Shown: positions 1 through 64,000 of the stretch, piece after piece | Numbering within the stretch: the stretch's first letter is position 1 | Layout of the letters: every line of letters starts with the position of its first letter | DNA from: Pseudomonas sp. MYb185 | GTDB taxonomy: Bacteria > Pseudomonadota > Gammaproteobacteria > Pseudomonadales > Pseudomonadaceae | DNA: 64,000 bases | Direction: 5' to 3' | NCBI RefSeq assembly: GCF_002979975.1 | Contig: NZ_PCQD01000003.1 | Coordinates: forward strand, 1 to 64,000 | Translations under genes and position numbers: made by a program | Notes under the pieces: model-generated | What the model saw: the letters and a program-made list of their open reading frames with translations, nothing else | What the model was told of the DNA's origin: nothing | Database searches by the model: none

Positions 1-141
1 CAGCATCTGGCGGGTATGAAGGACTCCAAGGTCATTGTTGCGATCAACAAGGACGAGGAAGCGCCGATCTTCCAGGTGGCCGACTACGGTCTGGTGGCTG
101 ACCTGTTCGAGGCGGTGCCGGAGCTGGCTGGCAAGCTGTAA
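1..141 (+). CDS. etfA: Electron transfer flavoprotein subunit alpha, C-terminal end (partial)
   Basis: Only the last 46 codons are in the window; the 5' part lies upstream. The tail reads as the conserved FAD-binding end of EtfA, with short stretches such as [15 protein letters not shown] and [10 protein letters not shown] that are typical of the family. EtfA with EtfB forms the soluble heterodimeric flavoprotein that carries electrons from acyl-CoA and other dehydrogenases to ETF:quinone oxidoreductase. The gene ends in TAA and is followed at once by a strong intrinsic terminator, so it is the last gene of its operon. Confidence 0.9.
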
Positions 142-162
142 GGCTGGCCTTGCGGTAATGAG

Positions 163-189
163 AACCCGGTCCCTGTGACCGGGTTTTTT
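163..189 (+). terminator. Rho-independent terminator after etfA
   Basis: A perfect 9-bp stem (AACCCGGTC / GACCGGGTT) with a 5-nt loop runs into a T tract. It lies 22 bases after the etfA stop and closes that operon. Confidence 0.9.
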
Positions 190-384
190 ATTGCCAGCCA
201 TCCAGGCTGCGCACCAAAACAGGGCATCATCGCCATGGAGTGGCTATTTCGCACCATGATGACACTGCAGTCGCCCCTGCACTTCCCCTCAGAGCCACCA
301 CAACCGGCGCCACGCCTGCGCTGGGCGATACCGGGTCCAATTTTTGCTGAGCAACAAGTCTTCTTCAGCAAAAAGGAAATACCG

Positions 385-2517
385 GTGACCCTTCTCAGTC
401 ACAACATGGATCTGAACCAGGCCGAGCGCGGCTGGCTGCCCTGGTTCGGCGCTACCGGAAAGCTTCGCATGGGCTGGGCCTGCAAAGTGAATACGAACCG
501 CTACGCCCAGCTCGAAGATATCTTCGCCAGCCTGGCATCCACCCGGGTACGCCTGCTCCAGCAATGGTGCGACAACCAGTGGGCGATCCTGGAGGGCATC
601 GGCCAGGCCATCGGCGAGCGCCCTGCTGAAGTCAGTCGCGAAACCCTGCAACACCTGATGCATAAAATGCCGGACGCCACCGAGCTGTTCGTGCTTGAGG
701 CACAGGGGCAGGTGCTCCAAAGCAGTGCGCCCGGCCCCTTGCCCGGGTCGCCTGATCCCCGCGCGGTCCGCGCCGGCCTGCAGCAACGATTCCTGCACGG
801 TCCCTATATAGACCGGCGCACCGATACCCTGGGACCGTCGACCTCCAGTTTCCATGACGCCGTCACGCTGATGTTCTACCAGCCGCTGGCGGCGGGCGGA
901 TGTATATGTGCACGCATTCCCAATGATGTCCTGGGCGACCTGATCCAGCGCGAAGCGGGTCATATCTATCATGAGTCCGGTGACAACTACATATTCATGG
1001 CCGAGGCGCGCTTCGATCCCACCATCGAGCCGGGTCGGGCGCTGTCGCGTTCACGCTTCGAGGACAATACCTTCAGCCATGGCAGCAACCTCAAGGAGGG
1101 TATTCCAACCGCCTGGGGCACCGTCAGCGTCAGCGAGCATACCGAGTTCGAGATACGCTTTACCGACCCGGCAACCGGCCAGTTGCATCCCGGCGTGCGC
1201 GAAACCATCCGCCGGGGCGAGAACACCTTCGTTTGCTACCCCGGCTACTCGGACTACCGGCACATACCGGTGATCGGCAAAGGCGTCACCTTCTGCCTGC
1301 CCGGCTCGCCGGACCTCTGGGGCATGATGTGCGAGGCCGATCTTGAAGAGGTCTACCGCTATCGCTCGCTCAGCTACGCCCTGATGAAACAGTTCCTGCT
1401 GCTGATGGTACTGATCGCCGGCACCCAGATCGGGCTCAGTTGGTACGCTGTCGCTCCGTCTGTGGCCATCCTGGTCAACCTTGCGGTCATCACAGGGTCG
1501 GCCTGGTGGTTCTGGCGCAACGGCACGCAGAAGCTGGCACGGCGCGTGGGGCGCATGACCGAGATCGTACGCAACATTGCCGAAGGCGAAGGCAACCTGT
1601 GCCAGCGCCTGGATACCACTCGCCTGGTACCGGATGAAACCGGCGAGCTGGGGCGCTGGGTGAACAGCTTCATCGACAGTCTCGATACCATCGTCGGGCG
1701 GCTCAAGCAGGCCAGCCGGCATGCGGTGCACAACAGCGAACATATGCTCGCTCACAACCAGGACGCCAGCACCACCGCCGAGGAAGTCACACTGACCATC
1801 TCGCACATGCTCGGCATGATCGAAGCGCAGCTGCAAACGGTAAACGATGCCTCCGGTACCGCCCGGGAGATGAAGCAGACCATGGAGCGCGTGGTCGAGT
1901 CGGCACGTATGCGCCTGGAAACGGTTAGTGCCGGCACGCAGAAGATCCGCGATATCGTCGAAAGCTCGGCGCACAGCGTGCAAATGCTCGATCAACGATC
2001 CAGCGAGATCGTCGGCATGGTGTCGCTGATTACCGATATCACCGCGCAGACCAACCTGCTGGCGCTGAATGCGGCCATCGAGGCGGCGCGCGCCGGGGAG
2101 AACGGCCGCGGCTTTGCCGTCGTCGCCGGTGAGGTACGCGCGCTCGCCTCACGTACCGCCAGTGCCGCGGAAGCGATCAGCCGGGGCATCACCTCGATTC
2201 GCGATGCCACCCGTGGCGCGATCACCCTGATGGAGCAAGGCGTGGCCGATGTCGATGAGCAACTCCAGCGCGCCAACAATGCCTCGGATGATAATGATCT
2301 ATTGCACCAGACGGTGGAGACGCTGTTCGGCGTCATTGCGGCCATGGATACCAATAGCAAGGAGCATGGGCGACAGGCAGGCCAGGTCGCCCAGACTACC
2401 CAGGCACTGGCTGAGGTCATCCAGACCCTGCGCTACAACTCAAGGCAGGTGCAGGAAACAGCCACGCGCCTGCAGCAGCTGTCCGATACCTTCCAAGTCA
2501 GCTCGGACCCGGCATGA
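385..2517 (+). CDS. Methyl-accepting chemotaxis protein with cytoplasmic-looking N-terminal sensor
   Basis: A chemoreceptor of about 710 residues. The signalling tip near residues 550-590 has the conserved hairpin core ([17 protein letters not shown] and [12 protein letters not shown]), which binds CheA and CheW. Unlike ordinary receptors there is no N-terminal membrane segment: about 330 polar residues precede a single pair of transmembrane helices near residues 333-352 and 357-377, followed by a HAMP-like stretch. I infer that the sensor faces the cytoplasm. The frame is open from 175, but that start lies inside the etfA terminator. I chose GTG 385 because AAGGAA precedes it by 6 bases; ATG 406 is an alternative. 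The ligand cannot be told from sequence. Confidence 0.85.
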
Positions 2518-2634
2518 CCTCCTGCCGGTCGCCCCGGGCAGCTGTTGGTCGCTGGCGTGACTTCGGTCAATGTCTGGCCCGACGCATGCCGCTATCCTCC
2601 GCGGCTTTCTTGTCTTGTAAACAGGATCGTCCCC

Positions 2635-3936
2635 ATGCCCCAAGCCCCCGAACTGCTGGCCCCGGCCGGCACCCTCAAAGCCATGCGTTATGCCTTCGCC
2701 TATGGCGCCGATGCGGTCTATGCCGGCCAGCCGCGCTACAGCCTGCGTGTACGCGAGAATGACTTCCACAACCCGGCGGTGCTGGCCGAAGCGATTGCCG
2801 AGGCGCACGCGCTGGGCAAGAAGTTCTACCTGGCGAGCAACATCGCCGCGCACAACAGCAAGGTGGCCACCTACATCCGCGACCTGGAAGAGATCGTGGC
2901 GATGGGACCGGACGCGCTGATCATGTCCGATCCCGGGCTGATCATGCTGGTACGCGAGCGCTGGCCACAGCTGCCGGTGCATCTGTCGGTGCAGGCCAAT
3001 GCCACCAACTGGGCAACGGTGAAGTTCTGGCAGCAACAGGGCCTGGAGCGGGTGATCCTGTCCCGCGAGCTGTCGCTGGACGAGATCGAGGAAGTACGCC
3101 GCCAGTGCCCGGACATGCAGCTGGAGGTGTTCGTGCACGGCGCGCTGTGCATCGCCTATTCCGGCCGCTGCCTGCTATCCGGCTATTTCAATCACCGCGA
3201 TGCCAACCAGGGCGCCTGTACCAACGCCTGCCGCTGGAAATACGACCTGCAGCCGGCGCAGGAGACCGCCGAGGGCAACGTCGAACCGCTGGTCCAGGAG
3301 GTGCAGCCGCAACCGGTCTATCTGCTCAACCAGAGCGACAAGCCGGACGAGCAGATGGCCATCGAGGAGGACGAGCACGGTACCTACATCATGAACTCCA
3401 AGGACCTGCGCGCCGTGCAGCACGTACAGCGCTTCGTCGACATGGGTATGCATTCGCTGAAGATCGAGGGACGCACCAAGTCGTATTTCTATGTCGCCCG
3501 TACCGTGCAGACCTACCGGCGGGCGATCGATGACGCCGTGGCCGGACGTCCCTTCGACCTGGGGCTGATGGACGACCTGGAAAGCCTGGCCAACCGCGGC
3601 TACACCGAGGGCTTCTATCGCCGCCACCCGCCGGGGGTCTATCAGAACTATGAGCGGGGCAGTTCCAGTATGCTGCGGCACCAGTTTGTCGGCGAGGTAC
3701 TGGAGGATCTGGGCGACTGGCTGAGTATCGAAGTAAAAAATCGCTTCGCATTGGGTGACCAGCTGGAACTCATGAGCCCTTCCGGCAATCATAGCTTCGC
3801 TTTGCACTCACTGCTGGATCGCCACGGGCAGCCGACCGAGGTTGCGCCTGGCACTGGCCATATAGTGCGCATTCCCAAACCGGACGGTATCGATGTGAAT
3901 AAAGCGTTGCTGCTGCGTTACCTGCCGGTTAGCTGA
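2635..3936 (+). CDS. trhP: tRNA 5-hydroxyuridine synthase TrhP (YegQ, peptidase U32 family)
   Basis: This 433-residue protein matches the YegQ/TrhP branch of the U32 'peptidase' family, which hydroxylates uridine 34 in some tRNAs in a prephenate-dependent reaction. The N terminus (PELLAPAGTLKAMRYAFAYG) is the family signature. Four cysteines at about C172, C179, C195 and C199 lie where the family binds its iron-sulfur cluster. A KIEGRTKS stretch and a C-terminal beta-barrel-like region follow. E. coli YegQ is about 450 residues, so this is full length. ATG 2635 is preceded by ACAGGA; the frame is open further upstream without a better start. Confidence 0.9.
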   Translation: MPQAPELLAPAGTLKAMRYAFAYGADAVYAGQPRYSLRVRENDFHNPAVLAEAIAEAHALGKKFYLASNIAAHNSKVATYIRDLEEIVAMGPDALIMSDPGLIMLVRERWPQLPVHLSVQANATNWATVKFWQQQGLERVILSRELSLDEIEEVRRQCPDMQLEVFVHGALCIAYSGRCLLSGYFNHRDANQGACTNACRWKYDLQPAQETAEGNVEPLVQEVQPQPVYLLNQSDKPDEQMAIEEDEHGTYIMNSKDLRAVQHVQRFVDMGMHSLKIEGRTKSYFYVARTVQTYRRAIDDAVAGRPFDLGLMDDLESLANRGYTEGFYRRHPPGVYQNYERGSSSMLRHQFVGEVLEDLGDWLSIEVKNRFALGDQLELMSPSGNHSFALHSLLDRHGQPTEVAPGTGHIVRIPKPDGIDVNKALLLRYLPVS

Positions 3937-4045
3937 CCGGTAGCTGAACAGCCCACGTAAATATTCGCTCAGTTGGTCAGTTCATGGTTTACTTGCGCGC
4001 TTGCCCAGCGCTGTTTTTCCTCTGACCACGGAGCTCCGTAATAAA

Positions 4046-4843
4046 ATGGATTGGTTGCAAGTTGTGGTGTTGGCCCTGCTCCAGGGCTTGACCGAGTTTC
4101 TGCCTGTCTCCAGCTCAGCCCACCTGATCCTGGTTCCCGCCCTCACCGGCTGGCCGGATCAGGGCCTGGCGTTCGATGTCGCGCTGCACTTCGGCAGCCT
4201 GTTCGCGGTGCTGCTGTATTTCCGCCGCGACCTGATCAACATGACCAGCAGTTGGACGCAATCACTGGCTACCCGCAAGCTGGATGATGATGCACGTCTG
4301 GCCTGGGGGGTGATCTTCGCCACCATTCCGGTGGGGCTGGCCGGCCTGGCGTTCAAGGATGAGATCGAGCTGTATCTGCGCTCGCCCTTCTATCTTGCCA
4401 TTGGCCTGGTGGTATTCGGCCTGCTGCTGGGTTGGGCCGACTGGCGCTTCCGCGGCAACCGCCTGGTGAACCAGATGACCTGGAAGGATGTGCTGATCAT
4501 CGGCTGCGCCCAGGCACTGGCGTTGTTCCCCGGCACCTCCCGCGCAGGCGTCACCATCACCGCCGCGCTGCTGCTGGGGCTGAGCCGTGAAGCCGCTTCG
4601 CGCTTCTCCTTCCTGCTGTCGATCCCGGTGATCCTGCTGGCTTGTCTGCTCAAGACCAAGGACCTGGTGGAAGCCCAGGTACCAGTGGAATGGGGCGCGA
4701 TGGCCCTGGGGATACTGGTGTCGGCCGTGAGCGCCTTCCTCTGCATCCACTACTTCCTGGTGTTCATCAAGCGCATCGGCATGCAACCCTTCGTGATCTA
4801 CCGGATCATCCTCGGTATCGCGCTGCTGGTGGTGTTCTACTGA
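4046..4843 (+). CDS. uppP: Undecaprenyl-diphosphatase UppP (BacA)
   Basis: An integral membrane enzyme of 265 residues that removes the distal phosphate of undecaprenyl diphosphate, recycling the lipid carrier for peptidoglycan and O-antigen. Both BacA signatures are visible: QGLTEFLPVSSSAH at residues 13-26 (with the essential Glu17) and FPGTSRAG near 161-168. Hydrophobic helices fill the rest. ATG 4046 has GGAG 10 bases upstream. Its activity is linked to bacitracin tolerance in other bacteria. It stands alone, followed by a palindromic repeat and a convergent gene. Confidence 0.96.
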   Translation: MDWLQVVVLALLQGLTEFLPVSSSAHLILVPALTGWPDQGLAFDVALHFGSLFAVLLYFRRDLINMTSSWTQSLATRKLDDDARLAWGVIFATIPVGLAGLAFKDEIELYLRSPFYLAIGLVVFGLLLGWADWRFRGNRLVNQMTWKDVLIIGCAQALALFPGTSRAGVTITAALLLGLSREAASRFSFLLSIPVILLACLLKTKDLVEAQVPVEWGAMALGILVSAVSAFLCIHYFLVFIKRIGMQPFVIYRIILGIALLVVFY

Positions 4844-4875
4844 CCGGAGGCCCCCACCGGCGTCCCTGCAAACCC

Positions 4876-4935
4876 CAGGCGTAGCGCGAGCGCGCTACAC
4901 CCCGGGGCTGTGTGGGAGCGCCGCCTCGGCGCGAT
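4876..4935. repeat. REP-like palindrome (GTAGCGC ... GCGCTAC type)
   Basis: A short palindrome reading GTAGCGCGAGCGCGCTACACC is followed by a GC-rich stretch between convergent uppP and oprC. The core GTAGCGC...GCGCTACACC recurs near 34727-34745 and three times within 48250-48690, so it is a dispersed intergenic repeat family of this genome. Confidence 0.55.
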
Positions 4936-4945
4936 CAGCGGCGTA

Positions 4946-7063
4946 TCAGAAGCTTAGATCCAGCTTGGCCCACAGCGTGCGGCCCGGCTCGTTGAACCGC
5001 GCATCGGCCGGGAAGCCGAAGCCGGCATTGCCGGCCAGGTTGAGATGCTCGGCGTAGGCCTTGTCCAGCAGATTATCCACCCCGGCACTGACGGTCACCT
5101 CATCGGTGAAACGATAGGCGGCGTTCAGCGACAGCACGCCGAACCCCGCCGAATCGCCAATATCCCGACCAGTGACATTGCCCTTGTCCTGGGCTGTGCG
5201 GCTCTGCGCCGCCACTACCCGCCAAAGCGCACCGGCACTCCAGTTGTCCCGCGCGTAGGTCAGGTTGAAGCGGGCATCCAGCGGTGGCATCTGCGGCAAT
5301 GCCTCACCGTCGCTGCGGTTGCGACCCCAGGCCCAGGCCAGACTGGCATCGGTCTGCCAGTTGTCGGTCAGTTCCCAGGCCACGCCGGTTTCAGCGCCCA
5401 TGATGCGCGCGTCGATATTGTCGGCGCTGCTGGCCATGCCGCTGTAGTCGAACAGGATGAAATCCCGCACCACGCCAGCATACCCGGAGACCCAGGCCTG
5501 CAGGCCGTCACGCTGATACTGCAGCCCGACATCCAGCTGGGTGGTGCGCTCCGGATCGACGCCGTCAAAGGCATTGACCGCACCGACTGCCTGCCTGGGC
5601 GAGAACAGCTCCCAGTAATCCGGGAAGCGCTGCACATGCCCGATGCCGACATAGGCGGTGGCCGGCAGACTGGACAGGTCCTGCTCCAGCCGCAGGAAAG
5701 CGGCAGGCAGGGTTTCGCGGCGGGTATCACCAGCGGTGGGGTTGGGCATGGCATGGCCGCCGTGCATGCCGCCGCTGACGGTGGCGCGGAAGTCCTCGAC
5801 ATGATGCTGGTCCAGGCGCATGCCGCCAATCAGCCGCTGGTGCTCCCGGCGTGACCAGGTCAGCTCGGAGAACACACCGATCTGGCTGAAGGCGGCATCC
5901 TTGTTCCAGGGCTGGTCCCGGTAGGCATCCACCCCCATGCCGCTGCGGGTACGATGGGTATTGCGCTGGGCGTCGGCACCCGCCAACAACTCCAGATCAT
6001 CCCATGCCCAGGTTGATGCCAGCCGTGCTCCCAGGGTGCGGCGGTCGACGTTCGATGCCATCGGCTGCGGCATCATCCCCGAGGGGGTGCGCAGGCTGTA
6101 GTTGTCCATCACGTGATCGGCATAGTTGTAATACAGACGTGCCTCCAGCTCCCGCAGCGCGCCACCGTTGAACCGCTTCTCGAAACGCAGGCCGAGGCTT
6201 TCGCGCTCGAACTGCGAGCCATCCATGCCGCGCCCGGCATAGCGCGCCTCGCCATCACCGGCACCGACGCTGAACTCCAGCAGCGTGTCGTCATCCGGCG
6301 TCCAGCCCAGGGCCAGATCGGTATTCCACTTGTTCCAGCGCGACGGGATACGGTCGCCATTGCCGTCCTTGTAATCGCCGGAGCGGGAGCGGTTGCCGCT
6401 CAGGCGCAGGTAGCCATCACGGCTGCCGATGGCGCCATCCACCTGCACATCGCGCCGGGTGTTGGAACCGGCTACGACGCTGGCATCCAGCCGGCTACCG
6501 GGCTCGTCGAAACTCTCCGGCAGACGCTCGAACAACACCGTGCCAGCTGAGGCTCCGGGGCCCCAGGCAACCGTCTGCGGCCCCTTGATCACGGTCAGTT
6601 GATCGAAGTTCTGCGGAGCGATATAGGAGGATGGCGCATCCATGCGCGACGGGCAGGCGCCGAGCATCTCGCCACCATTGGTCAGCAGTTTCAGCCGCGA
6701 GCCGAACATGCCGCGCAGTACCGGATCGCTGTTGCTACCACCCCCACGGACCGCGGAGAAACCGGGGATGGTCTTCAGATAATCCGCCCCATCGCTGGCC
6801 GGGATCGGCTGGCGGGCCTGCTTCGGGTTGGTGATGATGGTCAGCGGTGAGTCCTGTTGCACCGCGGTGATGACCCGCGGCGGCAGCAACAGTTGATCAA
6901 GCTGATGCGAATGGGAGTCATGCTGCTCACTCGCCAGCACGCCGCTGGCAACGGTGATCAACAAAGCGGCATGGGCAGCCTGCCAGCGCAGGCGAGCGGG
7001 CCGCAGGGAAAAGGAATCGGACAGGCACACGCGCGCCTGATGGCCACGAATAGGTCGGGACAT
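4946..7063 (-). CDS. oprC: TonB-dependent copper receptor OprC
   Basis: A 705-residue outer-membrane receptor: signal peptide, plug domain, then a 22-strand-type barrel ending in a C-terminal phenylalanine (KLDLSF). The plug carries GGEMLGACPSRMD and IKGPQTVAWGPGASAGTV, typical of the TonB-copper family. The Cu(I)-site motifs known from P. aeruginosa OprC are both present: C-x3-M at C137/M141 and H-x-M at H317/M319. It imports copper and related azurin/methanobactin-type cargo in a TonB-dependent way. It lies 54 bases downstream of the DUF2946 gene on the same strand, probably one transcript. Confidence 0.93.
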   Translation of the reverse strand: MSRPIRGHQARVCLSDSFSLRPARLRWQAAHAALLITVASGVLASEQHDSHSHQLDQLLLPPRVITAVQQDSPLTIITNPKQARQPIPASDGADYLKTIPGFSAVRGGGSNSDPVLRGMFGSRLKLLTNGGEMLGACPSRMDAPSSYIAPQNFDQLTVIKGPQTVAWGPGASAGTVLFERLPESFDEPGSRLDASVVAGSNTRRDVQVDGAIGSRDGYLRLSGNRSRSGDYKDGNGDRIPSRWNKWNTDLALGWTPDDDTLLEFSVGAGDGEARYAGRGMDGSQFERESLGLRFEKRFNGGALRELEARLYYNYADHVMDNYSLRTPSGMMPQPMASNVDRRTLGARLASTWAWDDLELLAGADAQRNTHRTRSGMGVDAYRDQPWNKDAAFSQIGVFSELTWSRREHQRLIGGMRLDQHHVEDFRATVSGGMHGGHAMPNPTAGDTRRETLPAAFLRLEQDLSSLPATAYVGIGHVQRFPDYWELFSPRQAVGAVNAFDGVDPERTTQLDVGLQYQRDGLQAWVSGYAGVVRDFILFDYSGMASSADNIDARIMGAETGVAWELTDNWQTDASLAWAWGRNRSDGEALPQMPPLDARFNLTYARDNWSAGALWRVVAAQSRTAQDKGNVTGRDIGDSAGFGVLSLNAAYRFTDEVTVSAGVDNLLDKAYAEHLNLAGNAGFGFPADARFNEPGRTLWAKLDLSF

Positions 7064-7117
7064 GGGTAAATTTCCACTTCAATGGTTTGTATGGCCGTGC
7101 GGACACGGCGGCGGACA

Positions 7118-7540
7118 TCAGCAGTGGAAGGTTGCGGGAGGGGCGCGGGCATACCCCGCACTGCGGCGCCATATCGGCAGTAGCGGCGCGGCGGGCAGTG
7201 CCAGGAAACGCTCCGGCTCGTGCCGGGGCAGAATCAGCTTGAGCGACAGCGTCAATGGCGGACTGAGGGTCAGGAGCTCGCAGTAGCCACACAGCTCCAG
7301 CGCTGCCAGCCAGTCCGGTGCGCTGCCCGACGCCGCGCGATGATGGGCATAGGCGGAGGAAGCGTCTCCGTGCCCGGCATGCTGATGATGCTCGCTGCTC
7401 CGCGCAGCCGCCTGCGCCAGTTGCAGCGCCGAGTACAACGGGCCGACATGAATCATCAGCATGGCGAACAGGCCAAGCCGGATACTCAGTGTCGAAAGCC
7501 GCTTACGTACCACCAGCCCATCCTTGATCAACGACGACAT
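7118..7540 (-). CDS. DUF2946 family small membrane/periplasmic protein
   Basis: 140 residues with an N-terminal hydrophobic segment, a His-rich middle (SSEHHQHAGHGD, YAHHRAA) and a C-x2-C pair (LCGYCEL), the layout of DUF2946 proteins. These often sit beside copper receptors and are thought to bind or handle copper; no reaction is known. It precedes oprC in the same direction, which supports a copper role. Start ATG 7540 is the first in frame; no strong Shine-Dalgarno is visible, so the start is uncertain. Confidence 0.7.
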   Translation of the reverse strand: MSSLIKDGLVVRKRLSTLSIRLGLFAMLMIHVGPLYSALQLAQAAARSSEHHQHAGHGDASSAYAHHRAASGSAPDWLAALELCGYCELLTLSPPLTLSLKLILPRHEPERFLALPAAPLLPIWRRSAGYARAPPATFHC

Positions 7541-7598
7541 GGCCCCCGTGGAGCCGGTAACAACCCGGATGATCCCACGGCCGGCCTGGAGAAAGCAT

Positions 7599-7613
7599 GT
7601 GACAGGAAGTCAC
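7599..7613. promoter_or_regulatory. Inverted repeat upstream of the copper pair (possible operator)
   Basis: GTGAC-AGGAA-GTCAC is a perfect 5-bp inverted repeat about 60 bases upstream of the DUF2946-oprC start. Position and symmetry fit a metal-responsive regulator site, but I cannot match it to a known box. Confidence 0.3.
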
Positions 7614-7795
7614 AGAGATCCCGCCAAGCCAACCCGGTATGGTTTCCCAGGTGGACTGCCCGCAGTGTAGGGGAAAAATCGCTGCAGACTCTTGGCCGAG
7701 ATCAAATTGCATGCATTCTTGACTTGCGTCAGCAGCGGTCGCCGAGACACATTATAATTTGCCATCAATATCATAACGACATTACCCGAGCACCC

Positions 7796-8947
7796 ATGCT
7801 GCCCTTTGCCGACCTGCTGCGCCGTCGCCTCAACTCGCTGTTGCCTGCCGAGCTGGAACCCCATGAACGGCTGAAACTGCTGATCCCCTTCCACCACTCG
7901 CTGCTGGTCAGCCGCCACCGGGCCGGACTGATCGTCGACCGGGTCCGCCTGTTCGCCCTGCTGTTCGCTCTGCTCACCCCCCTGTGGGCGGTGGTCGATC
8001 TGATTGTCTTTCCCTACCCTTTATGGAGCCAACTGCTGGGATTGCGGCTGGTGGTGTGCCTGGCGTTCTTCAGCCTGCTGCTGTTCTATCGCGAGCGTGG
8101 ACGCATGACCGATGCCTACCTGGCCATGTTCATCCTGTTCGCCATTCCCACCCTGTTCTATGTCAGTTCGCACACCCTGCTGGCGCATTACGAGCTGGTC
8201 GACATGCCCGCCGCGGTCGCTGCCGGCTACGCTTTCCTGCCGTTCGTGTTGATGGCCGGCCTGGCCTTGTTTCCCTTGACGCTGCTGGAGAACCTGCTGA
8301 TCGCCATGGTGTTGCTGCTGGCCCAGGCCGTGGCCGGCTACCTGAACTGGTCAACACTGAACTGGCCGTCCTTCGTCGGCGCCTTCTGGCTGCTGATCCT
8401 GATAGCCGGGGTCACCGGCCTGGCCTGCATGAGCCAGCTGGCATTCATGATGGCGCTGCTGCGCCAGGCGATCCGCGATGACCTGACCGGCGTGTTCAGC
8501 CGCAACAGTGGCGAGGAGATCCTGCAGGTACAGTGGAACACCAGCCTGCGCAACAACAGCGCCCTGTCGCTGGCGTTCATCGATCTGGACCACTTCAAGC
8601 AGATCAACGATACCTTCGGCCACGCCACCGGCGATGATGCCCTGCGTGCGGCCAGCCTGCATATCCAGGACTGCATGCGCAGCTCCGACAGCCTGGTGCG
8701 CTGGGGCGGCGAGGAGTTCCTGCTGATCATGCCCGACACCGACATGACCCGCGCCCGCCAGGCCCTGGAACGGCTGCAGGCCACCGGACTGGGCCAGCGT
8801 CCGGACGGTACCCCGCTGACCGCCAGTATCGGCCTGGCCGAGCGCTACTTCGACCACATCGAGGTGCCCCAGCAACTGCTGACCCTGGCCGACAAGCGCA
8901 TGTACAAGGCCAAGGCCGCCGGGCGCAACTGCATCTGCGCCCTGTAG
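7796..8947 (+). CDS. Membrane-bound diguanylate cyclase (GGDEF)
   Basis: 383 residues: about six hydrophobic helices between residues 45 and 225, then a GGDEF domain. The active-site loop is GGEEF at residues 304-308, and the allosteric I-site RxxD is present (R295-S-S-D298), so a product-inhibited c-di-GMP synthase is expected. Other family marks are DDLTGVFSR, DLDHFKQINDTFGHATGD and ADKRMYKAKAAGRN. No periplasmic sensor domain is evident, so the signal may be membrane-derived. ATG 7796 was chosen because the TM region starts shortly after; the open frame runs upstream through the intergenic region and is not credible there. Confidence 0.9.
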   Translation: MLPFADLLRRRLNSLLPAELEPHERLKLLIPFHHSLLVSRHRAGLIVDRVRLFALLFALLTPLWAVVDLIVFPYPLWSQLLGLRLVVCLAFFSLLLFYRERGRMTDAYLAMFILFAIPTLFYVSSHTLLAHYELVDMPAAVAAGYAFLPFVLMAGLALFPLTLLENLLIAMVLLLAQAVAGYLNWSTLNWPSFVGAFWLLILIAGVTGLACMSQLAFMMALLRQAIRDDLTGVFSRNSGEEILQVQWNTSLRNNSALSLAFIDLDHFKQINDTFGHATGDDALRAASLHIQDCMRSSDSLVRWGGEEFLLIMPDTDMTRARQALERLQATGLGQRPDGTPLTASIGLAERYFDHIEVPQQLLTLADKRMYKAKAAGRNCICAL

Positions 8948-8965
8948 CGTCCAGGGGCTGTGCCC

Positions 8966-10081
8966 CTAATCGGCTGCCTGCAGATCCTCGACCAATACCT
9001 TGAGAAAGCGCGCCGCCTCGCCGCCAGTGACGGCGCGGTGGTCCACCGTGAGCGACACCGGCAGCACCGGATGTATCGCCGGCTGTCCGTCCCAGGCCAC
9101 TACCTGGTCGCGGATCACTCCGGCACCGATGATCGCCACCTGTGGTGGCACTATCACCGGGCTGGCATAGCGTCCGAACAGGGTGCCGTAGTTGGACAGG
9201 GTGATGGTTGCGCCCATCAGCTCGCGTGGTGGAATCGAGCGATTCAGCACGTCCGCACGCAGCCGCGCCAACCCCTGGCGCAGATCCTCGGCATCGCGGT
9301 TGGCCAGATCCCGCAATACCGGCACGAACAGCCCGTCGGGGGTATCCACCGCCACGCCGAGGTCGATGTGCTGATGACGGGTCACGCTCAGACGCGCGCC
9401 GTCGAAGGCCACGTTGAGCGCCGGCTCGGCCTGACAGGCACGGGCGATGGCCCGCGCCAGACGCACCATGGGATCACGCGCACCGTCGGGCCAGCGATGC
9501 AGGTCGGCATCCTCGACGATGGTCACCGGTACCACCTCGGCATGCGCCCGGGCCATGTTCTTGGCCATGGTCCGGCGCACGCTGCGCAGGGCTTCCCCGG
9601 TAGTCGGTTTGGCCACCGCGGCGCGCTGTACATCGGCATCGGTGATCAACCCGCCACTGCCGCTACCGGGTAGACCATCCAGTGCCACACCCATACGCTC
9701 GGCCAGCTTGCGCGCCTGCGGCGAGGCGCGTACTGCCCAGGCGTCGCGGCTGGAACCAGCGGCACCGATGATGAAGTCGTCGGCGGCAAGGTCGCTTTGG
9801 CCGCTGGCCTGACCGAGATTGCCGACCACGGTACCGCTGTCCTCGGCCTCCCCCTCGAACTCCACCAGCGGTTCGCCGACATGCAGCAGATCCCCCGCTT
9901 CACCGAAGCAGCGGCCGATCACCCCGGCCCGCGGTGAAGGTACCTCGACAATGGCCTTGGCGGTTTCCACCGAGACCAGCAGTTGGTCCAGCTCCACGCT
10001 GTCCCCCGCCTTGACATGCCATTCGACGATCTCCGCTTCCTGCAGGCCCTCACCCAGATCGGGCAACTTGAATTGCTTCAT
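8966..10081 (-). CDS. Dihydrolipoamide acyltransferase (E2) of a 2-oxoacid dehydrogenase complex
   Basis: 371 residues with one lipoyl domain (lipoyl lysine K42 in VETAKA), a peripheral-subunit-binding segment near residues 115-150 (VRASPQARKLAERMGV) and a catalytic acyltransferase domain. The catalytic motif is DHRAVTGG with His348; the usual Asp of DHRxxDG is Thr, a variant I recall in some Pseudomonas E2 proteins. It transfers the acyl group to CoA. The start overlaps the E1-beta stop by four bases (ATGA), so translation is probably coupled. No E3 gene follows; the complex must borrow a shared dihydrolipoamide dehydrogenase. Confidence 0.88.
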   Translation of the reverse strand: MKQFKLPDLGEGLQEAEIVEWHVKAGDSVELDQLLVSVETAKAIVEVPSPRAGVIGRCFGEAGDLLHVGEPLVEFEGEAEDSGTVVGNLGQASGQSDLAADDFIIGAAGSSRDAWAVRASPQARKLAERMGVALDGLPGSGSGGLITDADVQRAAVAKPTTGEALRSVRRTMAKNMARAHAEVVPVTIVEDADLHRWPDGARDPMVRLARAIARACQAEPALNVAFDGARLSVTRHQHIDLGVAVDTPDGLFVPVLRDLANRDAEDLRQGLARLRADVLNRSIPPRELMGATITLSNYGTLFGRYASPVIVPPQVAIIGAGVIRDQVVAWDGQPAIHPVLPVSLTVDHRAVTGGEAARFLKVLVEDLQAAD

Positions 10082-11070
10082 GGCTGATCCCCCATGGTTC
10101 GATAGGCGGCCTCACAGATACTGTCGACATCCGGCAGGTAGGCCATTTCCTGCCGTGCATAGGGAATCACGCAGTCGAAGCCGGTGACCCGCTGCACCGG
10201 CGCATGCAGCACATGGAACAGCTGCTCCTGCACCACGGCGGCAATCTCCGCACCAGGACCGTAACTGCGCGCCGCCTCATGCACGATGACGCAGCGGCCG
10301 GTCTTGCTGACCGAGGCGAGGATGGTGGCGGTATCCAGCGGTTTGAGCGTGGCGACATCGATGACCTCGCAGTCGATGCCCTGCTCCGCCAGCCGACCGG
10401 CCGCCTCCAGTGTTTCCTTGAGCGCCGCGCCCCAACTGACCAGGGTCAGATCCTGCCCTTCGCGTAGGGTGAAACAGGTATCCAGCGGCAGCACCTGGCC
10501 GTCATCCTCGACCACCTGACGCACCGAGCGATACAGCCGCGACGGCTCCAGGAAGATCACCGGATCGGGATCGGCGATCGCTGCCAGCAACAGGCCATAG
10601 GCCCGCCGCGGAGAGGACGGCACCACCACCCGCAGTCCCGGCACGTGCGCCAGCATGGCTTCGGTGCTTTCCCCATGGTGTTCGGGGGCATGAATGCCAC
10701 CGCCATGGGGTGTGCGCAGTACCATGGGGCAGCTGAGCCGTCCACGGGTGCGGCTACGCAGGCGACTGGCGTGGGAAATCAGATGCTCCATACCGGCGTA
10801 GATGAAGCCCATGAACTGGATCTCGGCCACCGGCTTCAGGCCCTGGGCCGCCATGCCCACCGTGATGCCGGTGATCAGGGTCTCGGCCAGCGGCGTATCC
10901 ATCACCCGCCGAAAGCCGAAGCGCTCATGCAGCCCGACCGTGGCGCGAAATACCCCGCCGTTGGGGCCCACGTCCTCGCCCAGCACCACCACATCGGGGT
11001 CGTCGGCCATGGCCCGGTGCAGCGCCAGGTTGATCGCCTCGACCATGCACAGGGTAGATTGCTCAGCCAT
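10078..11070 (-). CDS. 2-oxoacid dehydrogenase E1 component, beta subunit
   Basis: 330 residues, the normal length of E1-beta. Family marks include VVLGEDVGPNGGVFRAT near the N terminus, IQFMGFIYAGMEHLISHASR in the middle and a C-terminal transketolase domain with RCVIVHEA. With E1-alpha it forms the thiamine-diphosphate decarboxylase that acylates lipoyl-E2. The three-gene set resembles the branched-chain/pyruvate-like operon PA3415-PA3417 of P. aeruginosa; substrate (pyruvate, branched-chain oxoacids or acetoin) is not decided by sequence. It overlaps the E1-alpha gene by 8 bases. Confidence 0.9.
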   Translation of the reverse strand: MAEQSTLCMVEAINLALHRAMADDPDVVVLGEDVGPNGGVFRATVGLHERFGFRRVMDTPLAETLITGITVGMAAQGLKPVAEIQFMGFIYAGMEHLISHASRLRSRTRGRLSCPMVLRTPHGGGIHAPEHHGESTEAMLAHVPGLRVVVPSSPRRAYGLLLAAIADPDPVIFLEPSRLYRSVRQVVEDDGQVLPLDTCFTLREGQDLTLVSWGAALKETLEAAGRLAEQGIDCEVIDVATLKPLDTATILASVSKTGRCVIVHEAARSYGPGAEIAAVVQEQLFHVLHAPVQRVTGFDCVIPYARQEMAYLPDVDSICEAAYRTMGDQP

Positions 11071-12154
11071 GTTCGCCTCCTGTCATCGTCGCGGCCCGCG
11101 CCAGCAGTGCATCGCGCTGCTCGCCGTAACAGGCGGGCAACTGCTGGTACAGATAGTCGAAGGCGGCCCCAGGATCAGCCTCAGGTATGGCACGGAACTG
11201 CTCTACCGCCGCGTTGACACGCTCGCCCAGCTCCTGCTGCAGGGCCTGCTCACGGCGCTCGTCCCACAGCTGCTGCTGATGCAGGAACCGCTGCAACCGG
11301 CCGATGGGCTCATGCTTCCAGGCCTCGCTCAGTTCCTCGGCGGGACGGTAACGACTGGCATCATCCGAGGTGGTGTGATCACCCAGTCGGTAGGTCACGC
11401 ACTCCACCAGCGTCGGGCCCTTGCCGGCCCGGGCACGCTCGATGGCAGCGCTGATACGGTCGTACACCGCCAGCACATCGTTGCCATCCACCTGCTCGCC
11501 GGGAATCCCCGCCGCCAATGCCTTGTGCGCCAGGGTCGGTGCGGCCGATTGCAGACTGCGCGGTACCGAGATGGCCCACTGGTTGTTGTTCACCACGAAC
11601 ACCAGCGGCAGTTGCCAGACCCCGGCGAGATTGAGGCTTTCCAGAAAATCGCCCTTGCTGGTGGCCCCATCGCCACAGGTGGTCACCGCCACCCGTGGCT
11701 GCTGGCGGATGCGGAAGGCCGAAGCGACACCACAGGCATGGCAGGCCTGGGTGGCAATGGGCACACAGATAGGGAAATCCTCGGCGGCGGTCGGTGTCGA
11801 CCAGGCACTACCGCGCTCGTCACCGCCCCAGTACAGCAGAATGTCCTGCATCTCGACACCGCGCTGCAGCTGCACCGCGGTGTCACGGTAATAGGGAATC
11901 AGCACATCTTCGGCCGTCATCGCCCGGCCCAGCGCGGTGCCGACGGCCTCCTGCCCCAGGGTCGAAGCGTAGGTGCCGATCTGGCCGGTACGCTGCAGGG
12001 CAATGCATTTCTGATCGAATACGCGGACCAGATTCATCTGGCGGTACAGCTCGAGCAACAGTTCGGGATCATCGACCCAGCCAGGCAGTTCACCCAGCGC
12101 CTGGCCGCGATCATCAAGATAACGGGTGTAGGGAATCCGTACGGATAAAGGCAT
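11063..12154 (-). CDS. 2-oxoacid dehydrogenase E1 component, alpha subunit
   Basis: 363 residues. The thiamine-diphosphate motif is visible as GDGATS at residues 161-166 followed by VNNNQWAIS. The region YRDTAVQL and the phosphorylation-loop-like RLGDHTTSDDASRY are typical of branched-chain-type E1-alpha. It decarboxylates a 2-oxoacid and passes the acyl group to E2. ATG 12154 was chosen because a strong AGGAGG lies 7 bases upstream; the frame continues 75 codons upstream but has no ribosome site. It is the first gene of the E1a-E1b-E2 operon. Confidence 0.9.
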   Translation of the reverse strand: MPLSVRIPYTRYLDDRGQALGELPGWVDDPELLLELYRQMNLVRVFDQKCIALQRTGQIGTYASTLGQEAVGTALGRAMTAEDVLIPYYRDTAVQLQRGVEMQDILLYWGGDERGSAWSTPTAAEDFPICVPIATQACHACGVASAFRIRQQPRVAVTTCGDGATSKGDFLESLNLAGVWQLPLVFVVNNNQWAISVPRSLQSAAPTLAHKALAAGIPGEQVDGNDVLAVYDRISAAIERARAGKGPTLVECVTYRLGDHTTSDDASRYRPAEELSEAWKHEPIGRLQRFLHQQQLWDERREQALQQELGERVNAAVEQFRAIPEADPGAAFDYLYQQLPACYGEQRDALLARAATMTGGEHG

Positions 12155-12290
12155 AGCTATCCTCCTGACCAAGATGGACGGCCGGCTTGTGGCCAGTCTT
12201 CCCCGCCACCAACCGGATGGGCTGGTGACGATGACGGCGCAGGTGCGCTCGTCAGCAGTATAGGTCAGGTTTCGCCGCGGCAACGGCGCC

Positions 12291-13208
12291 TCAGCGCAGG
12301 TCCTGCTCCTCACTCGCCGGTAGCGCCAGAGCCCTGCGGCTGCGGCGCAGATGGCGCAGCCCCTCGAACACCAGCACACCCACCGCCAGCCAGATCGGGA
12401 TATAGGTCAGCCATTCATCCGGCGCGATGCTCTCGCCCAGCAGCAGCGCCACTACCACCAGCAGTACCGGTTCCACATAGCCCAGCAGACCGAACAGAGT
12501 GAAGGTCAGCAGCCGGCTGGCAAGAATGTAGGCGACCAGCGCCATAGCGCTGAAGGCGCCGAGCAACGCCACCAGCGGATACAGCCGGGGGAACTCGCCG
12601 AACAATCCTGGCGCCGTGCCGCCAGCCCAGGCGAACCAGGCGGCAACCGGCAGCAGCAACAACATGTCGAACCAGAAACCACCCAGGTTGTCGGTCCCCG
12701 TTGCCCGGCGCAGGATGAAGTAGGCCGGATACCCCAGGGCGACCAGCAGCGTCTCCCAGGCAACGGTGCCAGCCTGCAGCAATGCATGGCCGACCCCCAG
12801 CATGGCGCAGACGATGGCCAGTTGCTGCAGGCGCGAGGGATGCTCGCGAAAGACCAGATACCCCGCCAGGACCATGCTCAGCGGCAGCAGGAAGTAGCCC
12901 AGCGAGACCTCCAGCGCCCGGCCATTGACCGGTGCCCACATGAACAGCCACAGCTGCAGACCGACCAGCAATGCACTCAGCAGCTGTACCAGCAGCAACA
13001 CCGGACGCCGGCGTATGCGCGCCGCCAACTCCCGGGCCAGCGACCAATAGCCGCCCAGCAGCATGAACAGGGTGACGAAGGGAAAGGTCAGCAGCATGCG
13101 CCAACCGAAGATCTGCTCGCCGTCCAGCGGCGCCAGCAGTGTGGAGAAATAATACAAGCCCCCAAACAGCACCGATGCCGTTACCGACAGGACTACCCCG
13201 ATAGACAT
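12291..13208 (-). CDS. rarD: EamA-family transporter RarD
   Basis: 305 residues and ten predicted transmembrane helices, an integral inner-membrane transporter of the drug/metabolite superfamily. The spacing and the motifs SVTASVLFGGLYYFSTLL, IFGWRMLLTFPF and a GYVEPVLLVVVALLLGE segment fit the RarD branch. The substrate is unknown in Pseudomonas. ATG 13208 has GGGAGG 5 bases upstream. It is transcribed divergently from phrB, with about 170 bases between them. Confidence 0.82.
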   Translation of the reverse strand: MSIGVVLSVTASVLFGGLYYFSTLLAPLDGEQIFGWRMLLTFPFVTLFMLLGGYWSLARELAARIRRRPVLLLVQLLSALLVGLQLWLFMWAPVNGRALEVSLGYFLLPLSMVLAGYLVFREHPSRLQQLAIVCAMLGVGHALLQAGTVAWETLLVALGYPAYFILRRATGTDNLGGFWFDMLLLLPVAAWFAWAGGTAPGLFGEFPRLYPLVALLGAFSAMALVAYILASRLLTFTLFGLLGYVEPVLLVVVALLLGESIAPDEWLTYIPIWLAVGVLVFEGLRHLRRSRRALALPASEEQDLR

Positions 13209-13380
13209 TCCACCTCCCGGCATATATAAAACACCAACCACCGCACCAGCCTTGCGGGCGGACACAATGCACGCCGGGGGATGAATTGTCGATCCCCCAC
13301 TCTCCTGGCATTCTGGCGACCTTGTAGCACCGAGTGACACTGCCGTATCCACTAGCGCTGAGCAGCCATCGAGATTCACC

Positions 13381-14811
13381 ATGCAAATGATCTGGTTTCG
13401 CAACGACCTGCGTGTGCACGACAATACCGCCTTGACCGCCGCACTGGAACAGGGACCAGCCTTGGCGCTGTTCCTGCTCAGTCCCCGCCAATGGCAAGCC
13501 CATGACGAGGCGCCAGCCAAGATCGACTTCCGCCTGCGCAACTTGCAGGTGCTGGCTGGTGAGCTCGGGCAGTTGAACGTACCGCTTTTGATCCGCACGG
13601 CGGACACCTGGGAGTCGGCACCAGCAGTGCTGGCCCAGGTCTGTCACCAATACCGCATCGCCATGGTGCACGCCAATGAAGAATACGGCACCGATGAAGC
13701 CGCAAGGGATGAGGCCGTAGCCAGGCGACTGGCAGAAGAGGAGGTGGGATTCCGAGTATATCTGGATCAGTTACTGTTTCGCCCCGGCAGCTTGCTGACA
13801 CGCTCGGGCAGCTATTTCAAGGTGTTCAGCCAGTTCCGCAAAGCCTGCCTGCAGCAATTGCAACTGGCGCCACCCCGCTGCCTTGCTCCGCCACAGGCGC
13901 AGCCCGCTACCGCGATCAGCGCCGACCCGATACCCACTAGCGTGGCGGGCTTTCCCATCCCGGACGAGTCACTGCGCAATCTGTGGCCTGCGGGCGAGCA
14001 GACAGCACGAAAACGCCTGCAGCGGTTTGTCGATGACCGGCTGCATGAATATGCCGAACAACGCGACCTGCCAGCCGAACCCGGCACCAGTCAACTATCG
14101 CCCTATCTGACCGCTGGTGTACTGTCGCCACGCCAATGCCTGCACGCCGCGCTGATGACCAATCAGGGCGAGTTCGATAGCGGCAGTGCCGGAGTGACCA
14201 CCTGGATCGACGAATTGCTCTGGCGGGAATTCTACAAGCACATTCTCCTCGGCTATCCGCGAGTATCCCGGCACCGGGCGTTCCGCCCGCATACCGAAGC
14301 GGTACCCTGGCGTGATGCACCGAATGAACTGACCGCTTGGCAGGAGGGACGTACCGGCTTCCCCCTGATCGATGCCGCCATGCGCCAGTTGCTGGCCACC
14401 GGCTGGATGCACAACCGTCTGCGCATGGTAGTAGCCATGTTCCTGAGCAAGAACCTGCTGATCGACTGGCGCGAGGGCGAGCGTTACTTCATGCAGCATC
14501 TGATCGATGGTGATCTGGCGGCGAACAACGGCGGCTGGCAATGGAGCGCCTCCACTGGCACCGACGCGGTGCCCTGGTTCCGCCTGTTCAATCCGATCAC
14601 CCAGTCGCAGCGCTTCGACCCATCGGGACGCTTCATCAAGCACTGGCTACCGGAGCTGCGTGAACTGGACCAGCATGATATCCATGATCCATCAGCCATT
14701 TCCCGGATGCTGTGCGGCTACCCTGCCCCGATCATCGACCTGGCGGAGAGCCGAGCGCGGGCACTGGCGGCATTCAAGAACCTGCCACCGGTCGCATCTG
14801 AGCTGGATTGA
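13381..14811 (+). CDS. phrB: Deoxyribodipyrimidine photolyase (CPD photolyase, class I)
   Basis: 476 residues. The N-terminal antenna-binding Rossmann domain starts MQMIWFRNDLRVHDNTAL. The FAD domain carries WIDELLWREFYKHIL, GFPLIDAAMRQL, TGWMHNRLRM and NNGGWQWSASTGTDA, which hold the FAD-binding and electron-transfer tryptophans of class I enzymes. It uses blue light to split cyclobutane pyrimidine dimers. The ATG at 13381 follows a weak purine-rich site. A hairpin and the convergent porin gene follow. Confidence 0.95.
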   Translation: MQMIWFRNDLRVHDNTALTAALEQGPALALFLLSPRQWQAHDEAPAKIDFRLRNLQVLAGELGQLNVPLLIRTADTWESAPAVLAQVCHQYRIAMVHANEEYGTDEAARDEAVARRLAEEEVGFRVYLDQLLFRPGSLLTRSGSYFKVFSQFRKACLQQLQLAPPRCLAPPQAQPATAISADPIPTSVAGFPIPDESLRNLWPAGEQTARKRLQRFVDDRLHEYAEQRDLPAEPGTSQLSPYLTAGVLSPRQCLHAALMTNQGEFDSGSAGVTTWIDELLWREFYKHILLGYPRVSRHRAFRPHTEAVPWRDAPNELTAWQEGRTGFPLIDAAMRQLLATGWMHNRLRMVVAMFLSKNLLIDWREGERYFMQHLIDGDLAANNGGWQWSASTGTDAVPWFRLFNPITQSQRFDPSGRFIKHWLPELRELDQHDIHDPSAISRMLCGYPAPIIDLAESRARALAAFKNLPPVASELD

Positions 14812-14818
14812 AGAGGTG

Positions 14819-14852
14819 ACAGGGTACAGCGCCGAATGGCGCTATACCCTGC
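14819..14852. terminator. Hairpin between convergent phrB and the OprD porin gene
   Basis: AGGGTA-C-AGCGCC / GGCGCT-A-TACCCT forms a 12-bp stem with one mismatch and a GAAT loop, placed 8 bases after the phrB stop. There is no T run, so it may act as a bidirectional transcript end rather than a classical terminator. Confidence 0.5.
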
Positions 14853-14864
14853 AGGGGGAACTGC

Positions 14865-16154
14865 TTAGAAGATATTCATCGGGAAGTCGACGAAGATGCG
14901 CACTTCGTTGCCGTCCTGGGTATAGCTGTTCGAAGCACGCAGTACCGAGCTGCGCAGACGAACACTCATATCCTTGGCCGCACCGCTCTGCACCACATAC
15001 TTCAGCTGGTTGAAGATTTCACGCTCGCTGGCGCTGTCAGCTTCGCGAACATTGGTGACAGAATCACGGATACTGATGTCAGTACCGTGAACATAAGCGA
15101 AGTTATAGCTCAGACCCGGAATACCAAACTGGGTGAAGTCCAGACCATAGCCCAGCTGCCAGGAGCGCTCGTCTTCAGCATTGAAGTCAGACCAGAAGGA
15201 GTTGGCCACCCAGATGGTGGTGCCGCCGTCGCCGACCGCACCTTCGCTCTGGTAGAAGCCGTAGTTGTAACCGGTATCACCGCTGCTGCGCTGGTAGGCG
15301 AGGGTGAAGTCATGCGCACCGGTGGCATAGTTGGCGGACAGGCTCCAGAGATTGTTCCGGTCGCCCCGGGTATCGAACTCCTTGTCCTGCTTGGTGCGGT
15401 AGCCGCTGAAATCCAGCGTCAGTGTGTCGCCCTGATTCAGCGGACGGATGTAGTTCAGGTTCACATACTGGCGCTTGAGTACATCTTCCACATCCGAGGC
15501 ATACAGTGCACCACGGATATTATCATTGAACTGGTAGCTACCACCCAGTACATCGATGGACTTCAGTTCGCCACTGTCGCGACCTTCGTCACTCTTGCGA
15601 TGCTGAGCATTGAAGCGGCCGGCATGCACGGTCAAACCATCGATCTCATTGGAAGTGATCATGGTACCGGTATAGGTCTCCGGCAGCAGGCGGCTGTCGT
15701 CATGGCTCAGCACCGGCAGCGATGGACGCTGGTCACCATAGGCCAGGACTGTCTTGGAGAAACGCGCCTTGACCGCAGCACCGGCATGGGCCACGTCTTT
15801 CTCTACATCACCGTTGTTGTCAACCATGAAGAAGTCGATACCACCAGCGCCAGCGCGACCACGACCGCTATCCAGACGTACGCCATACATACCAAAAGCG
15901 TCTACGCCCACGCCTACGGTGCCACGGGTGAAACCAGAGGTGAAGGTCAGCACACCAGCCTGGCCCCACTCGGCCTTGTCCTGATCACCGTTTCGGTAGT
16001 CACGGTTCATGTAGGCATTACGCAGGAACAGATCGAGACTGCTGTCTTCGACAAAACCATTGGAATCCGCCTGGCTGGCAGCGAGTGCGGGAACGGAGGT
16101 CATCAGGGCCAATGCAATGGCGCTCAGTTTGTACTTGGTCATTTTGGATGCCAT
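14865..16154 (-). CDS. OprD-family outer membrane porin
   Basis: 429 residues: signal peptide cut after ALA (residues 1-25), then an 18-strand barrel ending in phenylalanine (PMNIF). OprD family marks include NGFVEDSSLDLFLRNAYMNRDY at the mature N terminus, the GYRTKQDKEF and SYQFNDNIRGALY strands and the SWQLGYGLDF region. Such porins admit small charged solutes such as amino acids or aromatic acids; the specific substrate cannot be read here. Two close ATG codons (16154 and 16142) are possible; neither has a clear Shine-Dalgarno. Confidence 0.88.
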   Translation of the reverse strand: MASKMTKYKLSAIALALMTSVPALAASQADSNGFVEDSSLDLFLRNAYMNRDYRNGDQDKAEWGQAGVLTFTSGFTRGTVGVGVDAFGMYGVRLDSGRGRAGAGGIDFFMVDNNGDVEKDVAHAGAAVKARFSKTVLAYGDQRPSLPVLSHDDSRLLPETYTGTMITSNEIDGLTVHAGRFNAQHRKSDEGRDSGELKSIDVLGGSYQFNDNIRGALYASDVEDVLKRQYVNLNYIRPLNQGDTLTLDFSGYRTKQDKEFDTRGDRNNLWSLSANYATGAHDFTLAYQRSSGDTGYNYGFYQSEGAVGDGGTTIWVANSFWSDFNAEDERSWQLGYGLDFTQFGIPGLSYNFAYVHGTDISIRDSVTNVREADSASEREIFNQLKYVVQSGAAKDMSVRLRSSVLRASNSYTQDGNEVRIFVDFPMNIF

Positions 16155-16416
16155 AGATGCTGTTGTATTTAGTGTGAGAGACCCGCCACCAGCTCACGGA
16201 GCTGTAACGGGATGGTCACGCATTATCCATATTATGGGGGGCTTGCCTAGCGGCAGCGCTGCGGGAGCGACATTCGGACGCGATTCGGTGCCCATGCCCG
16301 ACACGCGACAAATTCCAGATCATCAAAACAGCAACCTTCTCTCAAACGTGCAAACATGGACAATATCTGTATGCAAGTCCTGCCTTTCTGCGAGATGTTC
16401 ATATCGAGAGATCGCC

Positions 16417-16673
16417 ATGCATGGATCCCTACCCCAGAGCTGGAATCTCGCATCAAGGCCAAAGTGGAATCCGGCTTGTACAACAACGCCAGCGAAGTCA
16501 TTCGTGAAGCACTGCGTTTCATCGACACTCATGAAGACTAGATTCACGAGCTGAACCTGGCGCGCTTGCGCAAGCAACTGAAAGCCCGCGCGGACCAACT
16601 GGATCGCGGCAAAGGCATCGCCATCGAATCAGCTGCAGCGCTCGATGCGCTGTTTGACGGCATCAAGCGCTGA
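16417..16673 (+). pseudogene. ParD-type antitoxin remnant (frameshift and nonsense codon)
   Basis: The frame around 16428-16673 reads like a CopG/ParD antitoxin: PELESRIKAKVESGLYNNASEVIREALRF, then after an in-frame TAG at 16539 the typical tail IHELNLARLRKQLKA and AALDALFDGIKR. The start ATG codons nearby (16417, 16421) are out of frame with it, so an indel near the start is also likely. Undamaged ParD proteins bind DNA through a ribbon-helix-helix and neutralise ParE. This copy should be inactive unless the TAG is read through. Confidence 0.7.
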
Positions 16674-16678
16674 CTTTC

Positions 16679-16783
16679 ATGGCCTCCCGCAAGCCCATCA
16701 TCAGGGAAACTCCGTTAAAGCGACATTTCCCCCAACCTTCCATAGAATCAGTCATCCCTATGCCACACAAAATTCTGATATAA
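16679..16783 (+). pseudogene. Possible ParE toxin 5' fragment
   Basis: Six bases after the ParD remnant an ATG opens a 34-codon frame beginning MASRKPIIRETPLKRHF, which resembles the first residues of RelE/ParE toxins that follow ParD. The similarity is lost after about 15 residues and the frame ends inside the convergent serine hydrolase gene. I read it as the stump of the toxin partner. Confidence 0.35.
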
Positions 16784-17905
16784 AAATAATCCCAGCCGAT
16801 CATTGGCAGGAATCCAGTTATATGGTCGGCTGTTGGCAATAAACACCACCAGTTGCCCGCCGCCGCTCAGTCCGGCAAAGCTGGTCACACCCGGCAGGCT
16901 GCCATCACGCCAGTAGAAGTTGGCCATATCAGCTGCTGACTGATAAGTATGGAAAGCACTGCCATGACAGTGTCTCCACTGACTGGTGTCACACTTGTCT
17001 TCAACCTCCAGTAACTGCCGTCTGCTCAGCCCACTCAATGTTTTTCCTTCAACAAAAGCTGCCGACATCAACTGCAAAAAATCCGCAGCAGTACCTGACC
17101 ACGCCCCGGTAGCCAGCATGCTGTCGTATGGCATGGCTGTCAGCTGTTGCCTGTACTCAGGCTCCTGAAAACGATATGCCACCTCATCCTTTGCGAACAC
17201 TCCCTTGCGGGAAGGCTGTACCGTCGTAACTGATGCCGGTGCAAAAATCCGCTCAACAAAAACATCCTGCAACGGCTTGCCTTCTATTCGTTCAATGACC
17301 TGCCCCAGCAAACAGTAACCCAAATTGGAGTAGGCATAACGGCTACCCGGCTCATGATCCAGAACCAGCTGACCCAGCCCCTCAAGCCGAAACGGGCACC
17401 AAGGCTCACTCTCCAGCATGGGGTCGGACGTCAGACTGCGATCAAACCCGGCGGTATGCCGCAAAAGTTGCCCAATAGTAATTTGCTTGATGCGTTCATC
17501 CCACACCACGAAATCGATGTCGAGATAATCCAGCAGATAGCCATCCGGCTGTAAGCGTTCTTCGGCAATCAATTGCTGGCTGACCACCGCAGTAAACATT
17601 TTACTCAAGCTGGCATAACGGATTCTGTAATCCAGTTGCATGGGTTTTAAGCTGATTCCCGGCCCAGCCTGACCAGCAGCGCAATCCAGCCTGCTGCCAT
17701 CCTGTGCTTGCAGTGATAACTGAAAACCGGGATAGCCCTGCTGTCGGGCTAGTGTAACCAGCTCCGCAAACCGCTCAGGCACATCGTCATTACATTGTCC
17801 CGGCCAGAGAATGTAGCCGTGCCAATGTTGAACTCCCCACCAGCCGGACACAACAATCAACATTACCAGCAACAATGCTGTTCGGCTTTTATACATGCAA
17901 ACCAC
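16748..17905 (-). CDS. Membrane-anchored serine hydrolase (beta-lactamase / class C family)
   Basis: 385 residues: an N-terminal membrane anchor (residues about 8-25), then a serine beta-lactamase-like domain. The SxxK motif is SLSK in YASLSKMFTA, the YxN motif is YSN in YAYSNLGYCLLG, and HTAGF precedes it. Such proteins act as esterases, D-aminopeptidases or carboxypeptidases in the periplasm; the substrate is unknown. It overlaps the end of the upstream membrane protein by 17 bases (or 8 if the MYKS start at 17896 is used), so the two are co-translated. Base composition is clearly more AT-rich than the core genes. Confidence 0.82.
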   Translation of the reverse strand: MVCMYKSRTALLLVMLIVVSGWWGVQHWHGYILWPGQCNDDVPERFAELVTLARQQGYPGFQLSLQAQDGSRLDCAAGQAGPGISLKPMQLDYRIRYASLSKMFTAVVSQQLIAEERLQPDGYLLDYLDIDFVVWDERIKQITIGQLLRHTAGFDRSLTSDPMLESEPWCPFRLEGLGQLVLDHEPGSRYAYSNLGYCLLGQVIERIEGKPLQDVFVERIFAPASVTTVQPSRKGVFAKDEVAYRFQEPEYRQQLTAMPYDSMLATGAWSGTAADFLQLMSAAFVEGKTLSGLSRRQLLEVEDKCDTSQWRHCHGSAFHTYQSAADMANFYWRDGSLPGVTSFAGLSGGGQLVVFIANSRPYNWIPANDRLGLFLYQNFVWHRDD

Positions 17906-19073
17906 ACCAGCGCTTCACACGTGCAACCAGGCCATGGTTGCGGATATGCTCCACATAATCACGGTATTCGGCAAACTGCATCAAGTGCCTTTCCTCGGTA
18001 TAGGCTCGTAGAAAATACACCAGGCTGACAAAGCACAAGCCGAGCAGGTTACGCGCCAGCTCATAACCACTGGCAACGCCATAAAAGGGCACCAAATACA
18101 GCCACCAGTACAGGTTTTTGGATAAATAGGCTGGATGCCTGACCCAGCGATAGGGTCCCGTATTGACCAGGCCCCGCCAGCTCAGATTGGCGAAGCGCAG
18201 ACCAAAATGCAGGGTAGATAGCCAGTACACCAACCAGGTCAGCGTTATCGCTGCGGACCAGAACCAGAACAGGGATTGCTCCAGCTGTAGCCAGTCAGTC
18301 CAGACCAACTCATTAGTCTGCTGCTTGATCTGTTGAAAGACCCAGATCAGCGGCGGATAGCACAACAAACATACCAGCCAGCCGCTCCAGCTTTTATCGG
18401 TACTGATTACCGCATTGCCCAGTATGCGACTGGCAAACAGATAACCTGCTGTGGCAACCAGCAGATCAATGGCCAGGCCATACATGTACAAGCCGCTGAT
18501 CAGAGTGGCGGGCTTCAATGACCAACGAAAAGCCAATAGACTCTCGGTTGCCATCATCAGCCAGGAATACATCAGCGGGATAAAGATCAGCTTGACCAGC
18601 CAGGCCAGCAACAGCTCTTTCTGCTCAGCCCATTGCCAGCTGCGTTGACGCAAAACAAACTGCCCGAGACGGGCATAGCCATCACAGCCTGCAGGCGCAA
18701 TGGACTCTGCCCAGCGCACGTAATAGGGCGCACAAACCAGCAACAGAGGCACAAACAGGAGATAGTCCAGATTAAAAGTAGTCGCAGACCAATTGCCAAA
18801 CAGCTGACCCATCAAGGTTGAAAATACAATCAACGCCAATAGACAAAGGCGCACGGCCAGCACCTTAGCCTTCAGTTCGCCAGCCTCACCTGCCAGCTCA
18901 GGTAACGGGCGCAAAGCCCTGGTGCAATACCCATGGGCAACAAGGCCAGCAGCAAAAGCCAGCATTACAATCAACCTGGCAATCCACCAATGCCATGTAT
19001 CGGCAAGTTCCAGACCACCAGCCAACAATATCAACAGGGAGTAGCAACAAAGGGCTACGATGGAAAAAAACAT
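17889..19073 (-). CDS. Polytopic membrane protein with ICMT/PEMT-type methyltransferase C terminus
   Basis: 394 residues with about ten hydrophobic helices. The C-terminal part carries the isoprenylcysteine carboxyl methyltransferase-like core NTGPYRWVRHPAYLSKNL and the later RAYTEERHL segment, which bind S-adenosylmethionine and a lipid-like acceptor in that family. The substrate is unknown. It lies directly downstream of the pilin gene after a terminator and upstream of the serine hydrolase, in an AT-rich patch. In other Pseudomonas, genes just after pilA often modify or assist the pilin; whether that holds here is inference. Confidence 0.68.
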   Translation of the reverse strand: MFFSIVALCCYSLLILLAGGLELADTWHWWIARLIVMLAFAAGLVAHGYCTRALRPLPELAGEAGELKAKVLAVRLCLLALIVFSTLMGQLFGNWSATTFNLDYLLFVPLLLVCAPYYVRWAESIAPAGCDGYARLGQFVLRQRSWQWAEQKELLLAWLVKLIFIPLMYSWLMMATESLLAFRWSLKPATLISGLYMYGLAIDLLVATAGYLFASRILGNAVISTDKSWSGWLVCLLCYPPLIWVFQQIKQQTNELVWTDWLQLEQSLFWFWSAAITLTWLVYWLSTLHFGLRFANLSWRGLVNTGPYRWVRHPAYLSKNLYWWLYLVPFYGVASGYELARNLLGLCFVSLVYFLRAYTEERHLMQFAEYRDYVEHIRNHGLVARVKRWCGLHV

Positions 19074-19112
19074 GTTGTATATCCGCAGTGGAGCCAGAAC
19101 AGGTGCTATAAA

Positions 19113-19144
19113 AGAAAACGCCCCGCAGGTGCAGGGCGTTTTTT
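19113..19144 (-). terminator. Terminator after pilA
   Basis: A 7-bp stem AACGCCC / GGGCGTT with a 10-nt loop is flanked by T-rich tracts on both strands. It lies 17 bases after the pilin stop and before the downstream membrane-protein gene, limiting readthrough from the strong pilin promoter. Confidence 0.85.
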
Positions 19145-19160
19145 ATCCATATTCAGGATA

Positions 19161-19637
19161 TTAGCCGCCAGTAGAACCACCACCTGCAGCGCGGCACTCT
19201 GCTGGACGATACTTAGTTGCCAAAGTACCGGTTGTGCAAGCCCAAGAAATCGCTGTTGTAGGGATAGTCCCAGCAGCTAAAGCACTACCGCCACTAGACG
19301 TGGGCACAAAAATAATTGTACCGCCACCAGCTTTAGCTGTTGTAGTAAGAGTAATTTGACCATTAGTCCCGTTCACTGCAACGCTTGTAACATTATCAGT
19401 AGCAGCTTCACTATCAATACCAGGCCCTGACGCCCCGACTGAAAGATCACTATTTCCGTTCACAGCATTTTCTGCAACTACCGTTTTCAACGCAGCAGCA
19501 AACCCCATAGCTTCAGAAACCCGCGCACGAACGGTATAATCCTGATAAGCCGGCAACGCAATCGCAGCCAAAATACCAATAATCGCCACGACGATCATCA
19601 GTTCAATAAGGGTAAAGCCCTTCTGCATGCTCTTCAT
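19161..19637 (-). CDS. pilA: Type IV major pilin PilA
   Basis: A 158-residue prepilin. The short leader MKSMQKG is cut by PilD before Phe8, giving the classical N-methylated [13 protein letters not shown] helix with Glu5 of the mature protein. The C-terminal disulfide loop is formed by C134 and C148, followed by a Gly-rich tail with one Ser. ATG 19637 has GGAG 8 bases upstream. A sigma-54 promoter lies 72-87 bases upstream. pilB, pilC and pilD are not adjacent, unlike in P. aeruginosa, so the assembly genes must be elsewhere. Confidence 0.93.
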
Positions 19638-19708
19638 TTTGTTTCTCCATAATTGAAGTTCAGGCCCGGTTTCAGGTGGTCCGTCACCGGTATACCTACA
19701 GGGACTGG

Positions 19709-19724
19709 AGCAACTTGTATGCCA
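19709..19724 (-). promoter_or_regulatory. Sigma-54 promoter of pilA
   Basis: On the minus strand the sequence reads TGGCATACAAGTTGCT, matching the -24/-12 consensus TGGCAC-N5-TTGCW at all but one position. The transcript would start near 19697, giving a leader of about 60 bases. This is the arrangement known for pilA in Pseudomonas, where PilR activates RpoN. Confidence 0.85.
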
Positions 19725-19911
19725 ACGCAAAATTCGTTCTGGCGCTGAAAAGAAAAACATGGCCGACTCATCAATAAAATTGGCTGCTGTAACCTTTGCG
19801 GCTCAGGCTTTTCAGGGGTTATCTGTCTTCTGGCACTACCCTTGCCTAGTTATATCAAGGGCATTCATTTTTTGGGTTCTGGCAACAATGACAGCTGTTC
19901 CAATCCGGGAA

Positions 19912-20025
19912 TGTCACACTTCCGGTATGACAAAACATCCAGCTGTCACACTCCGAGTGTGACAAACCCGGAAATGTCACACCACAAGTACGACATGGTA
20001 CCGGTGTCACAGCTGGGTAATGTTA
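19912..20025. repeat. Array of four palindromic units with 30-32 bp period
   Basis: Units begin with TGTCAC at 19912, 19944, 19975 and 20005 and close with TGACA-like arms. The second is a perfect palindrome, TGTCACAC-TCCGA-GTGTGACA; the others are degenerate versions. The spacing of 32, 31 and 30 bases equals about three DNA turns, so bound proteins would sit on the same face. The array ends about 30 bases before the HTH gene start and probably is an operator. Confidence 0.75.
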
Positions 20026-20056
20026 GAATACAAATCAACCGTTCTGGAGAGGGCAC

Positions 20057-20197
20057 ATGCACACCAAGCCGGCCATTACCATAGACACAGCAGCAGCACT
20101 CATGAAAGTGTCCAAACGCACTCTCTGGCGCCATTTGCGCGAGGGCAAGCTCAGTCGGCAGGAGGCAGGAGGCAGGAGGCAGGAGGCAGGACAATGA
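20057..20197 (+). CDS. Short HTH protein, frame ended by a heptamer repeat
   Basis: 46 residues. It begins MHTKPAITIDTAAALMKVSKRTLWRH, a helix-turn-helix of the excisionase/MerR-like kind, and then runs into the GGCAGGA repeat, giving a low-complexity end and a TGA that overlaps the next start (ATGA). GGAGAGG lies 5 bases before ATG 20057. The next frame continues the pattern expected of a longer two-domain protein (HTH plus Sel1-like repeats), so this looks like one gene split by repeat length. Six or three repeat copies would fuse them. DNA-binding function is inferred. Confidence 0.6.
   Translation: MHTKPAITIDTAAALMKVSKRTLWRHLREGKLSRQEAGGRRQEAGQ
20157..20191. repeat. Five tandem copies of the heptamer GGCAGGA
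   Basis: Five perfect copies sit between the HTH frame and the Sel1-like frame. Because 7 is not a multiple of 3, each gain or loss shifts the frame. The repeat also contains AGGAGG just before ATG 20194, so it doubles as a ribosome-binding site. This is the structure of a slipped-strand phase-variable locus. Confidence 0.9.
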
Positions 20198-20553
20198 TCC
20201 TGATTGAGGAGGTGGCTGACCAGTTTTTTTTCAAACTGATGCCCGGTAATGGCGACCCGGATACCGATGACTATGCCCTGCTGGCCCTGGCTGACCAGGG
20301 CGACAGCAATGCGCAGAACGATCTGGCTCTGTTATTCCTGGAGCAGGAGTTCTACGACTTTGCCTTGCACTACTTCCACCTGGCCATTGCCCAGAACCAT
20401 GCCGACGCCATGCACTACCTGAGCAGCATGTATGAGAAAGGTACTGGCGTTGAGCAATGCTCGGAAACAGCCTTGATCTGGCGTACAAAGGCAGCCGCCT
20501 TCGGCCAACAGATTGCCCGCAGGGAGGTGCTCGGGCCACACGGGGCAATCTGA
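20194..20553 (+). CDS. Sel1/TPR-like repeat protein, second half of the split HTH gene
   Basis: 119 residues from ATG 20194. Two Sel1-like repeats are visible (ALADQGDSNAQNDLALLFLE and AIAQNHADAMHYLSSMYEKGTGV), a fold used for protein-protein contacts. The start overlaps the HTH stop, and the upstream repeat supplies AGGAGG at good spacing, so it may be made separately by coupled translation. If the repeat changes to six or three copies the two frames join into one protein of about 165 residues. Role unknown; the position beside pilA suggests a regulatory link, which is inference. Confidence 0.65.
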   Translation: MILIEEVADQFFFKLMPGNGDPDTDDYALLALADQGDSNAQNDLALLFLEQEFYDFALHYFHLAIAQNHADAMHYLSSMYEKGTGVEQCSETALIWRTKAAAFGQQIARREVLGPHGAI

Positions 20554-20600
20554 CCCGAAGGCGAAGGATTCACCGGCCACTCCGAGTCAGCCGGAACCCT

Positions 20601-20626
20601 GGATCCTCGGCCTGCGCCGAGGATGA
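20601..20626. repeat. Small palindromic repeat (GGATCCTCGG type)
   Basis: ATCCTCGGC-CTGC-GCCGAGGAT followed by GACGG. The same architecture, ATCCTTCGC-CTGC-GCGAAGGAT plus GACGG, recurs at 63740-63768, so this is a dispersed REP-like element. It follows the Sel1-like gene. Confidence 0.6.
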
Positions 20627-20647
20627 CGGTGTTGGTGCCATTCGTAC

Positions 20648-20688
20648 CAGGTACATTTCCCCGGAAGTAAAGGTCAGGTACATTTCCC
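20648..20688. repeat. Direct repeat CAGGTACATTTCCC, two copies
   Basis: The same 14 bases occur at 20648-20661 and 20675-20688, 27 bases apart. Repeated short blocks like this occur at the ends of some IS21-type elements, but no transposase is present; it may be a solo end or chance. Confidence 0.3.
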
Positions 20689-20825
20689 GCATAACATCCC
20701 GTAGCAATTCCTCCCCCCGCCTCATCTTCCAATCGACCTGCGGTCATGTCAGTTTGCAGCAAGTCATTCATACTCAGGCGGCAAGCTCCTGATGTTTCCC
20801 GCTGTCTCCATAGAGGTTCCGGTTC

Positions 20826-22016
20826 ATGTGGTACAACGGTCTACTTGATCCTTCCGGCTGGCAATTGCTGGCCATTATCCTGATGCTGACGCATATCACC
20901 ATCGTCGCTGTGACGGTGTATCTGCATCGTTATTCGGCACATCGCTCGCTGGAGCTGCATCCGGCGCTGAAGCATTTCTTCCGTTTCTGGCTGTGGCTGA
21001 CGACCAGCATGAACACCCGGGAGTGGACCGCCATTCATCGCAAGCATCACGCCAAGTGCGAGACGCCGGAGGATCCCCACAGTCCGGTACAGAAGGGCCT
21101 GGCCACCGTGCTGTGCAAGGGCGCGGAGCTGTATATGGCGGAGGCGAAGAACGAGGAAACGCTGCGCATCTATGGCAAGAACTGCCCCGATGACTGGGTC
21201 GAACGCAATCTGTATGGGCGTTATCGCAATACCGGCATCGTGCTCATGCTGTTGATCAATCTGGCACTGTTCGGCGTGCTGGGGCTGACCGTGTGGGCAA
21301 TACAGATGATCTGGATTCCGCTGTGGGCTGCCGGCGTGGTGAATGGCCTGGGGCATGCGGTGGGCTACCGCAACTTCGAGTGCAAGGATGCGGCGACCAA
21401 TATTGTGCCCTGGGGCATTCTGATCGGCGGTGAAGAGCTGCACAACAACCACCATACCTATCCGAACTCGGCCAAGCTGTCGGTGAAGACCTGGGAGTTC
21501 GATATCGGCTGGATGTGGATTCGTCTGTTCAGCCTGCTGCGGTTGGCGAAGGTGCGCCGTGTCGCGCCTGTGCCGCATCGTATCGAGGGCAAGCAGACAC
21601 TGGATCTGGATACCGCCCGGGCGATCCTGAACAACCGCTTCCAGATCATGGCGCAGTATCGCAAGACCGTCATCCAGCCACTGGTCCGGCTGGAGATGCA
21701 GCGGGTGGACGACTCTGTGCGCCATCTGTTCCGCCGTGCCAAGCGTCTGCTGAGCAAGGAAACCAGTCTGCTGGCACCGCAGCAGGAGGCCAGGATCCAG
21801 AGCATTCTGGAACAGAGCCAGTCGCTGCGCATCATCTATGAGAAGCGGCTGGCGCTGCAGCAGATCTGGAACCGCACCAGCAGCAATGGCCATGACATGG
21901 CGAATGCCTTGAAGGACTGGTGCACCCAGGCCGAGGCCACCCGCATCCGCGTGCTGGAGGATTTCGCCGCGCATCTGCGTACCTATACCCTGCAGCCGGC
22001 ACTCTCCTCCCACTGA
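20826..22016 (+). CDS. desB: Fatty acid delta-9 desaturase, DesB-like
   Basis: 396 residues, membrane di-iron desaturase. The three histidine boxes are visible: HRYSAHR near residue 34, HRKHH near 70 and HNNHH near 203, with hydrophobic pairs between. The length and the long charged C-terminal part match P. aeruginosa DesB, an inducible acyl-CoA delta-9 desaturase controlled by DesT there. It introduces a double bond into saturated acyl chains to adjust membrane fluidity. ATG 20826 is preceded by GAGG. No DesT regulator or DesC reductase lies next to it, and a hairpin terminator follows. Confidence 0.85.
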   Translation: MWYNGLLDPSGWQLLAIILMLTHITIVAVTVYLHRYSAHRSLELHPALKHFFRFWLWLTTSMNTREWTAIHRKHHAKCETPEDPHSPVQKGLATVLCKGAELYMAEAKNEETLRIYGKNCPDDWVERNLYGRYRNTGIVLMLLINLALFGVLGLTVWAIQMIWIPLWAAGVVNGLGHAVGYRNFECKDAATNIVPWGILIGGEELHNNHHTYPNSAKLSVKTWEFDIGWMWIRLFSLLRLAKVRRVAPVPHRIEGKQTLDLDTARAILNNRFQIMAQYRKTVIQPLVRLEMQRVDDSVRHLFRRAKRLLSKETSLLAPQQEARIQSILEQSQSLRIIYEKRLALQQIWNRTSSNGHDMANALKDWCTQAEATRIRVLEDFAAHLRTYTLQPALSSH

Positions 22017-22022
22017 TACCCA

Positions 22023-22054
22023 AGCCCGCTGCGAATGCCGCTGCGGGCTGCTTT
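22023..22054 (+). terminator. Hairpin terminator after the desaturase gene
   Basis: AGCCCGC ... GCGGGCT forms a 7-bp stem followed by GCTTTC, starting 7 bases after the stop. The T run is short. Confidence 0.6.
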
Positions 22055-22205
22055 CAGCCGCTCCCGCCTCGCTAGCCAGTTGACCGCCCTGCACTATACT
22101 GCAGTGGAATAACGCCGTTGTGCTCCCATTCCATAAAGCGTAACGCGCCATTGGCGCGCCGCCTCGGGCACAGCCTCTCGCCTGACCAGCAACGAGGACT
22201 TTCCT

Positions 22206-22634
22206 GTGACTGCAACCGTAGTGAGAACCTATCCAGGCGCGCTGCACCCGCTGCATGCGGTATTGCTCGCCGGCACCATTCCGCTGTTTCTCGGCGCTCT
22301 GCTCAGCGATATCGCCTACGCCTCCAGCTACCAGATACAGTGGAGCAACTTCGCTTCCTGGCTGATTGCCGGAGCGCTGGTTTTCTGCGGCCTGGCAGTG
22401 TTGTGCGCCATCGCCGGTCTGGCCCGCACCGAACGCCGGCATGGGCGCCCTCTCCTGTATCTTGTTCTGCTGGTGGCCACCTGGATACTCGGCTTCATCA
22501 ATGCCCTGGTACATGCAAAGGACGCCTGGGCGATCATGCCCGCCGCCCTGATCCTGTCGGTAATCGTGATGGTGCTGGCCTGCGCCGCTACCTGGGTCGG
22601 CTTCTGCAGCGTGCATGTGGGAGGTAGAGAATGA
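22206..22634 (+). CDS. DUF2231-type membrane protein
   Basis: 142 residues with four transmembrane helices, beginning from GTG with GAGGA 9 bases upstream. The N terminus (YPGALHPLHAVLLAGTIPLFLGALLSD) fits DUF2231. Function is unknown; such proteins often pair with sorbosone-dehydrogenase-like lipoproteins, as here, where the stop overlaps the next start by four bases. I infer a joint membrane-associated redox role. Confidence 0.72.
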   Translation: MTATVVRTYPGALHPLHAVLLAGTIPLFLGALLSDIAYASSYQIQWSNFASWLIAGALVFCGLAVLCAIAGLARTERRHGRPLLYLVLLVATWILGFINALVHAKDAWAIMPAALILSVIVMVLACAATWVGFCSVHVGGRE

Positions 22635-23920
22635 AGACTGCCAACCTCCTGTCGATCATCGCCGTCTCCGTCGTGCTGGCGGCCTGCGGTGACTCCGAGC
22701 CGAAGCAACTCTACGGTGCCAACCCCGACCTTCCGGATATGCAACGCGGCCTGCTGCCGAGCATGACCATCGCCAAACCAGCCGAGTGGGGTGATCAACT
22801 GCCACAGGTGCCACCGAATTACACGGTCACCGCCATCGCCACCGACCTGAAGATTCCACGCCAGACGCTGGTGCTGCCCAATGGCGATATTCTGGTGGCC
22901 GAAGGCAGGGGCGGCAACGCAGCCAAGCTCAAGCCCAAGGACGTGATCGCCGGCAAGATCAAGGCCAAGGGCAATACCACGGTCGAAAGCGGCAATCGCC
23001 TGACACTGCTGCGTGACAGCGATGGCGATGGCGTCTATGAAGAGCAGACGGTTTTCGCAGAGGATCTCAACGCGCCCTATGGGCTGGCCCTGATCGACAA
23101 CAATCTGTATGTCGCCAACCAGGATGCCCTGGTACGTTTTGATTACGAGGAAGGCCAGACCCGCGCCAATGGCCCACCAGACAAGGTCACCGACCTGCCA
23201 TCGGCCATCAATCATCACTGGACCAAGGCGATGACCGCCAGCGCCGATGGACGCTACCTGTATGTCGGTATCGGCTCCAACAGCAATATCACCGAACGCG
23301 GCATGGAAGCGGAGGTCGATCGGGCCCTGGTGTGGCAGATAGATCCGTTGACCGGTACCTACAAACCCTATGCCACCGGGCTGCGCAACCCTACGGCGCT
23401 GGCCGTCCAGCCGGGTACCGGTCAATTGTGGGCAGTGGTCAATGAGCGCGACGAACTGGGACCGGACCTGGTGCCCGATTACCTGACCTCGGTGCGCGAG
23501 GGTGGCTTCTACGGATGGCCATACGCCTATTGGGGGCAGAATGTGGACCCGCGGGTCAAACCGCAGGACCCTGACAAGGTAGCCACGTCGATCACACCCG
23601 ACTACAGCCTGGGTTCCCACGTCGCCGCACTGGGCCTGGATTTCTCCACCCCGGCGATGGGAGCGGATTTCGCCGACGGCGTGTTCGTTGGTGAGCATGG
23701 CAGCTGGAACCGCAAGGAGCCGGTCGGCTACAAGGTGGTGTTCGTGCCGTTCAGCAATGGCCGACCCACTGGGGAGCCGATTGACTTCCTCTATGGCTTT
23801 CGTGGCGAAGATGGCAAGACCCGTGGGCGACCGGTCGGCGTGACCGTGGACCCGAGTGGTGCGCTGATCGTCGCCGATGACCTGGCCAATACCATATGGC
23901 GGGTAACTCCCGGCCAGTGA
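22631..23920 (+). CDS. Sorbosone/PQQ-type sugar dehydrogenase-like lipoprotein
   Basis: 429 residues: a lipoprotein signal with lipobox VLAAC (Cys18), then a six-bladed beta-propeller of the soluble glucose/sorbosone dehydrogenase family. Family marks are GDILVAEGRGG, the Ca-site-like DSDGDGVYEE, GLRNPTALAVQPGTGQLW and VNERDELG, with GEHGSWNR near residue 356. Related enzymes oxidise aldoses or aldehydes with PQQ; the substrate here is unknown. ATG overlaps the DUF2231 stop (ATGA), so the two are coupled. Confidence 0.85.
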   Translation: MKTANLLSIIAVSVVLAACGDSEPKQLYGANPDLPDMQRGLLPSMTIAKPAEWGDQLPQVPPNYTVTAIATDLKIPRQTLVLPNGDILVAEGRGGNAAKLKPKDVIAGKIKAKGNTTVESGNRLTLLRDSDGDGVYEEQTVFAEDLNAPYGLALIDNNLYVANQDALVRFDYEEGQTRANGPPDKVTDLPSAINHHWTKAMTASADGRYLYVGIGSNSNITERGMEAEVDRALVWQIDPLTGTYKPYATGLRNPTALAVQPGTGQLWAVVNERDELGPDLVPDYLTSVREGGFYGWPYAYWGQNVDPRVKPQDPDKVATSITPDYSLGSHVAALGLDFSTPAMGADFADGVFVGEHGSWNRKEPVGYKVVFVPFSNGRPTGEPIDFLYGFRGEDGKTRGRPVGVTVDPSGALIVADDLANTIWRVTPGQ

Positions 23921-24013
23921 CGAGCGGTGGGCCCAAAGCCAGCAGATGGGTCGCTTTACCGGGCGCCAGGGTTTATCCTTGGCGCTCTGTCATGACTTCA
24001 ATGGTTGCAACGG

Positions 24014-24907
24014 ATGCGTACCTACCTCATGGGGATTGCCCTGCTGCTGGCCAGCCCGGCCCTGCTGGGCTCGACGATCTACAAATACACTGATGCCAAC
24101 GGTGTGGTCACCTACACCGACCAGCGCGTCCAGGGCGCCAAGGTCTTCGTGTTCAGCGACAATATGGTCGAGAACAACGACCGCCAGGTCTATGTCACGA
24201 CGCGCGAGCACGCCGGCGGCGACACCCTGGTGGTGAAGAACGATCTGTATGCCCCGGTCGAAGTCGAGCTGGAAATCACCTCTGCCGAACATGTGCTCGG
24301 CGTACCCGCAAAACCGGTACGTTGGGTACTGCCACCCCGCGGCCAGATTCGCCTGCTGACTCTGGTCCCGGACGGCAAGGGCACTCCCCGCTACCAACAC
24401 AGGCTGCGCTACGCCCTGGGCGACCCGCGTTCCGAGCACAGTCCCCTGGCCTACCCACTACCCTGGCGCGGCGGCCCCTTCCGCATGACCCAGGGTCCGG
24501 GTGGACGCTACAGCCATACCGGACCGAAAGGTCGTTACGCCGTGGATATCGCCATGCCGGTCGGCACTCCGATCGTCGCCGCCCGCGGCGGGCTGGTGGT
24601 CAAGACCGAGAACCAGCAGAGTGGCCGCGGCACCAACCCCGCCGGCAACTTCGTGCGGGTGCTGCATGATGACGGCACCATGGGCGTCTACCTGCACCTG
24701 AAGCAGGGTTCGGTCAATGTCCGTGAAGGGCAGCGGGTCAGGGACGGTGAGCTGCTGGCATTGTCGGGCAATACAGGCAACAGCACCGGGCCACACCTGC
24801 ACTTCGTGGTGCAGAAGAATGTCGGCCTGAACACCGTGTCCATTCCCTTTGAGTTTTCCCAGCCCGTGAACAGCATGCCCAACTTTGCGGTGGGTGGGGA
24901 GCGCTGA
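24014..24907 (+). CDS. M23 family metallopeptidase with N-terminal DUF4124 domain
   Basis: 297 residues: signal peptide (1-19), a DUF4124 motif (STIYKYTDANGVVTYTD), a beta-rich middle and a C-terminal LytM/M23 peptidase. The zinc ligands are visible as SHTGPKGRYAVD (H-x6-D type) and GPHLHF. It probably cuts peptidoglycan cross-bridges in the periplasm or activates an amidase. ATG 24014 follows the signal-peptide logic; a TTG nine bases upstream is also in frame. Confidence 0.86.
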   Translation: MRTYLMGIALLLASPALLGSTIYKYTDANGVVTYTDQRVQGAKVFVFSDNMVENNDRQVYVTTREHAGGDTLVVKNDLYAPVEVELEITSAEHVLGVPAKPVRWVLPPRGQIRLLTLVPDGKGTPRYQHRLRYALGDPRSEHSPLAYPLPWRGGPFRMTQGPGGRYSHTGPKGRYAVDIAMPVGTPIVAARGGLVVKTENQQSGRGTNPAGNFVRVLHDDGTMGVYLHLKQGSVNVREGQRVRDGELLALSGNTGNSTGPHLHFVVQKNVGLNTVSIPFEFSQPVNSMPNFAVGGER

Positions 24908-25030
24908 TTTAAGGCGCTGTCGTTGCGGTAACCGTCAAGGAAAGGGGGCGAGCCACAAAGAAAACAACGGGATACGTCACCTGCAAGGAAGTAGCGCAGG
25001 TGACGAAGTGCCATTGACCATACCCTCCCA

Positions 25031-26485
25031 TTAATTCGGGGTGCGCTGTACTCGGACCAGCATCATCAACAACATGCAAACCAACAGCGCTGCGCCCAAG
25101 TTGTAGAGCATCCCTGCAACAAAGGCCGAAGCGTACTGGCCTACCTGCCCTACCACACCATCACTGGCCGCCAATGCCGTACTGAACAGGATGCCCACCA
25201 CGGCTACTCCCAGTGCGGCACCAACTTGTTGCACGGTCGAGATTACGCCCGAGGCCATGCCGGCCTGCGCTTCTTCCACGAACCCCAGCACCAGGTTCAG
25301 CAGCGGTGTCATGATGAGGCCCTGTCCCACCCCGACCACAACCAACACAGCTATCAGCCGCGTTGGCACCAGTTCTGCACCTGCCATCTGCACCTGTATA
25401 ATCAGCAGCCCAACCGAGATGGCATAAACCAGCGCACCCGCCACGATGGCATTAGTGCCCCAGCGAGCAACCAAACGCGGTGCAGCCAGTGAGGCTGCTA
25501 CGAAACCCACGCTGCAAGGTGCAAAGATACTGCCCGCCACGAAGGGATCAAGTCCCAGACCAGACTGCAGCAACAATGCAAAGCATAGAAAGAAGGAGCT
25601 GGATGTGGAATAGATCAGCAGTACCAACAGCGCGCCTACCGAAAATCGGCGCTGCCCCATCAAACGCATATCCACCAATGGAAGAAAACCTGACTGTCGC
25701 CTTGTCTCCTGCTGGCGATAGAAAGTCACCAGAAACAGAACTGACGCTACCAGCCCCCACAGACTCCAGGCGGGCCAGTCCTGTCCCGGCCCTTCAATCA
25801 AGAGCACCAGAAGCAAGGTCAGCCCAGCACTCACCAGCAGAACGCCTGGCCAGTCCAAGGCCGAATGCTGCGGTGCCCTGGATTCGGGAATGTAGCGTGC
25901 TGCCGCAATGGCAAACAAACCGATCGGCACATTGATCAGAAAGATGTTGCGCCATCCCAGCCCGAACAGATCTGCATGCACTAACCATCCACCCAGCACT
26001 TGGCCGGCGATAGCGGCCAAGCCCAGCGTCATGCCCAGCAATCCGAAAGCACGTCGGCTATCGTTGCCATCAAAGTTGACTCGAATGGAGGCATAAACCT
26101 GGGGGAACAGCAAGGCGGCTGCCAGCCCTTGCAATACCCTCGCGCCGATCAAGAAGCCGGCAGTAGGTGCAAGTCCACATAACGCCGAGGCCAGCGTGAA
26201 TCCGGCGATACCGATGACGAACAGACGACGGCGTCCGAATAGATCACCCAACCGGCCTCCGGTGATCAACAGTACCCCGAAGGCCAGCTCGTAGCCGGCC
26301 ACAATGAAGCCGATCTGCGCAAAGCTGGCCCCCAGGTCGGCTTGCATGCTAGGGATGGCCACATTGACCACGAACAGATCGAAGATCGTGACAAAGCCCG
26401 CCAACAAAAGCACGGACAAGCCGAGCCAGGGTGGGCCACTGACGGCGTGCGCTGGCAACGCCGGAGAACAGGTATTTGAGTTCAT
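25031..26485 (-). CDS. MFS drug-efflux transporter (DHA2 type, 14 TM)
   Basis: 484 residues and 14 predicted helices. Motif A is GGRLGDLFGRRRLF near residue 75 and the antiporter motif region VLGGWLV follows, typical of the proton-driven DHA2 (EmrB-like) efflux family. The substrate is unknown. I chose ATG 26485 (GGA 8 bases upstream); the frame can start as early as 26536, but that leaves almost no room for the shared promoter with the divergent regulator at 26585, which very likely controls it. Confidence 0.85.
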   Translation of the reverse strand: MNSNTCSPALPAHAVSGPPWLGLSVLLLAGFVTIFDLFVVNVAIPSMQADLGASFAQIGFIVAGYELAFGVLLITGGRLGDLFGRRRLFVIGIAGFTLASALCGLAPTAGFLIGARVLQGLAAALLFPQVYASIRVNFDGNDSRRAFGLLGMTLGLAAIAGQVLGGWLVHADLFGLGWRNIFLINVPIGLFAIAAARYIPESRAPQHSALDWPGVLLVSAGLTLLLVLLIEGPGQDWPAWSLWGLVASVLFLVTFYRQQETRRQSGFLPLVDMRLMGQRRFSVGALLVLLIYSTSSSFFLCFALLLQSGLGLDPFVAGSIFAPCSVGFVAASLAAPRLVARWGTNAIVAGALVYAISVGLLIIQVQMAGAELVPTRLIAVLVVVGVGQGLIMTPLLNLVLGFVEEAQAGMASGVISTVQQVGAALGVAVVGILFSTALAASDGVVGQVGQYASAFVAGMLYNLGAALLVCMLLMMLVRVQRTPN

Positions 26486-26584
26486 ATTGCGCATCCAGAG
26501 TAAAGAGGCGATCATTCTCAAACCCTTTTTAAACAATTACAATTTAACCATTTATGCTATTACTGAAAGTAATCCGATAAATCT

Positions 26585-27370
26585 ATGCGAACCCTGGAAA
26601 GAACCCGTCATGACCTGGCCGCCTTCCTGCGGGCGCGCCGCGAACGCCTATCACCCACCGACGTGGGCTTACCCAGCGGTACACGGCGGCGGACACCCGG
26701 GCTACGACGCGAGGAAGTTGCTGCACTCGCGGGGGTAGGTCTGACCTGGTACACCTGGCTGGAACAGGGACGCGACATTGGAGTATCGGCGACGTTTCTG
26801 GACAACCTTGCGCGGGTGTTCAAACTCGATGCCGCCGAGCGCCGGCACCTGTTCCTGCTGGCTCATGAACGACCACCAGTCGAACCGGGCAAGACCTGGT
26901 GCGTATTGCCACCGCTGGTGCGACGCCTGATGCATGACCTGCCGCACCCGGCCTACGTGCTCAACCTGCGCTGGGACGTGCTGGGCTTCAATGCACGCGC
27001 CGATGAGCTTTTCGGTTTCGACGCACACCCGCCTGAGCGGCGCAACATGCTTTGGCTGCTGTTTACCGATCCGCTACTGCACAAACGCTTTGACTGTTGG
27101 GAGGAACAAGCGCCGCAAATGCTGTCAGGCTTTCGCCGTGATTTCACTCGTGCAACACAGGAAGCGGATATTCACGAACTGGTGGATGAACTGGAGCGGG
27201 TTTCTCCGGAGTTCAAGACATGGTGGCACCAACATGAAGTGCATGCTCCCTGTAGCGGTGTACGTCAGCTGACCATCGACGGCCGGACCGAAGCCTTCGA
27301 GCACACCTCGCTGACCATCGACGAAGACCGGCATTTGCGGCTGGTAGTCTATGCCAGGCAACTTCAATGA
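26585..27370 (+). CDS. XRE-family transcriptional regulator, MmyB-like
   Basis: 261 residues. The N-terminal helix-turn-helix is LRREEVAALAGVGLTWYTWLEQGRDI; the C-terminal half (YVLNLRWDVLGFNARADELFGF) is the MmyB-like ligand-binding domain, which binds fatty acids in related proteins. It is divergent from an MFS efflux gene with about 100 bases between, the usual arrangement for local repression. The short intergenic region is AT-rich, unlike its flanks. Confidence 0.88.
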   Translation: MRTLERTRHDLAAFLRARRERLSPTDVGLPSGTRRRTPGLRREEVAALAGVGLTWYTWLEQGRDIGVSATFLDNLARVFKLDAAERRHLFLLAHERPPVEPGKTWCVLPPLVRRLMHDLPHPAYVLNLRWDVLGFNARADELFGFDAHPPERRNMLWLLFTDPLLHKRFDCWEEQAPQMLSGFRRDFTRATQEADIHELVDELERVSPEFKTWWHQHEVHAPCSGVRQLTIDGRTEAFEHTSLTIDEDRHLRLVVYARQLQ

Positions 27371-27536
27371 GAGCCCGCCAGCAAGTCAAGGATCGCGCCG
27401 TCGCCACTAGCCAAGCAGGTTTGTCCCAACAAGACAGCCGCCGACCATCCTTGCGGCGTTCACCAGCCTTGGTGCGACAGGAGGCATGAACACTATGCGC
27501 GTGGATGGGCCACTCGACCCGAGGTCCATCTTCCAC

Positions 27537-27564
27537 AAAAAAACCCGCCGTAGCGGGTTTTTTT
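27537..27564. terminator. Bidirectional terminator between the regulator and rpmG
   Basis: AAAAAAACCCGC-CGTA-GCGGGTTTTTTT is a perfect hairpin with A and T tracts on either side, so it ends transcription from both directions. It lies 17 bases beyond the rpmG stop. Confidence 0.92.
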
Positions 27565-27580
27565 GTCAGTCAGGCAGATC

Positions 27581-27736
27581 TTACTTGATCTTGCCTTCCT
27601 TGTAGATCACGTGCTTGCGAACAACCGGATCGAATTTCTTGATTTCGATCTTGTCCGGAGTAGTACGCTTGTTCTTGTCGGTAGTGTAGAAATGACCAGT
27701 ACCGGCAGAGGAGATCAGACGAATCAATTCACGCAT
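27581..27736 (-). CDS. rpmG: 50S ribosomal protein L33
   Basis: 51 residues read from ATG 27736 ([19 protein letters not shown] ... KEGKIK). Short and basic, as expected; it lacks the cysteine pairs of the zinc-binding form, so it is the zinc-independent type. It lies 11 bases after rpmB in the same operon, the order found in most bacteria, and binds 23S rRNA near the E site. Confidence 0.95.
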
Positions 27737-27747
27737 GACACTGCTCC

Positions 27748-27984
27748 TTAGATTTTTTCGCCGCGGGCGCGAATCTCGGCCAGAACGGCATCAATTCCAC
27801 GCTTGTCGATGATGCGCATGCCCTTGGCGGTAGTGCGCAGACGGACAAAACGCTTTTCGGATTCTACCCAGAAGCGGTGGTGCTGCAGGTTAGGCAGAAA
27901 ACGACGCTTGGTTTTGTTGTTAGCGTGGGAAACATTGTTCCCAGTCACCGGGCCTTTGCCGGTCACTTGACATACTCGAGACAT
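27748..27984 (-). CDS. rpmB: 50S ribosomal protein L28
   Basis: 78 residues starting [21 protein letters not shown], the L28 signature, with the basic [12 protein letters not shown] region. Its single Cys suggests the zinc-free form. First gene of the rpmB-rpmG operon; ATG 27984 is preceded by GGAGAGGGTTAAC. Confidence 0.97.
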
Positions 27985-28169
27985 GGTTAACCCTCTCCAA
28001 CCACTTGCCCAACCCGAACTGGTTGGAAGTCATAAAAAGAATCTGTTTTCCAGCCGGGGCAACCATTAACGCTCCACTGTAATGCGCAGATTACAGGTGC
28101 AGCCCCGAGAAGAGCGGAGCTTTATACCAAAATGCGCGCCCCCAGGCAACGATTTTCCATGTACAAACC

Positions 28170-28844
28170 CTATAAAAGCCCGCGCTCGGCAAAGGAAACC
28201 GGATCACCGTCACCCACCACCAGGTGGTCCAGAACCCGTATGTCCACCAGCGCCAGCGATTCCTTCAGGCGCCGGGTCAATTGCAGATCGGCCTGACTGG
28301 GCTCGGCGATACCCGACGGATGGTTGTGGGTCAGGATCAGCGCGGCGGCATTGTGCGCCAGTGCGCGCTTGATGACCTCCCGCGGATATACGCTGGCACT
28401 GTCCAGCGTGCCGCGAAACAGTTCCTCGAAGGCGATGACCCGATGCTGGTTGTCCAGATACAGGCAGGCGAAGACCTCATGCGGTAATGCCATCAGCCGG
28501 CTGCGCAGGTAATCGCGTACCGCCCCCGGCGAGGTCAGCGCATCGCCGCGCTTGAGCTCCTCGAACAGATGCCGCCGGGCCATTTCCATCACCGCCTGCA
28601 ATTGCGCGAACTTGGCCGGCCCCAGCCCCGGGTGGCGGCAGAAATCCTGCTGGTCCGCCTGCAGCAGCGCACGCAGACTGCCGAAGCCCTGCAACAGCTC
28701 GCGGGCCAGATCCACCGCACTGCGCCCCGGCAGCCCGGTGCGCAGGAAGATCGCCAGCAGCTCTGCATCGGACAACGCGGCTGCGCCTTGCAACAGCAGT
28801 TTTTCACGGGGCCGTTCAGCCGCCGGCCAGTCGGTGATGGGCAT
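28170..28844 (-). CDS. radC: RadC family protein (JAMM/MPN+ domain)
   Basis: 224 residues. An N-terminal helix-hairpin-helix region ([30 protein letters not shown]) is followed by the JAMM metalloprotease-like core LTHNHPSG near residue 175. The family was once linked to DNA repair, but the biochemical role is still unclear. Transcribed divergently from coaBC, as in other Pseudomonas. Confidence 0.95.
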
Positions 28845-29032
28845 GGCAGGTGCTCCTTGCGGTCAAGTGGGCACGTACTTCCCTTTCGTGCGGCAAAGCG
28901 CGGAGTATAGGCTCACCCACCTCAGCGGGCGAGTGGCGCATGGGAGGGGCGTGACGGGGTCGGCATATGCTATCGTTAACGCCATTTGCCAGGCGCGCTG
29001 ATGGGCAGCGCTGCCGTGGGCCGGAGTCGATG

Positions 29033-30244
29033 ATGCAGCGGTTGCTCAACAAGCAGGTAGTTCTCGGAATCAGCGGCGGCATCGCCGCCTATAAAAGCGC
29101 TGAGCTGGTACGCCGGCTGAAGGATGCCGGGGCCGATGTGCGGGTGGTGATGACCCGCGCAGCGCATGAATTCATTACCCCACTGACGCTGCAGGCGCTA
29201 TCCGGCAATCCGGTGCATGGTGACCTGCTGGACCCCGCCGCTGAGGCCGCCATGGGCCATATCGAACTGGCGCGCTGGGCCGACCTGGTGCTGATCGCCC
29301 CGGCCACCGCCGACCTGATGGCACGCCTGGCCAATGGCCGCGGCGACGACCTGCTGACCACCCTGGTGCTGGCCACCGATGCGCCGGTCGCCCTGGCCCC
29401 GGCGATGAACCAGGCCATGTGGCGGGACTCGGCGACCCAGGCCAACCTGCAAACCCTGCTGCAGCGCGAGATCAGGGTCTTCGGGCCCGCCGCCGGCGAG
29501 CAGGCCTGCGGTGATATCGGCCCCGGGCGCATGCTCGAACCCACCGACATCGCCGCACGCTGCGCCGAGTGCTTCGAGCGCGGTCTGCTCAGCGGCCGCC
29601 ATGTACTGATCAACGCCGGACCGACCCGCGAGGCGATCGACCCAGTGCGCTACATCTCCAATCACAGCTCCGGCAAGATGGGTTTTGCCCTGGCCGAAGC
29701 CGCGGCCGAAGCTGGCGCCCGGGTCACCCTGGTGGCCGGTCCGGTCAACCTGCCCACCCCGGCCAGGGTCGACCGCATCGATGTGGTCAGTGCCGCCGAC
29801 ATGCTGGCCGCCTGCGAGGCGGCCCTGCCGGCGGACCTGTTCATCGCCTCGGCGGCGGTGGCCGACTACCGGCCGGCCAGCTGCGCATCCGGCAAACTGA
29901 AGAAGGACACGGCCAGCGACGCCGGCATGACCCTGCAACTGGTGCGCAACCCGGACATCCTCGCCACCCTGGCCACGCATGCGCAGCGCCCCTGGTGCGT
30001 CGGCTTCGCCGCCGAGACCGATGATGTGCTCGGTTACGCCAGTGACAAGCTCACCCGCAAGAACCTGGACCTGATCATCGCCAATGACGTCAGCCAGCCG
30101 GGGATCGGCTTCAACTCCGATGACAACGCCGTGACCCTGATCGATCGCAGCCTGACCCCGCAGCCGCTGCCGCGCGCCAGCAAGCACAAGCTGGCCCGGC
30201 AGATCATCGCCTTCATCGCCAACCGTCTGAACTCCCCAGCCTGA
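29033..30244 (+). CDS. coaBC: Phosphopantothenoylcysteine decarboxylase / phosphopantothenate-cysteine ligase
   Basis: 403 residues, bifunctional coenzyme A enzyme. The N-terminal flavoprotein domain (CoaC) shows [18 protein letters not shown], the [16 protein letters not shown] active-site region and the substrate-clamp Cys159 in [13 protein letters not shown]. The C-terminal ligase (CoaB) starts near residue 190 with [14 protein letters not shown] and [10 protein letters not shown] and contains KLKKD near residue 285. I chose ATG 29033 with GGAG 6 bases upstream; ATG 29030 is adjacent and too close to the site. Confidence 0.95.
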
Positions 30245-30253
30245 GGAAATACC

Positions 30254-30709
30254 ATGCACGCTCTGCAAGCCCGGATCCTTGACCCCCGCCTCGGCCAGCA
30301 ATGGCCGCTGCCCGCCTACGCCACCGAAGGCTCCGCCGGGCTGGATCTGCGCGCCCTGCTCAACGCACCACTGACCCTGGAACCGGGCCAGACCACCCTG
30401 CTGCCCACCGGGCTGGCGATCCATATCGCCGACCCGGGCCTGGCGGCCATGATCCTGCCGCGCTCCGGGCTGGGCCACAAGCACGGCATCGTGCTGGGCA
30501 ACCTGGTCGGCCTGATCGACTCGGACTACCAGGGGGAGCTGATGGTGTCCTGCTGGAACCGCGGCCAGCAGTCCTTCACCATCGAACCGGGCGAACGCAT
30601 CGCGCAGATGGTTCTGGTGCCGGTGGTGCAGGCGTCCCTGCAGATTGTCAGCGAATTCGATGACAGTCAGCGTGGCGCAGGCGGATTCGGACATACCGGC
30701 AGCCACTGA
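30254..30709 (+). CDS. dut: dUTP diphosphatase
   Basis: 151 residues, the normal trimeric dUTPase length. Conserved motifs are AGLDLRA (motif 1), [11 protein letters not shown] (2), [13 protein letters not shown] (3), ERIAQMV (4) and the C-terminal GGFGHTG (5). It removes dUTP and supplies dUMP. It lies 9 bases after coaBC and 35 before algC, the usual Pseudomonas order. Confidence 0.97.
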
Positions 30710-30744
30710 TTGAAGACTGGATTGCACGGAGGCAAGAACCAGAC

Positions 30745-33231
30745 ATGAAACTGAAGAAACCCAACCTGAATCGCCCACCCAACGGCCTGCCCGGAACCCT
30801 GGTCCCGCTGCTGCTGATGCTCGCCGGCCTGGCCGCCGCGCTGGCGCTGTTGTGGCTGCTGCTGTTCGCGCCGGCCGCGGAGAACTACCGTCAGGAACTG
30901 GGCAGTGCCTATGCCAGCCAGCAGCAGAGCGCCCTCAACCGCAGCCTGGCACGCATCGATGCCGATCTGGCCCGGGTCGCTGCCAACCCGCAACTGCAGG
31001 TCACCCTGCAGCAGGGCGGCAGTGCAACCCTGGACCGTCTGCTGCATTACCAGTTCGCCGACAACCTGGCGATCTACACCCACCTGCCAGGCACCGCACG
31101 GATAACCGATGATGAGCAGGCACCACTGAGCTTTGCCGCGCTGGACATGATCCGCCGCGCCGAGCGTGGCCTGCCGGTGCCGGCGGAGGCCCATCGAGTC
31201 GGCGACAACTGGCGGCTGTACGCGGTCCAGCCCCTGCGCGCCTCGCCTACGGCGCCGATCGGCGGCACCCTGCTGGCGGTGTTCGACCTGCAGCGGCTGA
31301 CTGCGGTACTGCCACAACTGCCGGTCGATGCCGGCCAGGTCTCATTGATCCAGCGCTTCCCCGGCGCACCGGCGCAAACCCTGTACCAGACAGGCAGCGG
31401 GCAGGCCCAGGCGCTACAGCTGAGCACCGATAACCCGGCCTGGAGCATCGAGTTCCGTGGTGGTGCGGCTATGGGTGCAGGTGCACCCAACCCCCTGCTG
31501 CTGGCAGCAGCCATATTGCTGGCCATGGCCGGTGCACTGGCCAGCCTGCTGCTCCTGCAACGCAGCTGGAGCAAGGCGCTGACCGCCGATACCGAAACCT
31601 TGCAGCAACTGACCCGGGGGCACAAGGCGGCCGGTCTGCAACTGGGCCCGCTGGAGCCCGTGGCGCAGAGCATCATGCAGTTGGCCAACCGCGCCAGCCA
31701 GAACCCGCCGCGGCAGCCCAGTGCCCCGGCAGCCACACCGGTTGCGACACCGGTTGCCCCCGTGCAGGAGCTGCCGCCGCTGGAAGACGTACTGGATATC
31801 GACATCCTCGACGAGCTGGCCGAGGAGCCGGAGACCGGTATCCCCGATCTGCCAGCGGAAATCTTCCGCGCCTACGACATACGCGGTGTGGTGGGCCGCA
31901 CCCTGACCGCTGACTACGTCTACTGGCTGGGCCGCGCCATCGGCAGCGAGTCGCTGGATGCCGGCCAGCCCCAGGTGGCGGTGGCCCGCGACGGGCGCCT
32001 GTCCGGCCCGGAGCTGATGAGCCAACTCGTTCGCGGACTGTGCGACAGCGGTTGCCTGGTGGTGGACCTGGGCATGGTGCCTACCCCGGTGCTGTACTAC
32101 GCCACCCATACCACCGATGCGACCTCCGGGGTAATGCTCACCGGCAGCCACAACCCGCCGGATTACAATGGCCTGAAGATCGTCATCGCCGGCCAGACGC
32201 TCTCCGGCGCACGCATCACCGCACTGCACCAGCGCCTGCGGGAAAATACCCTGCACCAGGGCAACGGCAGCTGCACCACACTGGATATTCTCGACAGCTA
32301 CTGCCAGCGCATCGTTGATGACGTGCTGCTGGCGCGCCCGCTGAAGGTGGTGGTGGACTGCGGTAACGGTGTGGGTGGGGTGATTGCCCAGACCCTGATC
32401 GACCAGCTCGGCTGCGATGTCATCCCGCTGTACTGCGAGGTCGACGGCAGCTTCCCCAACCACCATCCTGACCCGGGCAAGCTCGAGAACCTGCAGGACC
32501 TGATCCTGATCGTCAAACAGCACAACGCCGACCTGGGTATCGCCTTCGATGGCGATGCCGACCGCCTCGGCGTGGTCACGCCCACCGGGGAGGTTATCTG
32601 CCCCGACCGCCTGTTGATGCTGTTCGCCGAGGATATAGTGACTCGCAACCCGGGTGCCGACATCGTATTCGACGTCAAGTGCACCCGCCAGCTACCGCAA
32701 CTGATCAGCCGTCTGGGTGGGCGCCCGGTGATGTGGAAGTCCGGCCATTCGATGATCAAGGCCAAGATGCGCGAGACCCAGGCGCTGCTCGGTGGCGAAA
32801 TGAGCGGCCATGTGTTCTTCCAGGAACGCTGGTACGGCTTCGACGATGGCCTGTACGCCGCCGCCCGGCTGCTGGAGCTGATCTCCATGCTGGCCGTGGA
32901 TCGCGATGGCATCAACACCCTGTTCGGTCGCTATCCGACCGGCCTGAATACGCCGGAGATCAACCTGACGGTAGGCGAACAACGCAAGTTCGCCCTGATC
33001 GAGGCACTGCAGCACAACGCGGACTGGGGCGAGCAGGCACGTATTACCAGTATCGACGGCATCCGCGTCGACTATCCCGATGGCTGGGGCCTGGTACGCG
33101 CCTCCAACACCACACCGGTGCTGGTGCTGCGCTTCGAGGCCGACAGTGCCGCCGGGCTGGAGCGCATCCGTCAATTGTTTCGCAGTCAGCTGGCCGCCGT
33201 GGCCCCTGACCTTGAACTGAACAACCTGTGA
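30745..33231 (+). CDS. algC: Phosphomannomutase/phosphoglucomutase AlgC, long membrane-anchored form
   Basis: 828 residues. The C-terminal 460 (from about residue 368, EIFRAYDIRGVVGRTL) are a complete AlgC: phosphoserine loop TGSHNPPDYNG, metal loop DGDADRLG, sugar loop GEMSGHVFF and phosphate site RASNTTPVLVLRFE. The N-terminal part has two transmembrane helices (about 12-35 and 250-272) flanking a periplasmic domain, then a Pro-rich linker. Long AlgC forms occur in many Pseudomonas genomes. It interconverts mannose and glucose 1- and 6-phosphates for alginate, LPS and rhamnolipid. ATG 30745 is followed at once by a basic stretch and the first helix. Confidence 0.94.
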   Translation: MKLKKPNLNRPPNGLPGTLVPLLLMLAGLAAALALLWLLLFAPAAENYRQELGSAYASQQQSALNRSLARIDADLARVAANPQLQVTLQQGGSATLDRLLHYQFADNLAIYTHLPGTARITDDEQAPLSFAALDMIRRAERGLPVPAEAHRVGDNWRLYAVQPLRASPTAPIGGTLLAVFDLQRLTAVLPQLPVDAGQVSLIQRFPGAPAQTLYQTGSGQAQALQLSTDNPAWSIEFRGGAAMGAGAPNPLLLAAAILLAMAGALASLLLLQRSWSKALTADTETLQQLTRGHKAAGLQLGPLEPVAQSIMQLANRASQNPPRQPSAPAATPVATPVAPVQELPPLEDVLDIDILDELAEEPETGIPDLPAEIFRAYDIRGVVGRTLTADYVYWLGRAIGSESLDAGQPQVAVARDGRLSGPELMSQLVRGLCDSGCLVVDLGMVPTPVLYYATHTTDATSGVMLTGSHNPPDYNGLKIVIAGQTLSGARITALHQRLRENTLHQGNGSCTTLDILDSYCQRIVDDVLLARPLKVVVDCGNGVGGVIAQTLIDQLGCDVIPLYCEVDGSFPNHHPDPGKLENLQDLILIVKQHNADLGIAFDGDADRLGVVTPTGEVICPDRLLMLFAEDIVTRNPGADIVFDVKCTRQLPQLISRLGGRPVMWKSGHSMIKAKMRETQALLGGEMSGHVFFQERWYGFDDGLYAAARLLELISMLAVDRDGINTLFGRYPTGLNTPEINLTVGEQRKFALIEALQHNADWGEQARITSIDGIRVDYPDGWGLVRASNTTPVLVLRFEADSAAGLERIRQLFRSQLAAVAPDLELNNL

Positions 33232-33234
33232 TGA

Positions 33235-34634
<1,400 letters not shown>

Positions 34635-34679
34635 GGGGTATTCGCCGCGAGGACGCAGCTCAGCACCACGGGTTGGCGA

Positions 34680-34800
34680 GCGCCTGCTCGCCGACGGTTC
34701 GCGGCGGCTACAAGTCCGTCGGCGTAGCGCCGGCGCGCTACACCCCGTTCACATATCCCTGGTTTGCTGTGCGACGGCGGGCAATGCCCGCCCGCACCTG
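34680..34800. repeat. REP-like palindromes
   Basis: The region between the thioesterase and osmC holds several palindromes, including GGCGTAGCGCCGGCGCGCTACACC near 34725-34746 in short arms (GTAGCGC / GCGCTAC) and GGCGGGCAATGCCCGCC near 34780. The first belongs to the same family as those at 4876 and 48250-48690. Confidence 0.5.
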
Positions 34801-34802
34801 CC

Positions 34803-35243
34803 TCAACTGCCAGCCAACTCACTCTGCAAACGGGTGCCGTGCAGCAGATTGTCCGCCAGCGGGCAGCGCCGCTCCACTTCCTGCAGGAACTCCTCCTTTT
34901 GCGCCCTGGTCAAGTCCGCATCGATCTCCACCTGCAGGCGTAACGCCTGAAAGCCCGGCCGGGTATTGGCGTCACGCCCTAGCAGCCCGTTGGGGTCATA
35001 GTCGGCCTCAATAGCGAAGCGCATGCTCCGCAACTCGATCCTGCGCTGGTGCGCGAGAAAGCGACCGATGGTGCCGAAACATCCCGCCAGTGCCGCCAGA
35101 ATCATTTCCAGCGGGGTCGGCCCGGCATCATTGCCGAATGCCGACCTGGGCTGGTCCATGACCACATGATGAGCCCCGCACTCGACCTCGACGGCGAACC
35201 CCTCGCCCAACCGCCCCTGTACCTTGATGGTTTTCAAGCTCAT
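34803..35243 (-). CDS. OsmC family protein
   Basis: 146 residues. OsmC family marks include DAGPTPLEMILAALAGCFG with the first catalytic Cys near residue 55 and ERRCPLADNLLHGT with the second. Such proteins reduce organic peroxides or react with persulfides through the Cys pair. It is last in a four-gene leftward operon with DUF2892, DsrE-like and rhodanese genes, which points to sulfane-sulfur handling. Confidence 0.87.
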   Translation of the reverse strand: MSLKTIKVQGRLGEGFAVEVECGAHHVVMDQPRSAFGNDAGPTPLEMILAALAGCFGTIGRFLAHQRRIELRSMRFAIEADYDPNGLLGRDANTRPGFQALRLQVEIDADLTRAQKEEFLQEVERRCPLADNLLHGTRLQSELAGS

Positions 35244-35252
35244 GTCAGCCCC

Positions 35253-35441
35253 CTATCGACGCTTGCCGGTGTTGATCTTCAACAACCAATAGCCCGGACA
35301 GAAACGGATAAAACCGGTCACCACCAGAATCAGCCCCAGCCAACCCCACCAGCCGATTACCCCGAACAGGCTCAGCCCGATCAACGCCAAACCGGCTACG
35401 ATGCGCAGTAAGCGGTCAAGACTTCCAATGTTCACTTGCAT
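35253..35441 (-). CDS. DUF2892 (YgaP-type) small membrane protein
   Basis: 62 residues with two transmembrane helices (LLRIVAGLALIGLSLFGVIG and WLGLILVVTGFIRFCPGYW). The ending FCPGYWLLKINT is typical of the domain that follows rhodanese in YgaP. Its single Cys faces the second helix end. It lies 9 bases upstream of osmC and after the DsrE-like gene; role in sulfide/persulfide handling is inferred from neighbours. Confidence 0.85.
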   Translation of the reverse strand: MQVNIGSLDRLLRIVAGLALIGLSLFGVIGWWGWLGLILVVTGFIRFCPGYWLLKINTGKRR

Positions 35442-35488
35442 GATTCCGTCCCTCAGCAGATTGTAACGAGCCAGACACCAAGCCGGGC

Positions 35489-35905
35489 TCAGAAACCGAA
35501 CACCTTGCGGTTATCTTCCAGCAGGCTGCGTGCCATCGCATCGGGCGTCGCCACGCCAACACCGTCTTTCAATGCCTCCCTGGCATGACCACTGTTGGGC
35601 AGGTACAAGGCGCAGACCGCAGCTGTAGCACCCTTGCTCAGCGCCGCGGAAAGCAACTGGGCCGGCGTGACATCGTTCGGCTTCAGCGGCTCGCCTCCTG
35701 CCTCTTTCAGCGCCAGGTCGCCTGCCTTGTCGCACAACAGAATATCCACCTGCGCGCCCTGCTCCTGCATCTGGTTCGCCAGCACCATCGCCATGCCCTG
35801 AGTCATGCCACTGACATCACTCAGGATGACGGTCACCGGCCTTGCTTCGGCCAGCAGTCCAGAGCTTGCGCCCAGTAACACCAGCGCTCCAATTACTTTT
35901 TTCAT
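35489..35905 (-). CDS. Periplasmic DsrE-like protein
   Basis: 138 residues: signal peptide (about 1-20, ending LLAEA), then a DsrE/DsrF-type fold with two cysteines (LLCDKAGDLAL and AAVCALYLPNSG). DsrE proteins carry sulfur as persulfide on Cys; the export signal suggests a periplasmic carrier. It stands in the operon with rhodanese, DUF2892 and OsmC. Confidence 0.72.
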   Translation of the reverse strand: MKKVIGALVLLGASSGLLAEARPVTVILSDVSGMTQGMAMVLANQMQEQGAQVDILLCDKAGDLALKEAGGEPLKPNDVTPAQLLSAALSKGATAAVCALYLPNSGHAREALKDGVGVATPDAMARSLLEDNRKVFGF

Positions 35906-35927
35906 CTTTACCTCCCATTTCCGGATT

Positions 35928-36467
35928 TCAGGGTCTGTAGATCTTGTCCGGGTTCATCTTCGGGCTCCAGGGCAGCCCCGAGTTCTGCCAGCCGTTCAGC
36001 AGACGAAAGCCTGCCCGCTCGCCATCCTTGATGCTGTCGCCCTGGAAGCCATGAATCACATAGCGGGCATTGGCAAAGCCGTTGTCACGCAGATACCGGG
36101 CACTGGGTTCACCGCGCTCGCTACCGGAGCGGCACAGGGTGATGATCTGCGCGTCCGCTGGCAGGCCACGACGCTCCAGTTCGGCAGCAATCTCGACGAC
36201 GAAGCGCGGATTGCGCTCCAGTTGGAAGATGTCCCGCTCCCCGTTCCATGAGTTGCGATCCACAATCAGATAGGGAATGTTCACATGCACGCTGTCGGTG
36301 AAGCCGGTGAACATGATCTCCACGGGATCACGCACATCGACAAATAGAAAATCACCCTCTCCCGCTGCCAGCCGGGCCTGCACGTCCGCCGCCTGAACGC
36401 CGATTTCAACTGCCTGAATCTGGGCCGCCAACAAGCAACCCAGCACAACACCTGCCACTCTACGCAT
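35928..36467 (-). CDS. Exported rhodanese-domain protein
   Basis: 179 residues: signal peptide (MRRVAGVVLGCLLAAQIQA), then one rhodanese domain with active loop LCRSGSERG (Cys near residue 120) and VDVRDPVE. It transfers sulfane sulfur between small thiols or proteins in the periplasm. ATG 36467 was chosen because GGGAGG lies 5 bases upstream; the frame is open six codons further. First gene of the leftward sulfur operon. Confidence 0.85.
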   Translation of the reverse strand: MRRVAGVVLGCLLAAQIQAVEIGVQAADVQARLAAGEGDFLFVDVRDPVEIMFTGFTDSVHVNIPYLIVDRNSWNGERDIFQLERNPRFVVEIAAELERRGLPADAQIITLCRSGSERGEPSARYLRDNGFANARYVIHGFQGDSIKDGERAGFRLLNGWQNSGLPWSPKMNPDKIYRP

Positions 36468-36522
36468 ACCACCTCCCAGCCACACAGCGATTGCATCACC
36501 ACAAACTTAAGGCATAACTAAT

Positions 36523-36536
36523 TTAGATAAATCTAA
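36523..36536. promoter_or_regulatory. Palindromic operator of the sulfur cluster, site 1
   Basis: TTAGAT-AA-ATCTAA is a perfect inverted repeat in the divergent promoter region between the rhodanese and SQR genes. It resembles the AT-rich sites bound by BigR/YgaV-type ArsR sensors of sulfide. No such regulator gene lies in the window. Confidence 0.6.
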
Positions 36537-36582
36537 TAAACAAAGCAAGCGCACAACCTAAGCGGGCGCCATATTTCAGTTG

Positions 36583-36612
36583 ATTCTAAATTAGATATTG
36601 CTAATATTTAAG
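36583..36612. promoter_or_regulatory. Palindromic operator of the sulfur cluster, site 2
   Basis: TCTAA-A-TTAGA at 36585-36595, then a second, weaker half-site set (CTAATATTTAAG). The 11-base core is repeated exactly before the persulfide dioxygenase gene, which marks a shared operator. It lies about 57 bases before the SQR start. Confidence 0.65.
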
Positions 36613-36651
36613 ATAAGCATGCCTGACTCGGATGCAGGGAGAAGCACAGCC

Positions 36652-37980
36652 ATGAGCTACAACGACAACAACTCTTTGACTCGGCGCCGCTTTCTACAGC
36701 TAGGCACGCTCGGTACTGGCGCCCTGCTGTTGCCGCTGTCCACCGCCAATGCGGCACCTCAGAAGTTCAGGAGCTCGGCACGTATTGTCATCGTCGGTGC
36801 CGGTGCCGCCGGGCTGGCGCTGGCCTCGCGGCTGACCGCAAGCCTCGAAGGCGCCGACATCACGCTGGTCGACGCGCGTCGGGAACACTTCTACCAACCT
36901 GGTTTCACACTGGTGGCTGCCGGTATCAAGCCAGTTGACTACCCGGTGTCACGCACTGCCGACTACGTGCCCGAGGGAGTCAGGCTGGTGGTCGAGCCGG
37001 TCGCCGAGATTGACCCGGAAAGCAACCGGGTCACCACCGAGTCGGCGCTGCGTCTGGACTATGACTTCCTGTTTGTCGCCTGTGGCATGCAACTGGATTA
37101 CGCCGCGATTGATGGCATGGATGTCCGCCGCATCGGCAGCAACGGCATGGGCAGTATCTATCACAGCCCACAGGGTGCGCATGCCACCTGGCTGGAAATG
37201 TCGCGGTTTGCCGACCGTGGCGGGGTGGCGGTGCTCCAGCGCCCGGATACCGAGATGAAGTGTGCCGGCGCGCCGCTGAAATACACCTTCATCGTCGAGG
37301 ACTACCTGACCCGGCGCGGCACCCGCGCCCATTCGCAGGTGATCTACAACTCCAACAACCAAGCGCTGTTCAGCGTGCCTATCGTCTCGGAAAAGGTGCG
37401 CATGCTGTACCGCGAGCGCAACATTCAGATGAATTACGACCGCACCCTGCAGGCCATTGATCTGGACCGGCGCATTGCCACCTTCAGCAGCCCGCAGGGT
37501 AAGGTGCAGCTGGAATATGACTTCATCAACGTCATCCCGCCGATGAAGGCCCCGGACGTGGTGCGCAACAGCCCGCTACCCTGGCAGACCGGCGCCTGGG
37601 CCAATGAGGGCTGGATGGAGGTCGATCGCGGCACCCTGCGCCATGTACGCTACCCCAACGTATTCGGCATCGGCGATATCGCCGGGGTTCCCAAAGGCAA
37701 GACCGCCGCCAGCGTCAAATGGCAGGTGCCGGTGGCCATCGAACACCTGCTGGCGGACATCAGCGACAAGCCCACTGATGCGCTGTATACCGGATATACC
37801 TCCTGCCCGCTGATCACCCGGCTGGGCCAGGCGATGCTGATCGAGTTCGACTACGAGAACAATCTGATGCCCTCGTTCCCCGGCCTTGTAGCACCGCCGG
37901 AGGAGCTGTGGGTCAGCTGGGTAATGAAGACCATGGGACTCAAACCCACTTATATCAGCATGCTGCGCGGTCGCGCCTGA
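36652..37980 (+). CDS. Sulfide:quinone oxidoreductase (Tat-exported FAD enzyme)
   Basis: 442 residues. A Tat signal (TRRRFLQLGTLGTGALLLP) precedes an FAD-binding Rossmann core (VIVGAGAAGLALASRL). Three cysteines sit where SQRs form their persulfide relay: C144 (ACGMQLDY), C204 (KCAGAPLKY) and C385 (SCPLITR). The sequence GIGDIAGVPKGKTAASVKWQ is the second FAD motif. It oxidises sulfide to sulfane sulfur and reduces quinone at the membrane. ATG 36652 follows AGGGAG with a 10-base gap; an ATG at 36619 is possible. Confidence 0.87.
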   Translation: MSYNDNNSLTRRRFLQLGTLGTGALLLPLSTANAAPQKFRSSARIVIVGAGAAGLALASRLTASLEGADITLVDARREHFYQPGFTLVAAGIKPVDYPVSRTADYVPEGVRLVVEPVAEIDPESNRVTTESALRLDYDFLFVACGMQLDYAAIDGMDVRRIGSNGMGSIYHSPQGAHATWLEMSRFADRGGVAVLQRPDTEMKCAGAPLKYTFIVEDYLTRRGTRAHSQVIYNSNNQALFSVPIVSEKVRMLYRERNIQMNYDRTLQAIDLDRRIATFSSPQGKVQLEYDFINVIPPMKAPDVVRNSPLPWQTGAWANEGWMEVDRGTLRHVRYPNVFGIGDIAGVPKGKTAASVKWQVPVAIEHLLADISDKPTDALYTGYTSCPLITRLGQAMLIEFDYENNLMPSFPGLVAPPEELWVSWVMKTMGLKPTYISMLRGRA

Positions 37981-38001
37981 GCAGCCGGAGGAGACCGAAC
38001 C

Positions 38002-38376
38002 ATGAGTGAACTCGACCCTATCGTGCTGCTGGCAGTATTTCAGGAAATGCTTGGTGCACCGCTGCTGTGGCTGCTGATCATCCTCGGCATCATCCCGCCG
38101 CTGGCATTTATCGCCCTACTGCTGCGTGAACGCCGCCTGGTAGCCAGCCGCATGTTCTACAGCCAGACGGTCGGACTGCTCGGCGGCGGGCTGGCACTGG
38201 TGCTGATGGCCAGGGTGTCCTCCTCCGGCTTCACCGACGCCGGTGGTCCGGCGGACTGGCTGCTGATCGGGCTGATCTTCGGTCTGGGACTGGTCGGTAC
38301 TACCCTGATGCTGTACAGCATTGCCGGCTGGGCGCAGGCGCTGCGTCGCGCCGGCCATCACCGCCCATCGGAGTAG
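38002..38376 (+). CDS. Small membrane protein linked to SQR
   Basis: 124 residues with three or four transmembrane helices and a short polar tail. I do not recognise it with certainty; it resembles the DUF5368-like proteins that accompany sulfide:quinone oxidoreductases. It begins 21 bases after the SQR stop with GGAGGAGA upstream, so it is co-expressed. It could anchor SQR or pass electrons to quinone; this is inference. Confidence 0.6.
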   Translation: MSELDPIVLLAVFQEMLGAPLLWLLIILGIIPPLAFIALLLRERRLVASRMFYSQTVGLLGGGLALVLMARVSSSGFTDAGGPADWLLIGLIFGLGLVGTTLMLYSIAGWAQALRRAGHHRPSE

Positions 38377-38380
38377 GCAT

Positions 38381-38676
38381 ATGTGGGATCAACGCTACGC
38401 CAGTGATGAGTTCGTCTATGGCGCCCAACCTGTTCCTAGCCGAGCATGCACAGATATTGACCAGACCGGTGCTCAGCCAGGCCCAGCTCTCGCGCAACAC
38501 CGGCGGCCCGAAGGATCCCGATATGCTGCTCGATGCAGAGAAACTCGCTGGGGGAGTTTCCCGGCTGCAAACTGCTGCTGTGCCGGGAATTGGAGCGCGA
38601 GGTGATCGAAGGCAGCCTGCATACCGGCATGGCCAGCGTGGTACAGCTGATCGCCAGAAACTGGAGATCGGAATAG
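38381..38676 (+). pseudogene. Class I SAM-dependent methyltransferase remnant, internally deleted
   Basis: ATG 38381 opens MWDQRYASDEFVYGAQP, the start of the TehB-like methyltransferase family. Then the frame shifts to NLFLAEHAQ, and from about 38500 the C-terminal end appears: GGPKDPDMLLDAEKLAGE and LEREVIEGSLHTGMASVVQLIA up to TAG 38674. The middle with the SAM-binding core is missing, and a G5 run near 38555 carries a further shift. About half the normal length remains, so the gene is dead. Confidence 0.72.
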
Positions 38677-38750
38677 TGTGACTGCAGACCGATGAGCCGG
38701 GTACCGCGCTTTCCCATTCCGCCGGCGACTTACAAACAGCATAAGACAAA

Positions 38751-38761
38751 TCTAAATTAGA
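38751..38761. promoter_or_regulatory. Palindromic operator of the sulfur cluster, site 3
   Basis: TCTAA-A-TTAGA, followed by TAG, matches site 2 exactly over 11 bases. It lies 44 bases before the persulfide dioxygenase start and ties this gene to the same regulator as the SQR and rhodanese operons. Confidence 0.65.
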
Positions 38762-38804
38762 TAGCGTTGAAAAATGCCTTATTCATATTCAGCGAGGATA
38801 CAAG

Positions 38805-39848
38805 ATGATTTTCCGGCAACTGTTCGATACCACTTCATCCACCTACACCTATCTGCTCGCTGATGAAGAACATCGTGAAGCGCTGCTGATTGACCCGGTA
38901 TTCAGCCAGGCGGGACGCGACCTGGCATTGATCAACGAACTCGGGCTGAAACTGGTCTTGGTGGTCGACACCCATGCCCACGCCGACCATGTCACTGCGG
39001 CCTGGCTGCTGAAGCAGAAAACCGGATGCCGCATTGCCTCGGCCAGGGCCATAGGCGCTGAGCATGTTGACCAGCCATTGGATGATGGCCAGAGCTTCGG
39101 CGTCGCCGGCATCTCCCTGCTTGCCATTGCCACCCCCGGGCACACCAACGGCTGCATGAGCTACAGGCTGGATGACCCATCAATGGTGTTCACCGGTGAT
39201 GCGCTGCTGATCCGCGGCTGTGGCCGCAGTGACTTCCAGCAGGGCAGTGCCGAGAAGCTGTATCACTCTCTTACCCAGAAGCTGTTCATGCTACCGGATA
39301 CCTGCCTGGTCTATCCTGGCCACGATTACCAAGGCCGCACCGTGAGCAGCATCGGTGAAGAAAAGGCCTTCAATGTGCGAGTGGGTAATGGAGCGAGCGA
39401 GACTGACTTCATCGAGTTCATGCATGCCATGCGCCTGCCCCATCCGAAGCTGATTGACGAAGCGGTACCGGCCAACATGCGCAGCGGCTGCCCGGAGGAC
39501 GGCAAAGTCCCTGCCGTTCCCGACTGGGCGGACATCCGCATGACCTACGGCGGCGTGCCGGAGATCGATGCCGATTGGCTGCAACATCACCTGGACAGAG
39601 TCACCGTGCTGGATGTGCGCTTGAATGAAGAAGCGACCGACTGCAGTCTCTCCAGCAAGCTGGTGGATATCCATATTCCTCTCGACCAGCTGCGTGAGCG
39701 AACGGCGGAAGTGCCCAGCGACATGCCGGTGGTTACCCTGTGTCGCTCAGGCCGCCGCTCGGCATTGGCGGTGACCATTCTGCAGGAAACCGGTTTTGAC
39801 CGGGTCGCCAGCCTGAGTCATGGACTCATGGGCCTGACCCAGGCTTGA
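38805..39848 (+). CDS. Persulfide dioxygenase-rhodanese fusion
   Basis: 347 residues. The N-terminal 240 are an ETHE1-like metallo-beta-lactamase fold: H57-x-H59-x-D61-H62, TPGHTNGC and RGCGRSDFQQG, the mark of persulfide dioxygenases. The last 90 form a rhodanese domain with active Cys313 in LCRSGRRS. It oxidises glutathione persulfide to sulfite and can transfer a further sulfur to give thiosulfate. With SQR it completes sulfide detoxification. Preceded by a copy of the operator palindrome. Confidence 0.9.
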   Translation: MIFRQLFDTTSSTYTYLLADEEHREALLIDPVFSQAGRDLALINELGLKLVLVVDTHAHADHVTAAWLLKQKTGCRIASARAIGAEHVDQPLDDGQSFGVAGISLLAIATPGHTNGCMSYRLDDPSMVFTGDALLIRGCGRSDFQQGSAEKLYHSLTQKLFMLPDTCLVYPGHDYQGRTVSSIGEEKAFNVRVGNGASETDFIEFMHAMRLPHPKLIDEAVPANMRSGCPEDGKVPAVPDWADIRMTYGGVPEIDADWLQHHLDRVTVLDVRLNEEATDCSLSSKLVDIHIPLDQLRERTAEVPSDMPVVTLCRSGRRSALAVTILQETGFDRVASLSHGLMGLTQA

Positions 39849-39855
39849 AGGTTCG

Positions 39856-40311
39856 ATGACAACTGATCGCCTGTCCCGCAGTCTACCCTGCACCCACTGG
39901 CTGCGACGCTACAACCGCAGCCTCTCCGGTCAGGATGCAATGACGGTAATCATCGTGCCCCTGATGCTGATCCCCCAGAGCCTGGCCTACGCCATGCTCC
40001 GGGCTCTATACCAGCATGCTGCCCCTGCTGCAGTATGCCCTGTTCGGCACCAGCAGTACCCTGACGCCGGTGTCAGCGTGGTGGACAATGTTCCTGCCGG
40101 CCATATGCGAACGGCTGCGGGATGAGCATATCCAGCTACACCTGTCAGAAGTGAAGAGGCCGGTGATGGATCAGCTGCGCCGCTCACAGTTTCTCGACAG
40201 CTTGGGGGGCAGGTTTTCCTCAGCAAGTATGAAGCGCTGCTGGCGCTGGATCCGCAGACGACCCGACTGGCTCAGGACAATAAGATCGCCGCGCCCAACA
40301 AACCGGTGTAA
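39856..40311 (+). pseudogene. SulP-family anion transporter remnant
   Basis: The first 45 codons read as a SulP N terminus (LRRYNRSLSGQDAMTVIIVPLMLIPQSLAYAML). Then a deletion and shift lead to SMLPLLQYALFGTSSTL, and the rest is only a STAS-like C terminus (IQLHLSEVKRPVMDQLRRSQFLDSLGG, then after a G-run shift VFLSKYEALLALDP) ending at TAA 40309. Most of the transport core, over 1 kb in a full gene, is gone. Intact SulP genes often accompany sulfide-oxidation sets, so this was probably a sulfur-anion exporter. Confidence 0.75.
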
Positions 40312-40398
40312 AGATAACCATGGCAGGCAAGTCAAGCTGCTCCCAGCGACAGGCGCAACGCAGGTTCAGCACACCTTTCAGCGATACGTGGAACGAAA

Positions 40399-40995
40399 TC
40401 AGTCAGCCAGCAGCTGCGACAGGCGCTGGCGGCGCTCGGCAAAGGCGCCATTGACCGTATCTATTTCCTTGCGGTTGCTGGTGATCTGACGCTGCAGGCG
40501 GCGCTGTTCCGACTCGATCTCCTGCAATTGCTGCAGCAACTGCCGGTCCACCTCGCGGCCGGCACGCTCCTGCGCGGCGGCGCGACTCTGCAGATCATCG
40601 CGCTGGGCCTGCAGGGTCAGCAGGCCGGCGTCGGCGGTGGCGATCAGGTTCTCGATCTGCTGGATCTGCCGGCCATGGGCGCGGTCCAGATCCGCCAGGC
40701 TGGAATACAGACGCAGCAGGGTTTCATCGGCACTGTTGCGGCGCCGCTGTTCGAGCTCGGCGGCACGCGCTGCCTCCAGCTCCTCGCGGGTCGGCGCGGC
40801 CGGCACCACCTGCTTGACCCGGCCATCGCTGTCCAGCACCTCATAGCCGCGGCTGACATACTGCGGCGGTACGCTACGGTCCAGCACCGTGACGCCCTTG
40901 TCATTGATATAGCGATACAGCTCGGAAGCGTCAGCACCAATAGCCACACCACCGAGCAGCATTGCCAATGCCTGGTATCCAATCCTTTTCTGCAT
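40399..40995 (-). CDS. Exported DUF4124 protein with coiled coil
   Basis: 198 residues: signal peptide (about 1-23), a DUF4124 motif (SELYRYINDKGVTVLDRSVPPQ) and a long charged coiled coil from about residue 70 to the end. The role is unknown; DUF4124 proteins are periplasmic and often cell-envelope related. It follows pyrE on the same strand with a 39-base gap. Confidence 0.75.
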   Translation of the reverse strand: MQKRIGYQALAMLLGGVAIGADASELYRYINDKGVTVLDRSVPPQYVSRGYEVLDSDGRVKQVVPAAPTREELEAARAAELEQRRRNSADETLLRLYSSLADLDRAHGRQIQQIENLIATADAGLLTLQAQRDDLQSRAAAQERAGREVDRQLLQQLQEIESEQRRLQRQITSNRKEIDTVNGAFAERRQRLSQLLAD

Positions 40996-41034
40996 AACGG
41001 GACCACCCTGTCCTGACTGTTGACGGCCTCCCGA

Positions 41035-41679
41035 TCAGATGCCGTACTGCTCGCGATACGCCTGCACCGCAGGCAGATGTTTGCGCAGTTGCGCATCATC
41101 CTCAAGGAAGGCCAGGATCTGCGTCAGCGAGACGATGCTGACGACCGGGATGCCGAAATCACGCTCGACTTCCTGGATCGCCGACAGCTCACCCTTGCCG
41201 CGCTCCTGCCGATCCAGCGCCACCATCACCGCCGCCGCTTCGGCCCCGGCGGCCTGGATGATCTGCATCACCTCGCGGATCGCGGTACCGGCGGTGATCA
41301 CGTCATCGACGATCACCACCCGACCCTCCAGCGGCGCCCCGACCAGCGAACCACCTTCACCATGGTCCTTGGCCTCCTTGCGATTGAAGCAGTATGGCAG
41401 ATCGACATCAAAGCTGTCAGCCAGGGAAACAGCGGTAGCGGCTGCCAGCGGGATGCCCTTGTAGGCCGGGCCGAAGAGCATGTCGACGTCCTTCGGGCCG
41501 CTGTGAATCAGCGCCTGGGCATAGTAGCGTCCCAGCCGAGCCAGCGCGCTGCCGGTATTGAACAGGCCGGCGTTGAAGAAGTAGGGACTGGTGCGACCCG
41601 ACTTGAGGGTAAACTCGCCAAAGCGCAACACGTTCCGGTCCAGCGCAAACCGAATGAATTCCCACTGATATTCGTGCAT
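41035..41679 (-). CDS. pyrE: Orotate phosphoribosyltransferase
   Basis: 214 residues. The PRPP-binding loop is [14 protein letters not shown]; the substrate region [15 protein letters not shown] and the flexible loop [13 protein letters not shown] are clear. It makes orotidine 5'-phosphate in pyrimidine synthesis. Divergent from crc with 73 bases between them, exactly as in other Pseudomonas. Confidence 0.97.
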
Positions 41680-41752
41680 CTATTACCCTCGTCGTTAACA
41701 AAAACCGCTTCAGCTCGGGTATCATACACGCACGTTTTTGAGGGAGCCATGT

Positions 41753-42532
41753 ATGCGAATCATCAGTCTGAATGTCAACGGTGTCGAGGCCGCTGCGGCC
41801 CGGGGGCTGTTTGACTGGCTGCGCACGCAGGATGCGGACGTCATCTGCCTTCAGGACATACGTGTTACCGCTCCCGAGCTGGAACAGGACCCCTATTGGA
41901 TCGAAGGCTACTGGCAATACTGCTTCGAAGCCGAAGTGCCCAGCCAGGGCGGCGTGGCCATCTATACCAAAACCGCGCCCAAGGCCATCATCATGGGCCT
42001 GGGCTTCGAGCTGGCCGATCGTTATGGTCGCTATATCCAGGCGGATTTCGACAAGGTCAGCATCGGTTGCCTGCTGCTGCCATCGGGTCGCGACGGTGAC
42101 GTCAGTCTGAACCAGAAATTCAAGTTCATGAACGACTTCACCACCTACCTGCACAAGCAGCGCCGCAAGCGCCGCGAGTTCATCTATTGCGGCTCGCTGC
42201 ACACCGCACACCTGAAGCTGGACGTGAAGAACTGGCGCGACTGCCAGCACCAGCCGGGCTTCATGGCACCAGAGCGGGCGTGGATGGATGAGATCTTCGG
42301 CAGCCTCGGCTATGTCGATGCCCTGCGTGAAGTCACCCGCGAATCGGACCTGTACAGCTGGTGGCCCGACAGCGAACAGGCCCAGGATCTGAACCTGGGG
42401 CTGCGCTTCGACTATCAGATTCTCACTCCCGGCCTGCGGCGCTTCGTCAAACACGCCAGCATCCCGCGCAAGGTGCGCTTCTCCGAGCACGCTCCGGTGA
42501 TCATCGACTACGATTGGGTGCTGAGCATCTGA
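41753..42532 (+). CDS. crc: Catabolite repression control protein Crc
   Basis: 259 residues, the same length as P. aeruginosa Crc. The fold is that of exonuclease III (MRIISLNVNGVEAAAARGLFDWL, CLQDIRV, SLHTAHLKLDVKN, RFDYQILTPGL), but Crc lacks nuclease activity and instead works with Hfq on A-rich target mRNAs to repress catabolic genes. ATG 41753 has GAGGGA 8 bases upstream. Pairing with divergent pyrE supports Crc rather than a repair enzyme. Confidence 0.95.
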   Translation: MRIISLNVNGVEAAAARGLFDWLRTQDADVICLQDIRVTAPELEQDPYWIEGYWQYCFEAEVPSQGGVAIYTKTAPKAIIMGLGFELADRYGRYIQADFDKVSIGCLLLPSGRDGDVSLNQKFKFMNDFTTYLHKQRRKRREFIYCGSLHTAHLKLDVKNWRDCQHQPGFMAPERAWMDEIFGSLGYVDALREVTRESDLYSWWPDSEQAQDLNLGLRFDYQILTPGLRRFVKHASIPRKVRFSEHAPVIIDYDWVLSI

Positions 42533-42541
42533 CGCCGTATT

Positions 42542-42573
42542 GTCGCGGCGGCCCCTGCTTGCCGCCGCGATTC
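42542..42573 (+). terminator. Hairpin after crc
   Basis: TCGCGGCGGC ... GCCGCCGCGA forms a perfect 10-bp stem with an 8-base loop, starting 10 bases after the crc stop. Only a short TT follows, so termination may be factor-assisted. Confidence 0.55.
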
Positions 42574-42718
42574 CCTGCCCCTGATTCTCCGGCGTTCTTG
42601 ATAGCGATCAAATACTGATCACCCCTTGCCGTGCTAAATTGAACCGTACTTGATAACACCCATTCCTATATGAACAGCCTGCCCGCCCTGCCGGTGCGGC
42701 ATTCCCGTGGAAACGCCT

Positions 42719-43873
42719 ATGTCCAACTCCCCGAAACAGGATTGGGCTCCCCAATCCGACGCCGTATTGCGTGACCAGCGCGCCGCCTACGACCATATGC
42801 GCGAACAATGCCCGGTCGCCTACAGCGACTATGCCCAGTGGAGCCTGTTCCGCCACGCCGATGTCAGCCGCGTCCTGCTCGATCACCACAGCTTCAGCAA
42901 CCGGGTGTCCCGGCATATTTCCGTACCCAATGGCATGGACCCGCCGCAGCACACCGCCTACCGCGCCATTATCGAGCCCTATTTCAGCGCCGAGCGCATG
43001 GCGCTGTTCGAGCCGGTATGCCGGGAGATCGCCGAGGATCTGGCAACCACCGCCCTGCACCGCGATCAGATCGAACTGATGGCCGAGTTCGCCCAGCCTT
43101 TCGCCCTGCGCATCCAGTGTGCCTTCATGGGCTGGCCACTGACCCTGCAGGAGCCGCTGATCGACTGGGCCAGGCGCAACAACCAGGCCACCCTGCTGCG
43201 CGACCGCACCTTGCTGGGCACGCTGGCGGCCGAGTTCGAGGCCTTGATCGCCGAATTGCTGGCCGTCCGCCGAGGGGCCGACGCCACCCCCGGGGATGAC
43301 CTGACCAGTGCTCTTCTGCATGAGCGAATCAATGGTCGACCACTGAATGATCAGGAGATCACCAGCATCCTGCGCAACTGGACGGTCGGTGAAATCGGCA
43401 CCATCGCCGCCTCGGTGGGCATCCTCGCGCAGTTCCTGGCAGCCCACCCCAACGTGCAGCAGCAGTTGCGCAGCGACCCCGGGCTGCTGTGGCAGGCCAA
43501 TGATGAAATACTGCGCATCCACGGGCCGCTGGTGGATAACCGCCGGCGCACGACCTGCCCAGTGCAGATCGGCGGGCGCCAGATCGCTGCCGAGCAGCGC
43601 ATCACTCTCAACTGGATCGCCGCCAATCGCGACCCGCAGGTGTTTCCCGAGCCGGATACCTTCTCGCTGGAGCGCGACCCGGCACAGAACCTGCTGTATG
43701 GCGCAGGCATCCATGTCTGCCCCGGCGCGCCCCTGGCCCGCATGGAACTGGTGATCGTCATGCGCAGCCTGCTGCAGCACAGCCGCAAGCTCAGCTTGCT
43801 TACCGAACAACCCGCCACTCTGGCGATCTATCCTTCCAGCGGCTACACCAGCCTGCCACTGCGCCTGCGCTGA
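42719..43873 (+). CDS. Cytochrome P450
   Basis: 384 residues, soluble bacterial P450. The heme loop is YGAGIHVCPGAPLAR with thiolate Cys334, and the ExxR pair is present (NDEILRIHGP, near residue 262). In the I helix, the expected Gly-x-Asp/Glu-Thr proton-relay reads G224-E-I-G-T228, so the acid next to the conserved Thr is replaced by Gly. No ferredoxin or reductase gene is beside it. The substrate is unknown. ATG 42719 has GGAAA upstream; a GTG at 42707 is also in frame. Confidence 0.88.
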   Translation: MSNSPKQDWAPQSDAVLRDQRAAYDHMREQCPVAYSDYAQWSLFRHADVSRVLLDHHSFSNRVSRHISVPNGMDPPQHTAYRAIIEPYFSAERMALFEPVCREIAEDLATTALHRDQIELMAEFAQPFALRIQCAFMGWPLTLQEPLIDWARRNNQATLLRDRTLLGTLAAEFEALIAELLAVRRGADATPGDDLTSALLHERINGRPLNDQEITSILRNWTVGEIGTIAASVGILAQFLAAHPNVQQQLRSDPGLLWQANDEILRIHGPLVDNRRRTTCPVQIGGRQIAAEQRITLNWIAANRDPQVFPEPDTFSLERDPAQNLLYGAGIHVCPGAPLARMELVIVMRSLLQHSRKLSLLTEQPATLAIYPSSGYTSLPLRLR

Positions 43874-43880
43874 CGCCCCA

Positions 43881-43985
43881 TGGATTGCCATGCCCTTCGG
43901 GCTCGCAATGACGGATGAGAAGACCTGGGCAATGGACACCTCACTCCTCCCGTCATTGCGAACCGCAAAGCGGTGAAGCAATCCA
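43881..43985. repeat. Nested inverted repeat of about 105 bp
   Basis: TGGATTGC at 43881 pairs with GCAATCCA at 43978, and CGCAATGACGG at 43904 pairs with CCGTCATTGCG at 43950. The two nested arms make a long stem. Elements of this CGTCATTGCG type are widely dispersed in bacterial genomes as non-autonomous repeats. Confidence 0.65.
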
Positions 43986-44081
43986 CCTGGCACGGAGTAA
44001 CCAGCCGTAGAAGCCACCGCCCGACCATTATCTACCCCTACAGGGGGGCGACAATGGTGGCACGGAGGCGTATGATAGCGA

Positions 44082-44110
44082 CTGATATCGCTTCCCATTA
44101 TCATAACAAT
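44082..44110. promoter_or_regulatory. Fur-box-like site upstream of the iron permease
   Basis: A stretch with GATATCGC and CATTATCATAACAATT shows only a partial match to the 19-bp Fur consensus, but it lies upstream of FecCD-type genes with a clearer box nearby. It probably gives iron-responsive repression. Confidence 0.4.
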
Positions 44111-44300
44111 TCCACCACCGGTCACCGGGCCTGCAGGCGTTGCGCCGCATCCTCCAGCACCGGCACTGCGATCCAAAACCAAGCGGGCCGACGCCTCCCC
44201 TTCGCCTCTGACACTCCCGGGGCCCGGCCAGCTTTCTGACAATCAGTGATGCAGCCAGCACCGGCTTGATCGGTGCGGTTGAGGATGCAATTACAGAGCA

Positions 44301-45338
44301 ATGGCAAAATCCGCGATCAACCTGCCTACCTATCAGTGGACCGTCCTGGCTGGTGGTACGGCGTTCCTCCTGGTCCTGCTCATGTTGTCCATGACCACCG
44401 GCGCCGGGGTCTACGGGGCAACAGAGGTTCTGGGCTATCTGCACGGCGACCCGACCAGGCTGGCCGATGACAAGCTGGCCATGGTGATCAACACCCTGCG
44501 CCTGCCGCGCACCCTGGCCGCGCTGGTGGTCGGCGCCAGCCTGGCGGTCGCCGCTACCCTGCTGCAGAGCGCCACGCGCAATCCGCTGGCCGAGCCGGGC
44601 CTGCTCGGCGTCAATGCCGGGGCGGTAATGGGGCTGGTGCTGGGGCTGATCTTCTTCGGTGTCGAGTCGACCTGGGGTTATCTGGTCTGGGCCAGCGCCG
44701 GCGCCCTGCTCGGCAACCTGGTGGTGCTGGGCATCGGCCTGATGCTGGGCCAGGCCAGCCCGCTGAAACTGATCCTCGCCGGGGTGGCGCTCAGCGCCGT
44801 ATTCGGCGGTATCTCCAACTATCTGCTGCTGGCCAACCAGACCGCACTGGAGCAGTTCCGCTTCTGGAACCTGGGGTCGCTGTCGGCCTCGGAGCTGGAT
44901 GCCGTCGGCGCGATCACCCCGGTGGTGCTGGTCGCCCTGGCCCTGGCGGTCATGCTCTGTCGGCAATTGACGCTGATGCAGATGGGCGACGCCCAGGCCA
45001 AGGCGCTGGGTATCCAGACCACCCGGGTGCGCATCGGCGTACTGGTAGCCTCCACCCTGTTCACCGCCTGCGCCATTTCGATCGCCGGCCCGATCGGCTT
45101 TATCGGCTTTCTGGCCGCCTACTGCGGTCGCCTGGTCGAGCCGGTGGCACTGATCAAGCAGATGCTGTTCTCCGCACTGTTCGGCATTCTGTTTCTGCTG
45201 GGTGCAGATATTCTGGCACGCTGGGCAATCCAGCCCTACGAGATGCCGGTCGGTACGCTGCTGGCGGTGATCGGCGCGCCGGCCCTGATCGCCATCGTGC
45301 TGCGCGGCGGCTTCCGTTCCCTGCTGTCGGTGAAATGA
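44301..45338 (+). CDS. Iron-siderophore ABC transporter permease (FecCD family), first
   Basis: 345 residues with about nine helices. The FecCD marks include LRLPRTLAALVVGASLAVAATLLQSATRNPLAEPGLLGVNAGA and the C-terminal VGTLLAVIGAPALIAIVLR. It forms a heterodimeric channel with the next gene. Stop overlaps the next start by four bases. Together with the ATPase and binding protein it imports a ferric siderophore; which one is not told by sequence. Confidence 0.9.
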   Translation: MAKSAINLPTYQWTVLAGGTAFLLVLLMLSMTTGAGVYGATEVLGYLHGDPTRLADDKLAMVINTLRLPRTLAALVVGASLAVAATLLQSATRNPLAEPGLLGVNAGAVMGLVLGLIFFGVESTWGYLVWASAGALLGNLVVLGIGLMLGQASPLKLILAGVALSAVFGGISNYLLLANQTALEQFRFWNLGSLSASELDAVGAITPVVLVALALAVMLCRQLTLMQMGDAQAKALGIQTTRVRIGVLVASTLFTACAISIAGPIGFIGFLAAYCGRLVEPVALIKQMLFSALFGILFLLGADILARWAIQPYEMPVGTLLAVIGAPALIAIVLRGGFRSLLSVK

Positions 45339-46384
45339 CCATGAATACCGTCCTTCCCACTGGTGTCTGGCGCCTGCAACTGGGGCGCGCCACCCTGCTG
45401 CTGCACCGGCGCACCTGGCTGATGACACTCTTGATGCTCTGTGCCCTGCTGCTGATGTTCGTGCTGTCGGTCAGCCTCGGCTCCGGCAACATGGGCGTAC
45501 GCGACGTGGTGCTCACGCTGACCGGCAACGGCAGCAAGCTGCAGGAAATCATGCTGTACAAGATCCGCCTGCCGCGGGTCGCCGGGGTGATAGTGGCGGG
45601 GCTGGCCATGGGCATGGCCGGCTGCCTGATCCAGACCCTGGTACGCAACCGGCTGGCGACCCCGGACATGGTCGGGGTCAACGAGGGCGCCTCGCTGGCG
45701 GTCATCGTGTTCGCCATCTATCTGACCCTGGGCGCCTGGCCGTGGTGGGCCTCACCGCTGGGCGCGGCACTGGCCGCCGCGGCGCTGTTCGTGTTGTGCC
45801 AGCGGCCAGGGGAACAGGGTTACCTGTTCATCGTCATCGGCATCGCCATCTCCGAGCTGTTCAATGCGCTGGGCGAGTTCGCCATGTCCACCCAGCCGCT
45901 GAGCCATCTGACCAGCATCTATTTCTGGACCATGGGCCACTTCGCCCATGCCAGCTATCAGGCGATCAATCCCATCGTGCTGATCCTGTTGCTGCTGTGC
46001 CCGGCGATGGCCCTGATCAACCGGCCGCTGGCGCTGTTGCGCTTCGGCGATGCCACAGCGCGCAGCCTGGGCGTCAACGTGCCCCCGATCCAGCTGGGCA
46101 TCCTCGGGCTGGCGATCCTGATCGCCTCACTGGGCACCGCCATCGGCGGGCCGGTGGTGTTCATCGCCATGGCCGCACCGATCCTCGCCTCCTGGCTGGC
46201 CCGGGACAATCTGGCGCCGATCTGGCTGGCGGCGGTGTGCGGCGCGGTGTTGCTGCTGGGCAGTGACATCCTGGTGCGCGTGCTGGCCCAGCCCAATGAG
46301 ATTCCCACCGGGATCATGACCCGCATCCTGGGCGGCTTCCTGCTGCTCTTCCTCCTGATCAAAGACAGACAGTGGTCCGACTGA
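45335..46384 (+). CDS. Iron-siderophore ABC transporter permease (FecCD family), second
   Basis: 349 residues, FecCD family. IRLPRVAGVIVAGLAMGMAGCLIQTLVRNRLATPDMVGVNEGASL mirrors the first permease, and the coupling segment IGGPVVFIAMAAPILA is present near residue 269. It starts within the stop of the first permease and its own stop overlaps the ATPase start, so the three are translationally coupled. Confidence 0.9.
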   Translation: MTMNTVLPTGVWRLQLGRATLLLHRRTWLMTLLMLCALLLMFVLSVSLGSGNMGVRDVVLTLTGNGSKLQEIMLYKIRLPRVAGVIVAGLAMGMAGCLIQTLVRNRLATPDMVGVNEGASLAVIVFAIYLTLGAWPWWASPLGAALAAAALFVLCQRPGEQGYLFIVIGIAISELFNALGEFAMSTQPLSHLTSIYFWTMGHFAHASYQAINPIVLILLLLCPAMALINRPLALLRFGDATARSLGVNVPPIQLGILGLAILIASLGTAIGGPVVFIAMAAPILASWLARDNLAPIWLAAVCGAVLLLGSDILVRVLAQPNEIPTGIMTRILGGFLLLFLLIKDRQWSD

Positions 46385-47193
46385 TGACAGTACTGCATGC
46401 GCGCAATCTGCAATTTGGCTATCACGAGAAAGGCGTCCTGCACGACATTTCCTTCACCCTGCCCAGGGGCAAGCTGGTAGGCATCGTCGGGCCCAATGGC
46501 AGCGGCAAGTCCACCCTGCTCAGGCTGCTGGCCGGCCAGTTACCGCTGCAACAGGGCGAGGTGGATATCCATGGTCAGCCGCTGGGCAGCTTCTCCACCA
46601 AGTCCCTGGCCCGCCAGTTGGCCTTTCTGCCGCAGCGTCCGGTGATGGCCGATGGCATCCGCGTCGAACAACTGGTGCAATATGGTCGCCACCCGCATCA
46701 GGGCTGGTTCAGCCAGTGGAGTGACGAGGATGCCCGCCAGGTGGCCCGGGCGCGCGAGCTGATGCAGCTCGGCCCGATCTGGCAGCGCATCGCCTCGTCG
46801 CTGTCCGGTGGCCAGGCACAACGTGCCTGGCTGGGCATGGTTCTGGCGCAGAATACCGACCTGATCCTGCTCGACGAACCCACCAGCGCGCTGGATATCG
46901 GCCTGCAAACCGAGGTGATGGAGTCCATCCGCCAGATCACCGGCGAGAACCGCACGGTATTGCTGGTCATCCATGATCTGGGCATGGCAGCGCGCTACTG
47001 CGATGAACTGATCGCCCTGGATGCCGGCCGCATCGCCGCCATGGGCCCGGCCCGGGAGGTGATCACCAAGGATCTAGTCGACCGCCTCTACAGTACCAGC
47101 GTGGACATTCTCGCCGCGCCGGGTGACGGCGCACCGGTGATCGTGCCGCGACGACGGCCTCTCTCAGCGGACAGCGCAGCCAAGGCCAGCTAG
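46384..47193 (+). CDS. Iron-siderophore ABC transporter ATPase (FecE/FepC type)
   Basis: 269 residues. Walker A is GPNGSGKST at 36-44, the signature LSGGQ is near residue 140, Walker B is LILLDEP near 161 and the H-loop VIHDLG follows. It powers the FecCD permease pair. ATG 46384 overlaps the upstream stop by one base. The C-terminal 20 residues are a non-conserved basic tail. Confidence 0.92.
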   Translation: MTVLHARNLQFGYHEKGVLHDISFTLPRGKLVGIVGPNGSGKSTLLRLLAGQLPLQQGEVDIHGQPLGSFSTKSLARQLAFLPQRPVMADGIRVEQLVQYGRHPHQGWFSQWSDEDARQVARARELMQLGPIWQRIASSLSGGQAQRAWLGMVLAQNTDLILLDEPTSALDIGLQTEVMESIRQITGENRTVLLVIHDLGMAARYCDELIALDAGRIAAMGPAREVITKDLVDRLYSTSVDILAAPGDGAPVIVPRRRPLSADSAAKAS

Positions 47194-47226
47194 CGCCGGA
47201 CGATACAAGGTGAGACAAAATGCCCC

Positions 47227-47255
47227 ATAATGATAATGGTTACCAATATCATCAT
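47227..47255. promoter_or_regulatory. Fur box before the siderophore-binding protein gene
   Basis: AATGATAATGGTTACC followed by AATATCATCAT fits the repeated GATAAT-type Fur consensus well. It lies about 50-78 bases before the binding-protein start, giving that gene its own iron-regulated promoter apart from the permease operon. Confidence 0.7.
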
Positions 47256-47304
47256 GGAGTACCATGGTCGCTTCTTCCCAACCCACATTGCACAGGATCG
47301 CCCA

Positions 47305-48252
47305 ATGATCAAAGCAACCACCTGGCGCTATGCGCTATTCCTGCTGGCCGGTCTCGCCAGCCTCGGCGCACTGGCCGAGGCGCGCCAGGTCGAAGACGCC
47401 ATGGGCAACCAGATCATGGTCCCGGACCAGCCGCAACGTATCGTCACCCTCAGCGAGGTGGATCTGGACGTAGCGCTGGCGCTGGGGATCACTCCGGTGG
47501 GCACCACCGACGGTCGCGGCCAGACCGCACCGCCACGCTATCTGCAGGGGCGGCTCACCGAACAGACCCGTTCCCTCGGGCTGCTGGCCAATCCCAACCT
47601 GGAAACCCTGCTCGAGCTCGAACCGGATCTGATCCTCACCGGCCCGGTCACTCCCGAGCAACTGGCCATTCTGAACGAGATAGCCCCGACAGCAGTGTCC
47701 TACACCCAGGGCGAACCCTGGCGGGACTCCACCCTGCGGGTGGCCAATATCCTCAACCAGGAAGCCGAGGGCCAGCAATTACTGGAGCGCTATGAAGAGC
47801 GGGCCGCCCAGGGCCGCGAACGGCTCAAGGAGCATCAGGGCGAGAGCATCAGCATCGTGCGCTGGAACCCCAAGGGGCCGGCCTTCATGCTGCGTGACTC
47901 CTTCGCCAGCACCATTGCCAAGGACCTTGGCCTGGTCCGGCCACCCCAGCAGCAGCAACCCGGCCCGACCCACTCCATGCCGTTGAGCCTGGAATCACTG
48001 GACGTGCTCGATGGAGACTGGATGGTAATCGGTACCCTGGCGCCGGTCGGCGAGGCCGTGGATGCCCTGCGCCAGGCCGAGAAAACACCCATGTATCAAC
48101 AGCTCGGCGCCATCAAGAGCGGCCATTACCATGCAGTGGATGGCTCCGTATGGACTTCCTCCTTTGGCCCGCTGGCGGCAGAGCAGGTCATCGAGGATAT
48201 AGAAATACTGATCCTCGGCGACCAGGCGCAGGTTGCCAAAGCCAACCAGTGA
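47305..48252 (+). CDS. Iron-siderophore ABC transporter substrate-binding protein
   Basis: 315 residues: signal peptide (to about residue 24, LGALAEA) and a class III binding-protein fold (PeriBP/FecB family), with PQRIVTLSEVDLDVALALGITPVG and LELEPDLILTGP as marks. It captures the ferric siderophore in the periplasm and delivers it to the FecCD pair. ATG 47305 follows AGGA; an upstream in-frame ATG at 47230 lies inside the Fur box and is unlikely. Confidence 0.9.
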   Translation: MIKATTWRYALFLLAGLASLGALAEARQVEDAMGNQIMVPDQPQRIVTLSEVDLDVALALGITPVGTTDGRGQTAPPRYLQGRLTEQTRSLGLLANPNLETLLELEPDLILTGPVTPEQLAILNEIAPTAVSYTQGEPWRDSTLRVANILNQEAEGQQLLERYEERAAQGRERLKEHQGESISIVRWNPKGPAFMLRDSFASTIAKDLGLVRPPQQQQPGPTHSMPLSLESLDVLDGDWMVIGTLAPVGEAVDALRQAEKTPMYQQLGAIKSGHYHAVDGSVWTSSFGPLAAEQVIEDIEILILGDQAQVAKANQ

Positions 48253-48690
48253 CGTCGGGTTGTCGCGCCCCTGCGCGACGACAGGGCCGGGGCTGCGGCA
48301 GGCCGCTTGGCGTAGCGCCCGAACGCGGACCGGGGCGCTACACCCCAAACAGCACGATGCCGCAGCCGGCTAGCCGGGCGAGGCCACTGACAGCAGGCAG
48401 GTTATCGGGTGACGTCGGGTTGTCGCGCCCCTGCGCGATGCAGGGCCGGAGCTGCGGCAGACCGCTTGGCGTAGCGCCCGAACGCGGACCGGGGCGCTAC
48501 ACCCCAAACAGCACGATGCCGCAGCCGGCTAGCCGGGCGAGGCCACTGACAGCAGGCAGGTTATCGGGTGACGTCGGGTTGTCGCGCCCCTGCGCGACGA
48601 CAGGGCCGGGGCTGTGGCAGACCGCTTGGCGCAGCGCCCGAACGCGGACCGGGGCGCTACATCCCGGAAAGATCGGCTAGCCGGGCGCGA
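48250..48690. repeat. 160-bp tandem repeat, about 2.7 copies
   Basis: Units start at 48250, 48410 and 48569 (each beginning TGACGTCGGGTTGTCGC). The first two are 160 and 159 bases and nearly identical, with a one-base indel; the third is truncated and more diverged. Each unit contains GTAGCGC...GCGCTAC and a GCCGGCTAGCCGGGC palindrome, so the array is built from REP-like blocks. It fills the gap between the convergent binding-protein and adenylation genes. No gene or spacer-like insert is seen in it. Confidence 0.9.
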
Positions 48691-49699
48691 CCGCTGGCGA
48701 CAGCGGTCGGCGCAGCAGGACGCGGGGGTGGCCCGCTGCGACCATGTCCACATAACCCACCCGGCTGGCGCCGGCCGGAGTGCCGTAGCTCGGCAGCCAG
48801 GCTGCTGGGTAGCTCAGGTCGGTTGGTAAATCCATCAACTCGATACGAAAGCCGCAACGCCGGCGTTGCTCGTCCAGCGCGCCATCCAGTTGCGCATCGC
48901 TGCACAGCGCCAGCATTCCGCGGTGACCACACCAGCCGGCCCCGAGCAACCGACGCCAGAACGGCCCATCACCCTGCAAGGTATTGATATCCGGTCGCCG
49001 CCGCAGCAGCGCCGCCAGGGCTTGCGGCTCACGATGCAGGCGCGCGGGGGCAATCTCCAGATAGCCCCCGACCCACAGCGGCCCGAGCATCTCGAGCAGC
49101 GCAGCGGTATCGTCGAGGACCGTCGTGAACAGCCAGCGGCTGCCGGTGCAGGCCTCGATACGCTCGCAGGTTTCCTGCAGAAACAGGGCCAGTGCCCCGC
49201 GCGCAATCACCCTGCCCTGCCGCTGTTCATCCCCTTCATGGCGCAACAGCAGGCAGGCCGGCAGGTCATCGTCCTGTTCAGGCCAGCCCTGCGGTGCGCA
49301 CCACCCCGGCCGCAGGACATGCACCGGCATGGCAAAGACGCGATGCAACGGTGTGGTCGCCAGGACCAGACGCACCCGCGCCTGCCGCGCTGCCCTGTTC
49401 AATCGCGACAGCGGCAGCTCCGGTTCCAATGGCACGAAACAGAGTCCGGCGCGGATGCAGGCGAGCACTGCTGCCAGCAGCTCAGGCGAGCGATCCAGGT
49501 ACAACCCCACCCGGTCCCCGGCCCGCATGCCGCACCCGGCCAGTTGCTGAGCGATATGCGCCGCACGTCCGGCCAGCCGCTCATAGCTCCACTGTTCATC
49601 GTCACAGCCCAGGACAGCCAGCTCGGCGTACTGCCGGCACACCGCAGCCAGCCGTGGACTGAGTGACGTTTCGTCTGACAGATCATCGAACCCGAGCAT
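48677..49699 (-). CDS. Degenerate AMP-binding (NRPS adenylation-like) protein
   Basis: 340 residues that follow the first half of an NRPS adenylation domain: WSYERLAGRAAHIAQQLAG and VGLYLDRSPELLAAVLACIRAGLCFVPLEPELP (A1/A2), and LFTTVLDDTAALLEMLGPLWVGGYLEIAP (A4). The ATP-binding A3 loop (SGT-G-PKG type) is replaced by unrelated residues, the A5 YGPTE motif is missing, and A7-A10 are absent. It may be a non-catalytic relative or a decaying siderophore gene. ATG 49699 follows GAGGGG. A Fur-like site lies upstream. I do not know its function. Confidence 0.65.
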   Translation of the reverse strand: MLGFDDLSDETSLSPRLAAVCRQYAELAVLGCDDEQWSYERLAGRAAHIAQQLAGCGMRAGDRVGLYLDRSPELLAAVLACIRAGLCFVPLEPELPLSRLNRAARQARVRLVLATTPLHRVFAMPVHVLRPGWCAPQGWPEQDDDLPACLLLRHEGDEQRQGRVIARGALALFLQETCERIEACTGSRWLFTTVLDDTAALLEMLGPLWVGGYLEIAPARLHREPQALAALLRRRPDINTLQGDGPFWRRLLGAGWCGHRGMLALCSDAQLDGALDEQRRRCGFRIELMDLPTDLSYPAAWLPSYGTPAGASRVGYVDMVAAGHPRVLLRRPLSPAVAPG

Positions 49700-49757
49700 G
49701 CTGAGCCCCTCTCGCCTGGGTGAACTGCCGAGGGCACGACCCGGCAAATCACCTTCT

Positions 49758-49782
49758 TAAATAAGAATGATTAGCATTTACT
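49758..49782 (-). promoter_or_regulatory. Fur box before the adenylation-like gene
   Basis: Read on the minus strand: AAATGCTAATCATTCTTATT, a good Fur-box match, about 60 bases before the start at 49699. It suggests this odd gene is still iron-regulated. Confidence 0.7.
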
Positions 49783-49938
49783 ATAAGAAGGTAGCCGCTC
49801 CTCACGCCAACGTCAATCGGCGCAGAAGGCTTTATTCAATCACGCACACGACACTGCCCTGCGTGGCAGCAGCATGCAGAGGGTAACCGGGGGAGTATGG
49901 AGCAGGAGGCTGGCTACCCAAGGGCAGCCAGCCCGGAG

Positions 49939-50319
49939 TTACTTGATCAGCCGCAAGCAGAACGGATAACGGTAGGGCACCCCTTCATTGGCCTTGATGG
50001 CAGCGATGATCATCAGCACCACGGCGCCGACCACAACCACCCCGATCAACACGAAGCCGATCGCCACCAGCATCAGCAACAGGCAGACCAGTGCGGCAAT
50101 CAGCACGGTAATCTGGAAGTTGAGTGCTTCCTTGCCCTGCTCATCCACATAGGGATGCAGATCCTTCTTCAGCTGCCAGATGATCAGCGGACCGATCAGG
50201 CTGCCGATCACCGGCAGGAAATACCCCAGGAATCCCGCCAGATGCGCGATCATCGCCCACATCCGTGCGTCACGATCAGGCTCTGTCACCTCGATGCGGG
50301 ATTGATCAATGTCCACCAT
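49939..50319 (-). CDS. DUF4870 membrane protein
   Basis: 126 residues with three or four hydrophobic segments. The motifs MIAHLAGFLGYFLPVIGSLIGPLIIWQLKKDLHPYVDEQGKEALNFQ are those of DUF4870/Tic20-like small membrane proteins of unknown function. ATG 50319 has AGGAG 9 bases upstream; GTG 50328 is also in frame. It lies after rph on the same strand with a 54-base gap. Confidence 0.85.
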   Translation of the reverse strand: MVDIDQSRIEVTEPDRDARMWAMIAHLAGFLGYFLPVIGSLIGPLIIWQLKKDLHPYVDEQGKEALNFQITVLIAALVCLLLMLVAIGFVLIGVVVVGAVVLMIIAAIKANEGVPYRYPFCLRLIK

Positions 50320-50373
50320 ATCCTGCACTCCTCATGTTGTTGGTCCTGTTGAGAATAGCCGAACAACGGGAAC

Positions 50374-51093
50374 TCAGTCTTCCAGTGCAGCCAACTGTTG
50401 CGCGAACAGGTCAGTGATGCCGTTGCGCGCCAGCTCCAGCATCGCCGTCAGCTCCTCTGGGGTAAAGGGCGCTGCCTCGGCGGTGCCCTGCACCTCGATA
50501 AAGCCGCCCTGGTCGGTCATCACCACGTTCAGGTCGGTACCGGCCGCGGAGTCTTCCGGGTAATCCAGATCCAGCACCGGCACGCCCTGGTAAATACCGA
50601 CCGAGATCGCGGCGATCATCTGTACCGCAGGCATTTTCTTGATCGCACCGCGCTGCTTCATCGCCCGCAAGGCATCCACCAGAGCCACACAGGCGCCGGT
50701 GATGGACGCCGTGCGCGTGCCGCCGTCGGCCTGAATCACATCGCAGTCGATATAGATGGTGTTCTCGCCCAGGCTTTTCAGATCCACCGCCGCGCGCAGC
50801 GAACGGCCGATCAGCCGCTGGATTTCCAGGGTGCGACCGCCCTGCTTGCCCTTGCTCGCCTCACGCTGCATGCGCTCACCGGTCGCCCGGGGCAGCATGC
50901 CGTACTCGGCAGTGATCCAGCCCTGCCCGGTGCCGCGCAGAAAACGTGGTACGCCGGCCTCGACACTGGCGGTACAGATGACCTTGGTATCACCGAATTC
51001 GACCAGCACCGAACCTTCGGCATGCCGGGTGTAATGGCGGGTCAGGGTTACCTGACGCATCTGGGCTGCTGCGCGGCCGCTGGGTCGTTTCAT
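50374..51093 (-). CDS. rph: Ribonuclease PH
   Basis: 239 residues, full length. Family marks are [54 protein letters not shown] and the metal/phosphate region [14 protein letters not shown]-like near residue 120. It trims tRNA 3' ends phosphorolytically. ATG 51093 has AAGGA upstream ([13 protein letters not shown]). Divergent from yicC. Confidence 0.96.
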
Positions 51094-51237
51094 TTTCAAG
51101 ATCCTTGTACTGCATGTGTGAGCCGCGATTATACGGGCCCGTCATGGCTAACAACAGCCACTGTACCCCCGCATCAGTGGACGGAGTACAATGCCCGCCT
51201 GATAAAAAGACACATTCAGAGAGTAAGGGGTTTATCG

Positions 51238-52104
51238 ATGGTTTACAGCATGACGGCTTTCGCCCGCAGCGAACTCAGCACCGACCAGGGCAACCTGGCG
51301 TGGGAACTGCGCTCGGTCAACCATCGTTACCTGGAAGCCACCCTGCGCCTGCCCGAAGCCTTCCGCGAACTGGAAGGCCCACTGCGCGAACGCCTGCGTA
51401 AACAGCTGGCGCGTGGCAAGGTCGAATGCACCCTGCGCTTCAACCCTACCACCGATACCAGCCAGGGCCTGAGCCTGAACCAGCCGCTGGTCGCGCAACT
51501 GATTGCCGCCGCCGGGCAGATCGGCAGCCAGCTCCCCAGCCCGGCGCCGATCAACCCGCTGGAACTGCTGGCCTGGCCCGGCGTACTGACCGGCGCCGAG
51601 CAGGAACAGTCACAGCTGGTCAAACAGGCCGACCAGCTGTTCAATCAGGCGTTGGAGCAGCTCAAGGAAAGCCGCGCCCGGGAAGGTGCCGAATTGCGCG
51701 CCCTGATCGAGGAGCGTCTGGACAACATGGCCGAACGGGTCGCCACCCTGCGCGAGATGATGCCGACCCTGCTGGACGCCCACCGGCAGAAGCTCATCGA
51801 CCGCTTCAATGAAGCCAGACTGGAACTGGACAATACCCGCCTGGAACAGGAACTGGTGATGCTGGCACAGAAGATCGACGTCGCCGAAGAGCTCGACCGC
51901 CTCACCACCCACATCAGCGAAACCCGCAACGTGCTCACCAGCAACGCCGCCATGGGCCGGCGCCTGGATTTCCTCATGCAGGAATTCAACCGCGAGGCCA
52001 ACACCCTGGGCTCCAAGGCCATCGATGTACGCAGCACCCAGGCGGCGGTGGATCTGAAGGTGTATATCGAGCAGATGAGGGAGCAGGTGCAGAATATCGA
52101 GTAG
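51238..52104 (+). CDS. yicC: YicC family endoribonuclease
   Basis: 288 residues. The N terminus MVYSMTAFAR and the C-terminal ETRNVLTSNAAMGRRLDFLMQEFNREANTLGSKA are the hallmarks of YicC, recently shown in E. coli to be an RNase that affects the sRNA RyhB. A long charged helical region lies between. ATG 51238 follows TAAGGGG with good spacing. Next to rph, the standard order. Confidence 0.95.
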   Translation: MVYSMTAFARSELSTDQGNLAWELRSVNHRYLEATLRLPEAFRELEGPLRERLRKQLARGKVECTLRFNPTTDTSQGLSLNQPLVAQLIAAAGQIGSQLPSPAPINPLELLAWPGVLTGAEQEQSQLVKQADQLFNQALEQLKESRAREGAELRALIEERLDNMAERVATLREMMPTLLDAHRQKLIDRFNEARLELDNTRLEQELVMLAQKIDVAEELDRLTTHISETRNVLTSNAAMGRRLDFLMQEFNREANTLGSKAIDVRSTQAAVDLKVYIEQMREQVQNIE

Positions 52105-52150
52105 TCCCCACAACCGTCCACACGCGACCATAACCCAAGGACCCGCCTGG

Positions 52151-52345
52151 GAGCTTTGCAGATGGTGGAGGTCTTTATCTGGTAGTGCCTAAAGCCGGTC
52201 GGGCTTATTGGAGGCTGCACTCAAGATGAAGCAACACCGTGAAGGCATCGATCCTCTTGTCGCAAAACCACGGGCCAAGCACGACTCCATTCGCAGCGTG
52301 GATGACCTGTTTGCAGACTGGCATGAAGGCACAACATTTTCAGCG
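52151..52345 (+). pseudogene. P4-type tyrosine integrase remnant
   Basis: Frame 52152-52225 reads SFADGGGLYLVVPKAGRAYWRLHSR, the DUF4102 arm-binding start of P4-family integrases, ending at TGA. The next frame (from about 52226) continues with KQHREGIDPLVAKPRAKHDSIRSVDDLFADWHEG, the linker that follows in such integrases. The catalytic tyrosine recombinase domain is absent. This is a doubly broken stump of an integrated element; no tRNA target is visible beside it. Confidence 0.65.
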
Positions 52346-52642
52346 CCCCTGCAGATGCTCCGTTGGCACCATCCGCTGATGCAGCATAGCAAATATCACT
52401 AGCTGCTTCTTTTCCAACCGGTAGTAGAGCATGTGACTACCATACGGAAAACTGAACACCCCTTCACCCACATCCAGCCTGACCAACCCCTGACCGGGAA
52501 ACTCGGCTAATAGCTCCATGGCTTCCCTCGCGCCCTGCAGGTACTTTCTGGATTGCTCCTGCCCCCAGGTATTCACTGTATAACGGCGGATAGCCTTCAG
52601 GTCTTGTTGTGCATCACGTGTTAAACGAAAGCCAAACGCCAT
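52340..52642 (-). CDS. RelE/ParE-family toxin
   Basis: 100 residues, small and basic. The start MAFGFRLTRDAQQDLKAIRRYTVNTWGQEQSRKYLQ and the end HMLYYRLEKKQLVIFAMLHQRMVP are characteristic of ParE, which poisons DNA gyrase in several systems. Its ATG overlaps the last base of the antitoxin stop, so expression is coupled. Looks intact. Confidence 0.9.
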   Translation of the reverse strand: MAFGFRLTRDAQQDLKAIRRYTVNTWGQEQSRKYLQGAREAMELLAEFPGQGLVRLDVGEGVFSFPYGSHMLYYRLEKKQLVIFAMLHQRMVPTEHLQGR

Positions 52643-52908
52643 CAGTCATCGCTTCCCTGCAGCAACTGATCAAAGAACTCCCCGCCATCAATTGTCTCTC
52701 CAGCCGCAATCTGCTCCTTGGCGCGCTCCGCTCTCAGCTGTAGCAGCTCCAGCTTCAATTCCTCACTGCTGACATAGTCCTCAGCTGCAACCAGTACTGC
52801 CACCGGCTTGCCATGCTTGCTGATGTGTACCGGCTCTCGCTGAGCCTTCAGCAACACCTCACCAAACCGAGCTTTTGCTTCGTTCGCTGTCATTAGGTTC
52901 ATGGCCAT
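52642..52908 (-). CDS. Phd/YefM-family antitoxin
   Basis: 88 residues. MTANEAKARFGEVLLKAQREPVHISKHGKPVAVLVAAEDY is the Phd/YefM DNA-binding dimer; the C-terminal tail (GETIDGGEFFDQLLQG) is the flexible toxin-binding part. It autorepresses the operon and neutralises the ParE-like protein. A pairing of Phd-type antitoxin with ParE-type toxin is known elsewhere. Three near ATG codons leave the exact start open. Confidence 0.9.
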   Translation of the reverse strand: MAMNLMTANEAKARFGEVLLKAQREPVHISKHGKPVAVLVAAEDYVSSEELKLELLQLRAERAKEQIAAGETIDGGEFFDQLLQGSDD

Positions 52909-53151
52909 CGTCTCCCACTAAACCCCAACATTATAAAACCATGCGCTTCGGACGAAACGCACGAAACGAATGAATCGTCCGCTTCGTGCAGAGTTTAGCA
53001 CAACCTATGGTGTCTGGATGTGCATCCAGGTCGATACACCGTATCACTACGGACTCAGATTAATCCGGAGGCAGGCTCCGAAAACACAGCACACACGCTT
53101 GAAAGCGCAGTGGAATCAGCCTGCTGGCATGGGGATGTGTTTGAAAGCGGC

Positions 53152-56100
53152 TCAGGCCTGCTCCAGCACCACCACCCGCTGACCAGCGCGAACCGGCGAG
53201 CCCGGTTGCACATGCACCTCGCGCACCACGCCGGCACAGGGTGCGGTCAGCGGAATTTCCATCTTCATCGACTCGAGGATGACCAGCACATCCCCCGCCT
53301 CGACCTGCGCGCCGGCTTGTACCTGAACCTGCCAGAGATTCCCGGCGATATGGCTTTCGATGCTGTACTGCCCGCTCGCCAGCGGCTTGTCCTCGCTCTG
53401 CTCGGGTGCCGCTTCCTCGCTTTCGTAGTTCGCCTGGCCGGACTCGATCCAGCGCTGGCGCTCGGCGGCGAAGGCAGCGCGTTGCTGATGGCGGAAGCTG
53501 GCAATGCCTTCCGCCTCGCGTTCGAGGAAGGCCTGGTAATCCGCCAGGCACAACTCGCTCTGCTCGATGGCCAGCTCGAACCGGCCCAGCGGGAAGTCGC
53601 GCCGGATGCGCAGCAGTTCTTCGGCCGAGACCGGGTAGAAGCGGATCTGGTCGAAGAAGCGTAACAGCCAGGGCTTGCCGGCAAAGGCCGCGACATCGCG
53701 GTAGCGGTTCCACATCTGCAGGGTACGACCGACGAACTGGTAGCCCCCGGGGCCTTCCATACCGTATACACACATGTAGGCGCCGCCGATGCCCACCGAG
53801 TTCTCCGCGGTCCAGGTGCGCGCCGGGTTGTACTTGGTGGTCACCAGGCGGTGCCGCGGGTCCAGTGGGGTTGCCACTGGCGCACCGAGATAGACATCGC
53901 CCAGCCCCATCACCAGATAGCTGGCGGCGAAGACCGTGCGCTGTACCTCATCCAGGTTCGGCAGGTCGTTGATGCGGCGGATGAACTCCAGGTTGCTGGG
54001 GCACCAGGGGGCGTCCCTGCGCACCGTGGTCATGTATTTCTCGATCGCCAGCTGGCAGGCAGGATCGTCCCACGACAGGGGCAGATGAACGATACGCGAC
54101 GGCACCTTGAGGTCGCTGGTGGCGCACACCCGATCCCAGAGAGCGGTGATGCTATCCAGCAGCGTCGCCAGCGGCAGCCTTTCCGGTTGATAGTGCACCT
54201 GCAGCGAGCGGATGCCCGGGGTGAGGTCAATGACACCCGCCAGGCCTTCGTTCTCCAGGGCCTGCATCAGCGCATGCCCACGGAATCGCAGCACCAGGTC
54301 GAGCTCCGCCGCACCTATCTCCAGCAATAGGTGAGTATCCCCCGACAGGCGCGCCACCAGGCGCTTGTCGGCCTCGCCGATATCGAGCACGATCGGCGAA
54401 GTCAGTGTCGGCACCACCGGTTTCACTGAGACCGGTACCGCAGGCGCGACCAGGCTGGCGCATTCCTGGTTGAGCGCCTGCGCCAGCTGGCGGGCAGTAT
54501 CGATCTCGACAGCGACAAAGCGCACCCTGTCACCGGCCTTGAGCTGGCCGAGCTGCCAGAGGTCGGCCTCGATGATGGTCACCGGACAGACGAAACCACC
54601 CAGGCTCGGGCCATCCGGGCCGAGAATCACCGGCATGTCACCGGTGAAGTCCACGGCACCGATGGCGTAGGGGTTGTCATGGATGTTGGAGGGGTGCAGC
54701 CCGGCTTCGCCGCCGCTGTCACGCACCCATTCGGGTTTTGGCCCGATCAGCCGGACACCCGTGCGGCTGGAGTTGAAGTGCACCTCCCAGTCGGTAGCGA
54801 AGAAGGTCTGGATATAGCCCTCGGTAAAGTATTCCGGCGCGCCGTGCGGCCCATAGATCACCCGGATCTCGCGCACCTCGGCCAGATCACTGTATTGCGC
54901 CGGCAACAGGCTCGCGCCATGGCTGGCGTCCTCCAGCCGGGGCAGATGCAGTACATCCCCGGCGCGCAGGGCACGGCCACCGTGGCCGCCGAACTGACCA
55001 AGGGTAAAGGTGCTCTTGCTGCCGAGATAATCCGGCACCACCACCCCTCCCCGCACACACAGGTAACTCCGCGCGCCAGCGCCGGCAATGCTGCCGCAGC
55101 TGAGTGTGCTGCCGGCCTTGACCAGAATGGCAGTCGCCATCGGCTGCTCGACCTCGTCGATCTTCAACCCGATGACGGCGCCGGTCACCGCAACCACCGC
55201 ATCGGTATTGAACCGCAGCACAGGCCCGCTCATGGTGATTTCCACGGCCGCCGCGCCCTCGGGATTGCCAAGCAAGCGGTTGCCCAGGCGCAGCGCACGG
55301 CTGTCCATTGGACCAGAGGGTGGCACGCCCACAGCCCAGTAACCCAGGCGACCAGGAAAATCCTGCACGGTGCTCTGCGTACCCGCACTCAGCACCTCGA
55401 CCGTGTCTGCCCGATAGACCATCTGCTCCAGGCAACGGGTCCAGGGTTCACCGCTGGCGAAGGGGGTGGCATGGAGAATCTGCCGCAGGTAGTCGCGATT
55501 GCATTCCACGCCGTACAGCAGGGTCTCCTGCAGCGCTTCGCCCAGTGCCTGTCTGGCGGCTTCCCGGTCTGGCGCCCAGCTGATGACCTTGGCAATCATC
55601 GGATCGAACCAGGCCGGTATCTCGCACCCGCTTTCGACCCAGGTATCGATGCGCAGCTGTTTGCCGTCAGCCGGGGGGAACGCCACTGCCGTCAGCAGGC
55701 CCGGACTCGGTTGGAAGTCGCGGCCCGGGTCCTCTGCATAGACGCGCGCCTGAATCGCATGCCCCTGGGGGGCGAGCGCCGCGGCCAGTTCGGTCAGGGG
55801 CGGCAGCTCTCCGGCGGCAAGCTCGACCATCCAGCGCACCAGATCCACGCCCCAGACCTGTTCGGTTACGCCGTGCTCTACCTGCAGACGGGTATTCACT
55901 TCCAGAAAATAGAACTGCTCGGCCTCGCTGTCGTAAACGAATTCCACGGTCCCGGCGCTGCGGTACCGCACCGCCCTGGTCAGCTTGATTGCAGCGGCGC
56001 AGAGTGCCTCGGCCATGCCGGTCGGCAGGTTGGGTGCCGGCGTCTCCTCCAGCACCTTCTGATTGCGCCGCTGCACCGAGCAATCGCGCACGCCCAACGC

Positions 56101-56763
56101 CAGCACTTCACCGTTGCCGTCGCCGAATACCTGGACTTCAAGGTGACGGGCGCGCTGTATGTATTTTTCGATGAATACGCCTGAATCGCTGAAGTTGTTC
56201 TGCCCCAACCGCTTGACCGCCTCGAACGCATCGGCCAGCTCCTGCGCGCTGTTGCAGACACGCATGCCGATCCCGCCGCCGCCAGCGGTGCTCTTGAGCA
56301 TCACCGGGTAGCCGACCTGTTCGCCGGCCTGCAGTGCGGCGTCGATATTCTCCAGCAAGCCGGTGCCTTCCAGCATCGGGATGCCATGTTCCCTGGCCAG
56401 GGCACGCGCGGTGTGCTTCAGGCCGAACAGTCGCAGCTGTTCGGGCGTGGGGCCGACGAAGGCAATCCCGGCCGCTTCGCAGGCTTCGGCAAAGGCGGCA
56501 TTCTCGGACAGAAAGCCGTAGCCCGGGTGAATGGCTCCGGCGCCGGTGGTGCGGGCGATATCCAGGATCTTGTCTACTGCCAGATAGGTCTGGCTCGCCG
56601 CTCCTTCACCGAGACCGTATGCCTCGTCCGCCTGGGATATATGCAGACTGGTGGCATCGGCGTCGGCATACACGGCGACGCTTCCGACATCGAGCGTGCG
56701 CAGTGTGCGCAGGATGCGGCAGGCAATGGCACCACGGTTGGCGATCAGCAGTTTGTCGAACAT
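53152..56763 (-). CDS. Biotin-dependent urea/guanidine carboxylase
   Basis: 1203 residues. Residues 1-450 are biotin carboxylase (LLIANRGAIACRILRTLR, GGGGIGMR loop, EVNTRLQVEHGVTEQVWGVD). Residues about 455-1050 are the KipA/KipI-type carboxyltransferase half (AGTQSTVQDFPGRLGYWAVGVPPSGPMD). The C terminus is a biotin carrier domain with Lys1168 in ESMKME. Annotated families call this urea carboxylase, but with a guanidine riboswitch and the two DUF1989 partners it is most likely guanidine carboxylase, making carboxyguanidine. No allophanate hydrolase is fused or follows. 97 bases separate it from the upstream gene. Confidence 0.93.
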   Translation of the reverse strand: MFDKLLIANRGAIACRILRTLRTLDVGSVAVYADADATSLHISQADEAYGLGEGAASQTYLAVDKILDIARTTGAGAIHPGYGFLSENAAFAEACEAAGIAFVGPTPEQLRLFGLKHTARALAREHGIPMLEGTGLLENIDAALQAGEQVGYPVMLKSTAGGGGIGMRVCNSAQELADAFEAVKRLGQNNFSDSGVFIEKYIQRARHLEVQVFGDGNGEVLALGVRDCSVQRRNQKVLEETPAPNLPTGMAEALCAAAIKLTRAVRYRSAGTVEFVYDSEAEQFYFLEVNTRLQVEHGVTEQVWGVDLVRWMVELAAGELPPLTELAAALAPQGHAIQARVYAEDPGRDFQPSPGLLTAVAFPPADGKQLRIDTWVESGCEIPAWFDPMIAKVISWAPDREAARQALGEALQETLLYGVECNRDYLRQILHATPFASGEPWTRCLEQMVYRADTVEVLSAGTQSTVQDFPGRLGYWAVGVPPSGPMDSRALRLGNRLLGNPEGAAAVEITMSGPVLRFNTDAVVAVTGAVIGLKIDEVEQPMATAILVKAGSTLSCGSIAGAGARSYLCVRGGVVVPDYLGSKSTFTLGQFGGHGGRALRAGDVLHLPRLEDASHGASLLPAQYSDLAEVREIRVIYGPHGAPEYFTEGYIQTFFATDWEVHFNSSRTGVRLIGPKPEWVRDSGGEAGLHPSNIHDNPYAIGAVDFTGDMPVILGPDGPSLGGFVCPVTIIEADLWQLGQLKAGDRVRFVAVEIDTARQLAQALNQECASLVAPAVPVSVKPVVPTLTSPIVLDIGEADKRLVARLSGDTHLLLEIGAAELDLVLRFRGHALMQALENEGLAGVIDLTPGIRSLQVHYQPERLPLATLLDSITALWDRVCATSDLKVPSRIVHLPLSWDDPACQLAIEKYMTTVRRDAPWCPSNLEFIRRINDLPNLDEVQRTVFAASYLVMGLGDVYLGAPVATPLDPRHRLVTTKYNPARTWTAENSVGIGGAYMCVYGMEGPGGYQFVGRTLQMWNRYRDVAAFAGKPWLLRFFDQIRFYPVSAEELLRIRRDFPLGRFELAIEQSELCLADYQAFLEREAEGIASFRHQQRAAFAAERQRWIESGQANYESEEAAPEQSEDKPLASGQYSIESHIAGNLWQVQVQAGAQVEAGDVLVILESMKMEIPLTAPCAGVVREVHVQPGSPVRAGQRVVVLEQA

Positions 56764-56860
56764 GGCAGTTTTCCCTCGACAGGGTTGGCGGGCCGTCCCG
56801 CTTTTTTCGTCTGCGCCACGGTCGTCCGTGGCTGGTGGTTACACAAGGGAGAGTGCCGAC

Positions 56861-57496
56861 TCAGTCCCACACCAGGACTTCGGCCGGGGTCGGGTTGTAG
56901 GCGTTGCAGGGGTTGTTCAATTGCGGGCAGTTGGAAATCAGCACGATGATGTCCATGTGCGCCAGCAGCTCGACATATTTTCCCGGGGCGGAGATGCCAT
57001 CCTCGAATGTCAGTCCACCCTCGGGCGTCACCGGCACATTCATGAAGAAGTTGATGTTGGCGCCGATGTCGCGCTTGTCCAGGCGGCCGTCACCGAGGGC
57101 GGCACGCAGGAAGTTGTCCCGGCAGCTGTGCATGTAGCGCTTGTCCAGCGCATAACGCACCGTATTGCTCTCCTGCGCACAGGCGCCGCCCAGCGTGTCG
57201 TGCCGGCCGCAGGTATCCGCGACGATGGTCAGCAGTGGATTGCCGAGATTGGAATACAGCACCGTACCGGTGCTGAGGTAGACCCGATTCTGCTGGCGCA
57301 GGGTGCGTTGCGGGTCGAAACGCTCGCGCGGATTGGCGGCGCTGAAGAACAGCGTGTCCACCGCCTGGTTGCCCTCCAGGTCGAGCAGGCGCAATGTCTG
57401 TCCGGCCCTGATCTCGAACAGGTAGGGTTCTCCAGCGGGAATGGTTGCACGAAAGCTGGCTGCTTCCGGCTGTTTCTGGCTTTGCGTCAGTATCAT
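56861..57496 (-). CDS. Urea-amidolyase-associated protein 2 (DUF1989), likely carboxyguanidine deiminase subunit
   Basis: 211 residues, DUF1989 family. [33 protein letters not shown], then [20 protein letters not shown] with conserved Cys/His, and [21 protein letters not shown]. Paired with its sister gene just upstream. In other bacteria the two proteins (CgdA/CgdB) form carboxyguanidine deiminase, turning carboxyguanidine into allophanate and ammonia. ATG 57496 follows GAGGG. Confidence 0.87.
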
Positions 57497-57507
57497 CCTG
57501 GCAGCCC

Positions 57508-58236
57508 TCAGATATACAGTCGTTCGGTGTTGTGGAAACCGCGGCCGTTTTCCGGCCGCGCGGTGCGGCACAGGACGGTAATACCGTCACTGGCGACCTG
57601 CTGCCAGGTCAACAGCACCGGCTTCGGCGCGTACTGCGGATTCGGGTCCATCGGGTGCTGCAGGGCGGTCAGGACCACCAGCGTGTCCATCGGGGCATAC
57701 AACTCGATGTAATCGTTGGCACTGGAGTTACCCGACTCGAACTGGAAGCTCCCCTCGGCATCGACGCTGACCCGGCTGAACAGGTTGAGAGTCATCAGCA
57801 GGTCCTGCTGATTCAGATTCCACTTGCCCATTTCCACCAGCAGGTTGTCATGGCCGTTGCGATGGAAGCCGTTACGCAGCTCCTGATAGCGGCCTTGGCC
57901 ATACTTTTCCTCGACCTCCCGGGCATTGAGCACGCCACCTAAGCTGTCATGCCAGCCGCAGGTATCGGCGGTGATCGCAGCCAGCACGCGGCCCATGTCC
58001 GAATACAGGCAGTGGCCGGCGGTGAGCCGGGCGGTATGCTGGCCCTTGAGGGTGTCGGGCAGACTCAGCCGCTCGCTTTTCTCGTTGGCATTGAGCAGCA
58101 TCAGGCTGACATTGGCCCCGCCCTCGATATCGGTGATCCGTAGCAATTGGCCGCGCTTGAGTACGAAGGAGGTGTGTCCGCCACCAGGGACGGTTTCTTC
58201 GTACAGGGTGGAACGCAGCGCCAGATCGGCATTCAT
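57508..58236 (-). CDS. Urea-amidolyase-associated protein 1 (DUF1989), likely carboxyguanidine deiminase subunit
   Basis: 242 residues of the DUF1989 family: [43 protein letters not shown] and [26 protein letters not shown], plus [20 protein letters not shown]. Shares the Cys-x-His core with its downstream sister. Ten bases after the ATPase gene and eleven before UAAP2, so part of the riboswitch-led operon. Confidence 0.87.
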
Positions 58237-58246
58237 GGTCAGCTCC

Positions 58247-59077
58247 TTACGCGGCAGTCTGGTCGCCGGCGATGTGTTTGGGTAATGCCTCGATAGCGGC
58301 CCGATTCAACTGCCGGTCGCTGTTGAGCGCGATGTCGTAGGTAACACGGGCGCCATAGGCGTTCGGCGCGTCGGGGTCGATCCGCGGCTTGTCGAATACC
58401 ATTAGCCGGGTACCCAGGGTGAAGCCTTCGGACAGATCGTGGGTGACCATGAACACGGTCAGCGTGGTTTCCTGCCACAGCTCCAGCAGCAGCGCATGCA
58501 TGTCCTTGCGGATGCCTGGATCCAGGGCGCCAAACGGTTCGTCGAGCAGCAGCACCCGGGGCTTCATGATCAATGCCTGGGCGATGGCCAGCCGTTGCTG
58601 CATGCCGCCGGAGAGTTGCGCCGGGTACTTGTTCAGGGACTGGCCAAGCCCGACTTTCTGCAGGATCGCGGCGGCCTGCTCGTTGGCGTCGCGGCGGGCA
58701 CGACCGAACAGGCGGCCAAGTACCGGGGAGCGCGACAGCGCCAGCCCCAGCGCCACATTGTTCAGTACCGAGAGATGGGGCAGTACCGAGTAACGCTGGA
58801 AGACCACGCCGCGGCTGGCATCCGGCTCGTGCGCTAGTGGCTGGCCGTCCAGCAGGATTTCGCCCCGGCTCGGGCGTTCCTGGCCGAGCAATATGCGCAG
58901 GAAGGTCGACTTCCCGCAGCCGGAGGCACCCACCAGGGTGCAGAACTCCCCTTCGTTGATGTCCAGGTTGAGCTGTTCGAGGACCACCTGATCACCGTAT
59001 TCCTGCCAGACATTCTTCACCTGTATGAACGGCACGGCGGGAGCGGCGGTCTCGAGAGGACTGGTATCGGTCATCAT
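58247..59077 (-). CDS. ABC transporter ATPase of the guanidine island
   Basis: 276 residues, SsuB/TauB-like. Walker A is GASGCGKST, signature LSGGMQQRLAIAQALI, Walker B VLLLDEPFGALD, and D-loop/H-loop VTHDLSEGF. It drives import with the permease upstream. Start overlaps the permease stop by four bases (ATGA). The binding protein is not here but in the divergent operon. Confidence 0.9.
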   Translation of the reverse strand: MMTDTSPLETAAPAVPFIQVKNVWQEYGDQVVLEQLNLDINEGEFCTLVGASGCGKSTFLRILLGQERPSRGEILLDGQPLAHEPDASRGVVFQRYSVLPHLSVLNNVALGLALSRSPVLGRLFGRARRDANEQAAAILQKVGLGQSLNKYPAQLSGGMQQRLAIAQALIMKPRVLLLDEPFGALDPGIRKDMHALLLELWQETTLTVFMVTHDLSEGFTLGTRLMVFDKPRIDPDAPNAYGARVTYDIALNSDRQLNRAAIEALPKHIAGDQTAA

Positions 59078-59886
59078 TTGGCTCCTTCGTACCAGGGGAA
59101 AGCCAACCGGGTCAGCTGACGCAGGCCGTAATCCATCGACCAGGCCAGCAGGGTGATCCAGGCGACATAGGGAAGAATCACGTCCATCGACATGTAGCGG
59201 CGCCCCAGAAAGATGCGGTAGCCGAGACCGTCGGTAGAGGCGATGGCTTCGGCGGCAATCAGGAACAGCCAGGCCGATCCCAGCACCAGACGCAGGCTGA
59301 TAAGCAGGCGTGGCATCAGTTGTGGCAGCACCACGCGCAGGATCAGCGTCCAGGTATTGGCGCCCAGGGTCTGCGCCTTTACCAGCAGCTCGGTGGGGAT
59401 TTCCCGTGCCCGCTGTTCAAGGTCCCGGGCAATGAGCGGGGTGATGCCAATGACGATGAGCACTATCTTGGATAGCTCGCCGAGGCCAAACACGATGAAC
59501 AGGATCGGTAGCAGGGCCAGTGACGGCACCATGGATAACACCGCCAGCAGCGGCGACAGCGGTGCACTGAACAGTGGCAGGGTGCCGGTGGTCAGGCCCA
59601 GACACAGGGCAAGCAAGGCGCTGATGCCCAGGCCGATGGAGATGCGTTTGAGACTGGACGCGGTATCCTGCCAGAACAGGTAGTCACCACTGCGCCGATC
59701 AGGCTGGAAGGCCAGCCGATCGATCGCCTCCACCATCTGCGAGGGGCTGGGCAACAGTTTGTCATTCGGATTGGCTTCCAGCCGCTTGGCCGAATAGGAC
59801 AGGTAAATCAGCGCCAGCAGCAGGAATGGCAGAAGCAGCAGCGACAAGCGCACCGGCTTGCCGGGTCTGATATTGATCAACCGCAT
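59074..59886 (-). CDS. ABC transporter permease of the guanidine island
   Basis: 270 residues, about six helices, SsuC/TauC-like: the EAA loop is near residue 170 (REIPTELLVKAQTLGANTWTLILRVVLPQLMP). It is the first long gene after the guanidine-I riboswitch. GGGAGGG lies 7 bases before ATG 59886, and a 33-codon upstream frame ends seven bases inside it, so the two may be coupled. The likely substrate is guanidine or a relative. Confidence 0.9.
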   Translation of the reverse strand: MRLINIRPGKPVRLSLLLLPFLLLALIYLSYSAKRLEANPNDKLLPSPSQMVEAIDRLAFQPDRRSGDYLFWQDTASSLKRISIGLGISALLALCLGLTTGTLPLFSAPLSPLLAVLSMVPSLALLPILFIVFGLGELSKIVLIVIGITPLIARDLEQRAREIPTELLVKAQTLGANTWTLILRVVLPQLMPRLLISLRLVLGSAWLFLIAAEAIASTDGLGYRIFLGRRYMSMDVILPYVAWITLLAWSMDYGLRQLTRLAFPWYEGAK

Positions 59887-59978
59887 GGGGCAGCCCTCCC
59901 TGTATCACTGAGGGCAGCAGGGTCCATCGAGGTTCTGAAAAGCGCGGCAGGCAGCGACCGGGTTGCAGAGTGGGACAT
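59877..59978 (-). CDS. Possible 33-residue leader peptide overlapping the permease start
   Basis: ATG 59978 is preceded by GGAGGG at 7 bases and opens a frame (MSHSATRSLPAALFR ...) that stops at TGA 59877, just inside the permease gene. The composition looks non-structural. It lies directly after the guanidine-I aptamer, so its Shine-Dalgarno could be the one that the riboswitch controls, with the permease translated by coupling. No homologue is known to me; it may be chance. Confidence 0.4.
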   Translation of the reverse strand: MSHSATRSLPAALFRTSMDPAALSDTGRAAPCG

Positions 59979-60029
59979 GTAAAACCCTCCAGATTAGGCA
60001 GACGACGGGTAGCTGCGTGTTCATTACGC

Positions 60030-60122
60030 AAATCTCCCGGGCTTTTGTCCCGCCGTGTAACCTCATGGAGGTCGCCAACTCTCGGACCAGCCACTCGCGC
60101 CAGCGAGCCGGAACCCTAGTCA
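60030..60122 (-). promoter_or_regulatory. Guanidine-I riboswitch (ykkC class)
   Basis: On the minus strand the conserved blocks appear in order: CTAGGGTTCCG (from 60119), CTGGTCCGAGAG (about 60090), then an ACCTC-CAT-GAGGT hairpin, CACGGCGGG and GCCCGGGAGA (to 60033). These match the ykkC aptamer consensus closely. It binds guanidinium and turns on guanidine transport and carboxylase genes. The expression platform follows; no classical terminator is clear, so control of ribosome access is likely. Confidence 0.95.
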
Positions 60123-60489
60123 GCTATTTCGATACTGTATTTTCATCCTTGAATCGTAGCTTCCCGCCTTCAAGCCCTAGCAACAGCCATGCCAGCTGAT
60201 CGAGAGGCAGGAGCAAACGCCCTCGCTGCGGTGCGCCAGCCGGTTCTGACGTTGCACTGCGAGCACAGGCATAGGGGGCATCTGAAGGGGAAAACGCACT
60301 ATCGCAGGGCGGCGACGCCCAGAATCGGGGCACGGCTTGCACCATGCCTGACACCGGACACGCCGCGCATTGCCGCAAAGATCAGAGCGATGGGGTCTGC
60401 AGCCTGCTCAGGGGCGACTGGTACGAGTATTGCTTGGCTCCCTGTACCTGCGGTCACCCGGACATCGTGCCCGGCGTCCGCAGGCCTGT
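60123..60489. other. Central region between the two riboswitch leaders
   Basis: About 370 bases, which should hold both divergent promoters. I cannot assign a clear -35/-10 pair on either strand, and I see no gene or remnant that I can name. Confidence 0.5.
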
Positions 60490-60560
60490 TCCGGGACGGC
60501 CCGGGCAGTCTCATGGACAGAGGCCAACCGAAGACTGTAAGGATATCTGGACGACCAGAT
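60490..60560 (+). promoter_or_regulatory. Guanidine-II riboswitch (mini-ykkC class)
   Basis: Two hairpins with ACGR tetraloops: CCGGG-ACGG-CCCGG at 60491-60504 and ATCTGG-ACGA-CCAGAT at 60545-60560. Two such stems joined by a linker of up to about 40 bases define the mini-ykkC class; here the linker is 40. It ends 20 bases before the CCGGAGG ribosome site of the dioxygenase gene, so ligand binding should affect translation start. Confidence 0.85.
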
Positions 60561-60591
60561 GACATCTCGATTATCCAATCCGGAGGTTTTC

Positions 60592-61653
60592 ATGGCGTCA
60601 CAGCAAACCCGTTCCTCTCCTACCCATACGGCATTCAAGACGCTGCCCGTGGTCGATATCTCCGGGCTGGCCTCCAGTGCGATCGCCGAGCGCCGGGCCG
60701 TCGCCCGGGAGCTGGGCGAGGCGGCCAGGCAGGCGGGATTTCTCTATGTCACCGGGCATGGCATCGCGCCCCAGCAGATCGAGCGTCTGCTCGCCCGCAC
60801 CCGGGAATACTTTGCCCAGCCGCGGGAACGCAAGATGCGGGACTATATCGGCAACTCCAGCAACCACAGTGGCTATGTTCCCGAGGGGGAAGAACAGTTC
60901 CAACCCGGCGTGATCGACCACAAGGAAACCTATGACATAGGCTATGACTATCTTCCGAGCCATGGCAGACGACCGATGCTCGGGCCGAACCAATGGCCCA
61001 GCCTGCCGGGTTTCCAGGAAGACATCCGGGCTTACTATGACGCCGCGCTGGCACTGGGGGAGCGCCTGTTCAGAGGCTTCGCACTGGCCCTGGAACTGCC
61101 GGAGGACACCTTCAGCCAGCATCTCAGCGCCCCACCCAGCCAGTTGCGGCTGATCCATTACCCGGCGACGGCCGATATCCAGGTCGACCGGCCGGGCATT
61201 GGCGCCCATACCGACTACGAGTGCTTCACCATCCTGCTGCCAACCGCACCCGGCCTGGAGGTGCTGAACGGCGCAGGGGAGTGGATCGATGTGCCGCTGC
61301 TCGAGGATGCTTTCGTCATCAATATCGGTGACATGCTCGAAGTGCTGAGCAACGGCGCCTATGTTGCGACCGCGCATCGGGTGCGCAAGGTCACCGAAGA
61401 GCGCTACTCCTTTCCGCTGTTCTGCGCCTGCGATTACGACACCCTGATCGAGCCGGTTCCCTCGTTGTTGAGCGAAACCAATCCGCCGCGCTACCAACCG
61501 ATCCGCTGCGGCGACCACCTGTTTGCCCAAACAGCCCAGACCTTCGCTTATCTGAAGAAGCGCGTCGCCGCGGGCGAAGTGTCGCTGCCAGAAGGCGCGC
61601 TCGGCCTGTCCTCATTTGGCCATCAGGCAACAGCCAAGGGAGCCTGCGCATGA
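60592..61653 (+). CDS. 2-oxoglutarate/Fe(II) oxygenase, isopenicillin-N-synthase type
   Basis: 353 residues. The iron triad is H206-x-D208 (GAHTDYE) and H262 (ATAHRVRK), and the 2-oxoglutarate salt bridge is R271-Y-S273. The N-terminal domain (LPVVDISGL, GFLYVTGHGI) is typical of the family. The substrate is unknown. Plant relatives that hydroxylate homoarginine release guanidine, so a guanidine-forming or alkylguanidine-oxidising role is plausible under a guanidine riboswitch. ATG 60592 follows CCGGAGG at 5 bases. Its stop overlaps the next start. Confidence 0.87.
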   Translation: MASQQTRSSPTHTAFKTLPVVDISGLASSAIAERRAVARELGEAARQAGFLYVTGHGIAPQQIERLLARTREYFAQPRERKMRDYIGNSSNHSGYVPEGEEQFQPGVIDHKETYDIGYDYLPSHGRRPMLGPNQWPSLPGFQEDIRAYYDAALALGERLFRGFALALELPEDTFSQHLSAPPSQLRLIHYPATADIQVDRPGIGAHTDYECFTILLPTAPGLEVLNGAGEWIDVPLLEDAFVINIGDMLEVLSNGAYVATAHRVRKVTEERYSFPLFCACDYDTLIEPVPSLLSETNPPRYQPIRCGDHLFAQTAQTFAYLKKRVAAGEVSLPEGALGLSSFGHQATAKGACA

Positions 61654-62591
61654 CTCTGGAAGAACTGCTGGCCCACTATCCGCAGCGTGCCACCGGAGGG
61701 GTGCCGGACTGGATGCTGGGCTTCTACAAGCGCCGGTCGATCAGCTTCGCCAACGGTGAAACAGACAGCAAGACCCATGTCTGCTGGTTGCAGAGCCGTC
61801 ACTTCACCATCGATCTGCGCTTGCCACTCGAAGCGGAGCAGGTACCAGCCCGGGCATGGGCGCAGTACTCCCGGGAGGAACTGCAGGTGCTGGCTGATTA
61901 CGAAGGCTGGCAGGCCATGTCGGCATGGGACGGACGCACCCTCGGCTGGCACTCGGCTACCTCATTGCAGCTGCACAATCGCTGGCCGGAGCCAGCCCTG
62001 CTGCAGCGTATCGGCAATTGCATGATCGAATTCGCGCCAAGCGGCGCCTATGTCGAGGACTGGCGCCTGCAGCCATCGGCCCCGGGCCCGCTGATCGGCC
62101 TGCGACTGCTGGAGGAGATCGACCTGGAACGCGATGTGGTGCGCCACCGCGGCGGCGGCCTGATCATCAGCGGCGATCACGCCGCCCTGGTGCTGGGCCG
62201 CGGCGCCGAGCTGCAGACAACGAGTCAGTCGCTAGGCGAGGAGGTCCGCCGTACGGCTGGCGATGCACAGCGCCTGGCGGCGCTGTTCGACTTTGAAACC
62301 TCGGTAGCCCACGGCTCGTTGCAACACGGCTTCGAAGTCACCCTGTCGACCAGCCCCGGCCGCACCGGCCAGCCGCTCTGCGCCCTCGATGGTTTCGAGT
62401 ATGCGGCGGATCGACAGCTGCTGATTCAGCGATTGACGGTCGCGGGCGTGGCCTGCGAGCGGCGTTTCGTCATCGATACCCTCGAACCCGAACTGGCATT
62501 CCCCCAGCACACCGAATCCAACGCTACGGCGGCCCACTGGTACGACGAGGAGTCCCCAACCCTGACTCGCTACACCGAGCCCCATTACTGA
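61650..62591 (+). CDS. Unrecognised protein of the guanidine-II operon
   Basis: 313 residues, soluble, no signal peptide or membrane segment. I do not recognise the family. It is rich in Trp, His and Glu, with GVPDWMLGFYKRRSISFANGE near the start, HFTIDLRLP and a later HRGGGLIISGDHAALVLGRG. The layout suggests a beta-rich lipocalin-like fold, but this is a guess. It overlaps the dioxygenase stop (ATGA) and lies 49 bases before the binding-protein gene, so it works in the same guanidine-regulated unit. Confidence 0.75.
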   Translation: MTLEELLAHYPQRATGGVPDWMLGFYKRRSISFANGETDSKTHVCWLQSRHFTIDLRLPLEAEQVPARAWAQYSREELQVLADYEGWQAMSAWDGRTLGWHSATSLQLHNRWPEPALLQRIGNCMIEFAPSGAYVEDWRLQPSAPGPLIGLRLLEEIDLERDVVRHRGGGLIISGDHAALVLGRGAELQTTSQSLGEEVRRTAGDAQRLAALFDFETSVAHGSLQHGFEVTLSTSPGRTGQPLCALDGFEYAADRQLLIQRLTVAGVACERRFVIDTLEPELAFPQHTESNATAAHWYDEESPTLTRYTEPHY

Positions 62592-62640
62592 GCCGACGCA
62601 GTACTGCCTTTACCACACTATAACGACCCACGAGGTGCGT

Positions 62641-63720
62641 ATGACAACCTTCAAAGTATCATTCAGACAACTACTGGCCGTTGCCGCTGCCAGCCTGTGC
62701 TTCGCCACCGCCGCCATCGGCGCCGAGAAAAAGGACAGCTTCAAGGTCGCCTGGTCCATCTATGCCGGCTGGATGCCCTGGGCCTACGCCGATGAGTACG
62801 GCATCATCGATAAATGGGCGGACAAGTACGGAATCGATATCGAGATAGTGCAGTTCAACGACTATATCGAGTCGATCAACCAGTACACCACCGGCGCCTT
62901 CGATGCCTGCGCCATGACCAACATGGACGCACTGACCATTCCAGCGGCCAGCGGCGTGGACACCACTGGCCTGATCCTGGGCGACTATTCGAACGGCAAT
63001 GACGCCATTGTGCTGAAGAACGGCAACAGCATGGAGGACCTGCGCGGGCGCCAGGTCAATCTGGTCGAGCTGTCGGTCTCGCACTATCTGCTGGCGCGCG
63101 CCCTGGAGATGAATGGCATGGCCGAGCGCGACGTCCGCGTGATGAACACCTCGGATGCCGACGCCGTGTCGTCGTTCGTGACTCCGGATGTCACCGCCGT
63201 CGCAGTCTGGAATCCGCAGTTGAGCATGATCAAGGCGCAGCATCCCGATGCTGTCTCGGTATTCGACTCCACCCAGATCCCCGGCGAGATCATCGACATG
63301 ATGGCGGTCAACACCAAGACACTGGCGGCCAACCCGGAGCTGGGCAAGGCGCTGGTGGGAGCCTGGTTCGAGACCCTGGAGCTGATGACCGGCGACAGCG
63401 AACAGGCCAGAAGCGCACGCACCTTCATGGCCGAGCGCGCCGGTACCGACCTGGCGGGGTTTGACGCCCAGCTCACGGAAACCATGCTGTTCTACTCGCC
63501 GGCGGACACCTACGCCTTCGCTACCGACTCGGCGCTGCGCCAGACCATGGACAAGGTACGGCTGTTCTCCTTCGACAAGGGCCTGCTGGGCAACGGAGCA
63601 CCCAGTGCCGACGTGATCGGCATGGAGTTCGCCGATGGCTCCACCCTGGGCGATACCGGCAATGTGCAGCTGCGCTTCAACCCCGAGTATGTGCGCATGG
63701 CAATGGACGGGGAGCTCTAG
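62641..63720 (+). CDS. ABC transporter substrate-binding protein (NMT1/SsuA-like)
   Basis: 359 residues: signal peptide (to about residue 27, AAIGA) and a type 2 periplasmic binding fold. FKVAWSIYAGWMPWAYADEYGIIDKWADKYGI and GAFDACAMTNMDALTIPAASGVDTT resemble the urea/guanidine-cluster binding proteins. It should feed the permease/ATPase of the opposite operon, being the only binding protein nearby. ATG 62641 has GAGG upstream; GTG 62635 is also in frame. Confidence 0.9.
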   Translation: MTTFKVSFRQLLAVAAASLCFATAAIGAEKKDSFKVAWSIYAGWMPWAYADEYGIIDKWADKYGIDIEIVQFNDYIESINQYTTGAFDACAMTNMDALTIPAASGVDTTGLILGDYSNGNDAIVLKNGNSMEDLRGRQVNLVELSVSHYLLARALEMNGMAERDVRVMNTSDADAVSSFVTPDVTAVAVWNPQLSMIKAQHPDAVSVFDSTQIPGEIIDMMAVNTKTLAANPELGKALVGAWFETLELMTGDSEQARSARTFMAERAGTDLAGFDAQLTETMLFYSPADTYAFATDSALRQTMDKVRLFSFDKGLLGNGAPSADVIGMEFADGSTLGDTGNVQLRFNPEYVRMAMDGEL

Positions 63721-63739
63721 GCTGGTGCTAGGTGCCTGC

Positions 63740-63768
63740 GGATCCTTCGCCTGCGCGAAGGATGACGG
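63740..63768. repeat. Small palindromic repeat (GGATCCTTCG type)
   Basis: ATCCTTCGC-CTGC-GCGAAGGAT followed by GACGGG, same family as the copy at 20601. It lies 20 bases after the binding-protein stop and may also help end its transcript. Confidence 0.6.
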
Positions 63769-63821
63769 GTGAGGGAACTGGCGGCGGGACAGGACTGACG
63801 ACATGGGGCCGGGCTGCTATC

Positions 63822-64000
63822 ATGGCCGGCTTATCCATCCGCACCGAAGATGTCACCTTGTCCCGATCCAGCATCCGCTTGAACGTCTATCGTCAGCCGG
63901 GCTTCATGCCCTTTGTCATCGCCCGCCTGCTGGCGGTGTTCGCCATGCAGATCCAGGCCATCGTGGTGGCCTGGCAGATCTACGAGATCACCGGCGATCC
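63822..64000 (+). CDS. MFS transporter, N-terminal part (cut by the window end)
   Basis: The visible part reads VYRQPGFMPFVIARLLAVFAMQIQAIVVAWQIYEITGD, the first helix of an EntS-like MFS transporter. ATG 63822 is the first start in frame; TTG 63858, nearer the conserved region, is an alternative. The rest lies beyond the window. Confidence 0.75.
   Translation, partial: MAGLSIRTEDVTLSRSSIRLNVYRQPGFMPFVIARLLAVFAMQIQAIVVAWQIYEITGD

Follow-up and report, generated by a model that had tools for sequence, protein, structure and literature searches.

Three RNA sensors are present in the guanidine cluster of Pseudomonas sp. MYb185, and they belong to two unrelated kinds, Guanidine-I (Gd-I) and Guanidine-II (Gd-II). 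We propose, with a probability of roughly 0.6, that the cluster is a nitrogen-scavenging island for guanidine and methylguanidine with three riboswitches, in which a demethylase arm headed by a Gd-II variant would induce feed-forward to the Gd-I arm. The window analysed is the whole stretch of 64,000 nucleotides at the beginning of contig NZ_PCQD01000003.1.

Gene content of the island

The protein-coding genes of the two divergent arms are:

53152 to 56763, minus strand: guanidine/urea carboxylase (gca), 1203 aa; TIGR02712 (named urea carboxylase), 1870 bits
56861 to 57571, minus strand: UAAP2-type DUF1989 protein, predicted second cgd subunit, start codon uncertain; TIGR03424 over the cut-off, residues 40-235
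57508 to 58236, minus strand: UAAP1-type DUF1989 protein, predicted carboxyguanidine hydrolase subunit (cgd); TIGR03425 over the cut-off, role after PMC12508155
58247 to 59077, minus strand: ABC transporter ATPase; PF00005
59074 to 59886, minus strand: ABC transporter permease; PF00528
60592 to 61653, plus strand: mgdH, 2-OG/Fe(II) dioxygenase, predicted methylguanidine hydroxylase; PF14226 and PF03171, context and PMC12508155
61650 to 62591, plus strand: mgdL, predicted N-(hydroxymethyl)guanidine lyase; D-x-R motif
62635 to 63720, plus strand: periplasmic substrate-binding protein (SBP) of a presumed (methyl)guanidine importer; TIGR03427 ABC_peri_uca, 525 bits

The cluster is one for the use of guanidine and, probably, of methylguanidine; the guanidine role of gca is predicted from gene context and PMC12508155. 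The allophanate hydrolase gene of MYb185 lies on a separate contig, outside that of the island. The H-x-D metal motif of MgdH occurs as H[TC]D in 84 of 84 homologues. An R-x-S pattern, expected for 2-OG binding in this fold, was matched in only 51 of the 84; the MYb185 protein has ERYSF. The mgdL product has no Pfam or NCBIfam match, and no solved structure was found to resemble it at E 1 or better. Its D-x-R motif (D55 and R57, matched by motif to the catalytic D49 and R51 of the Vreelandella boliviensis enzyme, PMC12508155) is kept in all 66 loci, of 84, that have an MgdL match. The plus-strand arm is predicted to encode a methylguanidine hydroxylase and lyase (MgdH/MgdL), with activities taken over from this relative.

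Riboswitches of the minus-strand arm

60032 to 60130, minus strand: Guanidine-I (ykkC) aptamer leading the transport/carboxyguanidine/carboxylase operon; RF00442
59877 to 59978, minus strand: 33-aa leader ORF 3' of the Gd-I aptamer, its stop overlapping the permease start
56789 to 56833, minus strand: Guanidine-II aptamer directly 5' of the carboxylase gene; RF01068

The ykkC aptamer originally placed at 60030-60122 passed the covariance-model check: RF00442 matches at full length at 60130-60032 on the minus strand (91.5 bits with E 3.4e-15, where 63 bits is the gathering score), so that by score it is a member of this family, predicted to bind guanidinium. Alike in this full-length match, the MYb185 element differs from the Guanidine-I riboswitch in the leader ORF that separates aptamer and permease, with no terminator-like site found between the two in a scan of 59860-60640. 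The overlap of ORF stop and permease start recurs in 8 of the 21 other Gd-I calls that lead a permease; the folding of the Gd-I leader is unremarkable (z 0.39).

RF01068 scores 44 bits at 56833-56789 on the minus strand, over its gathering threshold of 32. The original prediction had counted two riboswitches in the island, both of which stand, and had put Gd-I at the head of the carboxylase/transport arm. Because of this additional aptamer, which it had overlooked, the total is three; Gd-I does lead the operon, but it is not the only aptamer over the carboxylase arm, since a Gd-II directly precedes the carboxylase gene.

A tandem hairpin pair upstream of mgdH

60490 to 60505, plus strand: Gd-II variant hairpin P1, loop ACGG (TCCGGG-ACGG-CCCGGG); sequence and covariance model
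60544 to 60561, plus strand: Gd-II variant hairpin P2, loop ACGA (ATCTGG-ACGA-CCAGAT within the span); sequence and covariance model

The two plus-strand ACGR-loop hairpins predicted at 60490-60560 are present as a tandem whose loops are closed by G-C pairs, about 360 nt from the Gd-I aptamer (some 370 had been estimated), 30 nt from the mgdH start and about 20 nt from its Shine-Dalgarno (SD) site. The P1-P2 linker is 38 nt long in MYb185, within the 7-40 nt range given in the available part of PMC7544219; some relatives exceed 40 nt, with 65 nt in L036 and 78 nt in L056.

The original prediction had named a sub-threshold score with the Guanidine-II model as grounds for its refutation, and on this point it failed: the only RF01068 match at the pair reaches 18.4 bits (gathering 32, E 2.2), covers 60456-60504 and omits P2. 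Our own covariance model, built from 30 related leaders with the MYb185 window excluded, matches the pair with 36.9 bits (E 5.1e-9 in the window) and ranks it first in the whole genome (E 3.3e-7, runner-up 20.2 bits), these E-values being rough owing to a short calibration. Single GGACGRCC words were rejected as proof, with 10 words against 7.25 expected in the window, which is near chance. The tandem pair itself is not a chance occurrence. We class 60490-60560 as a Gd-II variant and not as a member of RF01068, and infer that it binds guanidinium or methylguanidinium.

Recurrence among relatives

Of 84 related loci, 61 have a tandem ACGR pair at most 250 nt 5' of mgdH, as compared with 2 among 9,759 windows of 258 nt each that served as background; the MgdH proteins of all 23 loci without it have identities of 58-64%. 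In the window's family, covered by 198 genomes, each of the 19 MgdH matches of at least 62% identity (the window included, and 5 of them from genomes whose leaders trained the model) has a model match just 5', as do 0 of the 25 at 50-61% identity, MgdH and model matches being paired by coordinates. This boundary is sharp in the family set only: in other genomes the pair occurs at 59% (L093) and 58% (L098) and is missing at 64% (L055). The stems P1 and P2 covary: both sides have changed in 21 cells, where shuffles, which related sequences can exceed, give 6.3; none of 500 shuffles was as high, and slid partners gave lower counts. The plus-strand pair is conserved and covarying across genomes. 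It is tied to guanidine genes in several genera, and protein homology found mgdH leaders with the pair in several genera other than that of the window.

Most of these leaders escape RF01068: among the mgdH leaders with a pair in one set of genomes, 33 of 34 have no over-threshold match on it and L049 alone passes (33.0 bits), while the best score in another set of mgdH leaders is 22.6 bits. In L090 a match of 30.5 bits overlaps P1, extends upstream and excludes P2. The R1 covariance model, applied with stricter filters to 369 genomes of the class, gave matches at E 1e-4 or better in 9, MYb185 itself among them; matches outside the family are few in this sample. Two of the other eight, L129 and L131, adjoin carboxylase genes; for L127, L128, L130, L132, L133 and L134, none of the island's eight proteins was matched within the roughly 3 kb examined.

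The divergent layout, in which two unrelated aptamer classes lead the two arms of the island as originally proposed, recurs in 28 of the 84 loci. The 81 Gd-I calls lead SBP (43), permease (22), cgd (13), mgdH (1) or other genes (2), and the 91 Gd-II pair calls, in which some leaders are counted repeatedly, lead mgdH (63), gca (25) or other genes (3). In the loci examined the classes are therefore split by gene, with importer and carboxyguanidine operons under Gd-I and carboxylase and demethylase under Gd-II; class use is not fixed, because one mgdH directly follows a Gd-I aptamer.

The linker between P1 and P2

60506 to 60537, plus strand: possible linker stem CAGTCT...AGACTG abutting P1, with a 20-nt loop in MYb185; stem rule applied to linkers

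A third stem abutting P1 was found in 34 of 42 distinct mgdH linkers of at least 15 nt, against a shuffle mean of 7.9 and maximum of 17, under a rule that sets no upper limit on loop size and leaves out 6 further distinct linkers shorter than 15 nt. The position of this family-wide stem is constant while its sequence varies; L068 and L093, for example, have it in clear form. Judged solely by folding energy, 13 of the 42 linkers beat shuffles at p<0.05 (mean z -1.49), these shuffles, like those of the stem and anti-SD tests, keeping base content and not dinucleotides. The stem is absent from 8 of the 42, including 5 of the 7 long ones (37-65 nt) of the window's genus (L009, L012, L037, L038 and L039), and mgdH leaders with linkers of 9-12 nt show no linker fold. 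In the MYb185 window itself the stem is weakly supported, its linker folding no better than shuffles (z -1.0, p 0.18). None of the 6 distinct carboxylase-leader linkers of at least 15 nt has the stem; their shortness (5-16 nt throughout) makes such linkers of little use as a control, and the comparison is largely a length effect.

Expression platform

60582 to 60586, plus strand: Shine-Dalgarno-like GGAGG of mgdH; sequence

Sequestration of the SD by P2 or its flank was rejected as a general rule after three tests without a family-wide signal. Pairing of the SD region with the 3' strand of P2 reached p<0.05 in 6 of 35 leaders, predicted SD accessibility was nearly flat in 49 leaders (mean 0.29 with the aptamer forced and 0.24 with P2 blocked), and anti-SD pairing in 52 leaders gave a mean z of -0.27. 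Some leaders of the window's genus do have a plausible switch (-10.6 kcal/mol and z -2.0 in MYb185), and for these SD sequestration is plausible. The scan of 59860-60640 for promoters and terminators yielded 0 promoter-like sites and 1 terminator-like site, within chance.

Proposed logic and alternative explanations

In V. boliviensis, Gd-I is guanidine-specific (apparent KD 44 uM) and rejects methylguanidine, and Gd-II binds both compounds alike, guanidine with 93 uM and methylguanidine with 83 uM (PMC12508155); the available part of PMC5486947 describes methylguanidine bound in Gd-II crystals. If these ligand ranges and the enzyme activities of the relative can be transferred to MYb185, Gd-I would respond to guanidine by opening the operon whose genes serve import, the hydrolysis of carboxyguanidine and carboxylation, with the further Gd-II standing before the carboxylase gene itself within this arm. 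On the plus strand, guanidinium or methylguanidinium would make the two ACGR loops of the Gd-II variant kiss, a change that probably turns on the translation of mgdH, mgdL and the gene of the binding protein; the ON direction, the translational control and the feed-forward logic are our proposals. Since methylguanidine is accepted by Gd-II and rejected by Gd-I, a Gd-II of its own on the demethylase arm would let methylguanidine induce its own conversion to guanidine, and the guanidine so formed could then induce the Gd-I arm. The suggestion that the arms differ in "threshold or logic" can thereby be sharpened: given the KDs from PMC12508155 and a plus arm that encodes a predicted demethylase, the difference may well be one of ligand range.

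Or perhaps the plus-strand pair is an ordinary Gd-II with a neutral linker insert and guanidine as its ligand in the cell, and the layout a rearranged V. boliviensis operon with no special logic? This explanation deserves to be taken seriously, even if we hold it to be about half as probable as our own. The loops and closing pairs fit the usual GGACGRCC core, L049 passes the RF01068 threshold, the same gene set forms one operon in V. boliviensis (PMC12508155), and the shortest linkers do not fold. It accounts poorly, however, for a stem that keeps its place in 34 of 42 linkers despite sequence change and for the division of the classes by gene; the stemless carboxylase leaders carry little weight against it, their linkers being so short.

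The proposed feed-forward could also be carried further, with the mgdH leaders forming a three-stem Gd-II subclass whose P1-abutting stem tunes it to methylguanidine, and sensors of substrate and product standing back to back; we regard this extension as speculative and unlikely. That the hairpins are a protein-binding or RNA-stability element and no riboswitch would agree with the lack of an Rfam call on the pair and of a clear expression platform, and is nevertheless very improbable, as validated Gd-II aptamers have identical loops and closing pairs, the hairpins come in twos as in Gd-II, and in several genera the pair goes with guanidine genes. GC-rich inverted repeats that arose by chance or by convergence, to which the near-random frequency of single GGACGRCC words in this GC-rich window might point, can practically be dismissed in view of the 61 of 84 loci against 2 of 9,759 windows, the top genomic rank given by a model blind to the window, and the covariation.

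Relation to known systems

The closest described system is the V. boliviensis operon (PMC12508155), which likewise comprises an ABC importer, cgdA/B, gca, mgdH and mgdL, with Gd-I at the operon start and Gd-II before gca. The original statement that no such case had been described was thus too strong, since a guanidine operon that has both Gd-I and Gd-II, and mgdH and mgdL among its genes, is published. There, however, a single operon holds mgdH and mgdL between gca and atzF, with no Gd-II of their own described, whereas in MYb185 the two genes and that of the binding protein make up a divergent arm, which has a Gd-II-type leader of its own. Like Guanidine-II (mini-ykkC, RF01068), the MYb185 pair consists of two GC-rich ACGR-loop hairpins 5' of a guanidine-related gene, near the start codon; unlike it, the pair is sub-threshold, and most mgdH leaders have a linker stem abutting P1, where the available text of PMC7544219 describes a flexible linker of 7-40 nt. 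Tandem riboswitches, as covered by the accessible part of a review (PMC9481103), similarly bring several aptamers to one pathway, but the aptamers of MYb185 precede different genes and are not stacked in one leader; that part of the review reports no tandem with any guanidine class. The literature searched, with the alignments of the original Gd-II paper outside its scope, contained no divergent form and no Gd-II leader of mgdH. We consider as new the divergent mgdHL arm with its own Gd-II-type leader, its recurrence, the class-by-gene split, and the third stem in most mgdH linkers.

These findings add a leader type that recurs and mostly goes uncalled by the standard RNA library, and a structured linker to a riboswitch whose linker was described as flexible. 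The class-by-gene split fits the ligand ranges measured in V. boliviensis, and the island offers a natural setting in which to test why bacteria retain several guanidine riboswitches that are unrelated to one another.

Guanidine aptamers of the island

The minus-strand arm of the island encodes a permease, an ATPase, two DUF1989 proteins (UAAP1 and UAAP2) and a 1203-aa carboxylase (gca), and the plus-strand arm encodes a 2-OG/Fe(II) dioxygenase (putative mgdH), a 313-aa protein (putative mgdL) and a periplasmic binding protein (TIGR03427). Three elements accompany these genes:

60130-60032, minus strand, Guanidine-I (ykkC) aptamer, Rfam 91.5 bits (threshold 63)
56833-56789, minus strand, Guanidine-II aptamer before gca, Rfam 44 bits (threshold 32)
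60490-60560, plus strand, pair of ACGR hairpins, TCCGGG-ACGG-CCCGGG (P1), 38-nt linker, (T)ATCTGG-ACGA-CCAGAT(G) (P2)

The original prediction counted two riboswitches. Its minus-strand Guanidine-I aptamer is confirmed by the Rfam score, and the Guanidine-II aptamer in front of gca had been overlooked. The plus-strand hairpin pair is present, but it misses the threshold of the Rfam Guanidine-II family (RF01068), with a partial match of 18.4 bits against the required 32 that leaves the second hairpin unused. Because it falls below this threshold, the element is filed as a putative variant of Guanidine-II outside RF01068. The RF01068 search covered 38 genomes, in which 34 loci carry the pair before mgdH; a single one of these leaders, L049, exceeds the threshold (33.0 bits, mapped by coordinates), and a 30.5-bit match at L090 overlaps P1, extends upstream of it and leaves out P2. 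Scanning 14 loci under looser settings gave no mgdH leader above 22.6 bits, the score of the best one. An ordinary Guanidine-II element lies elsewhere in the genome (G000:C5:43092-43135, locus L005, 37.8 bits), before a 105-aa protein which, by eye, looks like a small transporter of the SugE/Gdx type.

Conservation of the hairpin pair ahead of mgdH

The comparison set of 84 loci comprises the window, three loci of the same genus and 80 contigs, the best 80 of a longer match list; it includes L036, a contig deposited as Halopseudomonas xinjiangensis, of the same genus as the genome of the window, with an 82% identical mgdH product. Tandem ACGR hairpins with G-C closed stems of at least 4 pairs, at most 250 nt upstream of mgdH, were found in 61 of the 84 listed loci, and the same test was positive in 2 of 9,759 background windows of these loci. 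The paired positions of P1 and P2 contain 21 cells altered on both sides, versus a shuffle mean of 6.3, and none of 500 shuffles reached 21. A covariance model (R1) trained on 30 mgdH leaders, the window excluded, identified 60490-60560 as its top match both in the window (36.9 bits, E-value 5.1e-9) and in the whole genome (3.3e-7; runner-up 20.2 bits), these E-values being rough. The Guanidine-II aptamer of gca scored only 15.4 bits, thus R1 models the mgdH-leader type.

In 198 genomes of the family of the window (Pseudomonadaceae, going by named members), all 19 MgdH homologues at least 62% identical (the window included, and five from genomes that contributed training leaders) have an R1 match directly upstream, compared by coordinates; none was found upstream of the 25 homologues of 50–61% identity, in a search whose stricter filters may drop weak matches. 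Beyond the family this boundary is blurred, as the pair is present in L093 (59%) and L098 (58%) and absent from L055 (64%), L075 (63%) and L076 (62%). Some genomes with the leaderless paralogues of 50–61% identity also carry MgdH, and the substrate of these paralogues may differ. No account of a Guanidine-II leader of mgdH was found in the open-licence papers searched.

A third stem in the linker

PMC7544219 describes the Guanidine-II linker as flexible, 7–40 nt long, whereas in the majority of mgdH leaders it forms a hairpin, which begins 0–1 nt after P1 and in 29 of 34 cases ends 6–8 nt before P2. Of the 42 distinct linkers of at least 15 nt, 34 contain a stem of at least 4 pairs, against a mean of 7.9 and a maximum of 17 in 500 shuffles. 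Its position is constant while its base pairs vary: the third pair is G-C in 18 linkers, C-G in 14 and a wobble in two, and the fourth is C-G in 17, U-A in 9, G-C in 6 and otherwise in two. Within the genus of the window the support is mixed, since among seven long linkers the stem is present in the window and L036 and absent from L009, L012, L037, L038 and L039; the 26–31-nt linkers of L018, L066 and L071 possess it, and the linker of the window is no more stable than its own shuffles (z -1.0). Carboxylase leaders, with linkers of 5–16 nt that are mostly too short, exhibit no stem in 6 distinct linkers of at least 15 nt or in 15 of at least 13 nt. No account of a Guanidine-II linker stem was found in the open-licence papers searched. 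Three-stem leaders also precede binding-protein genes in three genomes of the genus (L116, L117, L118), where the product is a relative (57–61%) of the binding protein of the window; in L118 a 184-aa ORF intervenes.

Divergent layout and the genes led by each class

In 29 of the 84 listed loci an outward-facing Guanidine-I aptamer lies upstream of mgdH, no more than 1.5 kb away, and 28 of these, representing 16 distinct leader sequences, also have the Guanidine-II pair. This layout occurs in Halopseudomonas, Pseudomonas, Variovorax, Microbulbifer, Alkanindiges and one unplaced betaproteobacterial contig. The 81 Guanidine-I calls in the listed loci, which are motif pattern matches, lead binding-protein genes (43), permeases (22), cgd genes (13), mgdH (1) and others (2); the 91 Guanidine-II pair calls, to which some leaders contribute more than one, lead mgdH (63), gca (25) and others (3), mgdH being over-represented since the loci were collected through MgdH homology. 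Rfam identified Guanidine-I over threshold in 36 of the 38 genomes searched. The occurrence of both classes within a single guanidine operon is already published (PMC12508155), and no account of the divergent arrangement was found in the open-licence papers searched. Several Pseudomonas islands (L079, L081, L083-L086, L089-L092, L094, L095) contain three Guanidine-I and two Guanidine-II elements within ~10 kb.

Between the Guanidine-I aptamer and the permease of the window lies a 33-aa ORF (59877-59978, minus strand) with a strong Shine-Dalgarno-like site, whose stop overlaps the permease start, an overlap that may couple their translation. ORFs of 29–37 aa with the same overlap follow 9 of the 22 permease-leading Guanidine-I calls (the window, L012, L036, L038, L039, L058, L072, L078, L080), and in the remaining 13 calls, ORFs of 24–44 aa end 10 or 40 nt ahead of the matched start; the overlap is absent from all binding-protein-leading calls examined. 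A conserved 37-aa ORF starts 7 nt past the Guanidine-I pattern in 12 Burkholderiaceae loci (L096, L099, L101, L103-L105, L107-L110, L112, L113). Elsewhere in the window, two small adjoining ORFs (52340-52908, minus strand) look, by eye, like a toxin-antitoxin pair of the ParE/RelE and Phd/YefM type, and an ORF translation at 48150-48680 holds a repeated block that suggests a DNA repeat.

Predicted enzymes, ligands and control

In V. boliviensis a dioxygenase of the same sort is the methylguanidine hydroxylase MgdH; its partner MgdL, the N-(hydroxymethyl)guanidine lyase, has D49 and R51 as catalytic residues (Sinn et al. 2025, PMC12508155). The 313-aa protein of the window gave no match in Pfam and NCBIfam profile searches; its D55-x-R57 was matched by motif to D49/R51, and D-x-R is kept in all 66 of the 84 listed loci with an MgdL match. 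Among the 84 listed MgdH homologues, H[TC]D is present in all and R-x-S in 51. The gene for an allophanate hydrolase, which would perform the final pathway step, lies on another contig of the genome (G000:C1, 843.7 bits). Relatives of MgdL (33–37%) occur on Novosphingobium/Acinetobacter plasmids (NZ_CP140001.1, NC_015583.1, NZ_CP015595.1), two of the three with a 2OG-Fe(II) oxygenase annotated under the match.

Control of mgdH may be translational, and what points to this in the sequence is position, P2 ending 30 nt before the start codon. Tests for a shared anti-Shine-Dalgarno pairing across mgdH leaders were negative; a putative anti-SD is described for Guanidine-II in PMC9094411. The loop and 3' strand of P2 in the window can base-pair with the area around the start codon (-10.6 kcal/mol, z -2.0); comparable pairing exists in several other leaders of the genus.

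The V. boliviensis Guanidine-I aptamer binds guanidine (apparent KD 44 uM) and did not bind methylguanidine within the tested 0.005–1 mM, and the Guanidine-II aptamer before gca binds guanidine (93 uM) as well as methylguanidine (83 uM) (PMC12508155). According to PMC5486947, the pocket in Guanidine-II crystal structures is open on one side and accommodates a methyl group; the loops of the plus-strand element are identical to those of known Guanidine-II. From these ligand ranges, the open pocket and the shared loops we infer that the plus-strand element would sense both guanidine and methylguanidine. In the ligand-bound state it would activate mgdH, mgdL and the gene for the binding protein; methylguanidine would thereby induce its own demethylation, and the guanidine released would then induce the Guanidine-I operon.
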